Source: Candidatus Symbiothrix sp.
GTDB lineage: Bacteria > Bacteroidota > Bacteroidia > Bacteroidales > Azobacteroidaceae
DNA length: 42,331 nt
Direction of reading: 5' to 3'
NCBI GenBank assembly: GCA_031261295.1
Contig: JAISKT010000372.1
Location: forward strand, 1 to 42,331
Every line of letters begins with the position of its first letter. Within the stretch, counting starts at the first letter, position 1. Shown here in pieces: positions 1 through 42,331 of this stretch. The translations under genes and the position numbers were made by a program. Below the pieces are notes generated by a model. It made no database searches, was not told where the DNA came from, and worked only from the letters and a program-made list of their open reading frames with translations.

Positions 1-174
1 AAAAACACATTCCATTCTGTTGATTCTGTGGGTAATAAAAGGTATATTTTTAATATAAAAGGTAATAATTACCGTTTGGTGGCCATAATATTGTTTGTTC
101 CCAAGTATGTGTATATAAGGTTTATAGGAACTCACGCAGAGTACGACAAAATAACCGATTGTTCAATTATTTAA
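1..174 (+). CDS. higB: HigB-family mRNA-interferase toxin, C-terminal part (5' end outside window)
   Basis: An open frame runs from base 1 to a TAA at 172-174 without a start, so the gene begins left of the window. The visible 57 residues include YIFNIKGNNYRL and YIRFIGTHAEYDKI. This is the ending typical of HigB toxins, which are RelE-fold ribonucleases that cut mRNA on the ribosome. The stop lies 11 bases before the ATG of a HigA-like antitoxin, the toxin-first order usual for higBA. The last residues (TDCSII) differ from the common ending (DAKTI), which may be natural variation. The promoter and catalytic N-terminal half are not visible, so intactness cannot be judged. Confidence 0.8.
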   Translation, partial: KNTFHSVDSVGNKRYIFNIKGNNYRLVAIILFVPKYVYIRFIGTHAEYDKITDCSII

Positions 175-185
175 AAGAGAAGATC

Positions 186-593
186 ATGAAAAAGATTACA
201 AATGATAAAGAATACGATGTTATCAAAAAAAGAATTGATGAATTATTAGAGATTGTGTCCGATGAAAATTACGAAATGATACCGGAATCAATTGAATTAG
301 AGTTTCTTTCGGAATTAATTGAAGAATATGAACAAAAATATTATCCGGTTTCTGTACCTACTTTAGCAGAAATATTAAAACTCCGCATGTATGAAATGAA
401 TATCAATCAACTTCAATTGGCAAAGATTCTTAACGTAAGCCCTTCCCGGATTAGTGAATACTTATCCGGAAAAGAACCTACCTTGAAAGTGGCCAAAGTT
501 ATGTGTGAATATTTGAATATTAGCGCCAATGTGTTATTAGGCCTAAATAACAAAAGAACACAAGTTCAATTTGAAATGGCTGAAGTGGATTAA
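186..593 (+). CDS. higA: HigA-family antitoxin, helix-turn-helix protein
   Basis: This 135-residue protein has a basic and acidic N-terminal part and a C-terminal helix-turn-helix of the HTH_3/XRE type (LQLAKILNVSPSRISEYLSG, about residues 80-100). HigA proteins bind and neutralise HigB and repress the higBA promoter. The frame is open upstream to a TTG at 159, but ATG 186 is preferred because a purine-rich stretch (AAAAGAGA) precedes it and it avoids overlap with the toxin stop at 174. The 3' end overlaps the convergent lipoprotein gene by 4 bases. Family placement is by motif and by the neighbouring toxin. Confidence 0.85.
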   Translation: MKKITNDKEYDVIKKRIDELLEIVSDENYEMIPESIELEFLSELIEEYEQKYYPVSVPTLAEILKLRMYEMNINQLQLAKILNVSPSRISEYLSGKEPTLKVAKVMCEYLNISANVLLGLNNKRTQVQFEMAEVD

Positions 594-3244
594 TTCACAA
601 CATATTCTTTCTTGATAATCTTCAGAACCGCTTCGCCGGCGCCGATGCGGTAGCCCGCGGATGAATACAAAATACCGCCATTGCGGGAAAGATACACCGT
701 CAATGGAAAATTATCATGGAAGTCGATTTGCAAAGCGCCGGCTACGGCTTGCAGCAATTTGCGTTCGTTGTCAATACCCCAAGCCGTTCGTTCCGGCAAT
801 CCTTTGAATACTGAAGCATCAAAACCCTCACCGGCTTTGTCGTCCGGTGTCATCAGTAATACGCCGCCGCCCCATTCATCCAAAGACTGTTTCACGGCCG
901 GAAGGTCTTGCAAAATATGCTTGGACGGTTCTTTTCCTACATCCACAAAACATAGCATCAATCCTTTGCCTTTGGCTAACTCTTTCAAAATCTGCTTGGT
1001 ATGATTATCCAATTCAACAATCGTATTCATATCCACAATGCCTTTGACAAACAATTTTCCTTCCGTTTCCGGCAAACGGATTTCCAACCGTTTGGGTTCG
1101 GATTTTAAATGAAAATTAGTAGTAGATATCGAAACAGAACCGTCATTGGCCCGGCTTCCCACCATCAAGCGGTAATACCCTTCGTCCAATTCCAATTGAT
1201 AAGGGAAATTGGCTACCAACGGATTGTCTTCAAAATCCAATGTTTGGAAATCGCCGTCTTTGAAAACCGCCAATGTATAATGTGTATAATAACCGGGTTT
1301 GATGAGATTATCACTTGCATTTTGTATCCTAAGTTTGGACTTCGGCAAATTTACACTCTCGGACGCTTCCGGTTCAAAAGCCGCATCTATCCATTCCTTT
1401 TCAAAATATTGCGGTTTGCCTGTGGCGGTTTCTATCCGCGCAGGAATACCCTGGCTCCGGCACAAAGCGACAAAAAAGATGTTGCGTGACCGACGATCTG
1501 CTACTTGCAATTCATAAACTCCACGCGGGGTAATCGGGCAATTATAATAATTTTCGGTATCATTGATTTTTATATATTTTTTCACCGGATCAATAATAGA
1601 ATGAATAGTCTTTCGAGCTCTCTCATCATTTTTTTCACTCTCTTGCTGTTGAGAAAAATTACTCCATGGCCGGATTAATTCCCATTCGATACGAGGAGAA
1701 AAGACATAAGGAACAATTAATTCTTCATGAGTTAATATAATACCGGTATTCCAATCCATACTATTACTATGCAAATAGCTACTTAAATAGTCAGCCGGTG
1801 TATCGCGCAGGTCTTTTTCATTTAGCGTACCTAAAAAAGGGAATAGCAACGGATTGTCTTTTTCCTGAAGAATGAACCGGCTGATTTCCTGCCAATTACC
1901 TTGCGAACGGTTTAAATATTTCCAAACTTCACTGGGATTCAATTGATTTTGTTGCGCCAACTGACGGGCTTGCTCTTCTTTGATAAAGGTATTCATATAC
2001 GCATTGCGGATGGAATCTTCAGATGCCAAACGCACGGCATTGGCGGCTATTTTTTCGGGTGACAGTTCTTTTACAGGCTGTTCCGGCGGGACGTTCATCA
2101 CCAAAGATTCTTCATAATCCTTATCCGGTTGGCGATTCAGTTGTACCACTGTTATTTCGTCTTGCGGTTCCGATTTTTTGTATCCGTAATAATCGACATT
2201 ATTTGCCCAAATCATCAAATCGCCTTTGCCGGAGACAATGGACGTTTTACCTTCCTTGTCCGTGATGCTTTCGGCAATAGTATAAAATTCGGCATAATTA
2301 TACACTTTGAACCGTACCTTGGCGCCTTCGACCGGTTGGCCGTTTTTGTCCGTCACCTGTACGTTCACTACGCGGGTTTCGGCATAATTTCCCAACAAAT
2401 TGATGATGGAATACAAAGGCGTTTCCCGGTTTTTTTCTTCGGGGCCGGTGTACAATCCGAAAACATTGGTATGAACCATCATGGCCCGTTTGGCAGGGCC
2501 GGTAAACCAGGCGACATCCAACTCCGGTTCCGGTTCGCAAGCGCCCAAATAATGCCATTGCCCGTCAACCCAGACTTCTACCCAGGCGTGATTGTCATCG
2601 GTATGCACCCAGCGCGGGGTATAACATTGGCGGGCGGGGATTCCGACAGCCCGGAGCGCCGTAGTGGTGAAAGTCGATTCCTCGCCGCAACGTCCCCAGG
2701 AAGTGCGCACCAAAGCCAAAGGCGCCGAAGTACGCGGATCGGTTCCCCGGTAAGTCACTTTTTCGTGGCACCAGTGATTCACTTCCAAAGCGGCTTCGTA
2801 CATGGAAAGGTCTTTGACGCGGTCTTTCAGTTCTTCAAAAAAAGCGACACGCGCCGTATCCAAATATTCGTTGTTCACCCGGTACACCAACACAAAATGG
2901 CGGAATACATCTTCCGAAACGGTTTTTCCCCACGGGAAATAGTCGCGCGCCTTGAAAGCGGCATCGACTTGTTTCAGGAAAAAATCGCCGTCGTAATCTG
3001 CCAAATCACTCAGGGGCATATAAGCGTATAAAAATTCCAGGGCTTCCCGCTGTTCTGTGCTAAGGTTTTCTTTTTCAAAAATGGCAAACAAAGCCTCACT
3101 GCGGTTAATCGCTTCTGCTTGGCGTTTTTCAAACTGTGCATGGACTTGTGTGCGGTAGGATTCGTCTTTCAAAAAATGCTTGTCACACGAGGAGAAAAAC
3201 AGCACCGATAATGAAATTAGGGAAATAAATAGTCTATTTTTCAT
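590..3244 (-). CDS. Large transglutaminase-like lipoprotein
   Basis: This 884-residue protein starts with a lipoprotein signal (LFFSSC, Cys20) and is probably surface or periplasmic. Residues about 145-250 form a transglutaminase-like core with WGRCGEES (Cys186) and DDNHAWVEVW (His219). This fold is used in bacteria for cysteine proteases or amidases as well as transglutaminases. A carboxypeptidase-regulatory or Ig-like segment follows (VTDKNGQPVEGAKVRFKVYN, about 300-350). Residues about 545-630 look like a second, degenerate transglutaminase-like region (RNIFFVALCRSQGIPAR). The last 120 residues resemble a thioredoxin fold (LMLCFVDVGKEP near the start) without a CxxC pair. The substrate is unknown. 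The gene lies 48 bases downstream of cutC. Confidence 0.75.
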   Translation of the reverse strand: MKNRLFISLISLSVLFFSSCDKHFLKDESYRTQVHAQFEKRQAEAINRSEALFAIFEKENLSTEQREALEFLYAYMPLSDLADYDGDFFLKQVDAAFKARDYFPWGKTVSEDVFRHFVLVYRVNNEYLDTARVAFFEELKDRVKDLSMYEAALEVNHWCHEKVTYRGTDPRTSAPLALVRTSWGRCGEESTFTTTALRAVGIPARQCYTPRWVHTDDNHAWVEVWVDGQWHYLGACEPEPELDVAWFTGPAKRAMMVHTNVFGLYTGPEEKNRETPLYSIINLLGNYAETRVVNVQVTDKNGQPVEGAKVRFKVYNYAEFYTIAESITDKEGKTSIVSGKGDLMIWANNVDYYGYKKSEPQDEITVVQLNRQPDKDYEESLVMNVPPEQPVKELSPEKIAANAVRLASEDSIRNAYMNTFIKEEQARQLAQQNQLNPSEVWKYLNRSQGNWQEISRFILQEKDNPLLFPFLGTLNEKDLRDTPADYLSSYLHSNSMDWNTGIILTHEELIVPYVFSPRIEWELIRPWSNFSQQQESEKNDERARKTIHSIIDPVKKYIKINDTENYYNCPITPRGVYELQVADRRSRNIFFVALCRSQGIPARIETATGKPQYFEKEWIDAAFEPEASESVNLPKSKLRIQNASDNLIKPGYYTHYTLAVFKDGDFQTLDFEDNPLVANFPYQLELDEGYYRLMVGSRANDGSVSISTTNFHLKSEPKRLEIRLPETEGKLFVKGIVDMNTIVELDNHTKQILKELAKGKGLMLCFVDVGKEPSKHILQDLPAVKQSLDEWGGGVLLMTPDDKAGEGFDASVFKGLPERTAWGIDNERKLLQAVAGALQIDFHDNFPLTVYLSRNGGILYSSAGYRIGAGEAVLKIIKKEYVVN

Positions 3245-3255
3245 TTGTAGTTTTT

Positions 3256-3289
3256 TTTTAGGTTCTTAAGATATTTTAGGTTCTTAAGA
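3256..3289. repeat. Two direct copies of a 16-base repeat between cutC and the lipoprotein gene
   Basis: TTTTAGGTTCTTAAGA occurs at 3256-3271 and again at 3274-3289, and continues into further TCTTAAGAA palindromic sequence. It resembles the T-rich heptamer arrays seen in other gaps of this window (6600-6660, 34076-34167). No function can be assigned. Confidence 0.6.
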
Positions 3290-3292
3290 ATC

Positions 3293-4045
3293 TTAAGAAT
3301 TCGACTGAATATTTAATACCGATTTAATTTTTTTTGCATCCGTCAGCAGTAAACTGTATTCGTCCCCGGGATGACTCAATTCCGCATTTTTGTATTGCAT
3401 CTTGCTTGGGAAACGGCTTCGGAAAGTGCCGTGTAATTCTCGTAAGCCGGTTTTTTGAATCAGTTCAACGGCATTTTCCGGTGTCACTCCGGCGCCCGGC
3501 ATGATAATGATTCGGTCGCCTGCCTTTTCAATCAATTGCCGAAGCGTATCCGCTCCTTCGATAGCTGTATCCCGGCCGCCCGAGGTCAGGATGCGTTCGC
3601 AACCGAGGTCGATAATATCTTCCATCGCTTGAAACAGGTCGTTGCTCCGGTCGAATGCCCGGTGAAAAGTCACGCCCATCTCGTAGTCCTTGGCAATCTT
3701 CACCAATTCGCGACACCGTTCCGTATCGACTGTTCCGTCGGGATTCAATATTCCGATGACTACGCCATCGCAACCGCATACTCCGCAAAAATGAATATCC
3801 GATTTTATGATTTCAAATTCCCCGGCATTATACAAAAAATCTCCGCTGCGCGGACGGATTAACACATACAACTTGCTGCTGCTCAACTTTTCCCGCGCTC
3901 CCCGGATTTGAGCAAAAGAGGGAGTGAGTCCTCCTTCTGGAAGGCCGGAACAAAATTCAATTCGCCGGGCGCCGGCCGACTGTGCGGTCAACGCATTCTC
4001 AAGGGAATCGGCGCAAACTTCGAGTAGTAATTTTTCATCATTCAT
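3293..4045 (-). CDS. cutC: CutC-family copper homeostasis protein
   Basis: This 250-residue TIM-barrel protein carries the CutC N-terminal signature LLEVCADSLENALTAQ followed by ARRIEFCSGLPEGGLTPS. Further family motifs are VLIRPRSGDFLYN, GVTFHRAFD and ILTSGGRDTAIEG. CutC proteins were linked to copper tolerance in E. coli, but their biochemical activity is unsettled. Length and motifs are full. A TAnnTTTG promoter element (4053-4060, minus) sits only about 8 bases before the ATG, so the mRNA would be nearly leaderless if that element is used. The gene is divergent from the MFS exporter. Confidence 0.9.
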   Translation of the reverse strand: MNDEKLLLEVCADSLENALTAQSAGARRIEFCSGLPEGGLTPSFAQIRGAREKLSSSKLYVLIRPRSGDFLYNAGEFEIIKSDIHFCGVCGCDGVVIGILNPDGTVDTERCRELVKIAKDYEMGVTFHRAFDRSNDLFQAMEDIIDLGCERILTSGGRDTAIEGADTLRQLIEKAGDRIIIMPGAGVTPENAVELIQKTGLRELHGTFRSRFPSKMQYKNAELSHPGDEYSLLLTDAKKIKSVLNIQSNS

Positions 4046-4052
4046 TGTCCCA

Positions 4053-4060
4053 CAAAAATA
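4053..4060 (-). promoter_or_regulatory. Promoter -7 element for cutC
   Basis: On the minus strand this reads TATTTTTG, matching the Bacteroidota TAnnTTTG element. It is very close to the cutC ATG (4045), which would leave almost no 5' leader. Confidence 0.5.
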
Positions 4061-4085
4061 ATAAAAATTTCACAGTATATTTATG

Positions 4086-4093
4086 TATCTTTG
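4086..4093 (+). promoter_or_regulatory. Promoter -7 element for the MFS gene
   Basis: TATCTTTG matches TAnnTTTG and lies 15 bases before the ATG at 4108. It supports that start over an in-frame upstream ATG at 3982, which would lie inside cutC. Confidence 0.65.
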
Positions 4094-4107
4094 CACAAAA
4101 GATTGTG

Positions 4108-5304
4108 ATGAAAAAAGAGAAGTTGATTACTCCGGCCTATTGCTTTGTGCTGACAGCTAATTTCCTGTTGTATTTTGGATTTTATTTGTTGATGCCCGTC
4201 TTGCCGTTTTATCTGGAGGAAGTGTTTCAATCGGATAAAGCCGCCATCGGACTTATTTTGTCTTCCTATACGATTGCGGCGCTCACTATTCGCCCGTTTT
4301 CCGGTTACCTATTGGATACCTTGTCCCGAAAGCCTTTGTACATTTGCGCTTATTTTATTTTTACGGCTATTTTTGCCGGATACCTTGTCGCCGGCGCTTT
4401 GTTTATATTCACCCTGTTGCGTGTGGTGCACGGTTTTTCGTTCGGTACAGTGACGGTGGGCGGCAATACCATTGTCATTGATATTACCCCTTCCTCCCGG
4501 AGAGGGGAAGCGTTGGGTTATTATGGTTTGGCCAATAATATTGCCATGGCGGTCGGCCCGATGATCGGACTGATATTGCATGATTTCTATTCGTTCAATG
4601 TTATTTTTACCTGCGCGCTAATCTCTTGTACGGTAGGATTCTTTTTTGCGTTACTTGTCAAAACGCCGGCCAAACAACCGGTAAAGAAAGAACCGATATC
4701 CTTAGACCGTTTTATCCTTTTGAAAGGCTTACCGATTGGAATGACCTTAATTTTACTTTCCATTCCTTACGGAATGACAACGACTTATATTGCCATGTAC
4801 GGGCATTCGATTGGAATAGAAAACGGCATCGGCCTGTTTTTTACCTTGCTGGCGGTTGGCATGGCCGTTTCCCGTTTGTTTTCCGGCAGGCAGGTGGACA
4901 AAGGACGAATTACCCAAGTCATTGCAGGCGGTTTGTACCTTGTCTGTCTTTGTTATTTTGCCCTGGCCGGTTGCGCCAGATTCATGGAATGGAATCCAGC
5001 GGCCGGAAAATGGATATTCTTCGGACTGGCCCTTTTCATGGGAATCGGCTTCGGCAGCATGTTTCCGGCTTTCAATACGATGTTTGTGAATCTGGCGCCC
5101 AACAACCAGCGGGGAACGGCCACTTCCACTTACCTGACTTCCTGGGATGTCGGTATCGGTTTGGGCCTCACGTTAGGAGGTTATATCGCGCAAATCACTG
5201 ATTTTCAGACCGCATTTTTCTTCTGCGGAATCCTGATTGTCATTTCCACTGTATTTTTTGTTTTGAAGATTACGCCTTATTTTCACAAACACAAATTGCG
5301 GTGA
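4108..5304 (+). CDS. MFS transporter (multidrug or metabolite exporter type)
   Basis: This 398-residue protein is almost entirely hydrophobic, with about 12 predicted membrane segments. It carries the major-facilitator loop motif in the form GYLLDTLSRKPLY (about residues 65-77) and a second-half counterpart (FSGRQVDKGRI). PSSRRGEALGYYGLANNIAMAVGP corresponds to the motif region of drug/H+ antiporters in TM5. It is probably an inner-membrane efflux pump with unknown substrate. The start at 4108 is set by the promoter element just upstream. The 3' end overlaps the convergent aminotransferase gene by 22 bases. Confidence 0.85.
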   Translation: MKKEKLITPAYCFVLTANFLLYFGFYLLMPVLPFYLEEVFQSDKAAIGLILSSYTIAALTIRPFSGYLLDTLSRKPLYICAYFIFTAIFAGYLVAGALFIFTLLRVVHGFSFGTVTVGGNTIVIDITPSSRRGEALGYYGLANNIAMAVGPMIGLILHDFYSFNVIFTCALISCTVGFFFALLVKTPAKQPVKKEPISLDRFILLKGLPIGMTLILLSIPYGMTTTYIAMYGHSIGIENGIGLFFTLLAVGMAVSRLFSGRQVDKGRITQVIAGGLYLVCLCYFALAGCARFMEWNPAAGKWIFFGLALFMGIGFGSMFPAFNTMFVNLAPNNQRGTATSTYLTSWDVGIGLGLTLGGYIAQITDFQTAFFFCGILIVISTVFFVLKITPYFHKHKLR

Positions 5305-6590
5305 CGGGTAAATTCCGTTAAGCGTTCGTCCAATAAATCGTATTGATTATCCTTGATAAAGGAAGTGCAGGCCCGCAATCCTTCCTGGTTGCTTCCCGTA
5401 GTAGAAAGAGAAATGGCAGAAATTCCAAACGGAATCAGAGCGGCCATCAATTCGTCTCCCGACATGCCCGGATAACGGATGGTAAAATAAAAACCGTCGG
5501 CAATGGCTTCATCCAGGTCCCTGTCATAAACGATTTCAAAGCCATGCTTCAGGAAAATCGCTTTCATCTTTTGAGCGCGCCGGCCGTATTCTTTTACGTC
5601 TTCCAAAAACCGGAAATCGCCGTCGGAAGCGGCTTTCATCATGGCGGCCAGAGCATATTGCGCCGAATGGCTGGTGCCGGAGGATATGGCGTACAAAGCG
5701 CGGTGAATAAAGACGCTGCCAAAAGTGCCGCCGCCGTACCGTTGAGTCAATCCCGGATAGGAACGGTTATACAATTGGTCAGACATGGCTACCACTCCGA
5801 TGCGTTGGCCGGCATAGCTGAATGCTTTGGAACCCGAAATCAGCAAAAGGTAATTGTCCGTATATTTTCCTACGCTCACCTGGAAAGGCGGTTGAAACGG
5901 TGTGCCCAACTCTTTCCGGAAATCCATGGCAAAATACGCCAAATCTTCCAATACGATGACATCGTATTGTGTGGCCAATTCCCCAATTATCTGTAATTCC
6001 TTTTCTTTCAAGCAGAACCAGCCCGGATTGTTGGGATTGGAATAGATAATGCAGGAAATATTTCCTTTGGATAAATAAGATTCCAATTTGTCTTTCAGTT
6101 TGTCGCCGCGAAATTCATATACATCAAACGATTCGTATTTGTATCCCAAAACAACGGTTTGTTGTTTTTGCACCGGAAATCCCGGATCGATAAAAAGGAT
6201 GGTATCGCGTTTTTCATCGCATTGGCCGGCCACTAAAAAAGAAGTAAAAGTCCCTTGCATCGAACCGACAACCGGCACGCATCCCTCCGGCGAAACCGAC
6301 AAATCGACAAAAGCTTTAATAAAACGGGAAGCTTCTTTTTTCAGTTCGGGCAGACCGTCGATGATGGGATAAATGGAGGCAACACCGTTTTTCAAGGCCT
6401 GTATTTCGGCTTTTACGCCTACTTCAGCCGCCGGTAATCCGGGAACGCCCATTTCCATGTGGATAAATTCCAAGCCGGTTTGTTTTTCTATTTTGCCGGC
6501 AATCGCCACGACTTCCCGAATGGTCGCTTTCGATAAATCTTTTATATGTAATTCAGTTATAGCTTTTTGAATAATATCAGATGAAATCAT
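5283..6590 (-). CDS. Pyridoxal-phosphate aminotransferase, class I/II
   Basis: This 435-residue fold-type I PLP enzyme has the expected landmarks: YSNPNNPG (Asn185, substrate or cofactor contact), VLEDLAY (Asp216, pyridine nitrogen) and SGSKAFSYAGQRIGVV (Lys255, Schiff base; Arg263, phosphate). The C-terminal part (ADGFYFTIRYPGMSGDELM) is as in aspartate/alanine-type aminotransferases. The exact amino acid substrate cannot be read from the sequence. It is the last gene of a probable recR-HAD-aminotransferase transcript, separated from the HAD gene by a 72-base gap filled with heptamer repeats. Confidence 0.85.
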   Translation of the reverse strand: MISSDIIQKAITELHIKDLSKATIREVVAIAGKIEKQTGLEFIHMEMGVPGLPAAEVGVKAEIQALKNGVASIYPIIDGLPELKKEASRFIKAFVDLSVSPEGCVPVVGSMQGTFTSFLVAGQCDEKRDTILFIDPGFPVQKQQTVVLGYKYESFDVYEFRGDKLKDKLESYLSKGNISCIIYSNPNNPGWFCLKEKELQIIGELATQYDVIVLEDLAYFAMDFRKELGTPFQPPFQVSVGKYTDNYLLLISGSKAFSYAGQRIGVVAMSDQLYNRSYPGLTQRYGGGTFGSVFIHRALYAISSGTSHSAQYALAAMMKAASDGDFRFLEDVKEYGRRAQKMKAIFLKHGFEIVYDRDLDEAIADGFYFTIRYPGMSGDELMAALIPFGISAISLSTTGSNQEGLRACTSFIKDNQYDLLDERLTEFTRHRNLCL

Positions 6591-6599
6591 ATTAATTTT

Positions 6600-6660
6600 T
6601 AACTTTTAGTTTTTAGTTCTTAGTTCTTAGTTTTTAGTTTTTAGTTCTTAGTTTTTAGTT
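6600..6660. repeat. Tandem heptamer array (TTAGTTC/TTAGTTT)
   Basis: Eight or so consecutive 7-base units of the form TTAGTTT or TTAGTTC fill the gap between the HAD and aminotransferase genes. The same unit, in both orientations, forms the hairpin at 34076-34167. This is a simple-sequence array that can change length by replication slippage. Because it lies in a gap, changes would alter spacing only. Confidence 0.85.
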
Positions 6661-6662
6661 CT

Positions 6663-7127
6663 TTAATATCTGTATCCGCGGGCTTTGTCCCACGATTCTC
6701 CCAGTCGGGTGAAAAAGTTTTTGTTTCCAATGGACCGGGGTTTATCATAATCGACCAAATCTTCCATCACATTTTGAATATTATTATTCCCCGATTTGAT
6801 GATTTTGTAGATAATTCCCCAATCGGGTAGGCCGCCGATGTTCCGGTCATCAATAAAAAGGTCAACAGCCAGTTTGCGGGGATCCCCATCCCGGAATTCT
6901 TCTTCCGGATAGTTTTTATTGTAGGCATAAAATGTCAATCCGTTTCTTTCACAGTAATCTTTTGCCTCTTGTAATAATTTTCCTTCCCGCATGGTCCACA
7001 TAATAAGGATATGATGCTCTTCTTGTTGAAGTTTTTTCAAAACATCCAAAGCGAACGGAATTGGCTTCCCGATTTTCGGATATTCATGCTCTACAATTGT
7101 GCCGTCAAAATCTACTGCAATTACCAT
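6663..7127 (-). CDS. Small HAD-like hydrolase (BT0820-like)
   Basis: This 154-residue protein starts with the HAD motif I VDFDGT (nucleophile Asp6, acid/base Asp8). It has MWTMREG (Thr45, motif II) and LFIDDRN (Asp93/Asp94, motif IV). It lacks a large cap domain, as in small C0-type phosphatases common in Bacteroidales. A phosphomonoesterase role is inferred from the family and the substrate is unknown. It starts 29 bases after the recR stop, probably on the same transcript. Confidence 0.75.
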   Translation of the reverse strand: MVIAVDFDGTIVEHEYPKIGKPIPFALDVLKKLQQEEHHILIMWTMREGKLLQEAKDYCERNGLTFYAYNKNYPEEEFRDGDPRKLAVDLFIDDRNIGGLPDWGIIYKIIKSGNNNIQNVMEDLVDYDKPRSIGNKNFFTRLGESWDKARGYRY

Positions 7128-7156
7128 AATTTTAAAATCTTTAATTTTTTATTAAT

Positions 7157-7783
7157 CTATTCTTGTTTAAGCGAATCACTAAAATTGGTACGGTTCAGTA
7201 TCGACCGTCCCAATGTGATTTCATCTGCATATTCTATTTCGTCACCAATAGAGATTCCCCTTGCAATAATAGATATTTTTACATTATTACCGGAAAGTTT
7301 TCTATAAATATAAAAATTGGTGGTATCACCCTCCATGGTGGTACTTAAAGCCAAAATAATTTCTTTTACTACACCTGTTTTTACTCTTTCCACTAAGCTA
7401 TCGATCTGTAAATCACGCGGCCCGATACCATCCATTGGCGAAATTATTCCTCCCAACACATGGTATAAGCCATGAAATTGTCCCGTATTTTCAATAGCCA
7501 TCACCTCCTTAATATTTTCCACCACACACACCAGCGAAGTGTCCCGCGATAAATCGTTGCAAATACTGCATATTTCTTCATCACAAATATTGTGACAAAG
7601 CTTACAATAATTTATTTCATTTCGAAGGGTAATAATTGCATTCCCAAAGTTCTCAACTTCTGCGGGTGTTCTTTTTAATGAATGAAGTACCAGTCTCAGA
7701 GCGGTTTTCCGGCCAATCCCGGGCAACTTAGCAAATTCATTGACGGCATTTTCCAACAAAATCGAAGGATATTTTTGTATCAT
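7157..7783 (-). CDS. recR: Recombination mediator RecR
   Basis: This 208-residue, full-length RecR acts with RecO (and RecF) to load RecA at gapped DNA. It shows a helix-hairpin-helix ([12 protein letters not shown], residues 20-31), a four-cysteine zinc site (Cys60, Cys63, Cys72, Cys75) and a Toprim domain starting near LVCVVEN, with the family motif [16 protein letters not shown]. It has its own promoter upstream (7799-7829) even though it follows the CARF-HEPN gene by 65 bases. Confidence 0.95.
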
Positions 7784-7798
7784 TCAAAAAAATTTGTT

Positions 7799-7829
7799 CA
7801 AAAGTACGATATTCCAGGCGTATTTGCAA
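7799..7829 (-). promoter_or_regulatory. recR promoter
   Basis: On the minus strand a TTG (7829-7827) is followed after 20 bases by TACTTTTG (7806-7799), the Bacteroidota -33/-7 arrangement. The ATG at 7783 lies 15 bases further on. This separates recR from the long upstream operon. Confidence 0.75.
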
Positions 7830-7848
7830 GCTTTTTGGCTTTTCTCTT

Positions 7849-9006
7849 TTACGAATTATCGACCGGATTTAATTTCAATAATTCTTTCGTCTTTTCGTAT
7901 AATTCTTTCAGTTTTATTTCAAACCGGTTGGATTGTATGGCGCTGTCCGTCATGCCGCCGTGATTGATGTCGTTGCGGATGTTGGTGATTTGCGCAAACA
8001 AATGCGACCATTCGTTGATGTGGGGAAGGGTTTCAAAATATCCTTGCAATTCGTTGGTTACGGCCATTTCTACTTCCGAAAACAGACCGGTATTGAAATC
8101 TTCACGGAACCGGTGATTCAAATAAGCGGAGGCAAAATCACGTTTGATTTTATTGTTATAATCTTCCAGGAAATGCGAGATTATTCCTTCCTGAAGCAAT
8201 GTAAACCCTTCCTGGATAAGCAGTTTATCAATGCACCATTGAACGGCGGACAGCATGTTTTTCTTATCGTTTTTCCCCTTGTGTATTTCCCGGACGGAGG
8301 TTTTTATTTTGAATAAAATGGGATTCAACGGTTCGATGAGGTGTTGTTCCAGATGATCTAAGATTTCTAATATCTGGTGGGAATTGTGGCCTTCCATCAA
8401 CGATCGGCCCCGGTTGGTAATGATATTCAGGCTGAGGTTTTCGATGTGATTATTTAATTCCCGCAATCGTTCGGCAATCTCGTTATGACCGTGGGAGGCT
8501 TTGAGAATAGGCGCCAGGTGCGCTTTCGTCAGGTTGTTTAATTTTTTGCTGTTGCCGAAATTCACAAAATCATTGGCCGCTATCGACCAATCCTGAATAT
8601 CGGAAAAAGCCGTTAGATTGATGTGTGCGTGCTTTCCGGAGTGTCCCGTCCTTCCGCAATAAATTCCTTTTACCCGGATGTTTTTCAAGAATTTAGCGTA
8701 TTGCAGAAGGGAGGAAATCAACATCTCCACTATTCTCGGACAGGAAGAAATGTCGATAGTTACTTCGTCTTCTTCCTGGAAAATGGCATAGATCGTATCG
8801 AAAATTTCCCATATTTCCGCTTCATTCTTTCCGGTCGGAATCGTTACCGCTTCCATGGGAACGGATATATTTTCTATTACCGGTTCTTTTTTGCTTTTGC
8901 TTAGGCTGTAAATACGATCATTTTCAGTCCATGCGGCACAGATTTCATTGATTAATACACTTTTGCCGGGATGATCCGAGATAGTTACCAGTATTTTCCG
9001 AGACAT
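7849..9006 (-). CDS. CARF-HEPN protein of the Csx1/TM1812 (Csx2) type, without CRISPR neighbours
   Basis: The 385-residue protein matches the layout of TM1812-type CARF-HEPN proteins. An N-terminal Rossmann-like part (MSRKILVTIS) is followed by IPTGKNEAEIWEIF (56-69) and then TIDISSCPR (83-91), at the place where family members carry D-x-THGFR. Next come GIYCG (114-118) and INLTAFSDIQDWSIAANDFV (129-148). The C-terminal helical part ends in ITNIRNDINHGG, a HEPN R-X4-H motif (Arg344, His349) expected to be the RNase site. Known relatives are activated by cyclic oligoadenylate from type III CRISPR complexes. Here the THG core is replaced by SSC, so the ligand may differ or be absent. It is the last gene after nadE (21-base gap), and no cas gene or repeat array is in the window. 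Family call by motif only. Confidence 0.72.
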   Translation of the reverse strand: MSRKILVTISDHPGKSVLINEICAAWTENDRIYSLSKSKKEPVIENISVPMEAVTIPTGKNEAEIWEIFDTIYAIFQEEDEVTIDISSCPRIVEMLISSLLQYAKFLKNIRVKGIYCGRTGHSGKHAHINLTAFSDIQDWSIAANDFVNFGNSKKLNNLTKAHLAPILKASHGHNEIAERLRELNNHIENLSLNIITNRGRSLMEGHNSHQILEILDHLEQHLIEPLNPILFKIKTSVREIHKGKNDKKNMLSAVQWCIDKLLIQEGFTLLQEGIISHFLEDYNNKIKRDFASAYLNHRFREDFNTGLFSEVEMAVTNELQGYFETLPHINEWSHLFAQITNIRNDINHGGMTDSAIQSNRFEIKLKELYEKTKELLKLNPVDNS

Positions 9007-9027
9007 GTTATTTTTCTGTAAATAACA

Positions 9028-10956
9028 CTACAAGGCGGCAAATGGTTTTAACCACAGATTAGCGCTTGCATCGCTCGGCATTCGCCAGTCGCCGCGGGGC
9101 GACAGATTGACCGAACCCACTTTTGGCCCGTCCGGCAGGCAACTGCGCTTGAATTGCTGGCTGAAGAAGCGTTTGAAAAAGACTTCCATCCATTTCAAAA
9201 GAGTCGCATGGTCGTATGTATTTTTGAAAGCGTGTTGAGCTAAATAATAAATCTTTTCCGGAGAAAATCCATAGCGCAATACATAATACAGGAAAAAGTC
9301 GTGCAATTCGTAAGGGCCGACCACATCTTCGGTAAACTGCGTCATCTGTCCCTCGGCGTCGGTCGGCAACAATTCGGGGCTGACGGGCGTGTAGAGAATA
9401 TCCAACAGCGTGGTCTTGCTGCCTTCGTCCATTTGGGTTTCGGCTACCCATTTGACCAAGTGCCGGACCAATGTTTTGGGAATGCCGGTATTTACGGCGT
9501 ACATCGACATGTGGTCGCCGTTGTAAGTGGCCCAGCCCAATGCCAATTCCGACAAATCGCCGGTGCCAATCACCATGCCGTTCAATTGGTTGGCCAAATC
9601 CATCAGGATTTGGGTGCGTTCGCGGGCCTGGGTATTTTCGTAAGTGACATCATGAACGCCCGGATCGTGGCCAATGTCTTTGAAATGTTGTTCGCAAGCG
9701 GGCACAATGCTGATCTCTTTCGTGCTGATTCCCAACGATTTCATCAAATTGATGGCATTCGTATAAGTTCGTCCGGTGGTGCCGAAGCCGGGCATGGTTA
9801 TCCCGTGAATCATTTCCCGCGACAATCCCAATTTATCAATGGTTTTCACACAGACCAGCAGCGCCAAGGTGGAATCCAATCCGCCGGAAACGCCGATTAT
9901 CAATGTTTGGGAATGGGTATGTACCAGTCGTTTGGCCAAGCCTGCCACCTGAATGGAGAAAATTTCATCGCAACTTTCATCGTAATTATCCATTGACGGG
10001 ATAAATGGGGTAGGGTTGACGAACCGGCTTAGCGTCAAAGGCTCCTTATCCAATACGGACAAAACGAATACCTCCGTGTAGTTATTAGTATTTGCTTTGC
10101 TGATAAACGTCGTGTTTTTCTTCCGTTCTGCATCCAATAAATCAAAATCCACTTCACTGATAACCATTTGTTCTGTGAATTGGAAACGCTTGTTTTCCGC
10201 CAGTAACCGTCCGTTTTCGTAGATATAGGCATTTCCGGCATAGACCAAATCGGTTGTCGATTCGCCGAAACCGGCTGCTGCATATACGTAAGCCGCCTGG
10301 CAACGGGCGGATTGCTGGCTCAACAACGATTTTACATACTGCCGTTTTCCAATCAATTCGTCGCTGGCCGACAAGTTGAAAATCAATTGAGCGCCGGCCA
10401 TCGCATGGTAGGAACTGGGTGGAATCACCGACCATACATCTTCGCAAATTTCTACAGCAAAATTTTTGTCTTCGACTCCAAATAACAGACGGGTTCCAAA
10501 AGGTATCGATTGAATTTGGTCTCCGTAACTAACCTCCAGAACTTCTTCTGACGGATACGATTCAAACCAACGCTTTTCGTAAAATTCCGAATAGTTGGGA
10601 AGATATATTTTGGGTACAATACCGATAATATAACCATTGTAACAGACAAAGGCACAGTTGTATAACTTGGAATTGAGTTCCATTGGAGCGCCTACAATAA
10701 AACAGATTTCCAAGCCATTGGTTTCTTCCAACAGCCATGTCAGGGCTTTTTCGGCTTCTCTGACAAGCGTTTGCTGAAGGAACAGATCGCCGCAAGTATA
10801 AGCCGTTACAGATAATTCGGGAAAGCAAATGACCTTGACTCCTTGTTGGTCAGCTTCACTGATCAAATTTTCAATCTGTTGTATGTTAAACTCGCAATCG
10901 GCTACCCGTACTTCGGGAATGGCTGCCGCTACCTTCAGGAATCCATGATTTTCCAT
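9028..10956 (-). CDS. nadE: Glutamine-dependent NAD(+) synthetase
   Basis: This 642-residue two-domain enzyme makes NAD from deamido-NAD, ATP and glutamine. The N-terminal nitrilase-like glutaminase domain has its triad Glu47 (FPELSV), Lys116 (VPKIYLPNY) and Cys171 (EICEDVW). The C-terminal synthetase domain has the ATP-pyrophosphatase loop GVSGGLDST (355-363), and later GTGDLSELALGWATYNGDH. The length is that of the long glutamine-dependent form. The gene sits 5 bases after the NigD-like gene and 21 bases before the CARF-HEPN gene, all in one direction. Confidence 0.95.
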   Translation of the reverse strand: MENHGFLKVAAAIPEVRVADCEFNIQQIENLISEADQQGVKVICFPELSVTAYTCGDLFLQQTLVREAEKALTWLLEETNGLEICFIVGAPMELNSKLYNCAFVCYNGYIIGIVPKIYLPNYSEFYEKRWFESYPSEEVLEVSYGDQIQSIPFGTRLLFGVEDKNFAVEICEDVWSVIPPSSYHAMAGAQLIFNLSASDELIGKRQYVKSLLSQQSARCQAAYVYAAAGFGESTTDLVYAGNAYIYENGRLLAENKRFQFTEQMVISEVDFDLLDAERKKNTTFISKANTNNYTEVFVLSVLDKEPLTLSRFVNPTPFIPSMDNYDESCDEIFSIQVAGLAKRLVHTHSQTLIIGVSGGLDSTLALLVCVKTIDKLGLSREMIHGITMPGFGTTGRTYTNAINLMKSLGISTKEISIVPACEQHFKDIGHDPGVHDVTYENTQARERTQILMDLANQLNGMVIGTGDLSELALGWATYNGDHMSMYAVNTGIPKTLVRHLVKWVAETQMDEGSKTTLLDILYTPVSPELLPTDAEGQMTQFTEDVVGPYELHDFFLYYVLRYGFSPEKIYYLAQHAFKNTYDHATLLKWMEVFFKRFFSQQFKRSCLPDGPKVGSVNLSPRGDWRMPSDASANLWLKPFAAL

Positions 10957-10961
10957 ATTGT

Positions 10962-11684
10962 TTAATACTTGAATTTATACGTCTTATCGCCGTAATTAGT
11001 GGTGTTGAAATGAATGAGTAACGTCCGGTCTCCCTTGGCTTCCCCGAGGACTTCGCTCAAATCGTAGGAAACGCGCACGCTTGAAGGGTATCCGGGCGCA
11101 TCGTTATTGGTATTGTGCCGGAAATAAACCGTCACTTCCGAATCATTCACTTTGGATTCGTCTGTAATCAAAGCGATTGTGTGCGCTTCGGATTTGTATT
11201 CGATATAAAATTGCAGATTGAGGTAATGACTGCCTGTCCAGGCGCTTTCAAAACGGACGGGATCATTTACCTGTTTCGAAATTTCGTTGGCTTTCATCGC
11301 TTTCAAAACGCCTTTGGAAATTTTGGCGGAAGCATGAATCACAATCCGGTCGGAACTGTTTTCTTCATACGAAAAATTCAGGTAAACCCGGTCGCCCGGT
11401 TCGTAGGATTTGCGGGCGCTTTCATCGGTATTCCGAACGGTATTTCCGGTATCCAAGAGGAAAGCGTCTTCCTCCAGAGCCGTAGCGATTTCAACGTAAT
11501 ATTCACCCAAACCGTAATCAACAACGGGATCGGAAGCGCAAGAGTAGAATGAAAGAAATGAAAGAAATGAAAGAAATGAAAGAAATGAAAGGAATGAAAG
11601 GAATGAAGAAAATGAAAATAATGTTCCCCTTTCTTTCATTTTCTTCATTCCTTTCATTATTTTCATTATTTTCATTTTCTTCAT
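10962..11684 (-). CDS. NigD-like lipoprotein with repeat-encoded signal peptide
   Basis: The 240-residue protein has a lipoprotein signal ending at Cys49 (SFYSC). It is followed by a NigD-type two-domain body (EYYVEIATALEEDAFLLDTGN near the start, then YEPGDRVYLNF and a C-terminal YDLSEVLGEAKGD). NigD-like proteins are secreted Bacteroidales proteins of unclear role. The first 48 residues are unusual: a Met/Lys repeat (MKKMKIMKIMKGMKKMKE) and then a run of SFL units, encoded by the two arms of an inverted repeat (11601-11686). The start overlaps the acyltransferase stop as ATGA, suggesting coupled translation. Several in-frame ATGs follow within the repeat, so the exact start is uncertain. 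Confidence 0.7.
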   Translation of the reverse strand: MKKMKIMKIMKGMKKMKERGTLFSFSSFLSFLSFLSFLSFLSFLSFYSCASDPVVDYGLGEYYVEIATALEEDAFLLDTGNTVRNTDESARKSYEPGDRVYLNFSYEENSSDRIVIHASAKISKGVLKAMKANEISKQVNDPVRFESAWTGSHYLNLQFYIEYKSEAHTIALITDESKVNDSEVTVYFRHNTNNDAPGYPSSVRVSYDLSEVLGEAKGDRTLLIHFNTTNYGDKTYKFKY

Positions 11685-11686
11685 TC
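11601..11686. repeat. 23-base perfect inverted repeat spanning the NigD-like start codon
   Basis: Bases 11664-11686 and 11601-11623 are exact reverse complements. The first arm contains the start codon and encodes the Met/Lys part of the signal peptide, and the second encodes part of its hydrophobic core. Both arms are built from ATGAAA-type units, and the 9-base unit continues from 11555 to 11600. A hairpin in the mRNA would bury the start codon. Confidence 0.85.
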
Positions 11687-12829
11687 TACTGATAATTGAT
11701 TCTTCACCGGATTGGCGTACATTTCCAGTATTTTTTCCGTTAAAAACGGAACATCTTTATCTTCCAAAACGATTTTATCCAACTGTTTGTTGAGATAATC
11801 GTCAAATAGTCGGCAATCTTTTTCCGTATATGTATCTGCAAACCGGTTTTGGCCCCACAACCGGTCGTAAGCGATGTAATTGCCCGGATAAAATTTATAA
11901 TTCAGGAATATTTCCTTGTCAATCAGAGCGCTTACGGCTGTTACCAATTCATTTTTGGGTAATTGTGCATCCAATTGTTCCAACAACGGATGAATGGGCA
12001 TGCCAAACTGGAAGTGGATATTTCCCTTGTATCCGAACAAGCCCGTTTCCATATTGATTAAATCATCTTCCTGTGATTTTTTGAATTCGGGATTATCCCT
12101 TTTTTGTTGAAACTCCTTGGCTTTCAGGTAATCGCAAGGATCGTATTCGTAAGAAAAAGAGACCGGAACAATGTTTAATTCTTTGAGGCTTGTCAAAAAA
12201 TTGTCTTTCCCGTCCATCGCCAGCATTTTCAAAAGGCTTTCCTGTGTCCGGTCGTTGGAATCTTTGGCCCGTCCTTCCCGCTGGGCGATCCACACGGATT
12301 CTTTCTTTTCGTTGATCGCGTAATGGATGTATTGGGAGAGGTGGGTCGATACTTCCAGCATTTGCCGGATGGATACGCCTCTTTTCACAATGAAACTTTT
12401 GTTTAGTTTGACCACATCTTCAATCCACGGATATAACAACAAATTGTCTCCAATCGCTATTTCAATTGATTCGTATCCTTTGTAAATAAGCATGGAACTT
12501 AGCATGGAAGCGTCTAATACAATGTCGCGATGATTGGATATATAGGTGTACGCTTCGTCCTTACGGATATGTTCGAGGCCGGCGCATTTAATTGAACAGG
12601 ATGTAGCTTCCACAACTTGAAAAACCACTTTACTGATCAATTGATGTTGAAACTCCTTTTTGGTAGTAAAAGTGCGCAGGAGCGTTTCCAACTCGTGCCA
12701 GTCTCTTTCGGGAAAAACCTTGCCCACCACTTTTTTGAACAGGGGATCTCTGACCAAACGATCGATGACGGGCGCTACCTCTTCATCGTAATACGGACGT
12801 ATATCGTCAAATTCAGTATTCTTTTCCAT
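11681..12829 (-). CDS. PlsC-like acyltransferase
   Basis: The 382-residue protein has the PlsC/LPLAT layout: TYISNHRDIVLD (about 95-106) as the catalytic block, then KSFIVKRG, then WIAQREGRAKDSND (the FPEG-like block) and a later NIVPVSFSYEYDP. The catalytic His100 is separated from Asp106 by five residues instead of the classical four, although Asp102 also follows closely. It probably acylates a lipid precursor at the inner membrane, and the substrate is not determined. It begins 3 bases after the ddl stop and overlaps the next gene start (ATGA). Confidence 0.75.
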   Translation of the reverse strand: MEKNTEFDDIRPYYDEEVAPVIDRLVRDPLFKKVVGKVFPERDWHELETLLRTFTTKKEFQHQLISKVVFQVVEATSCSIKCAGLEHIRKDEAYTYISNHRDIVLDASMLSSMLIYKGYESIEIAIGDNLLLYPWIEDVVKLNKSFIVKRGVSIRQMLEVSTHLSQYIHYAINEKKESVWIAQREGRAKDSNDRTQESLLKMLAMDGKDNFLTSLKELNIVPVSFSYEYDPCDYLKAKEFQQKRDNPEFKKSQEDDLINMETGLFGYKGNIHFQFGMPIHPLLEQLDAQLPKNELVTAVSALIDKEIFLNYKFYPGNYIAYDRLWGQNRFADTYTEKDCRLFDDYLNKQLDKIVLEDKDVPFLTEKILEMYANPVKNQLSVE

Positions 12830-12832
12830 TCT

Positions 12833-13822
12833 CTACCTTATATTAAATTCGTTCTCAATGATTTCTGTCATTACCTCGCGGATGTCCAAGCCGGCGGCGC
12901 GCACTTGTTGGGGGATAAAACTGGTGGCCGTCATGCCCGGAGTCGTATTTACTTCCAGCATCCGCACTTCTCCTTCCGGCGAAATAATGTAGTCGATGCG
13001 GATAATTCCCTTGGCGCCCACCCAATCATAAATACGGGCCGTCAGCGTTTGTATTTCTTCCGTTAATTCGTTGGAAATGCGGGCCGGCGTGATTTCTTCC
13101 ACGCTTGCCGGATTGTATTTGGCGTCATAATCAAAAAATTCGTTTTTGCTGACCACTTCGGTAACCGGGAAAACCGTTTTTTTATCTTTTACCTTATAAC
13201 AGCCGCAAGTGACTTCCGTACCGGGCATAAAACATTCAATCAACACTTCTTCCCCTTCTGCAAAGGCCGAAGCGATAGCCGGTTGGATTTGTTCGGCTGA
13301 TTTTACTTTGGTCGTACCAAAACTGGAACCACCGTCGTTGGGTTTAATAAACAAGGGTAATCCTAATTCTGCGATTATTTCTTCGGAAGTCCGTTTTTCG
13401 TCTTTTCTCAAATGAATGGATTTCGCCGTTTTTACGCCGAAATGTTGAAGGTAATTGTTGCAAAAATATTTGTTGAAAGTCAGGGAAGCCGACAAAACGC
13501 CGCAGCAAGAATAGGGGATACCCAGCATATCCAGGTAACCTTGCAAAAGGCCGTTTTCACCCGGAGCGCCGTGGATGGTGATGTAAGCAAAATCAAACCG
13601 GACCGGTTCGCCGTTGTGCGTAAAACTAAAATCGTTTTTATCCACAGCGATTTCCTGTTTATCTTCTGATAGGACACTCCACCGGTCTTTTGTAATCCGG
13701 ACGATATACAAATTGTATTTTTCTTTATCAATAAAAGAATAAATGCCTTGTGCGCTTTTTAACGAAACAACTTGTTCGGAAGAATATCCTCCGGCTACAA
13801 TTGCAATGTTTTTCATTTTCAA
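12833..13822 (-). CDS. ddl: D-alanine--D-alanine ligase
   Basis: This 329-residue ATP-grasp enzyme joins two D-alanines for peptidoglycan precursor synthesis. Motifs include IVAGGYSSEQVVSLKSAQ at the N-terminus, HGAPGENGLLQGYLDMLGIP, KPNDGGSSFGTTKV (ATP loop) and MLEVNTTPGMTATS (metal and substrate binding near the C-terminus). The length is normal. It lies between rluD (8-base gap) and the acyltransferase (3-base gap) in a tight operon. Confidence 0.95.
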   Translation of the reverse strand: MKMKNIAIVAGGYSSEQVVSLKSAQGIYSFIDKEKYNLYIVRITKDRWSVLSEDKQEIAVDKNDFSFTHNGEPVRFDFAYITIHGAPGENGLLQGYLDMLGIPYSCCGVLSASLTFNKYFCNNYLQHFGVKTAKSIHLRKDEKRTSEEIIAELGLPLFIKPNDGGSSFGTTKVKSAEQIQPAIASAFAEGEEVLIECFMPGTEVTCGCYKVKDKKTVFPVTEVVSKNEFFDYDAKYNPASVEEITPARISNELTEEIQTLTARIYDWVGAKGIIRIDYIISPEGEVRMLEVNTTPGMTATSFIPQQVRAAGLDIREVMTEIIENEFNIR

Positions 13823-13830
13823 ATCTTATT

Positions 13831-14946
13831 TTACCAAAATAAATCTTCTTCGTCCTCCTTTTCCTGATAGAGTGTATTGGGACTGAAATTTCTCCATTTT
13901 TCAATCAGTTGCATCATATCGTCCGGAATGGAGCTTTCCAGGAAAATTTCTTCTTTCGTTTTCGGGTGAACAAAACCCAACGTCTTGGCGTGCAGCGCTT
14001 GACGCGGGCATACGGCAAAACAATTATAGATGAATTGCCTGTATTTGGAATGATGATACCCTCTTAATATTTCATCGCCGCCATAGCGCTCGTCATTGAA
14101 CAGCGTATGGCCGATGTGTTTCATGTGGACACGAATCTGGTGAGTGCGTCCCGTTTCCAAACGGCATTCGACCAAGGTGGCATACCCGTACCGCTCCAAC
14201 ACTTTGTAATGTGTCACAGCCGGTTTTCCTAAATCGCCATCCGGAAAAACCATCATCTTCATTTTATCGTAGGGGTTGCGGCCGATATTTCCTTCGATGC
14301 GGCCTTCGTCTTCTTTTACATTTCCCCAGACCAGCGCCCAGTATTTCCGTTTGGTCGTCTTGTTGAAAAATTGCAGGGACAAATCCGCCTTGGCATCCGG
14401 CGTTTTGGCAACGATCAACAAACCCGATGTGTCTTTGTCGATGCGGTGCACCAAGCCCAGACGCGGATCTTTGGTATGGTAGTAAGGATTGTCTTTCAAA
14501 TGCCAGGCAACGGCGTTGACCAGCGTGCCATCGTAATTGCCATGCCCCGGATGAACGACCAATCCCGGCGGTTTATTTACCACCATCACTTCGTCGTCTT
14601 CGTAAACAATCTCAATCGGAATATCTTCGGGAATGATTTCGACTTCCCGGTGGGGACGGTCCAATACGACCGTAATGGTGTCGTAGGGTTTGACTTTGTA
14701 ATTGGATTTAATCGGGATGCCGTTGGCCATGATGTACCCGGCGTCGGCTGCCTGCTGGACGCGGTTGCGGGAAGTTCCCGTAATCCGGTCTGTCAGGAAT
14801 TTATCCACCCGCAAAAGATTTTGTCCTTTGTCGGCTGTAAAACGGAAGTGTTCATACAATTCATCTCCGGATTCTTCTGTAAAGGCCGAATCTTCGCTAT
14901 ATTCTTCTATTTTTTCATTTAATTCGTCTTTCGATTCTTCCATCAT
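13831..14946 (-). CDS. rluD: RluA/RluD-family 23S rRNA pseudouridine synthase
   Basis: The 371-residue protein has an S4 RNA-binding domain (about residues 44-100, LLRVDKFLTDRITGTSRNRV) and a pseudouridine synthase domain. The catalytic motif is HRIDKDTSG (Asp170). It also has PPGLVVHPGHGN and the RTHQIRVHMKHIGHTLFND block typical of RluD. The acidic N-terminal extension (about 40 residues) is common in this family. The specific uridine targets are inferred from family likeness, and RluC or RluA specificity cannot be fully excluded. Confidence 0.85.
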   Translation of the reverse strand: MMEESKDELNEKIEEYSEDSAFTEESGDELYEHFRFTADKGQNLLRVDKFLTDRITGTSRNRVQQAADAGYIMANGIPIKSNYKVKPYDTITVVLDRPHREVEIIPEDIPIEIVYEDDEVMVVNKPPGLVVHPGHGNYDGTLVNAVAWHLKDNPYYHTKDPRLGLVHRIDKDTSGLLIVAKTPDAKADLSLQFFNKTTKRKYWALVWGNVKEDEGRIEGNIGRNPYDKMKMMVFPDGDLGKPAVTHYKVLERYGYATLVECRLETGRTHQIRVHMKHIGHTLFNDERYGGDEILRGYHHSKYRQFIYNCFAVCPRQALHAKTLGFVHPKTKEEIFLESSIPDDMMQLIEKWRNFSPNTLYQEKEDEEDLFW

Positions 14947-14955
14947 GATGTCTTC

Positions 14956-15567
14956 TTAATACCAGGATTCTTCAGGATCTAATTCTACTGTCTCGACACC
15001 CTCTTCTTCCGCAGAAAAAATTTCTTCTTCTCCGGAACTTACTAAAAGAGATAATACGGCGTCAGCCGGAAGATGCACTCCCGCTTCCAATGCTCGTCCC
15101 CGCGTTTCCAATCCCAACACCAAATCCTTGTAAGCGCCCGGAACCGTTTGGATTTTTACCGACTCAAAACCCAAGGACAAGAGCATCGCATACGCTTGCC
15201 GCTGCGACATGTCTTTCACTTCGGGTATCGTCAGCAATTGGGCGGAATGGGCATTGACGGTAAGATAAATCGTTCGTCCTTCCTTTACATTCGTCCCTAC
15301 AGGCGGAATTGTTTCGAGGATACTCCCCGGTGTTTTGTTTTTGACAAAAACGGAATCCACTATGGCATACTGCAAGGCTTTTTGCTGAAAAAAAGGCGCC
15401 GCCTCCGCCACTTGCAGTCCTTTGACATCCGGCACGGCCACTTGTTTGCCGTGGTTGGTGTAAATATCCAACCACCAAAGGACAACAAAAACAAGAACGA
15501 TAAAAACAATAACAGCTATTAATATATTCTTTACAAAGATATTTGAAAATAAACTTCGATTTTTCAT
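14956..15567 (-). CDS. Membrane-anchored PASTA-domain protein
   Basis: The 203-residue protein has a short cytoplasmic start, one membrane segment (ILIAVIVFIVLVFVVLWW, about 14-31) and two PASTA repeats outside (VAVPDVKGLQVAEAAPFF and TIPEVKDMSQRQAYAMLLSL). The tail is acidic. PASTA domains bind peptidoglycan fragments or beta-lactams in other proteins. No kinase domain is attached. It is the first gene of the operon running through rluD, ddl, acyltransferase, NigD-like, nadE and CARF-HEPN, with a promoter at 15591-15598. Confidence 0.85.
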   Translation of the reverse strand: MKNRSLFSNIFVKNILIAVIVFIVLVFVVLWWLDIYTNHGKQVAVPDVKGLQVAEAAPFFQQKALQYAIVDSVFVKNKTPGSILETIPPVGTNVKEGRTIYLTVNAHSAQLLTIPEVKDMSQRQAYAMLLSLGFESVKIQTVPGAYKDLVLGLETRGRALEAGVHLPADAVLSLLVSSGEEEIFSAEEEGVETVELDPEESWY

Positions 15568-15590
15568 AATAAATTTTTCAATAATACAGG

Positions 15591-15598
15591 CAAAAATA
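15591..15598 (-). promoter_or_regulatory. Promoter -7 element of the PASTA-rluD-ddl operon
   Basis: On the minus strand this reads TATTTTTG (TAnnTTTG), 23 bases before the ATG at 15567. It is the only good match upstream of the first gene of the seven-gene minus-strand run. Confidence 0.65.
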
Positions 15599-15621
15599 CG
15601 AAAAAAGAAGATATGAAAATA

Positions 15622-15652
15622 TAAAAAGGGAATAAACTATCAGCTTATTCCC
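15622..15652 (-). terminator. Intrinsic terminator of rpmH
   Basis: GGGAATAA (15628-15635) pairs with TTATTCCC (15645-15652) around a 9-base loop. On the minus strand the hairpin is followed by TTTTTAT. It lies 23 bases past the rpmH stop. Confidence 0.75.
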
Positions 15653-15675
15653 CTGTATGATAAAAAAACCGGGAT

Positions 15676-15828
15676 TTATCCGTTGTATTCGTCGGATACA
15701 GATAATTTTTTACGGCCTTTAGCTCTGCGGGAAGCCAATACTCTACGACCGTTAGCACTTTCCATTCGACTCCGGAATCCGTGTTTGTTTTTTCTTTTCC
15801 TGTTTGAAGGTTGAAATGTCCGTTTCAT
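15676..15828 (-). CDS. rpmH: 50S ribosomal protein L34
   Basis: This 50-residue, highly basic protein begins [20 protein letters not shown] and continues with [20 protein letters not shown], the full L34 signature. L34 is a small structural protein of the large ribosomal subunit. The C-terminal tail [10 protein letters not shown] is slightly longer than in E. coli L34 (46 residues), as is usual in Bacteroidota. It has its own promoter (15873-15903) and terminator. It is not next to rnpA or dnaA here, unlike in many other phyla. Confidence 0.97.
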
Positions 15829-15872
15829 GACTTTATGTATTTTATTTTTATATTATCAATCCAATTGGGCTG

Positions 15873-15903
15873 CAAAGATAGAATTAATTTTCAAAAGGAG
15901 CAA
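15873..15903 (-). promoter_or_regulatory. rpmH promoter
   Basis: On the minus strand TTG (15903-15901) is followed after 20 bases by TATCTTTG (15880-15873). The ATG at 15828 lies 44 bases downstream. Confidence 0.75.
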
Positions 15904-15951
15904 GCACTTTTGAAAGTTTTTCTTCGGAAGCAAGGCCGGTTACCTTTTTTA

Positions 15952-15989
15952 ATCTTCCCAGGGTTTGCTCAAAGCAACCCTGGGAAGAT
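15952..15989. repeat. Palindrome with 14-base arms
   Basis: ATCTTCCCAGGGTT (15952-15965) and AACCCTGGGAAGAT (15976-15989) are exact reverse complements. It lies downstream of the Big-domain gene and could end that transcript, but neither side has a clean T-run. It may instead be a dispersed palindromic element. Confidence 0.6.
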
Positions 15990-16067
15990 ATAAGCATACA
16001 ATACCTAATCGCAATAAAACTCACGACTTTTTAATTAAACGTAGTTTCGGCCATGTTGATAAAATAA

Positions 16068-17225
16068 TTATATTTTTATGTAGCACGCATACGTTGGTCC
16101 CACTATGCTCTCCCAATCCGAGGAGCTTTTCGCCAGCGTCATGCTTCTATCGCCGGCGAGCACCAGTTGGGCCAGGTGGAAGTCATTTGTGCCAGTCGCC
16201 AGCCAGACCATTCCGACCCATTGTGCCGGGGCTGTCGAAACGGCGGCCCCCGTAGTCGGTCGTTTGGCTTTTGGGCACGAAGATGGAGCTTTTCCTCCTA
16301 CATAATAAAATTTTACACCACCCTGCGTTATGTAACGGGTCGTACTGGCACCAGCGGGGAGAACCGTAATTGCACTGGTAGCCGTTTTCGAGCCGCTTGT
16401 CGTCGTAACCGTAATCGTAGCAGTACCGCTGGCGACTCCAGTTACCACACCGCTCGCACTAACGGTGGCTACAGCTGTATTGCTTGATTTCCAACTCACT
16501 GTCTTAACAGCGGCAGTGGACGGCGCTACGGTCGCAGTTAGCGTTTTTGTGGCTCCTGCGGCAATCACTGTCGCAGAGGTTGGACTTACAGTTACGCCGG
16601 TAACCGCGATAGTGACAGTGACCGCCTTGGCTGCAGAGGTAATCCCGCCTGCCGATGCAGTAATGTTTGTTGTACCGGAACTCACAGCGGTCACTACGCC
16701 GGTAGATGCATTGACAGTCGCAATCGCTGTGTTACTACTTGCCCAAGTGAGCGTTGCTCCTGTAACTGCCAAAGATGGGGTAACCGTAGCTGCCAGAGTT
16801 TGTGTCGCACCGACACTTGTCATGGTGGTCGGAGTAGTTGTAATAACTACGCTTTCAACTGTAACTACCGCTGGTTCCACTTTATTCCATAATCCTCCGT
16901 CCCATACATACAGACCCGCACCATCGGTCAGTTCGTCGTTCGTATTATACACGATCAAGCCTTGCAAGTCACTGTCAATGATAGAAGCCCTGTTGGTAAA
17001 TACATCCGGAATCTGATCGATTTCATCTATATACACATTCAAAGGAAGTAAGCCAAGATTCGACCCTTCGGGAGTCGTCAAATCCAGTAATGCTCCTTTC
17101 ACAGCATCCGTGTTTCCGCCAATATGTACCTGCGCTTGCAAAATGGCAGGCAAAACCAGCAAAAGGGTGGCAAGGCATGCCACCCAATTTCTTTTTGTTC
17201 TCTGTTTCATGTTCATTTTCTTCAT
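16068..17225 (-). CDS. Secreted protein: shared N-terminal module plus two bacterial Ig-like (Big_2) domains
   Basis: The chosen start (ATG at 17225) overlaps the stop of the upstream gene by one base (TAATG), giving 385 residues. A signal peptide ends at about LPAILQAQ. Then comes an about 90-residue module (VHIGGNTDAVKGALLDL through GLIVYNT to GAGLYVWDGGLWNKV) also found in three other proteins of this window. Two Ig-like Big_2 repeats follow (SSNTAIATVNASTGVVTAVS; SSNTAVATVSASGVVTGVAS). The C-terminal 95 residues (from about TTRYITQGGVKFYYVGG) are unrecognised. It is likely surface-exposed. It is the second gene of the operon led by the structured RNA at 17592-18056. Confidence 0.8.
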   Translation of the reverse strand: MKKMNMKQRTKRNWVACLATLLLVLPAILQAQVHIGGNTDAVKGALLDLTTPEGSNLGLLPLNVYIDEIDQIPDVFTNRASIIDSDLQGLIVYNTNDELTDGAGLYVWDGGLWNKVEPAVVTVESVVITTTPTTMTSVGATQTLAATVTPSLAVTGATLTWASSNTAIATVNASTGVVTAVSSGTTNITASAGGITSAAKAVTVTIAVTGVTVSPTSATVIAAGATKTLTATVAPSTAAVKTVSWKSSNTAVATVSASGVVTGVASGTATITVTTTSGSKTATSAITVLPAGASTTRYITQGGVKFYYVGGKAPSSCPKAKRPTTGAAVSTAPAQWVGMVWLATGTNDFHLAQLVLAGDRSMTLAKSSSDWESIVGPTYACYIKI

Positions 17226-17566
17226 TAAATTTTCTTCCATATAGGTTTCCAGCCACCGGTTTCTCCTGAAACGGGCCCTGTCCAGATATAAATACCTTCC
17301 GATCCTGTCGCGGTATTATAGACAATCAGTCCGACAAGTTTATCGGCTGCATCTTCATCAGTAGAAAACGCTGCTACACTGTTTAGAGTCAAACTGCTTA
17401 CTTTGGGTAATAACAGCCCACCTACATACCCATTCCCATTGTTCAAATCCAGAACAGCACCTTGGATTGGAACATCCGTGTCAGCTCCTCCGATACGCAC
17501 TTGCGCATTCACACTTGCTGCACCCAAAACGATGAGTATCAGCGCTAAAAAAATCATCTTTTTCAT
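17225..17566 (-). CDS. Small secreted protein made of the shared N-terminal module only
   Basis: This 113-residue protein has a signal peptide (MKKMIFLALILIVLGAASVNAQ) followed by the module VRIGGADTD, GAVLDLNNGNG, GGLLLPKVSSLTLN, LVGLIVYNTATG, EGIYIWTG and a C-terminal WKPIWKKI. It is paralogous to the 24935-25261 protein (both have the form AQVxIG...LDL...VYN...G.Y.W.G...WKP). The start at 17566 is preferred to an upstream in-frame ATG at 17632, because it gives a clean signal peptide and the upstream part lies in the structured RNA. Function unknown. Confidence 0.75.
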   Translation of the reverse strand: MKKMIFLALILIVLGAASVNAQVRIGGADTDVPIQGAVLDLNNGNGYVGGLLLPKVSSLTLNSVAAFSTDEDAADKLVGLIVYNTATGSEGIYIWTGPVSGETGGWKPIWKKI

Positions 17567-17591
17567 ATTATTTGTATAATTTAAATTTGTG

Positions 17592-18056
17592 CTTCGAATA
17601 AGGCGCATAGCGCCTGTTTTATAAAAGAGCAAGGCAACCGGTAATTATAAATTTAATAAGAATGAAAAAAATCTTGAGGATTGCCTTACTCTAAGCGATG
17701 GGCGGACGCGTTCAAATAGCTAAAATGAGAGAAAAAACCATTGAACCTCTACGCCCGCCAATTTTCTATGACTTGTTCTGCATGTCTGTAGAATTTATGC
17801 CTCCAAGTCCCTGAGAAGCGGTTATTTAAAATAAAAAAACGTGGGACTTTAACTTTATTTGTTCTAGAGGTTCTGAACTACCCAATCCTACAAATAAGTC
17901 AAGCCCACGGATGAACGTGGACGTTTACTCATTTATTCTTGTAGGATTTGAAATTGTTCAGATTTCTAGAACAAGAATAAAAGCTAACGCTTTTCTTTAA
18001 TGAATTATGTCCTTATAAAATACTTTCTATTTTGTAATAAATTTTTATCGTTTATT
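17592..18056 (-). ncRNA. Structured leader RNA, copy 1 (about 465 nt)
   Basis: This region has no credible CDS but has nested complementary segments that recur in copy 2 with compensating changes. In minus-strand RNA order the helices are: P1 17974-17965 with 17868-17859; P2 TCTGAAC (17962-17956) with GTTCAGA; P3 AATCCTACAA with TTGTAGGATT; P4 CCACG/CGTGG. A nearly invariant hairpin follows (GGACTTG...CAAGTC, near 17810-17770). Next come a GC-rich helix (TTCAA/TTGAA inside GGGCG/CGCCC, 17760-17700), a 12-pair helix (AGAGTAAGGCAA with TTGCCTTGCTCT) and a small hairpin (GGCGC/GCGCC) about 25 bases before the gene. A run of seven Ts follows CCCACG at 17840. Transcript end and role are unknown. 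I do not recognise it as any known RNA class. Confidence 0.75.
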
Positions 18057-18063
18057 TAGTTGG

Positions 18064-18095
18064 CAAAAGTAATATCTTTTTTTGGAATTACCAAA
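18064..18095 (-). promoter_or_regulatory. Promoter of structured RNA copy 1
   Basis: On the minus strand TTTG (18095-18092) is followed after 20 bases by TACTTTTG (18071-18064). The same two elements occur at the same spacing upstream of copy 2. The transcript would begin near 18056. Confidence 0.75.
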
Positions 18096-18262
18096 AAATT
18101 ACCAAAAAATAACTTTTTTTGGGTGTATTCGTGCACCTTTGTTTCGTGTACCCCGCATCCAAAAACAGCCCTTTATCCTAATTCGTAACTCAGAATTTCT
18201 GATTTCTGATATAATTTTACTACTTTTACGCGATTTTTGAAATAGCTAATTGAATTAAAGGT

Positions 18263-19711
18263 GTGAAAGCGCAAAAAACACTGTTTTTTATTATAAGTGT
18301 ACTGCTGTTATTGGGATTTGTCAGCTTAGTTTTTCCAAAAAAAGGAATTACTTTTGGCGACCGGCAACTCTATTTTCCTACCATAGAGGATATTCTTTCG
18401 AAAAAAGACCATTCTTCGACTACGGCTTCCCAACGGATAACGGACTTGGAAGAGGGTTTGTCCATGCAACAAACACAACATGATTCGCTCTATTACGACT
18501 CGCTTTCTTTTTATATCGCTTTCTTCCAAAATCACCCTTCCCGGATGCACCTGCCGGAGGGTAATTGGAACTATTTCGATGATTTGTTTGAAACGTTCGA
18601 TCATTGCAAGGAGCGGAACGAAGTTGTCCATATCCTGCATTACGGCGATTCGCAAATCGAAGGAGACCGCATCACAGGAAACATCCGGCAGAAGTTGCAG
18701 GAAAAATTCGGCGGGATAGGCCCCGGATTGTTGCCGGCTGTCCAAGTCATTCCGTCAACCGCTGTGGGACAAACGGCTTCGGAAAATATCGAACGCTACA
18801 TTATTTCGGGCATGCATCAAAACAAAGCGCCCCACAGACGTTACGGGGCTTTGGGACAGGTGGGAATGACGGCCGGCGAGAGTTATATTTCGGTAAGCGC
18901 CCGGAACTGGAAAACGACAGCCGAAAAGGTAAAGGAATTTCAAAAAATCAGATTGTTCGTGGGACGTCCGAGCGCCAATTTTAAGGCGAATCTGTCTGTT
19001 CCCAACCAGGCTGTTTTGAAGAGAACGATCAGCGATAAAAAAGAACCGGTGGAAGTATTGTCCTGGACGCTGGACGAACCGGTTAAGAAATTTTCCTTAC
19101 GGATAATCGGCTCGGGGGAAATATACGGCATTGCTGCAGATGGAACGTACGGCATTGCGATGGATAATATCCCTTTCCGGGGAAGTTCCGGAACATTTTT
19201 CAACAGCATGGATTCCACGGTATTAAGTTCCATGCTTGCGTATTTGAATACGAAATTGGTCTTGCTGGAGTTTGGTGGAAATACCATACCCGGTATCAAA
19301 AACGATAAAATAATCGAAAGTTATAAAAACAAAATGTCTGAACAAATCGCCTATTTCAGGCGGCTGTGCCCGGAAGCTAAAATCATCCTGATCGGGCCGG
19401 CGGACATGTCCACCAAAGTCAACGGCAAATTGCAGACACATCCCCGGTTGGAAAAAGTAGTGGAAGCCTTGAAAGAAGCGGCCTTGGAGAATGGAGCGGC
19501 TTTTTGGAATATGTACGAGGTGATGGGCGGGAAAAATTCCATGATCGATTGGGTGAAAAATTCGCCTTCTTTAGCGGCGCCGGATTACATCCATTTCAGT
19601 ACAAAAGGCGCGGAACGGATCGCGGATCTGTTTTATGAATCCCTGTTGGTTTATTACGACTACTACAATTTTAAGAAAGAACACGGTAACAATGAAAAAA
19701 TGAAAGAATGA
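18263..19711 (+). CDS. SGNH/GDSL-fold hydrolase or acetyltransferase, membrane-anchored, first gene of O-acylation cluster
   Basis: The 482-residue protein starts with GTG (AAAGG lies just upstream) and has one N-terminal membrane segment (TLFFIISVLLLLGFVSLVF). The SGNH catalytic Ser block is ILHYGDSQIEGDR (Ser130), the third block is LLEFGGNTIPG, and the C-terminal Asp-His pair is in APDYIHFSTKGAERIAD. With an MBOAT partner downstream it is probably the periplasmic enzyme passing acyl groups to a cell-surface glycan, like AlgJ or AlgX. This role is inferred from context. Its stop overlaps the next start (ATGA). Confidence 0.75.
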   Translation: MKAQKTLFFIISVLLLLGFVSLVFPKKGITFGDRQLYFPTIEDILSKKDHSSTTASQRITDLEEGLSMQQTQHDSLYYDSLSFYIAFFQNHPSRMHLPEGNWNYFDDLFETFDHCKERNEVVHILHYGDSQIEGDRITGNIRQKLQEKFGGIGPGLLPAVQVIPSTAVGQTASENIERYIISGMHQNKAPHRRYGALGQVGMTAGESYISVSARNWKTTAEKVKEFQKIRLFVGRPSANFKANLSVPNQAVLKRTISDKKEPVEVLSWTLDEPVKKFSLRIIGSGEIYGIAADGTYGIAMDNIPFRGSSGTFFNSMDSTVLSSMLAYLNTKLVLLEFGGNTIPGIKNDKIIESYKNKMSEQIAYFRRLCPEAKIILIGPADMSTKVNGKLQTHPRLEKVVEALKEAALENGAAFWNMYEVMGGKNSMIDWVKNSPSLAAPDYIHFSTKGAERIADLFYESLLVYYDYYNFKKEHGNNEKMKE

Positions 19712-21009
19712 AAAAAATGAAAGAAATAAAAGAAATAAAAGGAATACAAAAATATATATTGATTCTGTTTTTGCTTGGCCTCTGTATTCAACTGCCGGCG
19801 CAACGCTCGAAAAGCGATTTGCAGGAGGTAAATATCCGGGAATATGATTTTTTAGACTATGCCTACAAAGATATTCAAGTGCCCGGTGGAGATTCTACCC
19901 GCTTGAACCGGTTTTTCCAAAAAGTGGACACCTTGCTCCGGAAAGGGGAGGGGAGAATCAATATCTTGCATATCGGCGGCTCCCATGTGCAGGCGGATAT
20001 GTTTTCGCACCAGGTTCGCCAAAATCTGGATGCCATCAATCAGGATTTCCGGACGCCGCGCGGATTTATTTTCCCTTTTTCCGTGGCGAAAACCAATAAT
20101 CCGACCAACTATAAGGTAACTTATTCGGGCGAATGGGGTGCGGTGCGGAATGTGCAGCGAAACCGGAATATCCCCTTGGGAATGGGTGGAATAGCGGTTT
20201 ACACCCGTGATACGCACGCCCAAATCAACATATCGCTCAATGCGGATCAAATGATGCGGTGGGATTTTAATCAACTCCGGCTATTGGGCCACGTGATGGA
20301 TGGAAGTAGTGATATGGTCATTCCCGTCCTGCATTATACTAATGATTTGATTGAAGGAAAATTGGATTTGATCAGTAACACCTACCTCTTTGAATTGCCC
20401 GCGCCGGATGATTCTTTCAGTGTGGGATTTGTACAAAAAGACACGGTTCCCCATACGTTTGTGGTCAATGGATTTATTCCGGAGAAAGAAACGCCCGGCA
20501 TTGTATATCATGCGATTGGGGTAAATGGCGCTGCGGTTCCTTCTTATTTGAATAGTGAACATTTTGAAGAGGAACTTCCGTTATTGAATCCCGACCTGAT
20601 TATTTTTGCTATCGGAATCAATGATGCGGCGGCCGGTGATTTCACAGAAGATTCGTTTCGCCGGGATTACGATGCTTTGATTGAAAAAATCGAACGGGTC
20701 AACCCCGGTTGCGCTTATATTTTTATTACAAATAACGACTCGTTTCGGAAGGTTTCGCGAAGGAAATACGCTGTCAACCGGAATGGACTTATCGCCCGGG
20801 ACGCTTTTTATAAGTTGGCTCAAAATCATCAGGGAGGCGTCTGGGATTTGTTTTCCCTCATGGGCGGCTTAAGTTCCATGAAGCAATGGCAGGATGACGG
20901 TTTGGCTCAAGCGGATAAAGTCCATTTCAAGAAAGACGGCTACCTCCTGATTGGGGATTTATTTTACAATGCACTGATTGATTACTATAAACAGATTGAT
21001 TTTGAATAA
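19708..21009 (+). CDS. Second SGNH-fold periplasmic protein of the O-acylation cluster
   Basis: This 433-residue protein has a signal peptide (YILILFLLGLCIQLPAQ). SGNH blocks are ILHIGGSHVQADM (Ser92, in the GGSH form), FAIGINDAAAGDF (block III Asn) and DKVHFKKDGYLLIGDLF (Asp-His). It is related in layout to the preceding gene. The first residues (MKKMKEIKEIKGI) come from a 9-base ATGAAAGAA-type repeat that also runs through the end of the upstream gene, so the true start may be any of the first ATGs. It is followed 5 bases later by the MBOAT gene. Confidence 0.75.
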   Translation: MKKMKEIKEIKGIQKYILILFLLGLCIQLPAQRSKSDLQEVNIREYDFLDYAYKDIQVPGGDSTRLNRFFQKVDTLLRKGEGRINILHIGGSHVQADMFSHQVRQNLDAINQDFRTPRGFIFPFSVAKTNNPTNYKVTYSGEWGAVRNVQRNRNIPLGMGGIAVYTRDTHAQINISLNADQMMRWDFNQLRLLGHVMDGSSDMVIPVLHYTNDLIEGKLDLISNTYLFELPAPDDSFSVGFVQKDTVPHTFVVNGFIPEKETPGIVYHAIGVNGAAVPSYLNSEHFEEELPLLNPDLIIFAIGINDAAAGDFTEDSFRRDYDALIEKIERVNPGCAYIFITNNDSFRKVSRRKYAVNRNGLIARDAFYKLAQNHQGGVWDLFSLMGGLSSMKQWQDDGLAQADKVHFKKDGYLLIGDLFYNALIDYYKQIDFE

Positions 21010-21014
21010 AATAC

Positions 21015-22862
21015 ATGATATTTGATTTTCTGAAAACGCTATTTGCTTTTGATGCTAACTCGCCGCTCTTGTTTACCCAGTTTTATTTCTGGGCGTTCTT
21101 TGCATTGGTGTTTGCCGGATTTGCCAAGTTGCAAAACAAGATATGGATGCGAAATGCCTTCCTTTGTTTCGTCAGCCTTTTCTTTTATTACAAAACCAGC
21201 GGTCTATTCGTCTTAATCCTGATCGTTACTACCGTATTTAATTTTTACCAGGCCAAATTCATTGACACTTCCGGTACGGAAAAGAAGCGGCGGCTGTATT
21301 TGTTTCTCGGATTATTGGGTAACTTGTTCTTTCTCTGTTATTTCAAATACGCCTATTTCCTTACGGATGTTATCAATAATGTTTTTGGAATCCATTTGCG
21401 GGTGTTCAACGCCTTTGCCTGGATGGGCAACCTGTTCAGCAAAGGACAACCGTTTAATGTATCAAGTATTTTATTACCCGTAGGAATTTCTTTTTATACG
21501 TTCCAGAATATCAGTTACTTGATGGATATCTTCCGGAAGCGGATCAAGCCGGTGGAAGAAATCCTCAATTTCGGTTTTTACGTCAGTTTTTTCCCGCAAT
21601 TGGTGGCCGGGCCTATTGTCCGCGCCAATGAATTTGTCCCCCAGATATACAAGAAATATTACTTGGGAAGAAAACAGTTCGGGTTGGCTATTTTCTGGAT
21701 AATAAACGGATTGGCTAAGAAAATTATTTTAAGCGATTACATTGCCGTCAATTTTGTGGACCGGGTGTTTGAAAATCCGACCATGTTTTCCGGTTTTGAA
21801 AACCTCGTGGCCTTATTCGGTTATTCCTTGCAGGTTTACGCCGATTTTTCGGGATATACCGACATCGCTATCGGTGTCGCCATGTTGATGGGCTTTTATC
21901 TTCCCAAAAACTTCAATTCCCCGTACAAAGCCACCAATCCGGGCAATTTCTGGAAACGCTGGCATATCTCGCTTTCCAAGTGGTTGCAAGACTATTTGTA
22001 CATTCCCATGGGCGGCAACCGGAATGCCACATTTGCCACTTATTTCCTGATAATCACCATTTCGCTTATCGCGTTGATTCTTTCCGGCAGCATTTGGGTC
22101 GGCGTGTTATTGTTGCTAATATTGGGAAGTCTTTGTTTTATCGCCTGTAAATATCCCGAGCGGAAGAAAAAGATAAATACCAACCTGAACCTGATGAATA
22201 CAATGCTTATCGGAGGCCTCTGGCACGGAGCCAGTTGGAATTTCATGATTTGGGGCGGACTCAACGGATTGGGCATTCTGGTCTATAAGTTTTGGAAAGA
22301 TTGGGATGTGTATATACGGACACAAGCGCTGCTGCTGTTTATCACTATTTGCTTGATACTGAATTGCATCTTCCCGCTGCCGGTCTTCCGGATACTATTG
22401 GTTTGGATTTGCATTGTCCTGACCGGAACTGCCGTCCGCCTGTTATACAACATTTTGGATGGCAAACGTTCGTTCAAGTATTTGGAAATGTGTTGGGCTG
22501 TCTTTCAAACCTTTGTCTTTATTTCATTTACCCGTTTGTTTTTCCGTTCCGGTTCCAACCTGGATCCTGCCGAAGCCAACCAGACGGCATGGGATACGGC
22601 GCAAAGTATGGTGGCGCAAATAGGGGGCAAATGGGATTTTTCCCAGATCGGGCAGATGGTTTATGAATACCGGTACGTATTTTCGTTGTTGATTATCGGG
22701 ATGTTGATTCATTGGTTGCCGGAAAACTTCAAACGCCGCTACCGGCTGGGTTTTGCCAAATTACCCTTGACCCTAATGGCGCTAGTCGTAGTGGTTGCGG
22801 TTTTTATTATTTACCAATTTATCACGGCCGACCTTCAATCGTTTATTTATTTCCAATTTTAA
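21015..22862 (+). CDS. MBOAT-family O-acyltransferase (AlgI/DltB type)
   Basis: This 615-residue polytopic membrane protein has the MBOAT/AlgI signature: FFPQLVAGPIVRANEFVPQI, YADFSGYTDIAIGVAMLMG, NFWKRWHISLSKWLQDYLYI and the catalytic GGLWHGASWNFMIWGGLNG (His404). Such proteins move acyl, usually acetyl, groups across the inner membrane for polysaccharide modification. It is longer than AlgI (about 520) because of extra C-terminal membrane helices. Together with the two SGNH proteins it forms a complete surface-glycan O-acylation module. The glycan itself is not encoded here. Confidence 0.9.
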   Translation: MIFDFLKTLFAFDANSPLLFTQFYFWAFFALVFAGFAKLQNKIWMRNAFLCFVSLFFYYKTSGLFVLILIVTTVFNFYQAKFIDTSGTEKKRRLYLFLGLLGNLFFLCYFKYAYFLTDVINNVFGIHLRVFNAFAWMGNLFSKGQPFNVSSILLPVGISFYTFQNISYLMDIFRKRIKPVEEILNFGFYVSFFPQLVAGPIVRANEFVPQIYKKYYLGRKQFGLAIFWIINGLAKKIILSDYIAVNFVDRVFENPTMFSGFENLVALFGYSLQVYADFSGYTDIAIGVAMLMGFYLPKNFNSPYKATNPGNFWKRWHISLSKWLQDYLYIPMGGNRNATFATYFLIITISLIALILSGSIWVGVLLLLILGSLCFIACKYPERKKKINTNLNLMNTMLIGGLWHGASWNFMIWGGLNGLGILVYKFWKDWDVYIRTQALLLFITICLILNCIFPLPVFRILLVWICIVLTGTAVRLLYNILDGKRSFKYLEMCWAVFQTFVFISFTRLFFRSGSNLDPAEANQTAWDTAQSMVAQIGGKWDFSQIGQMVYEYRYVFSLLIIGMLIHWLPENFKRRYRLGFAKLPLTLMALVVVVAVFIIYQFITADLQSFIYFQF

Positions 22863-22953
22863 GAAATTATCATTTAGGTAATCTGTGTTAATATTATTCA
22901 TCATTTAAAATTAAATATCAAAAAATAGAGGGGAAGATGAATATATTGCAAAC

Positions 22954-22986
22954 AAACCTTCCAAGTCTTTAAGACTTGGAAGGTTT
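22954..22986. terminator. Perfect 33-base palindrome between convergent operons
   Basis: Two 16-base arms (AAACCTTCCAAGTCTT and its reverse complement) flank a single T. The element lies 92 bases after the MBOAT stop and 140 bases beyond the end of the convergent secreted-protein gene, so it may stop transcription from both sides. No long T-run follows, so it may rather be a dispersed palindromic repeat. Confidence 0.55.
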
Positions 22987-23025
22987 ATTAAGAAACGCAA
23001 CCCTACCTTTTTCGCCTGAATCAAA

Positions 23026-23042
23026 GGTTGAGCGCCTCAACC
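23026..23042. other. Short hairpin GGTTGAG-CGC-CTCAACC
   Basis: A 7-pair stem with a 3-base loop lies 84 bases beyond the end of the FISUMP-type gene. On the minus strand it is followed by TTTGATT, so it could be a weak terminator. Evidence is limited to the hairpin. Confidence 0.3.
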
Positions 23043-23126
23043 CTAATTCCTAACGGCCAAAGACCGAGCGGTTCAAGGGCCGGTAAAGCGCTCGTTTTCA
23101 AATTGACAAATGGTCAAATTGATGAA

Positions 23127-24926
23127 TTAATCATTTCTAGCGCAACGCACGCTATAAAAAGACGCCTTACTCCCATTATGCCTACCTAATCCCGATTCAC
23201 CCGAATAAAAATTACGGTTCATGCCGGTGTTCACCGCAACAGAACTACTCGTATGAAAGTATGCTTGCGAGCCGTAAACAGTGCTGGAGCCTGAGCTATA
23301 GTATCCCACCAAAAGCACGTCGAAACCGCCATCGGCGCTAGAGAAGCTACTACCATAGGTAGCCGTACCGTTCACGGCAGTCGTGCTTTTCATCTGGCGA
23401 CCCCAATAAGTCAAGTTTGTATTGCCTGTGTTCGGGCGGGTTCCCGTTGAACCGGTGTAGTCATAACCGGCTGCTCCGGAATAAGCAGTTTCTTGATTGG
23501 CGTATGGCTTGGGGTTAGAAGCAATTTCTTTTTCTAATTGTCCCCATTCATAATCACTTGGTAAATGCCAACCGGTCGGACAAATACCCTGACGGGTAGA
23601 AGTGGTTCCACTGAATGCATCGCTCGCTTCCGTTGCAGAAGTCCCGATATTAGCAGCAGCCCAGGTATAAATCAAACCATAAGTAGGATTGTTAATATAA
23701 ACAGTCGAACTGGCATTCGGAAAATACAAGTAAGCTGCATTGTTATGACCCTGATTACCTGCTGCTGTGATGTTTTGTTTTGTAGCCCCTTGCATCGTAT
23801 AAGTCGAACGCAAGTTCTGCGTCATCCAACAACCGGCATCGCCAAATTGGTGTGCATAGTAGAAATTTCCTTCTGCATCCGTAACAGAAGTACAGCAATC
23901 AGCATTCTTTATTGTCACTGTCCGTGATACGGTATATACTGCAGTCGGGCAAGCGCCGGTACTCGTTGCCACAATCGTAGCGGTAATAATCACTTGGATA
24001 CCGGTGGCATCAATATTTGTATTGCCAATCAAATTGGCCGGATTGTATTTTACCGTTACCTTATTGCTTGCCGGAGTAGTACTGGTAGTAGCCGGCGTAA
24101 ATGTTTCCACCGCATTTTCCGGATTGGTATAACTCCATGTGACCGAGGTAATCGTAAATCCGCTACCTACCGTTCCGCTCAAGGCATACTCATACATCTT
24201 TGTAAAATCAGCTTGTACCCGGGTATTCCAATCCGGATCGGTGTCACTGCTGCGTTTGATGTCAAAACAATTTTCACCACCTACCTTAAAACTGCTGTCT
24301 GTATTCAAATTAACAGTCACTGTTTTTGTGCTTTCAGCGATAGGAGTTCCGCTGATATTACCGTTCACCGTAATCACAGCCGATTGTCCGACAGCCGCTG
24401 CTGTAATCCCGTAATAATAACAGTTATCCACTGAATTGTAAGTCAAAGTACCGTTATAAGCAGCGCCTGCGAGTGTCGCCGTTACGTTGCTTACGGCCAA
24501 ACTTATCCATTGTGCGGTTGACCAACCGGTAGGTTTTGTCAATTTGAAAGTGACACTTCCACAAAAGGACGTACCGCTTCCTACCGTTTCGATAGTTACC
24601 GCCGGCAATTCCGCTTGTACTATCGACCATTTACTTCCGTCCCAAACAAATACACCGGGGCCGCCCAAGTTGGCGCCGGTATTGTAAACCACCATCCCTT
24701 TGGCATGAGTTGGGTCGCCTCCATCCAACTGAAAATCAGTGGCTGTACTCGACAATGACACTCTCGGCAAAAGCAATCCCTTATTGGAATTCAAATCCAA
24801 ACCGGCGCCGGTACGGGGAGCCTGGTCGGCTCCAATTACCACTTGCGCCAAACCAACTGCTGTCCCCAAACTCAGGAACAACCCCATTACAATGACTATT
24901 CTTTTCATTTCTTTCATTCTTTTCAT
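23127..24926 (-). CDS. Secreted FISUMP-domain protein with shared N-terminal module
   Basis: From ATG 24926 the protein has 599 residues, with a signal peptide ending near GTAVGLAQ. The shared module follows (VVIGADQAPRTGAGLDLN, GMVVYNT, GVFVWDGSKW). The middle region is rich in Thr, Ser and Val and looks like beta-sandwich repeats. The C-terminal about 240 residues are the Fibrobacter succinogenes major paralogous (FISUMP) domain: VTDAEGNFYYAHQFGDAGCW, MTQNLR, GICPTGWHLPSDYEWGQLE and a final FYSVRCARND. A surface role is inferred and the ligand is unknown. Upstream in-frame ATG 24959 would overlap the preceding gene, so 24926 (8 bases after that stop) is preferred. Confidence 0.8.
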   Translation of the reverse strand: MKRMKEMKRIVIVMGLFLSLGTAVGLAQVVIGADQAPRTGAGLDLNSNKGLLLPRVSLSSTATDFQLDGGDPTHAKGMVVYNTGANLGGPGVFVWDGSKWSIVQAELPAVTIETVGSGTSFCGSVTFKLTKPTGWSTAQWISLAVSNVTATLAGAAYNGTLTYNSVDNCYYYGITAAAVGQSAVITVNGNISGTPIAESTKTVTVNLNTDSSFKVGGENCFDIKRSSDTDPDWNTRVQADFTKMYEYALSGTVGSGFTITSVTWSYTNPENAVETFTPATTSTTPASNKVTVKYNPANLIGNTNIDATGIQVIITATIVATSTGACPTAVYTVSRTVTIKNADCCTSVTDAEGNFYYAHQFGDAGCWMTQNLRSTYTMQGATKQNITAAGNQGHNNAAYLYFPNASSTVYINNPTYGLIYTWAAANIGTSATEASDAFSGTTSTRQGICPTGWHLPSDYEWGQLEKEIASNPKPYANQETAYSGAAGYDYTGSTGTRPNTGNTNLTYWGRQMKSTTAVNGTATYGSSFSSADGGFDVLLVGYYSSGSSTVYGSQAYFHTSSSVAVNTGMNRNFYSGESGLGRHNGSKASFYSVRCARND

Positions 24927-24934
24927 TTTTTTAA

Positions 24935-25261
24935 TTATAAAAGAACTACCGGTTTCCAATCAGTACCATTCCACACATAAATGCCTTTTTCAATCGAACC
25001 TGTTTTTGTCGGATTGTAAATAATCATACCAATGGCATCCGTATCCGTTTCCGCAACAGAATTGCCCAATTGCAAAATCGTCGTGTTCTGCAGCTCAAAG
25101 CTTGGCAGTAACAAACCGAGTTTTTGTGTTCCTAATGGAGATAAATCCAGAATCGCACCGGCGTGCGGTTCTTTGCTGTTATCACCGATAATCACTTGTG
25201 CATTTGCACCGGCTGCACTCAAAACGATAAGTGTCAGTGCTAAAAAAAACTTTGTTTTCAT
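24935..25261 (-). CDS. Small secreted protein, paralogue of the 17225-17566 product
   Basis: This 108-residue protein has a signal peptide (MKTKFFLALTLIVLSAAGANAQ) and then the shared module: VIIGDNSKEPHAGAILDL, LGLLLPSFELQN, IGMIIYNPTKTG and GIYVWNGTDWKPVVLL. Like its paralogue it is the first gene after a structured RNA leader and is followed by a larger secreted protein carrying the same module. This points to duplication of the whole leader-plus-two-gene unit. Function unknown. Confidence 0.75.
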   Translation of the reverse strand: MKTKFFLALTLIVLSAAGANAQVIIGDNSKEPHAGAILDLSPLGTQKLGLLLPSFELQNTTILQLGNSVAETDTDAIGMIIYNPTKTGSIEKGIYVWNGTDWKPVVLL

Positions 25262-25284
25262 TATTTTTAATTTAAATTTGTATT

Positions 25285-25798
25285 TCGTACAAGGCGCATA
25301 ACGCCGATTAAAAAGGGCAAGGCAACCGGTAATTATAAATTTAATAAAAATGAAGAAAAATGATGGGTTGCCTGTACCCTAAGCAGTGGGCGGACGCGTT
25401 CAACCGGTTAAAAATGAGAGAGAAAAAACCATTGAACTGAGACGCCCGCCAATTTCTACCCCCCAACCCCCTAAAGGGGGCTTTAGGGGTGCTTTTTATA
25501 TGTGTTTTTAAAAATATTTTGACTTGTTCTGCATGTCTGTAGTATTTATGCCTCCAAGTCCCGAAGAAGCGGTTATATTTAAAATGAAAAAACGTGGGAC
25601 TGAAACTTTATTCGTACTAGAGGTCTTAGGAAACCCGTACTTACAAATAAGTTATGCCCACGCATCTGCGTGTGCGTTACTTTATTCTTGTAAGTACTGA
25701 AATTTCCTAAGTTTCTAGTACAAGAATAAAAGCTTACGCTTTTTAAAGAACTATGTCTTTATAATCTATTTTCTAATAAAATTCTTTTATCGTTTAAT
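25285..25798 (-). ncRNA. Structured leader RNA, copy 2 (about 510 nt, with palindrome insertion)
   Basis: This region aligns over its full length with copy 1 and keeps every helix while changing the bases. P1 is now GTACTAGA/TCTAGTAC with TTATTC/GAATAA; P2 is CTTAGGAAA/TTTCCTAAG; P3 is GTACTTACAA/TTGTAAGTAC; P4 is CACGC/GCGTG. The helix before the gene is AGGCAACC/GGTTGCCT with AGGG/CCCT. The hairpin with GACTTG...CAAGTC is almost unchanged in sequence. An about 60-base insertion (25456-25519), containing a C/G-rich palindrome, separates two helices without breaking either. A six-T run follows CCCACG at about 25590. Confidence 0.75.
25458..25492. repeat. Dispersed C/G-rich palindrome inserted in RNA copy 2
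   Basis: The core CCCCCTAAAGGGGG is flanked by CCCCAA and CTTTAGGGGTGC. Related copies lie at 36746-36778 and, more diverged, inside gcvP at 28490-28541. It is absent at the matching site of RNA copy 1, so it was probably gained by copy 2. Confidence 0.8.
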
Positions 25799-25805
25799 TA
25801 ATTGA

Positions 25806-25837
25806 CAAAAGTAATATCTTTTTTCATAAAAACCAAG
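25806..25837 (-). promoter_or_regulatory. Promoter of structured RNA copy 2
   Basis: On the minus strand CTTG (25837-25834) is followed after 20 bases by TACTTTTG (25813-25806), the same arrangement as copy 1. The transcript would begin near 25798. Confidence 0.75.
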
Positions 25838-25908
25838 GAATTAGCAAAAAATAACTTTTTCGCATCAAATCAAGTGGGAAAGAAGATAGGGAATAAAAAA
25901 GAAATACG

Positions 25909-25916
25909 TACTTTTG
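25909..25916 (+). promoter_or_regulatory. Promoter -7 element of the toxin-antitoxin operon
   Basis: TACTTTTG matches TAnnTTTG and lies 18 bases before the ATG at 25935, supporting that start over an upstream in-frame start at 25914. Confidence 0.65.
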
Positions 25917-25934
25917 TGTGATAAATTTACAATC

Positions 25935-26168
25935 ATGGCACAAGCGGTAGGAATAAGAATCGAACGAAATGCACGCGGAATGGCGCATTATGCCCATATT
26001 GATTTGACTAAATATGGCGAAATGCTCATGCCGTTCTTTAAGGAAGTTGGCATAGAAAAAGAAGTATCTTCTTATAACAAAGAGTATGTGAAGATGATTG
26101 GCCAAGCCGAAAAAGATATAAAAGCCGGAAAAGGGAAAAAAATAGCTATTGCTGATTTATGGAAATAA
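25935..26168 (+). CDS. Putative antitoxin partner of the YoeB-like toxin
   Basis: This 77-residue charged protein (MAQAVGIRIERNARGMAHYA start, AGKGKKIAIADLWK end) is of a size and position typical of an antitoxin. It overlaps the downstream YoeB-like gene by 10 bases and has its own promoter. It does not show the Phd/YefM sequence that usually accompanies YoeB, so the antitoxin role rests on context. Confidence 0.65.
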   Translation: MAQAVGIRIERNARGMAHYAHIDLTKYGEMLMPFFKEVGIEKEVSSYNKEYVKMIGQAEKDIKAGKGKKIAIADLWK

Positions 26169-26425
26169 TTTACTCTCCGAAAGCCTTGCATGATATCGAG
26201 CAAATCAAAAGAAGTGGTTCAAAAATAGTGGAGAAAAGGTTTGAACGCATTTTACTCAGTATTTTGGAAACTCCTTTTGAGGGATTTGCAAGTCCGGAGG
26301 CTCTGAAATACGAACTTGCCGGAAAATGGTCACGAGAACTTTCAAAAAAAGATAGAGTAGTTTATCAAGTAAATGGTGATGATATTTACATACTATCCAT
26401 TTTAGGACATTATAATGATAAATAA
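26159..26425 (+). CDS. YoeB/Txe-family mRNA-interferase toxin
   Basis: The 88-residue RelE-superfamily protein carries the YoeB set: PEALKYELAGKWSRELSKKDRVVYQV and the C-terminal ILGHYNDK. Glu47, Arg66, His84 and Tyr85 correspond to the catalytic Glu46, Arg65, His83 and Tyr84 of E. coli YoeB. It is therefore probably an active ribosome-dependent endoribonuclease. The start codon lies inside the last codons of the antitoxin gene, so translation is likely coupled. The metallo-hydrolase gene starts 5 bases after its stop. Confidence 0.88.
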   Translation: MEIIYSPKALHDIEQIKRSGSKIVEKRFERILLSILETPFEGFASPEALKYELAGKWSRELSKKDRVVYQVNGDDIYILSILGHYNDK

Positions 26426-26430
26426 TTGAA

Positions 26431-27063
26431 ATGCAGATCAAGCTATTTGAATTTAATATGGTTCATGTAAATACCTATTTGATTTACGATGAAACCAAAG
26501 AAGCCGCGATTATCGATTGCGGCGCATCTACCGAAGAAGAACGGACAAGGATAACGGAGTATATCAATTTTCACGGCCTGAAATTAACGTATTTACTCAA
26601 TACCCACCTTCATTTTGACCATGTGTTGGGCAACCGGTTTGTCTATGAAACCTACGGGTTGAAACCCCAATACCACGAAGCGGAAGATTTGATGCCGGGA
26701 CTACGGGTACAAGCCGGGGCATTCGGTTTTCCCATTGATTATGAACCGGTCAGCGCGGAACATTTTATCAAAGAAGGCGATACGATTCAATTCGGGAATA
26801 CGGTGTTGAAAGCGTTATTGACTCCGGGACATTCGCCGGGCAGCCTTTCTTTTTACAGTAAAGAAGATAACTGCGTGTTTACTGGCGATGCTCTTTTCCG
26901 TCACGACATCGGCCGAACCGATTTGTGGGGCGGGAATGAAGATACCTTATTAAATGCCATCCGTACGCAATTATTGAGCTTGCCGGAAGATACGGAAATC
27001 TATCCGGGGCACGGGCCGGCATCTACCGTTAAAGAAGAAAAAAAACATAATCCGTATATATAG
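26431..27063 (+). CDS. Metallo-beta-lactamase-fold hydrolase (glyoxalase II-like)
   Basis: The 210-residue protein has the metal motif THLHFDH (His59, His61, Asp63, His64), then TPGHSPGSLSFYS, FTGDALFRHDIGRTDL and YPGHGP, all in the order seen in YcbL/glyoxalase II-like enzymes. It probably hydrolyses a thioester such as a lactoyl-thiol, but members of this fold vary in substrate. It follows the toxin gene by 5 bases and may be read from the same promoter, although a functional link is unlikely. Confidence 0.85.
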   Translation: MQIKLFEFNMVHVNTYLIYDETKEAAIIDCGASTEEERTRITEYINFHGLKLTYLLNTHLHFDHVLGNRFVYETYGLKPQYHEAEDLMPGLRVQAGAFGFPIDYEPVSAEHFIKEGDTIQFGNTVLKALLTPGHSPGSLSFYSKEDNCVFTGDALFRHDIGRTDLWGGNEDTLLNAIRTQLLSLPEDTEIYPGHGPASTVKEEKKHNPYI

Positions 27064-27065
27064 TT

Positions 27066-27149
27066 ATGAATTATGAGTTATGAGTTATGAGTTGGTTTAC
27101 ACACGATTTATAACTCATGACTCATAACTCATAACTCATAACTCATAAT
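27066..27149. repeat. Inverted pair of heptamer arrays (ATGAGTT) upstream of gcvP
   Basis: Units of ATGAGTT (27066-27093) are followed, after a short spacer, by units of AACTCAT (27111-27149). The arms can pair over about 24 bases. A further 7-base pattern (TTAATTT/TTAATTC) runs up to the gcvP ATG at 27175. It fills the whole gap between the metallo-hydrolase gene and gcvP. Confidence 0.85.
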
Positions 27150-27174
27150 TTATAATTCTTAATTTTTAATTCTT

Positions 27175-30042
27175 ATGCAGTTTGTTAGCCGTCACATTGG
27201 AGTGAATGAAAAAGAGATTGAAACGATGGTTTCAAAAATAGGTGTTAGTAGTTTGGAACAACTCGTAGAAGAAACGATTCCCGGAAATATCCGCTTGAAA
27301 CAGGAATTGGAACTTTCCGAGGCGATGACTGAGCGGGAGTATGCGGAACACATTGCTGAAGTTGCTTCCAAAAACGAAATATTTACCTCGTATATAGGCA
27401 GGGGATGGTACGATACGTGTACGCCTCCCGCCATTCTACGCAACGTATTTGAGAATCCGTGTTGGTACACGTCCTATACGCCTTACCAGGCTGAGATTTC
27501 GCAAGGACGCTTGGAAGCATTGCTCAATTTCCAAACAATGATTAGCGATTTGACGGCGTTGCCGTTGGCCAATTGCTCATTGTTGGATGAAGCCACTGCC
27601 GCCGCCGAAGCGGCCAACATGCTTTTCCAAACGCGGAGCCGGGAACAAATCAAAAACAACGCGAATGTCTTGTTTGTGGACAACAAAATTTTTGATTCCA
27701 CTTTAGCCGTATTGAATACCCGGACAAAACCTCAGGGAATTGTGCTGCAAAAAGGTGATTACCAAACGGTTGAATTTACAGGGAAAGAATATGCCGCCAT
27801 CATCCAATATCCCAATTCGGACGGCTCGATTGAAGATTACAAGGCATTTGTAGAAAAAGCTGCTGCCCACGGAGTGAAAGTGGCCGTTGCCGCCGATTTG
27901 TTGAGTTTATGCCTGCTCACTCCTCCGGGAGAATGGGGCGCCGATGTAGTCTTCGGAAGTTCCCAACGATTCGGGATTCCCATGTATTATGGCGGGCCTT
28001 CCGCCGGTTATTTTGCTACAAAAGAAGAATATAAACGCAATATTCCGGGACGCATCATCGGAATTTCCAAGGATGCGCACGGGAAACGGGCCTTACGGTT
28101 GGCTTTGCAAACGCGCGAACAGCACATCAAACGGGAAAAAGCGACCAGCAATATCTGTACGGCACAAGCGTTATTGGCCACCATGTCGTCGTTTTACGCG
28201 GTTTACCACGGGCCGGACGGATTGAAAAACATAGCCGGACGGGTTCACGCCATCGCCGGTTTCCTTTCCAAGGAATTGACCGTTCTGGGTTATGTGCAGG
28301 AAAATAAAAACTATTTTGATACCTTGAAAATCCGCCTGGCTCCCAATGCCAATCGGGAAACATTGGTGGAAACGGCTTTGGAATGTAAAGTCAATTTCCA
28401 TTATTTTGAAACCGGCGAGATAGGAATCAGTATCGACGAAACCACCCTTTTGGAAGATGTCGGCGTTTTGTTGTATATCTTTTCAGAGGCGCTACCCCTA
28501 AATCCCCTAAAGGGGACTTTAAGCCCCCTTCAGGGAGTTGGAGATGATATTCCTACCCAAATTTATTTTGATAATTCTTTTAAACGAAATTCTAATTATC
28601 TCACACACGCAGTCTTCAATTCCTATCATACCGAAACGGAATTGATGCGCTACATCAAGCGATTGGAAGTACGCGATATTTCGTTGGCTCATTCAATGAT
28701 TTCGTTGGGTTCCTGCACGATGAAATTGAATGCCGCATCGGAGTTATTGCCTTTGAATGACCCGCATTTTGCCAATATTCATCCGTATGCTCCCCAAGAC
28801 CAGGTAGAAGGTTACAAAGAACTGATTGAAAACCTGGCGTCTTATCTGGGAATCATTACCGGTTTGCCGGGCGTCAGTTTCCAACCCAATTCGGGTGCAG
28901 CCGGCGAATATTCCGGATTGATGACGATCCGTGAATACCAAAAATCCATCGGGCAAGGCCACCGGAACATTGTGTTGATTCCGGCTTCGGCTCACGGTAC
29001 CAATCCGGCTTCGGCTATTCAGGCCGGATTCCAAACGGTTACCATTCAATTTGATGAAAACGGCAATACGGACATCGCGGATTTGAAAGCCAAAGCGGAA
29101 GCCAACAAAGATAATCTGGCGGCTTTCATGATTACCTATCCGTCCACGCATGGAATTTTTGAAACCAACATTGTGGAAATGTGCCAAATTATCCACGAAA
29201 ACGGCGGACAAGTCTATATGGACGGCGCCAATATGAATGCCCAGGTCGGTTTGACCAATCCGGGATTTATCGGAGCAGACGTTTGCCACTTGAATCTTCA
29301 CAAGACATTTGCGATTCCGCACGGCGGCGGTGGCCCGGGCGTAGGCCCTATTTGCGCAGCGAAACACCTGATTCCGTTTTTACCCTCCCATCCGGAAAAA
29401 GACGGCTCCAACTTGAATACAGTGGCTGCAGCTCCTTTCGGAAGCGCCGGAGTATTGCCGATTACTTACGGATATATCCGCATGATGGGCGGCCCCGGTT
29501 TGGCATTGGCCACTAAAATAGCCATTTTGAATGCCAATTATTTGTCTTCGCAATTGGAAAAAGACTACGGAATTGTTTACAAGGGAAATACCTCCCGCGT
29601 AGGACACGAATTAATCTTAGAATGCCGGAATATCAAATCGTATGCGGGAATTGACGAAACGGACATTGCCAAACGGTTGATTGACTTTGGGTTTCATGCG
29701 CCAACTCTTTCGTTCCCCGTTCATGGAACATTGATGATTGAACCGACCGAAAGCGAAAGTCTGGCCGAATTAGACCGTTTCATTGAAACGATGGCCACCA
29801 TCCGGAAAGAAATTGAAGAAGTGGCTCAAGGCACTGCCGATAAGGAAGATAACGTGTTGATCAATGCGCCTCATCCGCAATATGAAGTGTGCGCCGATGA
29901 ATGGAAACATCCGTATTCGCGGACCAAAGCGGCTTTCCCCGCAGAATGGATTCAAGAAAACAAATTCTGGGTGAATGTAGCCCGGGTGGACAATGCTTTT
30001 GGAGATCGGAATTTGGTAGCGGCGCAATGTGACTGTTGTTAA
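27175..30042 (+). CDS. gcvP: Glycine dehydrogenase (decarboxylating), P protein, with repeat-derived insertion
   Basis: This 955-residue P protein of the glycine cleavage system decarboxylates glycine and passes the aminomethyl group to the lipoyl H protein. Landmarks are FVSRHIGVNEKEIETM at the start, CTPPAILRNVFENPCWYTSY, SLGSCTMKLNAASELLP and NLHKTFAIPHGGGGPGVGP, with the PLP lysine at Lys710. Residues about 439-456 (ALPLNPLKGTLSPLQGVG) are encoded by a dispersed palindromic element and fall in the linker between the two halves, upstream of TELMRYIKRLE. The frame stays open, so the enzyme may well remain active. Confidence 0.95.
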   Translation: MQFVSRHIGVNEKEIETMVSKIGVSSLEQLVEETIPGNIRLKQELELSEAMTEREYAEHIAEVASKNEIFTSYIGRGWYDTCTPPAILRNVFENPCWYTSYTPYQAEISQGRLEALLNFQTMISDLTALPLANCSLLDEATAAAEAANMLFQTRSREQIKNNANVLFVDNKIFDSTLAVLNTRTKPQGIVLQKGDYQTVEFTGKEYAAIIQYPNSDGSIEDYKAFVEKAAAHGVKVAVAADLLSLCLLTPPGEWGADVVFGSSQRFGIPMYYGGPSAGYFATKEEYKRNIPGRIIGISKDAHGKRALRLALQTREQHIKREKATSNICTAQALLATMSSFYAVYHGPDGLKNIAGRVHAIAGFLSKELTVLGYVQENKNYFDTLKIRLAPNANRETLVETALECKVNFHYFETGEIGISIDETTLLEDVGVLLYIFSEALPLNPLKGTLSPLQGVGDDIPTQIYFDNSFKRNSNYLTHAVFNSYHTETELMRYIKRLEVRDISLAHSMISLGSCTMKLNAASELLPLNDPHFANIHPYAPQDQVEGYKELIENLASYLGIITGLPGVSFQPNSGAAGEYSGLMTIREYQKSIGQGHRNIVLIPASAHGTNPASAIQAGFQTVTIQFDENGNTDIADLKAKAEANKDNLAAFMITYPSTHGIFETNIVEMCQIIHENGGQVYMDGANMNAQVGLTNPGFIGADVCHLNLHKTFAIPHGGGGPGVGPICAAKHLIPFLPSHPEKDGSNLNTVAAAPFGSAGVLPITYGYIRMMGGPGLALATKIAILNANYLSSQLEKDYGIVYKGNTSRVGHELILECRNIKSYAGIDETDIAKRLIDFGFHAPTLSFPVHGTLMIEPTESESLAELDRFIETMATIRKEIEEVAQGTADKEDNVLINAPHPQYEVCADEWKHPYSRTKAAFPAEWIQENKFWVNVARVDNAFGDRNLVAAQCDCC
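28490..28541. repeat. Palindromic element inserted in frame in gcvP
   Basis: The segment holds TCCCCTAAAGGGGA flanked by ACCCCTAAA and CTTTAAGCCCCC, related to the C/G-rich palindromes at 25458 and 36746. It adds about 17 residues to the P protein without a frameshift or stop. Confidence 0.75.
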
Positions 30043-30131
30043 CAATTATTATACATTGCCTTTTAAACATTTCGTCCGATAGCTTGTCAAAGCATTAACG
30101 AGTTTGTTTAACAATTAAATAATTAGCAATC

Positions 30132-31262
30132 ATGAAAACAAGATTACTTTTCGCTTTATTTGCTTCCCTATTACTAACGGCTTGCGGTTCGGCAAGAACG
30201 GCGGAAGCACAAGTATATGACGTTTCAGTATATGCCAGTATTCCCTTGGCGCCCAATATTGTTTTAACGGTGGGAACACCCGTTATCGCAGCCCCGGGAC
30301 CCGATTACATCTGGGTTGACGGCTATTGGTCGTGGGATAATTACTATGGCGAATACGTTTGGATACAAGGCTATTGGTCATTAGCTCCTTATATAGGCGC
30401 CTATTGGGTTCCCGGCTATTGGGAATATTACAGGAGCGGCTACAGATGGATAGATGCCTATTGGGTGCCGCGGGGTTTCAATATGCGTTACGGATATTAC
30501 GATGGACGCTATGATTATTACGGTCGCCCGGTTTATTATCACCAACCGTACAACCACGGCGGTTATGGTTATGCGTATGCTTACGACCACAATCCAAGTC
30601 ACAGGGATAGAGGCTATAACAGTTCTCCGTATTTCAATGACTCTCCCAGCAGGGAAAGAAGTCAGATTAATAAGGAATATAATAATCCCCGCTCTGCACC
30701 GACAACCGGCAGCAGGCAGTCAACCAGCACTCGCGAAAGAAGTAGTATTAACAATAGTAGTAGCACACGCGAATCAGGGATTTCGACAAGGACATCCACA
30801 AGAACTGAAACAACAACGACAACCAGGGAAAATTCAACTCCCAATGTGAATACGAGAAGTTCGCGTTCCGATTCGCAAAATACAGTTGCGCCTGCTTCCA
30901 GAACGGAAACCACCCGGCCGGCAGCTACTACAACAGCCCCAAGTTCTACGAGCACAAGATCGGAAAGTACGCGGACGTCAACAGTCCCAAGCTCTACGAA
31001 CACAAGATCGGAAAGCACCCGCCAAACAACGACAACGACAACGACGAGTCCAAGCGCAAGCTCCAATAGCAGCCGGCAACAAAGTGTCGGGAGCAGCAGT
31101 AGCAGTAGTTCTTCGTCCAGAAGCAGTCAGAGTACGTCAGTGAGATCCGAAAGCAGCAGCAGTTCAAGACAGAATAGTAGTACAAGCAGTGGAAGCGGAA
31201 GCTCGAGGTCCAGTTCATCCGGCTCAAGTTCAAGTTCATCGTCAAGCAGAGGCAGCAGATAA
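30132..31262 (+). CDS. YXWGXW-repeat lipoprotein with Ser/Thr-rich tail
   Basis: The 376-residue protein has a lipoprotein signal (SLLLTACGS). Residues about 55-130 contain the Tyr/Trp repeats of the YXWGXW family (IWVDGYWSWDNYYGEYVWIQ, then GYW...GYW...AYWVPRG). The C-terminal part from about residue 165 is a low-complexity Ser/Thr/Arg tail with imperfect repeats such as PSSTSTRSES and PSSTNTRSES. It is probably a surface or outer-membrane protein with a disordered tail. The tail is encoded by AGC/AGT-rich triplet repeats that may vary in length. Function unknown. Confidence 0.75.
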   Translation: MKTRLLFALFASLLLTACGSARTAEAQVYDVSVYASIPLAPNIVLTVGTPVIAAPGPDYIWVDGYWSWDNYYGEYVWIQGYWSLAPYIGAYWVPGYWEYYRSGYRWIDAYWVPRGFNMRYGYYDGRYDYYGRPVYYHQPYNHGGYGYAYAYDHNPSHRDRGYNSSPYFNDSPSRERSQINKEYNNPRSAPTTGSRQSTSTRERSSINNSSSTRESGISTRTSTRTETTTTTRENSTPNVNTRSSRSDSQNTVAPASRTETTRPAATTTAPSSTSTRSESTRTSTVPSSTNTRSESTRQTTTTTTTSPSASSNSSRQQSVGSSSSSSSSSRSSQSTSVRSESSSSSRQNSSTSSGSGSSRSSSSGSSSSSSSSRGSR

Positions 31263-31297
31263 CATTTTAGATTCGTTGCACTTGCAAATATAAAACG

Positions 31298-31339
31298 AAC
31301 TCCGGTTACTTATACAAAAGTAATCGGAGTTATTTTTTT
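31298..31339 (+). terminator. Intrinsic terminator of the YXWGXW gene
   Basis: AACTCCGGTTACT pairs with AGTAATCGGAGTT (13 pairs, one G-T) around an 8-base loop, followed by TATTTTTTTG. It lies 36 bases after the stop. Confidence 0.85.
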
Positions 31340-31359
31340 GTGTTAATAAATGCTTCCAA

Positions 31360-31525
31360 CTCACCAGTAAAACCCTGTGTTCAACCTAAAGGTTAGTGTA
31401 AGGTGTTGACACTGGTGTAAAATGCTCAAAGAAGGCGCGTAGCGCTAAAATCTTTGTAGCCGTGTGCGTAAGCGCACGGTAATGATACACACACAACACC
31501 CCAAGCAGCGTAGCTGCGACATTTT
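31360..31525. repeat. Left inverted arm of the Y1 element
   Basis: It is the reverse complement of 32075-32241 except for a few changes near 31410-31414. It contains smaller palindromes such as CCGTGTGCG-TAAG-CGCACGG and GCAGCGTAGCTGC. Confidence 0.85.
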
Positions 31526-31544
31526 TATATCATTGCAATAATTA

Positions 31545-32006
31545 TTAGAAGAAATCAAACAAATATTGGGGATCATACTCAATCTTTGCACTTTTCAACA
31601 TATTCAGATATTCTTCTTGAAATGTATGCTTTTTATGATGTTCTTTCTGATTCTTGATATAATTATAAACTTTATCTATCTGTGACCGGGAATTACTAAA
31701 AACGCCGTATCCATCTTGCCATCCAAAAAAATGATTGGTTTCTAAATTTTTGTGATAAAATCCGGATGAGTTTGCTTTGATCTTATTTACTAAATCCGAA
31801 ACGGAAATAGTTGTATGTAAACCAATTAATATGTGCGTATGGTCAGGATTACAATAAATAGCGAGTGGTTTACTTTTGCATTTAGAGATGATGCCACAGA
31901 TATATTTTTCCATAGTAACTCTGTTCTCTTCCTTAATAAGAGATAAATGATTGCGTTTTACTGCGAAAACGAGGTGTACATACAGTTGTGAATAAGTATT
32001 TGCCAT
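31545..32006 (-). CDS. tnpA: IS200-like Y1 (HUH) transposase
   Basis: The 153-residue protein has the Y1 transposase layout. YSQLYVHLVFAVKRNH opens the protein, the metal-binding HUH motif is NPDHTHILIG (His56, His58), and the catalytic tyrosine is in VYNYIKNQKEHH (Tyr116 most likely). Such enzymes cut and rejoin single-stranded DNA at hairpins. No TnpB/IscB gene accompanies it. The gene appears intact. Confidence 0.88.
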   Translation of the reverse strand: MANTYSQLYVHLVFAVKRNHLSLIKEENRVTMEKYICGIISKCKSKPLAIYCNPDHTHILIGLHTTISVSDLVNKIKANSSGFYHKNLETNHFFGWQDGYGVFSNSRSQIDKVYNYIKNQKEHHKKHTFQEEYLNMLKSAKIEYDPQYLFDFF

Positions 32007-32074
32007 ATAGTTAAAATTTTAAATTATTAATACGCTACAAAAATAGAAAAATATTCTAATATTACAAAATGGGC

Positions 32075-32241
32075 AAAAATGTCGCAGCTACGCTGCTTGG
32101 GGTGTTGTGTGTGTATCATTACCGTGCGCTTACGCACACGGCTACAAAGATTTTAGCGCTACGCGCCTTCTTTGAGCATTTTGCATTAGTGTCAACACCT
32201 TACACTAACCTTTAGGTTGAACACAGGGTTTTACTGGTGAG
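32075..32241. repeat. Right inverted arm of the Y1 element
   Basis: Partner of 31360-31525. Its outer end (GGTGAG at 32236-32241) abuts the broken hicB reading frame. Confidence 0.85.
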
Positions 32242-32480
32242 CCATGTTTCCGACTTGAACGCTATTGATTAAAGCATTATTTACAAACTGATTCAGGCTT
32301 TGTCCGTGTATGCGTGCTGTTATCGCCACTGCTATATTTTCATTCTCACAATCCTTAATATGTTCATCAACAACATAGCGGAAAGCGCTAATAAGTTCCT
32401 GAACTGTTTTTCCTTCAAAAGTAATAAGATCATTAATTCCCTCTACTTTGCCCAAAAAACATTGTCAATCGTATTATTTT
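32231..32480 (-). pseudogene. hicB: Degraded HicB-family antitoxin
   Basis: The readable frame starts within GKVEGINDLITFEGKTVQEL, the core of HicB antitoxins, and ends with HGQSLNQFVNNALINSV, the ribbon-helix-helix end. Three defects are visible. The N-terminus is lost or frameshifted near a T-run at 32453-32458, where a DNVF fragment is in another frame and a stop lies just upstream. About 15-20 residues seem missing between HIKDCE and the helix part. The final codons come from the Y1 element. No HicA toxin gene is seen nearby. A promoter (32486-32493) remains. Confidence 0.7.
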
Positions 32481-32485
32481 CAGCG

Positions 32486-32493
32486 CAAAGTTA
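32486..32493 (-). promoter_or_regulatory. Promoter -7 element left upstream of broken hicB
   Basis: On the minus strand this reads TAACTTTG (TAnnTTTG), only about 30 bases before the first HicB codons. The gene has therefore lost its 5' coding part but kept a promoter. Confidence 0.5.
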
Positions 32494-32703
32494 AAATATT
32501 TATTTTGAAAACAATAAGAAACATTAGGAAAAACACACCATAATTAATAATTTAGCAGGACTAATCTCGGAGCGATTACATTTGAACGGAATTTATATTT
32601 TTAAAATAACGGATTCAAACAGAATTTATAGCAAAAAAATACTTGTAAATTAAGCAAATTATATATTCCTTTGTTAGAATTTTAATTTATAGAAGTACAG
32701 AAA

Positions 32704-33186
32704 ATGAAACCGGTTAAATATATTTTCTTATTTATAAGTATTATTATGTGCTGGAGTTGCCACTGGCCGGATCCTCCGGAATATCCCGTACTTGTTAAAG
32801 AAGATGCAGTATTCAAATTTTACAACAATGGTGATCCTACTTTAGACAAAATGAGTATGTACGTTCGGTTGTATTATCCGGTAGAAGATCAGATAGGTGG
32901 AGGAGATGAATGTAAAGAAAAAACAATAACCTCTTTCTTTTGCGGTGTGCTTCATCCATACGATTCAATTACAGGTTCTATCAGAGACTCTTATATTGGG
33001 TGTATTCGTTATGCGGAGTTTACAGTTTACTATGAAGACACTACTTCTTCCGACGGTTACCGTTTGCGAGGTCAGTATGTGGTAAACGATACGATTAAGC
33101 AAAAATATGCAGATCATGAATACAAATATCCGGATAAAACGACAATAATAGTTAATTGGCCCGAAGATTCTTTATTGTTTAAGTAG
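32704..33186 (+). CDS. Hypothetical lipoprotein
   Basis: The 160-residue protein has a lipoprotein signal peptide (YIFLFISIIMCWSC, Cys19) followed by HWPDPPEYPVL. The mature part has many Tyr, Asp and Glu residues and looks like a beta-sandwich (FKFYNNGDPTLDKMSMYVRL; YAEFTVYYEDTTSSDGYRL). I do not recognise a family. The base composition is more A/T-rich than neighbouring genes, and it stands alone between the mobile element region and the export operon, so it may have been acquired. A terminator follows. Confidence 0.7.
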   Translation: MKPVKYIFLFISIIMCWSCHWPDPPEYPVLVKEDAVFKFYNNGDPTLDKMSMYVRLYYPVEDQIGGGDECKEKTITSFFCGVLHPYDSITGSIRDSYIGCIRYAEFTVYYEDTTSSDGYRLRGQYVVNDTIKQKYADHEYKYPDKTTIIVNWPEDSLLFK

Positions 33187-33201
33187 TTATTAAATAATAA
33201 T

Positions 33202-33262
33202 TTAGGGGAAGTTTGATTTTCGTGCTTGCTCGTTTTTCATCTTCCCCTAACTTTTTCTTATT
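33202..33262 (+). terminator. Terminator-like hairpin after the lipoprotein gene
   Basis: TTAGGGGAAG (33202-33211) pairs with CTTCCCCTAA (33241-33250) across a 29-base loop, followed by CTTTTTCTTATT. The long loop is unusual for an intrinsic terminator. Confidence 0.6.
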
Positions 33263-33351
33263 ACTTGCAGGGGTATCATTTTTATATAAGTTGGTAACCG
33301 GTTTCAGTTGTTAAATTATCTTAAAATCTACAGTATTTCATGTACTTGGTA

Positions 33352-33381
33352 TTGCAAAGTATTGAAATATCCATACATTTG
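33352..33381 (+). promoter_or_regulatory. Promoter of the MacAB-TolC type operon
   Basis: TTG (33352-33354), 19 bases, then TACATTTG (33374-33381). The first gene starts at 33416. Confidence 0.75.
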
Positions 33382-33415
33382 TAACCAATTAGAAAAATTA
33401 GCGTCTTAAATGTAA

Positions 33416-34096
33416 ATGATAAAATTAGAGCATATAAATAAGACCTATCACAATGGAGCGCCCTTACATGTTTTGAAAGGAATTAACCTTGAAATAGCAC
33501 AAGGTGAAATGGTTTCCATTATGGGGGCTTCCGGTTCGGGAAAATCCACTCTGTTGAACATTCTGGGTATCCTCGACACCTACGATACCGGTAATTATTA
33601 CCTGAATGACATCCTCATCAAAGATTTAAGTGAATCGAAAGCGGCTGAATTACGGAATAAAATGATTGGGTTTGTTTTCCAGTCGTTCAATCTTATCGGT
33701 TTCAAAAATGCAATGGAAAATGTAGCGCTTCCGTTATATTACCAGGGCGTGGGCCGTAAAAAACGGAATCAAATCGCTTTGGATTACCTGGAAAAAATGG
33801 GATTGAAGGAATGGGCCGGGCACATGCCGAATGAATTATCGGGAGGACAAAAGCAACGGGTAGCTATTGCCCGCGCTTTGATCACCAATCCGCAGATTAT
33901 TCTCGCAGATGAGCCGACCGGTGCGTTAGACAGCAAAACATCGGACGAAGTCATACAAATCCTCCGGGAAGTAAATGAGACCGGAATGACGATGATTATC
34001 GTTACCCACGAACAAAGCGTAGCGGAAGCAACCGATAAAATTATTCATTTAAAAGACGGAATCATAGAATCAATTAAACTAAGAACTAAAAACTAA
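33416..34096 (+). CDS. ABC transporter ATP-binding protein, MacB/LolD type
   Basis: The 226-residue ATPase has Walker A GASGSGKST (37-45), the signature LSGGQKQRVAIARAL, Walker B IILADEPTGALD and the switch VTHEQ. This subfamily powers mechanotransmission exporters such as MacB, and lipoprotein release systems such as LolD. Two permeases, an adaptor and a TolC-like protein follow, so a tripartite exporter of small molecules or peptides is likely. The last residues (KLRTKN) and the stop lie inside an inverted repeat (34076-34167). Confidence 0.9.
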   Translation: MIKLEHINKTYHNGAPLHVLKGINLEIAQGEMVSIMGASGSGKSTLLNILGILDTYDTGNYYLNDILIKDLSESKAAELRNKMIGFVFQSFNLIGFKNAMENVALPLYYQGVGRKKRNQIALDYLEKMGLKEWAGHMPNELSGGQKQRVAIARALITNPQIILADEPTGALDSKTSDEVIQILREVNETGMTMIIVTHEQSVAEATDKIIHLKDGIIESIKLRTKN

Positions 34097-34167
34097 AAAC
34101 TAAAAGTTGCGCGAAGCGCGGTAACAGGCGTCAGCCAACTTTTAGTTTTTAGTTTTTAGTTTTTAAC
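34076..34167. repeat. Inverted heptamer arrays (AACTAAA / TTTAGTT) between ATPase and permease genes
   Basis: The left arm (34076-34109) and right arm (34136-34167) are complementary over at least 26 bases and enclose a GC-rich spacer with CGCGAAGCGCG. The left arm covers the ATPase stop codon. The right arm ends 13 bases before the permease GTG start. Confidence 0.88.
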
Positions 34168-34179
34168 TCTCAAATTAAA

Positions 34180-35445
34180 GTGTTTGATTTAGAAAACTGG
34201 GCTGAGATATTCAGCACGATTAAAAAAAATAAACTTCGTACGTTCCTTACCGGATTCTCCATATCCTGGGGGATATTCATGTTTTGCATTCTTCTGGCTT
34301 CCGGCAACGGTTTGCGGAACGGCATGTTATCCGATTTTGGAGACCGTTCGGTAAACAGCTTGCAGTATTGGGGCCGAAGGACTTCTATCCCTTATCAAGG
34401 TTTGCCTAAAAACCGTCCCATCCAATTAGACCATAAAGATGTGGAGTTGTTAAAAAACAAGGTGCCTGAAGCCGGCGAAATAACTCCCATGATTTTTAAG
34501 GATGTGACGGCAAGTTATGGAACTAATAGCTCCCTCTGTTCTTTCACCGGTGTGAATCCGGAATACATGCACATCAACGGAATCAAAATCAAGGACAACC
34601 AGGGCCGCTTTATCAACGGTATGGATATGAAAGAATACCGCAAAGTGGCCGCCATCAACAAACGGATGAAAGAAGTCCTCTTTAAAGAGGAAAACCCTGT
34701 CGGTAAAATGATTACCGTCGGCGGATTAAGTTATACGGTCATCGGCGTGTATGAAGAAAAAACATGGGGCGATCAGGAGTCCGCCTACATTCCCTTTACT
34801 ACCGCCCAATTGTTGTACAACAAAGGCTGGGGCATACACGATATTTCTTTCACGTTGAACAACCTGAAAACCGAAGAAGAAAATGAAACTTTTGAGACCG
34901 GTTTCAGGGAAAAACTGTCCGTTGTCCATCATTACGACCCGAAAGACGATCGAGCTGTCGGCATTTGGAATCAATTGCAGAATTACCTTCAATTTTTGGG
35001 AATTTTCAACGGTATATCCGCTTTTATCTGGATTATAGGGGTAGGAACGCTCATTGCCGGAATTATCGGAGTCAGCAACATCATGTTGATAACCGTAAGG
35101 GAACGGACGCGGGAAATCGGTATCCGCAAGGCGTTGGGCGCCAAACCGTCTTCCATATTGGGAAGTATCCTTTTGGAAGCGATTTTTATTACGTCTGTTT
35201 TTGGTTACATAGGAATGTTTCTGGGCATCGGGTTGGGCGAATTGGCCACTTCCGTGTTAAATTCCCTGTCGGAACAACCGGAAACGGAACAAATATCCTC
35301 TATTTTTAAAGATCCGACGATTGCCGTGAATGTCGCTGTCGGAGCGATGCTTGTCCTTATTTTTTCCGGTTTGATAGCAGGCTATTTTCCTGCCGTGAAA
35401 GCCGTGAAAATACCGCCGGTAGAAGCCATGCGAACAGAAAACTGA
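34180..35445 (+). CDS. MacB-like ABC permease 1
   Basis: The 421-residue protein starts with GTG and has the MacB fold. A first membrane helix lies near FLTGFSISWGIFMFCILLAS, and a large periplasmic domain (about 45-275) follows. Three more helices come in the C-terminal FtsX-type domain, with GVSNIMLITVRERTREIGIRKALGAK. It dimerises either with itself or with the next gene product. The start fits the FDLENWAEIF beginning shared with the second permease (FDTDRLEEIW). Confidence 0.88.
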   Translation: MFDLENWAEIFSTIKKNKLRTFLTGFSISWGIFMFCILLASGNGLRNGMLSDFGDRSVNSLQYWGRRTSIPYQGLPKNRPIQLDHKDVELLKNKVPEAGEITPMIFKDVTASYGTNSSLCSFTGVNPEYMHINGIKIKDNQGRFINGMDMKEYRKVAAINKRMKEVLFKEENPVGKMITVGGLSYTVIGVYEEKTWGDQESAYIPFTTAQLLYNKGWGIHDISFTLNNLKTEEENETFETGFREKLSVVHHYDPKDDRAVGIWNQLQNYLQFLGIFNGISAFIWIIGVGTLIAGIIGVSNIMLITVRERTREIGIRKALGAKPSSILGSILLEAIFITSVFGYIGMFLGIGLGELATSVLNSLSEQPETEQISSIFKDPTIAVNVAVGAMLVLIFSGLIAGYFPAVKAVKIPPVEAMRTEN

Positions 35446-35471
35446 TTATTGATGACTGATAACTGTTGTAA

Positions 35472-36725
35472 ATGTTTGATACAGATAGATTAGAAGAAAT
35501 ATGGGTCACCATCACCCGGAATAAAGTAAGAAGTTTTCTTACCGGTTTTGGCGTCTTTTGGGGAATCTTCATGCTGATTATCATGATGGGCGCCGGAGAA
35601 GGGCTGAGCCGGGGAGTGATGAAAGGCGTGGAAGGTTTTTCTACGAATTCCTGTTTTATGGGAGCCAGCCAGACCGGCGAACCCTACAAAGGGTTTCAAA
35701 AAGGCCGGAGCTGGGAAATTCACAACAGCGATTTGGATATCCTGACACGGTCTGTTCCTGAAATAGAACATCTGTCGCCGATTTTGTGGGGAGGACGTTC
35801 GGATAATAATGTGATATATGAGGAGAATGCCGGCACTTATCCCATAAAGGGATTAAATTCCAGTTACAGGTATATAGAAAATCCTTTTTTAACTCAAGGT
35901 CGTTTTATTAATGATATAGATATTCTTCAAAAACGGAAAGTCTGCGTTATCGGAACAAAAGTATATGAAGAACTATTTACAAAAAAAGGAGATCCCATCG
36001 GAAAATATATCCGGGTAGCCGGTATTTATTACCAGGTGATTGGAGTAGCTAAAGGAGTCGAAAATATTGGTATTAACGGCAGAACATCCGAATCCGTTGC
36101 CATTCCTTTTACTACCCTGCAGCAAATCAATAATCAGGGAGATGTCGTTCACATGTTGGCGGCTACGGCCAAAGACGGTTTTTCGTCTAAAGAGGTGGAG
36201 GAAAAAATGAAAGTCATCCTGAAAGCCAATAACAATATTTCCCCTACAGATACCCAGGCGATATGGAGCTTCAATTTGGGAGAACAATTCGATATGTATA
36301 AATACCTGTTTATCGGAATTGCCATACTTGTATGGATTGTAGGTTCGGGAACATTGGTTGCCGGTATCGTAGGCGTCAGCAACATTATGGTGGTAACAGT
36401 GAAAGAACGGACGAAAGAAATCGGTGTCCGGCGGGCATTAGGCGCCAAACCGGTGACCATTATTTCCCAGGTTATGTCGGAAAGTTTACTGTTGACGGCC
36501 ATTGCCGGTTTGTTGGGACTCTGCCTGGGTGTGTTGACATTGCATTTGGCCGATGTTTATTGGTTGCAAAAAGCAGAAGACGTATTTTTGGCAGATCCAA
36601 GGGTTTCTTTCGTGACAGCCGTCATATCGACCGTCATCTTATTGATTTGCGGGTTGATAGCCGGTGCAATTCCAACCATGCGGGCGTTGCAGATAAAAGC
36701 GATTGATGCCATCCGGGAAGAATAG
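35472..36725 (+). CDS. MacB-like ABC permease 2
   Basis: The 417-residue paralogue of permease 1 has the same layout: an N-terminal helix (FLTGFGVFWGIFMLIIMMGAG), a periplasmic domain and the FtsX domain with GVSNIMVVTVKERTKEIGVRRALGAK. It starts 26 bases after the first permease. Having two paralogous permeases suggests a heterodimer. It is followed by a gap holding a C/G-rich palindrome. Confidence 0.88.
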   Translation: MFDTDRLEEIWVTITRNKVRSFLTGFGVFWGIFMLIIMMGAGEGLSRGVMKGVEGFSTNSCFMGASQTGEPYKGFQKGRSWEIHNSDLDILTRSVPEIEHLSPILWGGRSDNNVIYEENAGTYPIKGLNSSYRYIENPFLTQGRFINDIDILQKRKVCVIGTKVYEELFTKKGDPIGKYIRVAGIYYQVIGVAKGVENIGINGRTSESVAIPFTTLQQINNQGDVVHMLAATAKDGFSSKEVEEKMKVILKANNNISPTDTQAIWSFNLGEQFDMYKYLFIGIAILVWIVGSGTLVAGIVGVSNIMVVTVKERTKEIGVRRALGAKPVTIISQVMSESLLLTAIAGLLGLCLGVLTLHLADVYWLQKAEDVFLADPRVSFVTAVISTVILLICGLIAGAIPTMRALQIKAIDAIREE

Positions 36726-36745
36726 TAACAATAATGATAATACAC

Positions 36746-36778
36746 CTCACCAAAGCCCCCTTTAGGGGGGTTGGGGGT
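36746..36778. repeat. Dispersed C/G-rich palindrome between permease 2 and adaptor genes
   Basis: The core AAGCCCCCTTTAGGGGGGTTGG is the reverse-orientation relative of the element at 25458-25492. It sits in a 67-base gap inside the operon. Confidence 0.75.
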
Positions 36779-36792
36779 AAATACAGTAATTT

Positions 36793-37914
36793 ATGAAAAA
36801 GATTGGAAAAATTATTTTGTTTGTAATAATTGGTTTGATAGTAGTGTCAACCTTTATTTTCCTTTGGAATAAATCCCAGCCCGAAGTGACTGTTTATAAT
36901 ATTGTATCTCCTACCGTGGGGACAATAGAGAATAAGACCATTGCTACGGGCAAAGTGGAACCCCGGGACGAAATCCTGATCAAACCCCAGATATCCGGCA
37001 TTGTTTCCGAAGTATTGAAGGAAGCCGGACAAATGGTGAATGTAGGAGAAGTAATTGCTACGGTCAAGGTAGTTCCGGAAATGGGGCAATTGAACTCCGC
37101 CGAATCCCGTGTGCAGGTATCCGTAATTAATTTGAAGCAAATTGAATTGGAATACGAACGCCAAACCAAGTTATATAAAACAGGGGTAATCTCCAAGGAA
37201 GAATTTGATGCTTCGGAAGCCGCTCACGACAAAGCCCTCGAAGAACGGGACAATGCCCAGGATGCTTTGGACATTGTACGGAACGGTGTTTCCAAAAAAT
37301 ATGCCAAATTGAGCAATACCCAGATACGCTCTACCATTACCGGTATGATCCTGGACGTTCCCATAAAAGCGGGAAACTCGGTGATCCAGGCCAATACATT
37401 CAACGATGGTACGACCATTGCTTCCGTTGCCAATATGAACGACCTGATTTTCAGGGGAAATATCGACGAAACGGAAGTCGGCAAAGTAAAAGAAGGCATG
37501 CCGATTGTATTGACCGTGGGCGCTATCAACAACGAAAAATTTGATGCGGATCTGGAATACATCTCTCCGAAAGGAACCGAACAAAGCGGCGCCGTATTGT
37601 TTGAGATAAAAGCGGCCGTAAAAGTTCCGGATGCGGTTTTTGTTCGTGCAGGATACAGCGCCAATGCGGAAATCGTTCTGGCACAAGCCTCAGATGTAAT
37701 GACCATCCCCGAAAGTTGCGTGGATTTCAGTAATGACTCGGCTTTTGTCTATGTGTTGAAAGCCGAAAAACCGGAACAGGTATTTGACCGGAAACAGGTA
37801 GTCATCGGATTATCAGACGGTATCAATATTGAGGTGAAAGAAGGATTGAAGCCTGCAGACCGGATCCGGGGCAATGCGATTGACAAGAAAGCAAAAAAGG
37901 AAGATAAAAAATAA
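36793..37914 (+). CDS. Periplasmic adaptor (membrane fusion) protein, MacA/HlyD type
   Basis: The 373-residue protein has one N-terminal membrane segment (IILFVIIGLIVVSTFIFLW). A barrel/lipoyl half follows (IATGKVEPRDEILIKPQISG), then a coiled-coil hairpin (about residues 100-160, with LEYERQTKLYKTGVISKEEF) and the second lipoyl half (IRSTITGMILDVPIKAG). A beta-barrel and membrane-proximal domain complete it. It links the ABC permeases to the TolC-like duct. The Lys-rich end (KKAKKEDKK) is unremarkable. Confidence 0.9.
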   Translation: MKKIGKIILFVIIGLIVVSTFIFLWNKSQPEVTVYNIVSPTVGTIENKTIATGKVEPRDEILIKPQISGIVSEVLKEAGQMVNVGEVIATVKVVPEMGQLNSAESRVQVSVINLKQIELEYERQTKLYKTGVISKEEFDASEAAHDKALEERDNAQDALDIVRNGVSKKYAKLSNTQIRSTITGMILDVPIKAGNSVIQANTFNDGTTIASVANMNDLIFRGNIDETEVGKVKEGMPIVLTVGAINNEKFDADLEYISPKGTEQSGAVLFEIKAAVKVPDAVFVRAGYSANAEIVLAQASDVMTIPESCVDFSNDSAFVYVLKAEKPEQVFDRKQVVIGLSDGINIEVKEGLKPADRIRGNAIDKKAKKEDKK

Positions 37915-37919
37915 TTTTT

Positions 37920-38030
37920 GGATACACGGTGCAAAGGTGCACGGTGCACGAAAAATAAATAAACAGAAATAAAAAACATGAAATACAATAGGAATAACCC
38001 GTGCACCGTGTACCTTTGCACCGTGTACCC
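37920..38030. repeat. 31-base inverted repeat flanking the TolC-like start codon
   Basis: Arms 37920-37950 and 38000-38030 pair with two mismatches and are rich in GTGCACCGTGTACC. The start codon (37978) lies in the loop, and the right arm encodes residues 8-18 of the signal peptide. A related fragment (GTGCACCTTTG...CGTGTACCCC) lies at 18132-18155. Confidence 0.85.
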
Positions 38031-39393
38031 CAAAATAGTAACGTTCGTCTTTTGTTGTTGTCTTTTTTCAATAACAAACGCTCAGACCAAGCAGTGGACA
38101 CTCGAAAAATGTATCCAATACGCTATTGATCACAACATTACTATCAAGCAAATTGCGCTGGAAAAGGAAAGCGCCGAAGTGGAACTAAATACAGCGCAGA
38201 TGAGCCGGCTGCCGAATCTCAATGCAAATGCCGGACAAACTTGGGACTTGGGATATTCTCCTGGAAAATCCGGTGTGAATGCCAGTCAAACCCAAGCAAA
38301 CACCAGCTTTTCTATTGTTAGTTCAATGCCGCTTTTTACAGGTTTCCGGATTCCCAACGAAATAGAAAAGAATAAATTGGAGTTGAAAGCTGCTACCGAA
38401 AATCTGGAAAAAGCCAAGGAAGATTTGGCTTTGAATATCGCCTCCTTGTTTTTGCAGGCCCTGTTCAATAAAGAATTGGTGAAAATAAACGAAGAACAAC
38501 TAAATCTGAGTCAAAAGCAGGTGGATAGGACTAATATATTGGTAAATGTAGGAAAAGTTCCCAAATCGCAATTATACGATATTGAATCACAGGTAGCTAA
38601 AGATGAAGTTTCTTTGCTTCAGGCTAAAAATGACCTGGAATTGGCGTTATTGGATTTGAGGCAAAGTCTGGAACTGGAAAACGACATTTCGTTTGATATA
38701 TATACTCCTGAAATAGAAGATGTTATTTCCGAATACATGAACAGTGTACAACCGCCCAAAATTATTTTTAACAATGCCGTAAATATCAAACCGGTTATTA
38801 AGGAACAACAATACCGCGTACAAAGTGCAGAAAAAACATTGAAGATTGCAGAATCCGGTTATCTACCTTCGTTAAGTCTGAATTTAGGATATAATACCGC
38901 TTATTATCATATTTATGATTTAAAACAAATGAATCCGGAAACAGGTGAAATGGATCCCGCAAATAATACTGCTTTTTCCAAGCAATTCTCGGAAAATGGA
39001 AGAGAATACATTGGTTTGAGTTTGAGTATTCCAATCTTCAACCGTTATTCGGTAAGGAATCAGGTGCGCAGCGCTAAACTCAATATTCAAAACCGGCAAT
39101 TGGCCTTGGACAATACCAAGAAGACGCTTTTCAAGGAGATTCAAACGGCTTATCTCAATGCTACGGCCGCCCAGGAAAAGTACCGCGCGGCAGGAAAAGC
39201 AGTGGACGCCGGCGCCGAATCTTTCCGGTATGCCCGGGAAAGATACGAAACGGGCAAGTCTTCCGTATTTGAATTTAATGAAGCGCGTACTAAATTGATT
39301 CAAAGCCGGGGAGAACAAGTACAAGCCAAATACGATTATATTTTCCGGACAAAAATCCTGGACTTCTACAATGGAATACCGATAAAACTGTAA
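37978..39393 (+). CDS. TolC-family outer-membrane efflux protein
   Basis: The 471-residue protein has a signal peptide, an unusual one with CTVYLCTVYPKIVTF and CCC. The OEP/TolC repeat structure follows: WTLEKCIQYAIDHNITIKQI at the start, then long helical pairs (LNLSQKQVDRTNILVNVGKV), and ERYETGKSSVFEFNEARTKL in the second half. It forms the outer-membrane duct of the exporter. The start is placed by the signal peptide, which is partly encoded by the inverted repeat at 37920-38030. It ends 2 bases before the ApbE-like start. Confidence 0.88.
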   Translation: MKYNRNNPCTVYLCTVYPKIVTFVFCCCLFSITNAQTKQWTLEKCIQYAIDHNITIKQIALEKESAEVELNTAQMSRLPNLNANAGQTWDLGYSPGKSGVNASQTQANTSFSIVSSMPLFTGFRIPNEIEKNKLELKAATENLEKAKEDLALNIASLFLQALFNKELVKINEEQLNLSQKQVDRTNILVNVGKVPKSQLYDIESQVAKDEVSLLQAKNDLELALLDLRQSLELENDISFDIYTPEIEDVISEYMNSVQPPKIIFNNAVNIKPVIKEQQYRVQSAEKTLKIAESGYLPSLSLNLGYNTAYYHIYDLKQMNPETGEMDPANNTAFSKQFSENGREYIGLSLSIPIFNRYSVRNQVRSAKLNIQNRQLALDNTKKTLFKEIQTAYLNATAAQEKYRAAGKAVDAGAESFRYARERYETGKSSVFEFNEARTKLIQSRGEQVQAKYDYIFRTKILDFYNGIPIKL

Positions 39394-39497
39394 GAATGAA
39401 AAAAATGAAAGAAATGAAAGAAATGAAGAAAATAAAAAGAATGGAAATGACAAAAACATTTCTTTCATTTCTTTCATTTCTTTCATTTTTTTCATTC
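39394..39497. repeat. 32-base perfect inverted repeat enclosing the ApbE-like start codon
   Basis: Bases 39394-39425 and 39466-39497 are exact reverse complements built from the 9-base unit ATGAAAGAA and its complement. The first arm contains the start codon and encodes the Met/Lys repeat. The second arm encodes the FLSFLSF run of the signal peptide. Confidence 0.92.
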
Positions 39498-40421
39498 TTT
39501 TCTTGTGGAACACAAGAAAAATATTTCCTTACGCAAGGTGAGATTTTCAAGACCACTACTCACATTAAATATCAATACCATAGGGATTTGGGAAAAGAAT
39601 TGTTTGCGCGGTTGGACAGTTTCGATTTGTCGCTGAATCCTTTCAATTCCTATTCCATTATCTATAAGGTAAATCACAATGAAGCTGTGGAAGTGGACGA
39701 TTGGTTTATCGCGGTTTTCAACCGGGCCAAGGAAATTTCCGAGATGACCGGCGGTGTTTATGACATTACTTGTGCGCCCTTGGTCAATCTGTGGGGATTT
39801 GGTTTTGAAAAATCGGACGAAGTCACCCCGTACCTTATCGATAGCCTCAAGCAATTTGTGGGTTATCAAAAAGTCCGGCTCGAAGGACGGAAAGTCATCA
39901 AAGCGGATCCCCGTTTGCAATTGAACGCCTCTTCCATTGCCAAAGGTTATGCCTGTGATGTCCTTGCCGAACTGTTGGAGTCGTATGGAATTACCGATTA
40001 CATGGTGGAAATCGGCGGCGAGATTCATGCCAAAGGAAAAAATCCGGAGGGAGAATACTGGCAGATCGAAATCCTGAAACCCATCGACGATGCTACAGGC
40101 ACAAAACAAGAAAGTTATGAAGTCGTTCAACTGGCTGATTATTCATTGGCTACTTCGGGCAATTACCGGAATTTCTATATCAAGGACGGGAAAAAATACG
40201 CGCACACCATCAATCCCCTGACCGGTTATCCCGTTGAAGGAAATATTTTGAGCGCATCCGTTATGTATCCGGATTGTATGACGGCAGATGCCTGCGCCAC
40301 GGCTTTCATGGCGCTCGGATTGGAAAAAGCCTGCGCCCTTGCCGAGCAATTTCCCGGTATGGATTACCTGTTTATTTATGCCGAGGAAAATGGAAACTTA
40401 CTGGAAAAACGCCGCAAATAA
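39396..40421 (+). CDS. apbE: ApbE-like FAD:protein FMN transferase, lipoprotein
   Basis: The 341-residue protein has a signal peptide ending at Cys37 (FFSFFSCG). The ApbE domain follows: DSFDLSLNPFNSYSIIYKVN, GGVYDITCAPLVNLWGFGF, LNASSIAKGYACDVLAELLE, VEIGGEIHAKGKNP and a C-terminal THTINPLTGYPV-type block (YAHTINPLTGYPVEG). ApbE attaches FMN to Thr in proteins such as NqrB/NqrC and RnfG using FAD. Its place behind an efflux operon is probably incidental. The exact start is uncertain because the repeat supplies several in-frame ATGs. Confidence 0.88.
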   Translation: MKKMKEMKEMKKIKRMEMTKTFLSFLSFLSFFSFFSCGTQEKYFLTQGEIFKTTTHIKYQYHRDLGKELFARLDSFDLSLNPFNSYSIIYKVNHNEAVEVDDWFIAVFNRAKEISEMTGGVYDITCAPLVNLWGFGFEKSDEVTPYLIDSLKQFVGYQKVRLEGRKVIKADPRLQLNASSIAKGYACDVLAELLESYGITDYMVEIGGEIHAKGKNPEGEYWQIEILKPIDDATGTKQESYEVVQLADYSLATSGNYRNFYIKDGKKYAHTINPLTGYPVEGNILSASVMYPDCMTADACATAFMALGLEKACALAEQFPGMDYLFIYAEENGNLLEKRRK

Positions 40422-40467
40422 AAAGCGCCCGCAAAGTATTCGATTTCTCGAAACTTTCCAAGGCGCT
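40417..40467 (-). terminator. Terminator of gap
   Basis: On the minus strand AGCGCC (40467-40462) pairs with GGCGCT (40429-40424). Inside lies a second stem (AAAGT...ACTTT, TCGA/TCGA around GAAA), and TTTTATT follows. It lies just past the gap stop at 40495 and reaches the end of the convergent apbE gene. Confidence 0.7.
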
Positions 40468-40494
40468 CTCAATCAAAATTATGAATTTTTGAAT

Positions 40495-41508
<1,014 letters not shown>

Positions 41509-41712
41509 TTATAGATTAATATAATTTGAATTACTAAAATCTTTTTGCAGCGCAAAAGTACTATTTTTTTGATAATCTATCAAGGAAATTTTAGGTTTTC
41601 TTTTTCGATATTTTTGATTATTTTCGCATTCGCATTGGGTGGTTGCACAAGTCGAAAAAACAACCATCACAAGTGTACAAACAAGTATCCGGAACAAATC
41701 GGTTTTTTTCAT
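41509..41712 (-). CDS. Possible small lipoprotein upstream of gap
   Basis: The 67-residue frame begins MKKTDLFRILVCTLVMVVFS, with a lipobox-like VVFSTC and then ATTQCECENNQKYRKRKPK. The 3' third overlaps the gap promoter (41553-41583) and leader, which is unusual. A near-match promoter (TAACTTTA, 41745-41738) lies upstream. The convincing signal peptide argues for a real gene, and the overlap argues against it. Confidence 0.45.
   Translation of the reverse strand: MKKTDLFRILVCTLVMVVFSTCATTQCECENNQKYRKRKPKISLIDYQKNSTFALQKDFSNSNYINL
41553..41583 (-). promoter_or_regulatory. gap promoter
   Basis: On the minus strand TTG (41583-41581), 20 bases, then TACTTTTG (41560-41553). The ATG at 41493 lies 59 bases downstream. 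Confidence 0.8.
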
Positions 41713-41797
41713 ATAATGAATGTGTAAATTAAGGGTGTAAAGTTACAAACCTTTTTTATTTTTAGCTGTTTTATTCATATTAAATAAAATTAAAATT

Positions 41798-42217
41798 ATG
41801 AGTTTTATAAAAGAATTTGAAGATTTTGCCATGCGCGGCAATGTAATGGATATGGCTGTCGGTATTATCGTTGGCGGCGCTTTCGGTAAAATTGTCAGTT
41901 CGTTTGTGTCCGACATTATTATGCCGCCTATCGGCTTATTAATCGGCGGCGTGGATTTTTCCAAACTGGCTGTCACGCTCAAACATGCTACTACCAATGC
42001 CGCAGGAGCAGTCACGCCGGCGGTAACCGTCAATTACGGGAGTTTCATCAATACGATTATTGATTTTTTGATTATTGCTTTCGCCATTTTCCTGATGGTA
42101 AAAGCCGTGAACAGTTTTCACAGGAAAAAAGCGGCAGCGCCTGCTCCTCCCGCTCCTCCCACCAAAGAAGAACAACTGCTGACGGAAATCCGGGATTTGT
42201 TGAAAAACAAAAAATAA
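41798..42217 (+). CDS. mscL: Large-conductance mechanosensitive channel MscL
   Basis: The 139-residue inner-membrane channel releases solutes when the membrane is stretched. The N-terminal amphipathic helix ([20 protein letters not shown]) leads into the pore helix [20 protein letters not shown]. The second helix is [20 protein letters not shown] and the cytoplasmic helix begins at [17 protein letters not shown] Pro/Ala linker ([10 protein letters not shown]) replaces the usual charged link. Length and order are normal for the family. Confidence 0.95.
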
Positions 42218-42226
42218 ATAAAGTTT

Positions 42227-42331
42227 TCTGTCATTGCGGCTCTCAGGAGGTCTGTCATTGCGAATTCTCAGGAGGTCTGTCATTGCGAATTCTCAGGAGG
42301 TCTGTCATTGCGGGCTTGACCCGCAATCCCC
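42227..42331. repeat. 25-base tandem repeat at the right edge
   Basis: TCTGTCATTGCGAATTCTCA followed by GGAGG is repeated at 42251 and 42276, with a 24-base variant at 42227 and a partial copy from 42301 ending in GGGCTTGACCCGCAATCCCC. It begins 9 bases after the mscL stop, and the array may continue beyond the window. Confidence 0.9.

What the first reader, a model, noticed from the sequence alone, without database searches (positions are those of the whole stretch)
17592..25798. Paired structured leader RNAs with helices conserved by compensating base changes
Two regions of about 465 and 510 nt (17592-18056 and 25285-25798, minus strand) precede paralogous secreted-protein operons. Each has a TAnnTTTG promoter at the same spacing. 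Comparing them, P2 changes from TCTGAAC/GTTCAGA to CTTAGGAAA/TTTCCTAAG. P3 changes from AATCCTACAA/TTGTAGGATT to GTACTTACAA/TTGTAAGTAC. One pair in P1 flips T-A to A-T, and in the helix before the gene AGAG/CTCT becomes AGGG/CCCT. Pairing is kept throughout, while some single-stranded parts and one hairpin stay nearly identical. Such covariation shows selection for RNA structure. I recognise no known class, so this is a candidate new riboregulator or ncRNA family.
Basis: seen in the sequence. Interest (0 to 1): 0.92.

Follow-up and report, generated by a model that had tools for sequence, protein, structure and literature searches.

The report
Two-state RNA switch before surface genes
Two gene leaders in this bacterium carry an uncatalogued RNA that can fold in two mutually exclusive ways, one shaped like a transcription stop signal, and the same RNA recurs about a hundred times in this genome and in many other Bacteroidota, usually just ahead of accessory genes that are often secreted.

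Summary
The two leaders are 2 of 106 covariance-model matches in this genome. The RNA matches in 156 of 393 genomes sampled from the order and 54 of 395 sampled from the phylum, the window's own genome included in both. No Rfam family matches. In the other, the 5' half forms one hairpin and the 3' half a second one whose stem ends at a U-run, the shape of an intrinsic terminator. The strand before the U-run can instead pair with the loop of a hairpin further downstream. A Bacteroidota-type promoter usually precedes the RNA and a sense gene usually follows. Most likely it is a bistable transcription attenuator: rod = read-through, two hairpins = stop. The input is unknown, and the downstream genes share no evident metabolic theme. 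Transcription, termination and ligand binding were not observed; termination is inferred. Eight searches of open-access papers listed no description; subscription literature was not searchable.

The parts
18064..18071 (-). copy 1 promoter element TAnnTTTG (TACTTTTG); TTGG upstream at 18091-18094
   Evidence: position by string search; conserved in 31 aligned copies; TTG-N17-23-TAnnTTTG in 102 of 211 elements against 2.3 in shuffles
17834..17994 (-). copy 1 conserved core: P0, P1, HA/HB with P2, P3, P4, pre-U-run strand S
   Evidence: R2 match; covariation
17920..17991 (-). copy 1 5' hairpin of the stop state (AGCGUU:AACGUC, stem A:B, hairpin HA)
   Evidence: folds alone at -17.3 kcal/mol with HA; A:B partner-swap test
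17840..17909 (-). copy 1 3' hairpin of the stop state (CGUGGG:CCCACG, stem C:D, hairpin HB)
   Evidence: folds alone at -22.3 kcal/mol with HB; 84 of 86 rows fold so
17828..17839 (-). copy 1 U-run TTTTTTTATTTT
   Evidence: TTTTT in 155 of 212 elements against 14 of 212 at a control position
17799..17819 (-). copy 1 hairpin P5, loop GGGACT complementary to S (AGTCCC)
17592..17760 (-). copy 1 clade-specific 3' domain (GGGCGG/CCGCCC and GGCAA/TTGCC helices)
   Evidence: sequence; several own-genome copies align here as a separate piece
17225..17566 (-). first gene of the unit behind copy 1, small secreted protein (MKKMIFLALILIVLGAASVNAQ)
   Evidence: ORF; no Pfam match
16068..17240 (-). second gene of the unit behind copy 1, secreted, Big_2 domain
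   Evidence: Pfam
25806..25813 (-). copy 2 promoter element TAnnTTTG (TACTTTTG); TTGG upstream at 25833-25836
25587..25743 (-). copy 2 conserved core
   Evidence: R2 match
25674..25740 (-). copy 2 5' hairpin of the stop state
   Evidence: folds alone at -16.0 kcal/mol
25593..25662 (-). copy 2 3' hairpin of the stop state
   Evidence: folds alone at -22.6 kcal/mol
25581..25592 (-). copy 2 U-run TTTTTTCATTTT
25550..25570 (-). copy 2 hairpin P5, loop GGGACT
25285..25451 (-). copy 2 clade-specific 3' domain
   Evidence: sequence
24935..25261 (-). first gene behind copy 2, small secreted protein
   Evidence: ORF
23127..24959 (-). second gene behind copy 2, FISUMP (Fib_succ_major) protein
   Evidence: Pfam and NCBIfam

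Best explanation
A cis-acting, bistable transcription attenuator of Bacteroidota. It is transcribed from its own TTG/TAnnTTTG promoter as the 5' leader of an accessory, often secreted-protein, gene. Stop state: the 5' half folds on itself (AGCGUU:AACGCU, stem A:B, hairpin HA) and the 3' half folds on itself (CGUGGG:CCCACG, stem C:D, hairpin HB); the second hairpin abuts a U-run and would act as an intrinsic terminator. Go state: the halves exchange strands. Shown here: covariation for helices of both folds, the terminator-like geometry, promoter, sense gene, copy number and spread. Inferred: that it is transcribed, that it terminates, the order of folding, and that a ligand, protein or translation event sets the balance.
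For: Rod: 930 double-changed cells against 160-192 in slid controls over 89 distinct rows (that structure also holds the AGCGUU and CGUGGG helices). Stop-state helices: CGUGGG:CCCACG 98.2% of cells paired with 5 of 6 pairs double-changed in 86 rows, 91.9% and 6 of 6 in 89 rows; AGCGUU:AACGCU 92.7% and 82.6%; two-hairpin fold 313 double-changed cells against 54-118 (includes P2). Partner swap in A6: A:B -5.36 against -2.89 and C:D -3.87 against -2.07 kcal/mol, A:C and B:D without gain. 3' half closes on its terminal helix in 84 of 86 rows. U-run 155 of 212 against 14 of 212. P5 loop complement 107 of 210 against 26-45 in ten shuffles and P5 stem 57 of 99 against mean 19, maximum 32 of 200 shuffles. 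Promoter 102 of 211 against 2.3. Sense ORF within 150 nt 126 of 180 against 29 of 164 antisense. In the window the gene starts 233 and 289 nt beyond P5 while the switch parts are nearly invariant in 61 copies, which points to transcription rather than start-codon control.
Against: No expression or termination data. On the 28-row A4 set the swap gain is small for A:B and C:D and nil for CGUGGG:CCCACG, which hardly varies there. The P0 hairpin pairs in only about 68% of cells in the distant set. Some relatives have a broken U-run (CTTCAT, CTTCGT in G012 and G032 loci). 54 of 180 elements have no ATG ORF of 50 aa or more within 150 nt downstream. The rod is much lower in predicted energy (about -59 for the core, against about -40 for the two hairpins together), so the stop state would need kinetic trapping or a factor. 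Each half beats all 40 shuffles in only about half to three quarters of rows.
Confidence: 0.6

Rival explanations
1. Processive antitermination or expression-boosting leader: the folded RNA acts in cis on RNA polymerase, as put and EAR RNAs are said to do, so that accessory genes are fully transcribed; it senses nothing.
For: Downstream genes share no metabolic theme (84 Pfam families among 118 proteins); some are very long (one ORF of 6.5 kb); position right after the promoter.
Against: Conserved terminator-like 3' hairpin with U-run and the P5 capture loop are more than such a device needs.
Confidence: 0.14
2. Translational switch: the pre-U-run strand and P5 control ribosome access to the start codon.
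For: In many homologues the ATG lies a few dozen nt after P5 (median 56 nt after the core).
Against: In the window the ATG lies 233 and 289 nt beyond P5 although all switch parts are kept; a U-run follows the stem.
Confidence: 0.12
3. Stand-alone small RNA family with its own promoter and terminator that acts in trans; nearby genes are incidental.
For: Promoter and terminator-like hairpin bound a unit of about 230 nt; high copy number.
Against: Strong sense-gene bias (126 of 180 against 29 of 164) and a conserved interaction with P5 beyond the U-run.
Confidence: 0.07
4. DNA-level or mobile repeat (recombination site or non-autonomous element) whose hairpins work as DNA.
For: 106 matches in one genome, several at contig ends; variable P2 arms almost free of G-U.
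Against: G-U pairs are accepted in P1, P3b, P4 and the terminator helix; promoter and gene orientation are kept; in the 31 copies aligned first, sequence upstream of the promoter is not shared.
Confidence: 0.04

Closest known systems
Terminator/antiterminator riboswitches and T-box leaders (recalled, not tested by comparison)
   Same: 5' leader, covarying aptamer-like domain, mutually exclusive terminator and antiterminator pairings, loop-loop contact
   Different: No Rfam match; downstream genes of many unrelated families; about a hundred copies in one genome; no ligand known
Processive antitermination RNAs (put, EAR) and JUMPstart/ops-type leaders (recalled)
   Same: Structured RNA directly behind the promoter of surface or accessory operons
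   Different: Here a terminator-like hairpin is built into the element; no Rfam match
Bacteroidetes motifs listed in PMC2864571, such as Bacteroidales-1, Bacteroid-trp, Flavo-1, 6S-flavo (passages seen)
   Same: Structured RNA candidates of the same phylum
   Different: Those with Rfam accessions gave no match here; Bacteroides-2 and GUCCY-hairpin have no Rfam accession in that table and were not compared

Membership tests
Any Rfam 15 family | Score at or above the family's gathering threshold | tested here: not met
   0 matches in the window and in 16 diverse loci; sub-threshold hits look like chance
Transcription attenuator leader | Promoter, structured leader and sense gene in that order | tested here: met
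   102 of 211 with full promoter pattern against 2.3; 126 of 180 sense ORFs against 29 of 164
Transcription attenuator leader | GC-rich stem directly before a U-run | tested here: met
   84 of 86 3' halves close on that stem; TTTTT in 155 of 212
Transcription attenuator leader | Alternative pairing that excludes the terminator, supported by covariation | tested here: met
   weaker on the 28-row set
Transcription attenuator leader | Condition-dependent termination | not testable with these tools
   needs transcription assays
Metabolite riboswitch | Binding of a specific small ligand | not testable with these tools
   needs binding or probing experiments
Metabolite riboswitch | Controlled genes of one pathway | tested here: not met
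   84 Pfam families over 118 downstream proteins, the largest matching 8
EAR/put-type antitermination RNA | RNA makes polymerase pass downstream terminators | not testable with these tools
   needs a transcription assay

The most novel reading that the evidence does not exclude
The variable segments a, b and c act as an address code. Each leader's two hairpins recognise each other by a private, almost strictly Watson-Crick sequence, so that about a hundred co-resident switches stay orthogonal; stopped 5' transcripts of one locus could even unlock loci with the same code in trans, giving a genome-wide network of RNA strand-exchange switches over surface genes.
Probability: 0.1. Interest if true: 0.96.

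Novelty: new variant of a known kind. Interest (0 to 1): 0.87.

Why it matters
A structured RNA that matches in 156 of 393 sampled genomes of its order and 106 times in one genome, yet in no Rfam 15 family, would be among the commonest cis-regulatory RNAs of Bacteroidota. It offers a direct, testable route to how these bacteria switch large repertoires of secreted and other accessory genes, and the exchange between two hairpins and a rod with private loop codes would be an unusual natural switch design.

Tried and rejected
Known Rfam class: rejected. P2 as a plain internal helix of a rod: kept for one state, but its flanks (GAAA/TTTC and GGGT/ACCT) form hairpins HA and HB, with few but real compensating changes. 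I first read CGUGGG:CCCACG and AGCGUU:AACGCU as pseudoknots closing a ring; folding each half alone and the partner swap showed simpler local hairpins, so I dropped the ring. A single-metabolite riboswitch: weakened. A conserved minimal upstream ORF: ATGACATAA is in 11 of 212 upstream stretches against 0.33 in shuffles, but the window's clade reads AAGACATAA, so I do not claim it. In one search the shifted window is no null: it overlaps the P3/P4 rod and scored best (85 of 91 and 85 of 86 rows below all 40 shuffles). In one search the row for a:a' gave meaningless energies and is not used; the t5:t3 row showed no gain.

Rows dropped or chosen. One search left out L032-L034 and L036-L038 as repeats of earlier loci; one search left out L031 and L035 (repeats) and L055 (partial core). 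Not every one of the 106 own-genome matches was fetched: A1 holds 60 of them plus one relative, and 20 divergent ones were added. A3 holds 68 of 73 rows of A2 (two antisense echoes, one duplicate, two weak rows dropped) and 18 of 61 rows of A1. For some searches, 5 of 217 rows were removed as duplicates; one antisense echo (L144) stayed in. For Pfam, 118 of 124 ORFs were scanned. A6 rows came from a pattern that fixes parts of HA, HB and two P2 positions, so those are not independent evidence there; the pattern does not touch the stop-state helices. The alignments A2 and A4-A6 were fitted to models built on the rod, which favours the rod.

Literature: searches, open-access PMC only. PMC2864571 and PMC8040213 were seen as found passages, the rest as listings with the start of the abstract. 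The paper on 224 candidate structured RNAs was not read.
Full report
What was checked. The window holds two leaders on the minus strand that match the description. Their 5' domains fold with z-scores of -7.3 and -6.6, no shuffle of 200 folding as well. Rfam has no match in the window nor in 16 diverse homologous loci.

Scale. In the window's own genome (4.15 Mb, 388 contigs, 88% complete), BLAST gave 53 matching pieces, a core pattern 59 exact matches with none for the reversed control, model R1 105 matches and model R2 106 at E <= 0.001, with 150 of 2277 candidates scored. R1 matched in 32 of 44 genomes of the genus and family. R2 matched in 156 of 393 genomes of the order and 54 of 395 sampled over the phylum, 9 of these outside the class; both counts include the own genome, and only 7 candidates per genome were scored. 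Deeper scoring gave 37, 20, 14, 10, 6, 5, 4 and 3 matches in eight chosen genomes that had matched before, four of them single-contig. Titles include Bacteroides, Parabacteroides, Alistipes, Prevotella, Christiangramia, Chitinophagaceae, Chryseosolibacter and Ignavibacteriae; two others (Lentisphaerae, Pelotomaculum) may be mis-binned contigs, which I did not test.

The rod. In 61 copies 96.2% of cells pair and 429 are double-changed, against 34.5-45.9% and 34-72 with slid partners. The P2 pairing has 427 cells, 99.8% Watson-Crick and no G-U. In 89 distinct, mostly distant rows the helices P1, P2, HA, HB, P3, P3b together with AGCGUU:AACGCU and CGUGGG:CCCACG have 930 double-changed cells against 160-192. 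The flanks of P2 form short hairpins: HA 94.2% and HB 95.6% of cells paired in 86 rows, with 4 U-A to C-G rows in HB and single A-U and U-A rows at the HA base. So P2 can be read as a loop-loop pairing between two hairpins, compatible with either global fold.

The second fold. The strand after P1, directly before a U-run, pairs with the 3' strand of the P4 tip: 98.2% of cells, 5 of 6 pairs double-changed in 86 rows, 91.9% and 6 of 6 in 89 rows. Folded alone, the 3' half closes on this helix in 84 of 86 rows; in the two window copies it makes a long stem with HB at its tip at -22.3 and -22.6 kcal/mol, and the 5' half folds with HA at its tip at -17.3 and -16.0. Against 40 dinucleotide shuffles each, 5' halves are lower than all in 45 of 91 and 46 of 86 rows and 3' halves in 63 of 91 and 65 of 86. 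When partners are swapped between the elements of A6, A:B falls from -5.36 to -2.89 and C:D from -3.87 to -2.07 kcal/mol, B:C from -3.96 to -2.61 and A:D from -2.27 to -1.74, while A:C and B:D show nothing. In the smaller A4 set (28 rows) the gains are small for A:B and C:D, slight for A:D and B:C, and nil for CGUGGG:CCCACG. Pair counts for the two-hairpin fold, P2 included, give 313 double-changed cells against 54-118, on an alignment fitted to the rod.

Context. TAnnTTTG occurs upstream of 168 of 211 elements against 24.9 in shuffles, and TTG-N17-23-TAnnTTTG in 102 against 2.3. TTTTT stands at the end of the stem in 155 of 212 elements against 14 of 212 at a control position. Mostly 20-30 nt further on, a hairpin P5 carries in its loop a complement of the pre-U-run strand: 107 of 210 against 26-45 in ten shuffles, with sets such as AGTCCC:GGGACT, TTGTCC:GGACAA, AGTTCC:GGAACT and AAACCC:GGGTTT; a P5 stem is found in 57 of 99 of these against a mean of 19. 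A sense ORF starts within 150 nt in 126 of 180 elements against 29 of 164 antisense; 71 of the 126 look like signal peptides by a simple hydropathy rule against 236 of 982 other ORFs. The 118 downstream proteins scanned match 84 Pfam families, led by LRR_5 (8), LRR_8 (7), Por_Secre_tail (4) and FISUMP (3), with HlyD, HTH and restriction-modification domains among the rest.

Mechanism. I take this as a bistable transcription attenuator: two hairpins stop transcription at the U-run; strand exchange into the rod, nucleated by the HA/HB loops, lets it continue; and P5 captures the freed strand. The late strand outbids P4's 5' strand for the shared partner in 72 of 84 rows, while the whole-core fold is lower in energy than the two hairpins together (median -59 against about -40), so the outcome should depend on timing or a bound factor. 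In the window the gene starts 233 and 289 nt beyond P5 while the switch parts are nearly invariant, which argues against purely translational output. The trigger is unknown, and transcription itself was not observed.

Novelty. The eight paper searches that ran listed no paper that by title or abstract start describes such an element; they cover open-access PMC only, and two papers were looked into by passages. Put, EAR, T-box and riboswitch comparisons rest on recall.

Noticed in passing
window 25452-25520 and the spacers after the core in L019, L024, L026, L028, L030: The spacer between the core and the 3' domain carries repeat-like inserts in several copies (CCCCTAAAGCCCCCTTTAGGGGG in copy 2; CCCCTAAATCCCCTGAAGGGGACTTGGCTGACGCACG and similar in others).
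   Followed up: no
window 16068-17566, 23127-25261 and many G000 loci: In the own genome the leader is followed by a two-gene unit: a secreted protein of about 110 aa with a near-constant signal peptide, then a larger secreted protein (FISUMP or Big_2 in the window).
   Followed up: partly
75 nt upstream of P0 in 212 elements: Short motifs are enriched in the 5' end of the leaders: GCCTATG 15 against 0.15 in shuffles, GACATAA 32 against 2.1, ATGACATAA 11 against 0.33; some leaders carry AAAGGAGG.
   Followed up: no
L180, L181, L182: Three contigs of the viral collection match the pattern and model R2, so the element may travel on phages or proviruses.
   Followed up: no
window 18263-22862: Two GDSL/SGNH-type hydrolase genes followed by an MBOAT acyltransferase gene lie between the two leader operons, an apparent surface O-acylation set.
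   Followed up: no
A1 alignment, variable segments of P1, P2 and P3: The same arm sequences recur in different combinations among paralogues (for example GTACAT and ACAGTA in P3), as if exchanged by recombination.
   Followed up: no
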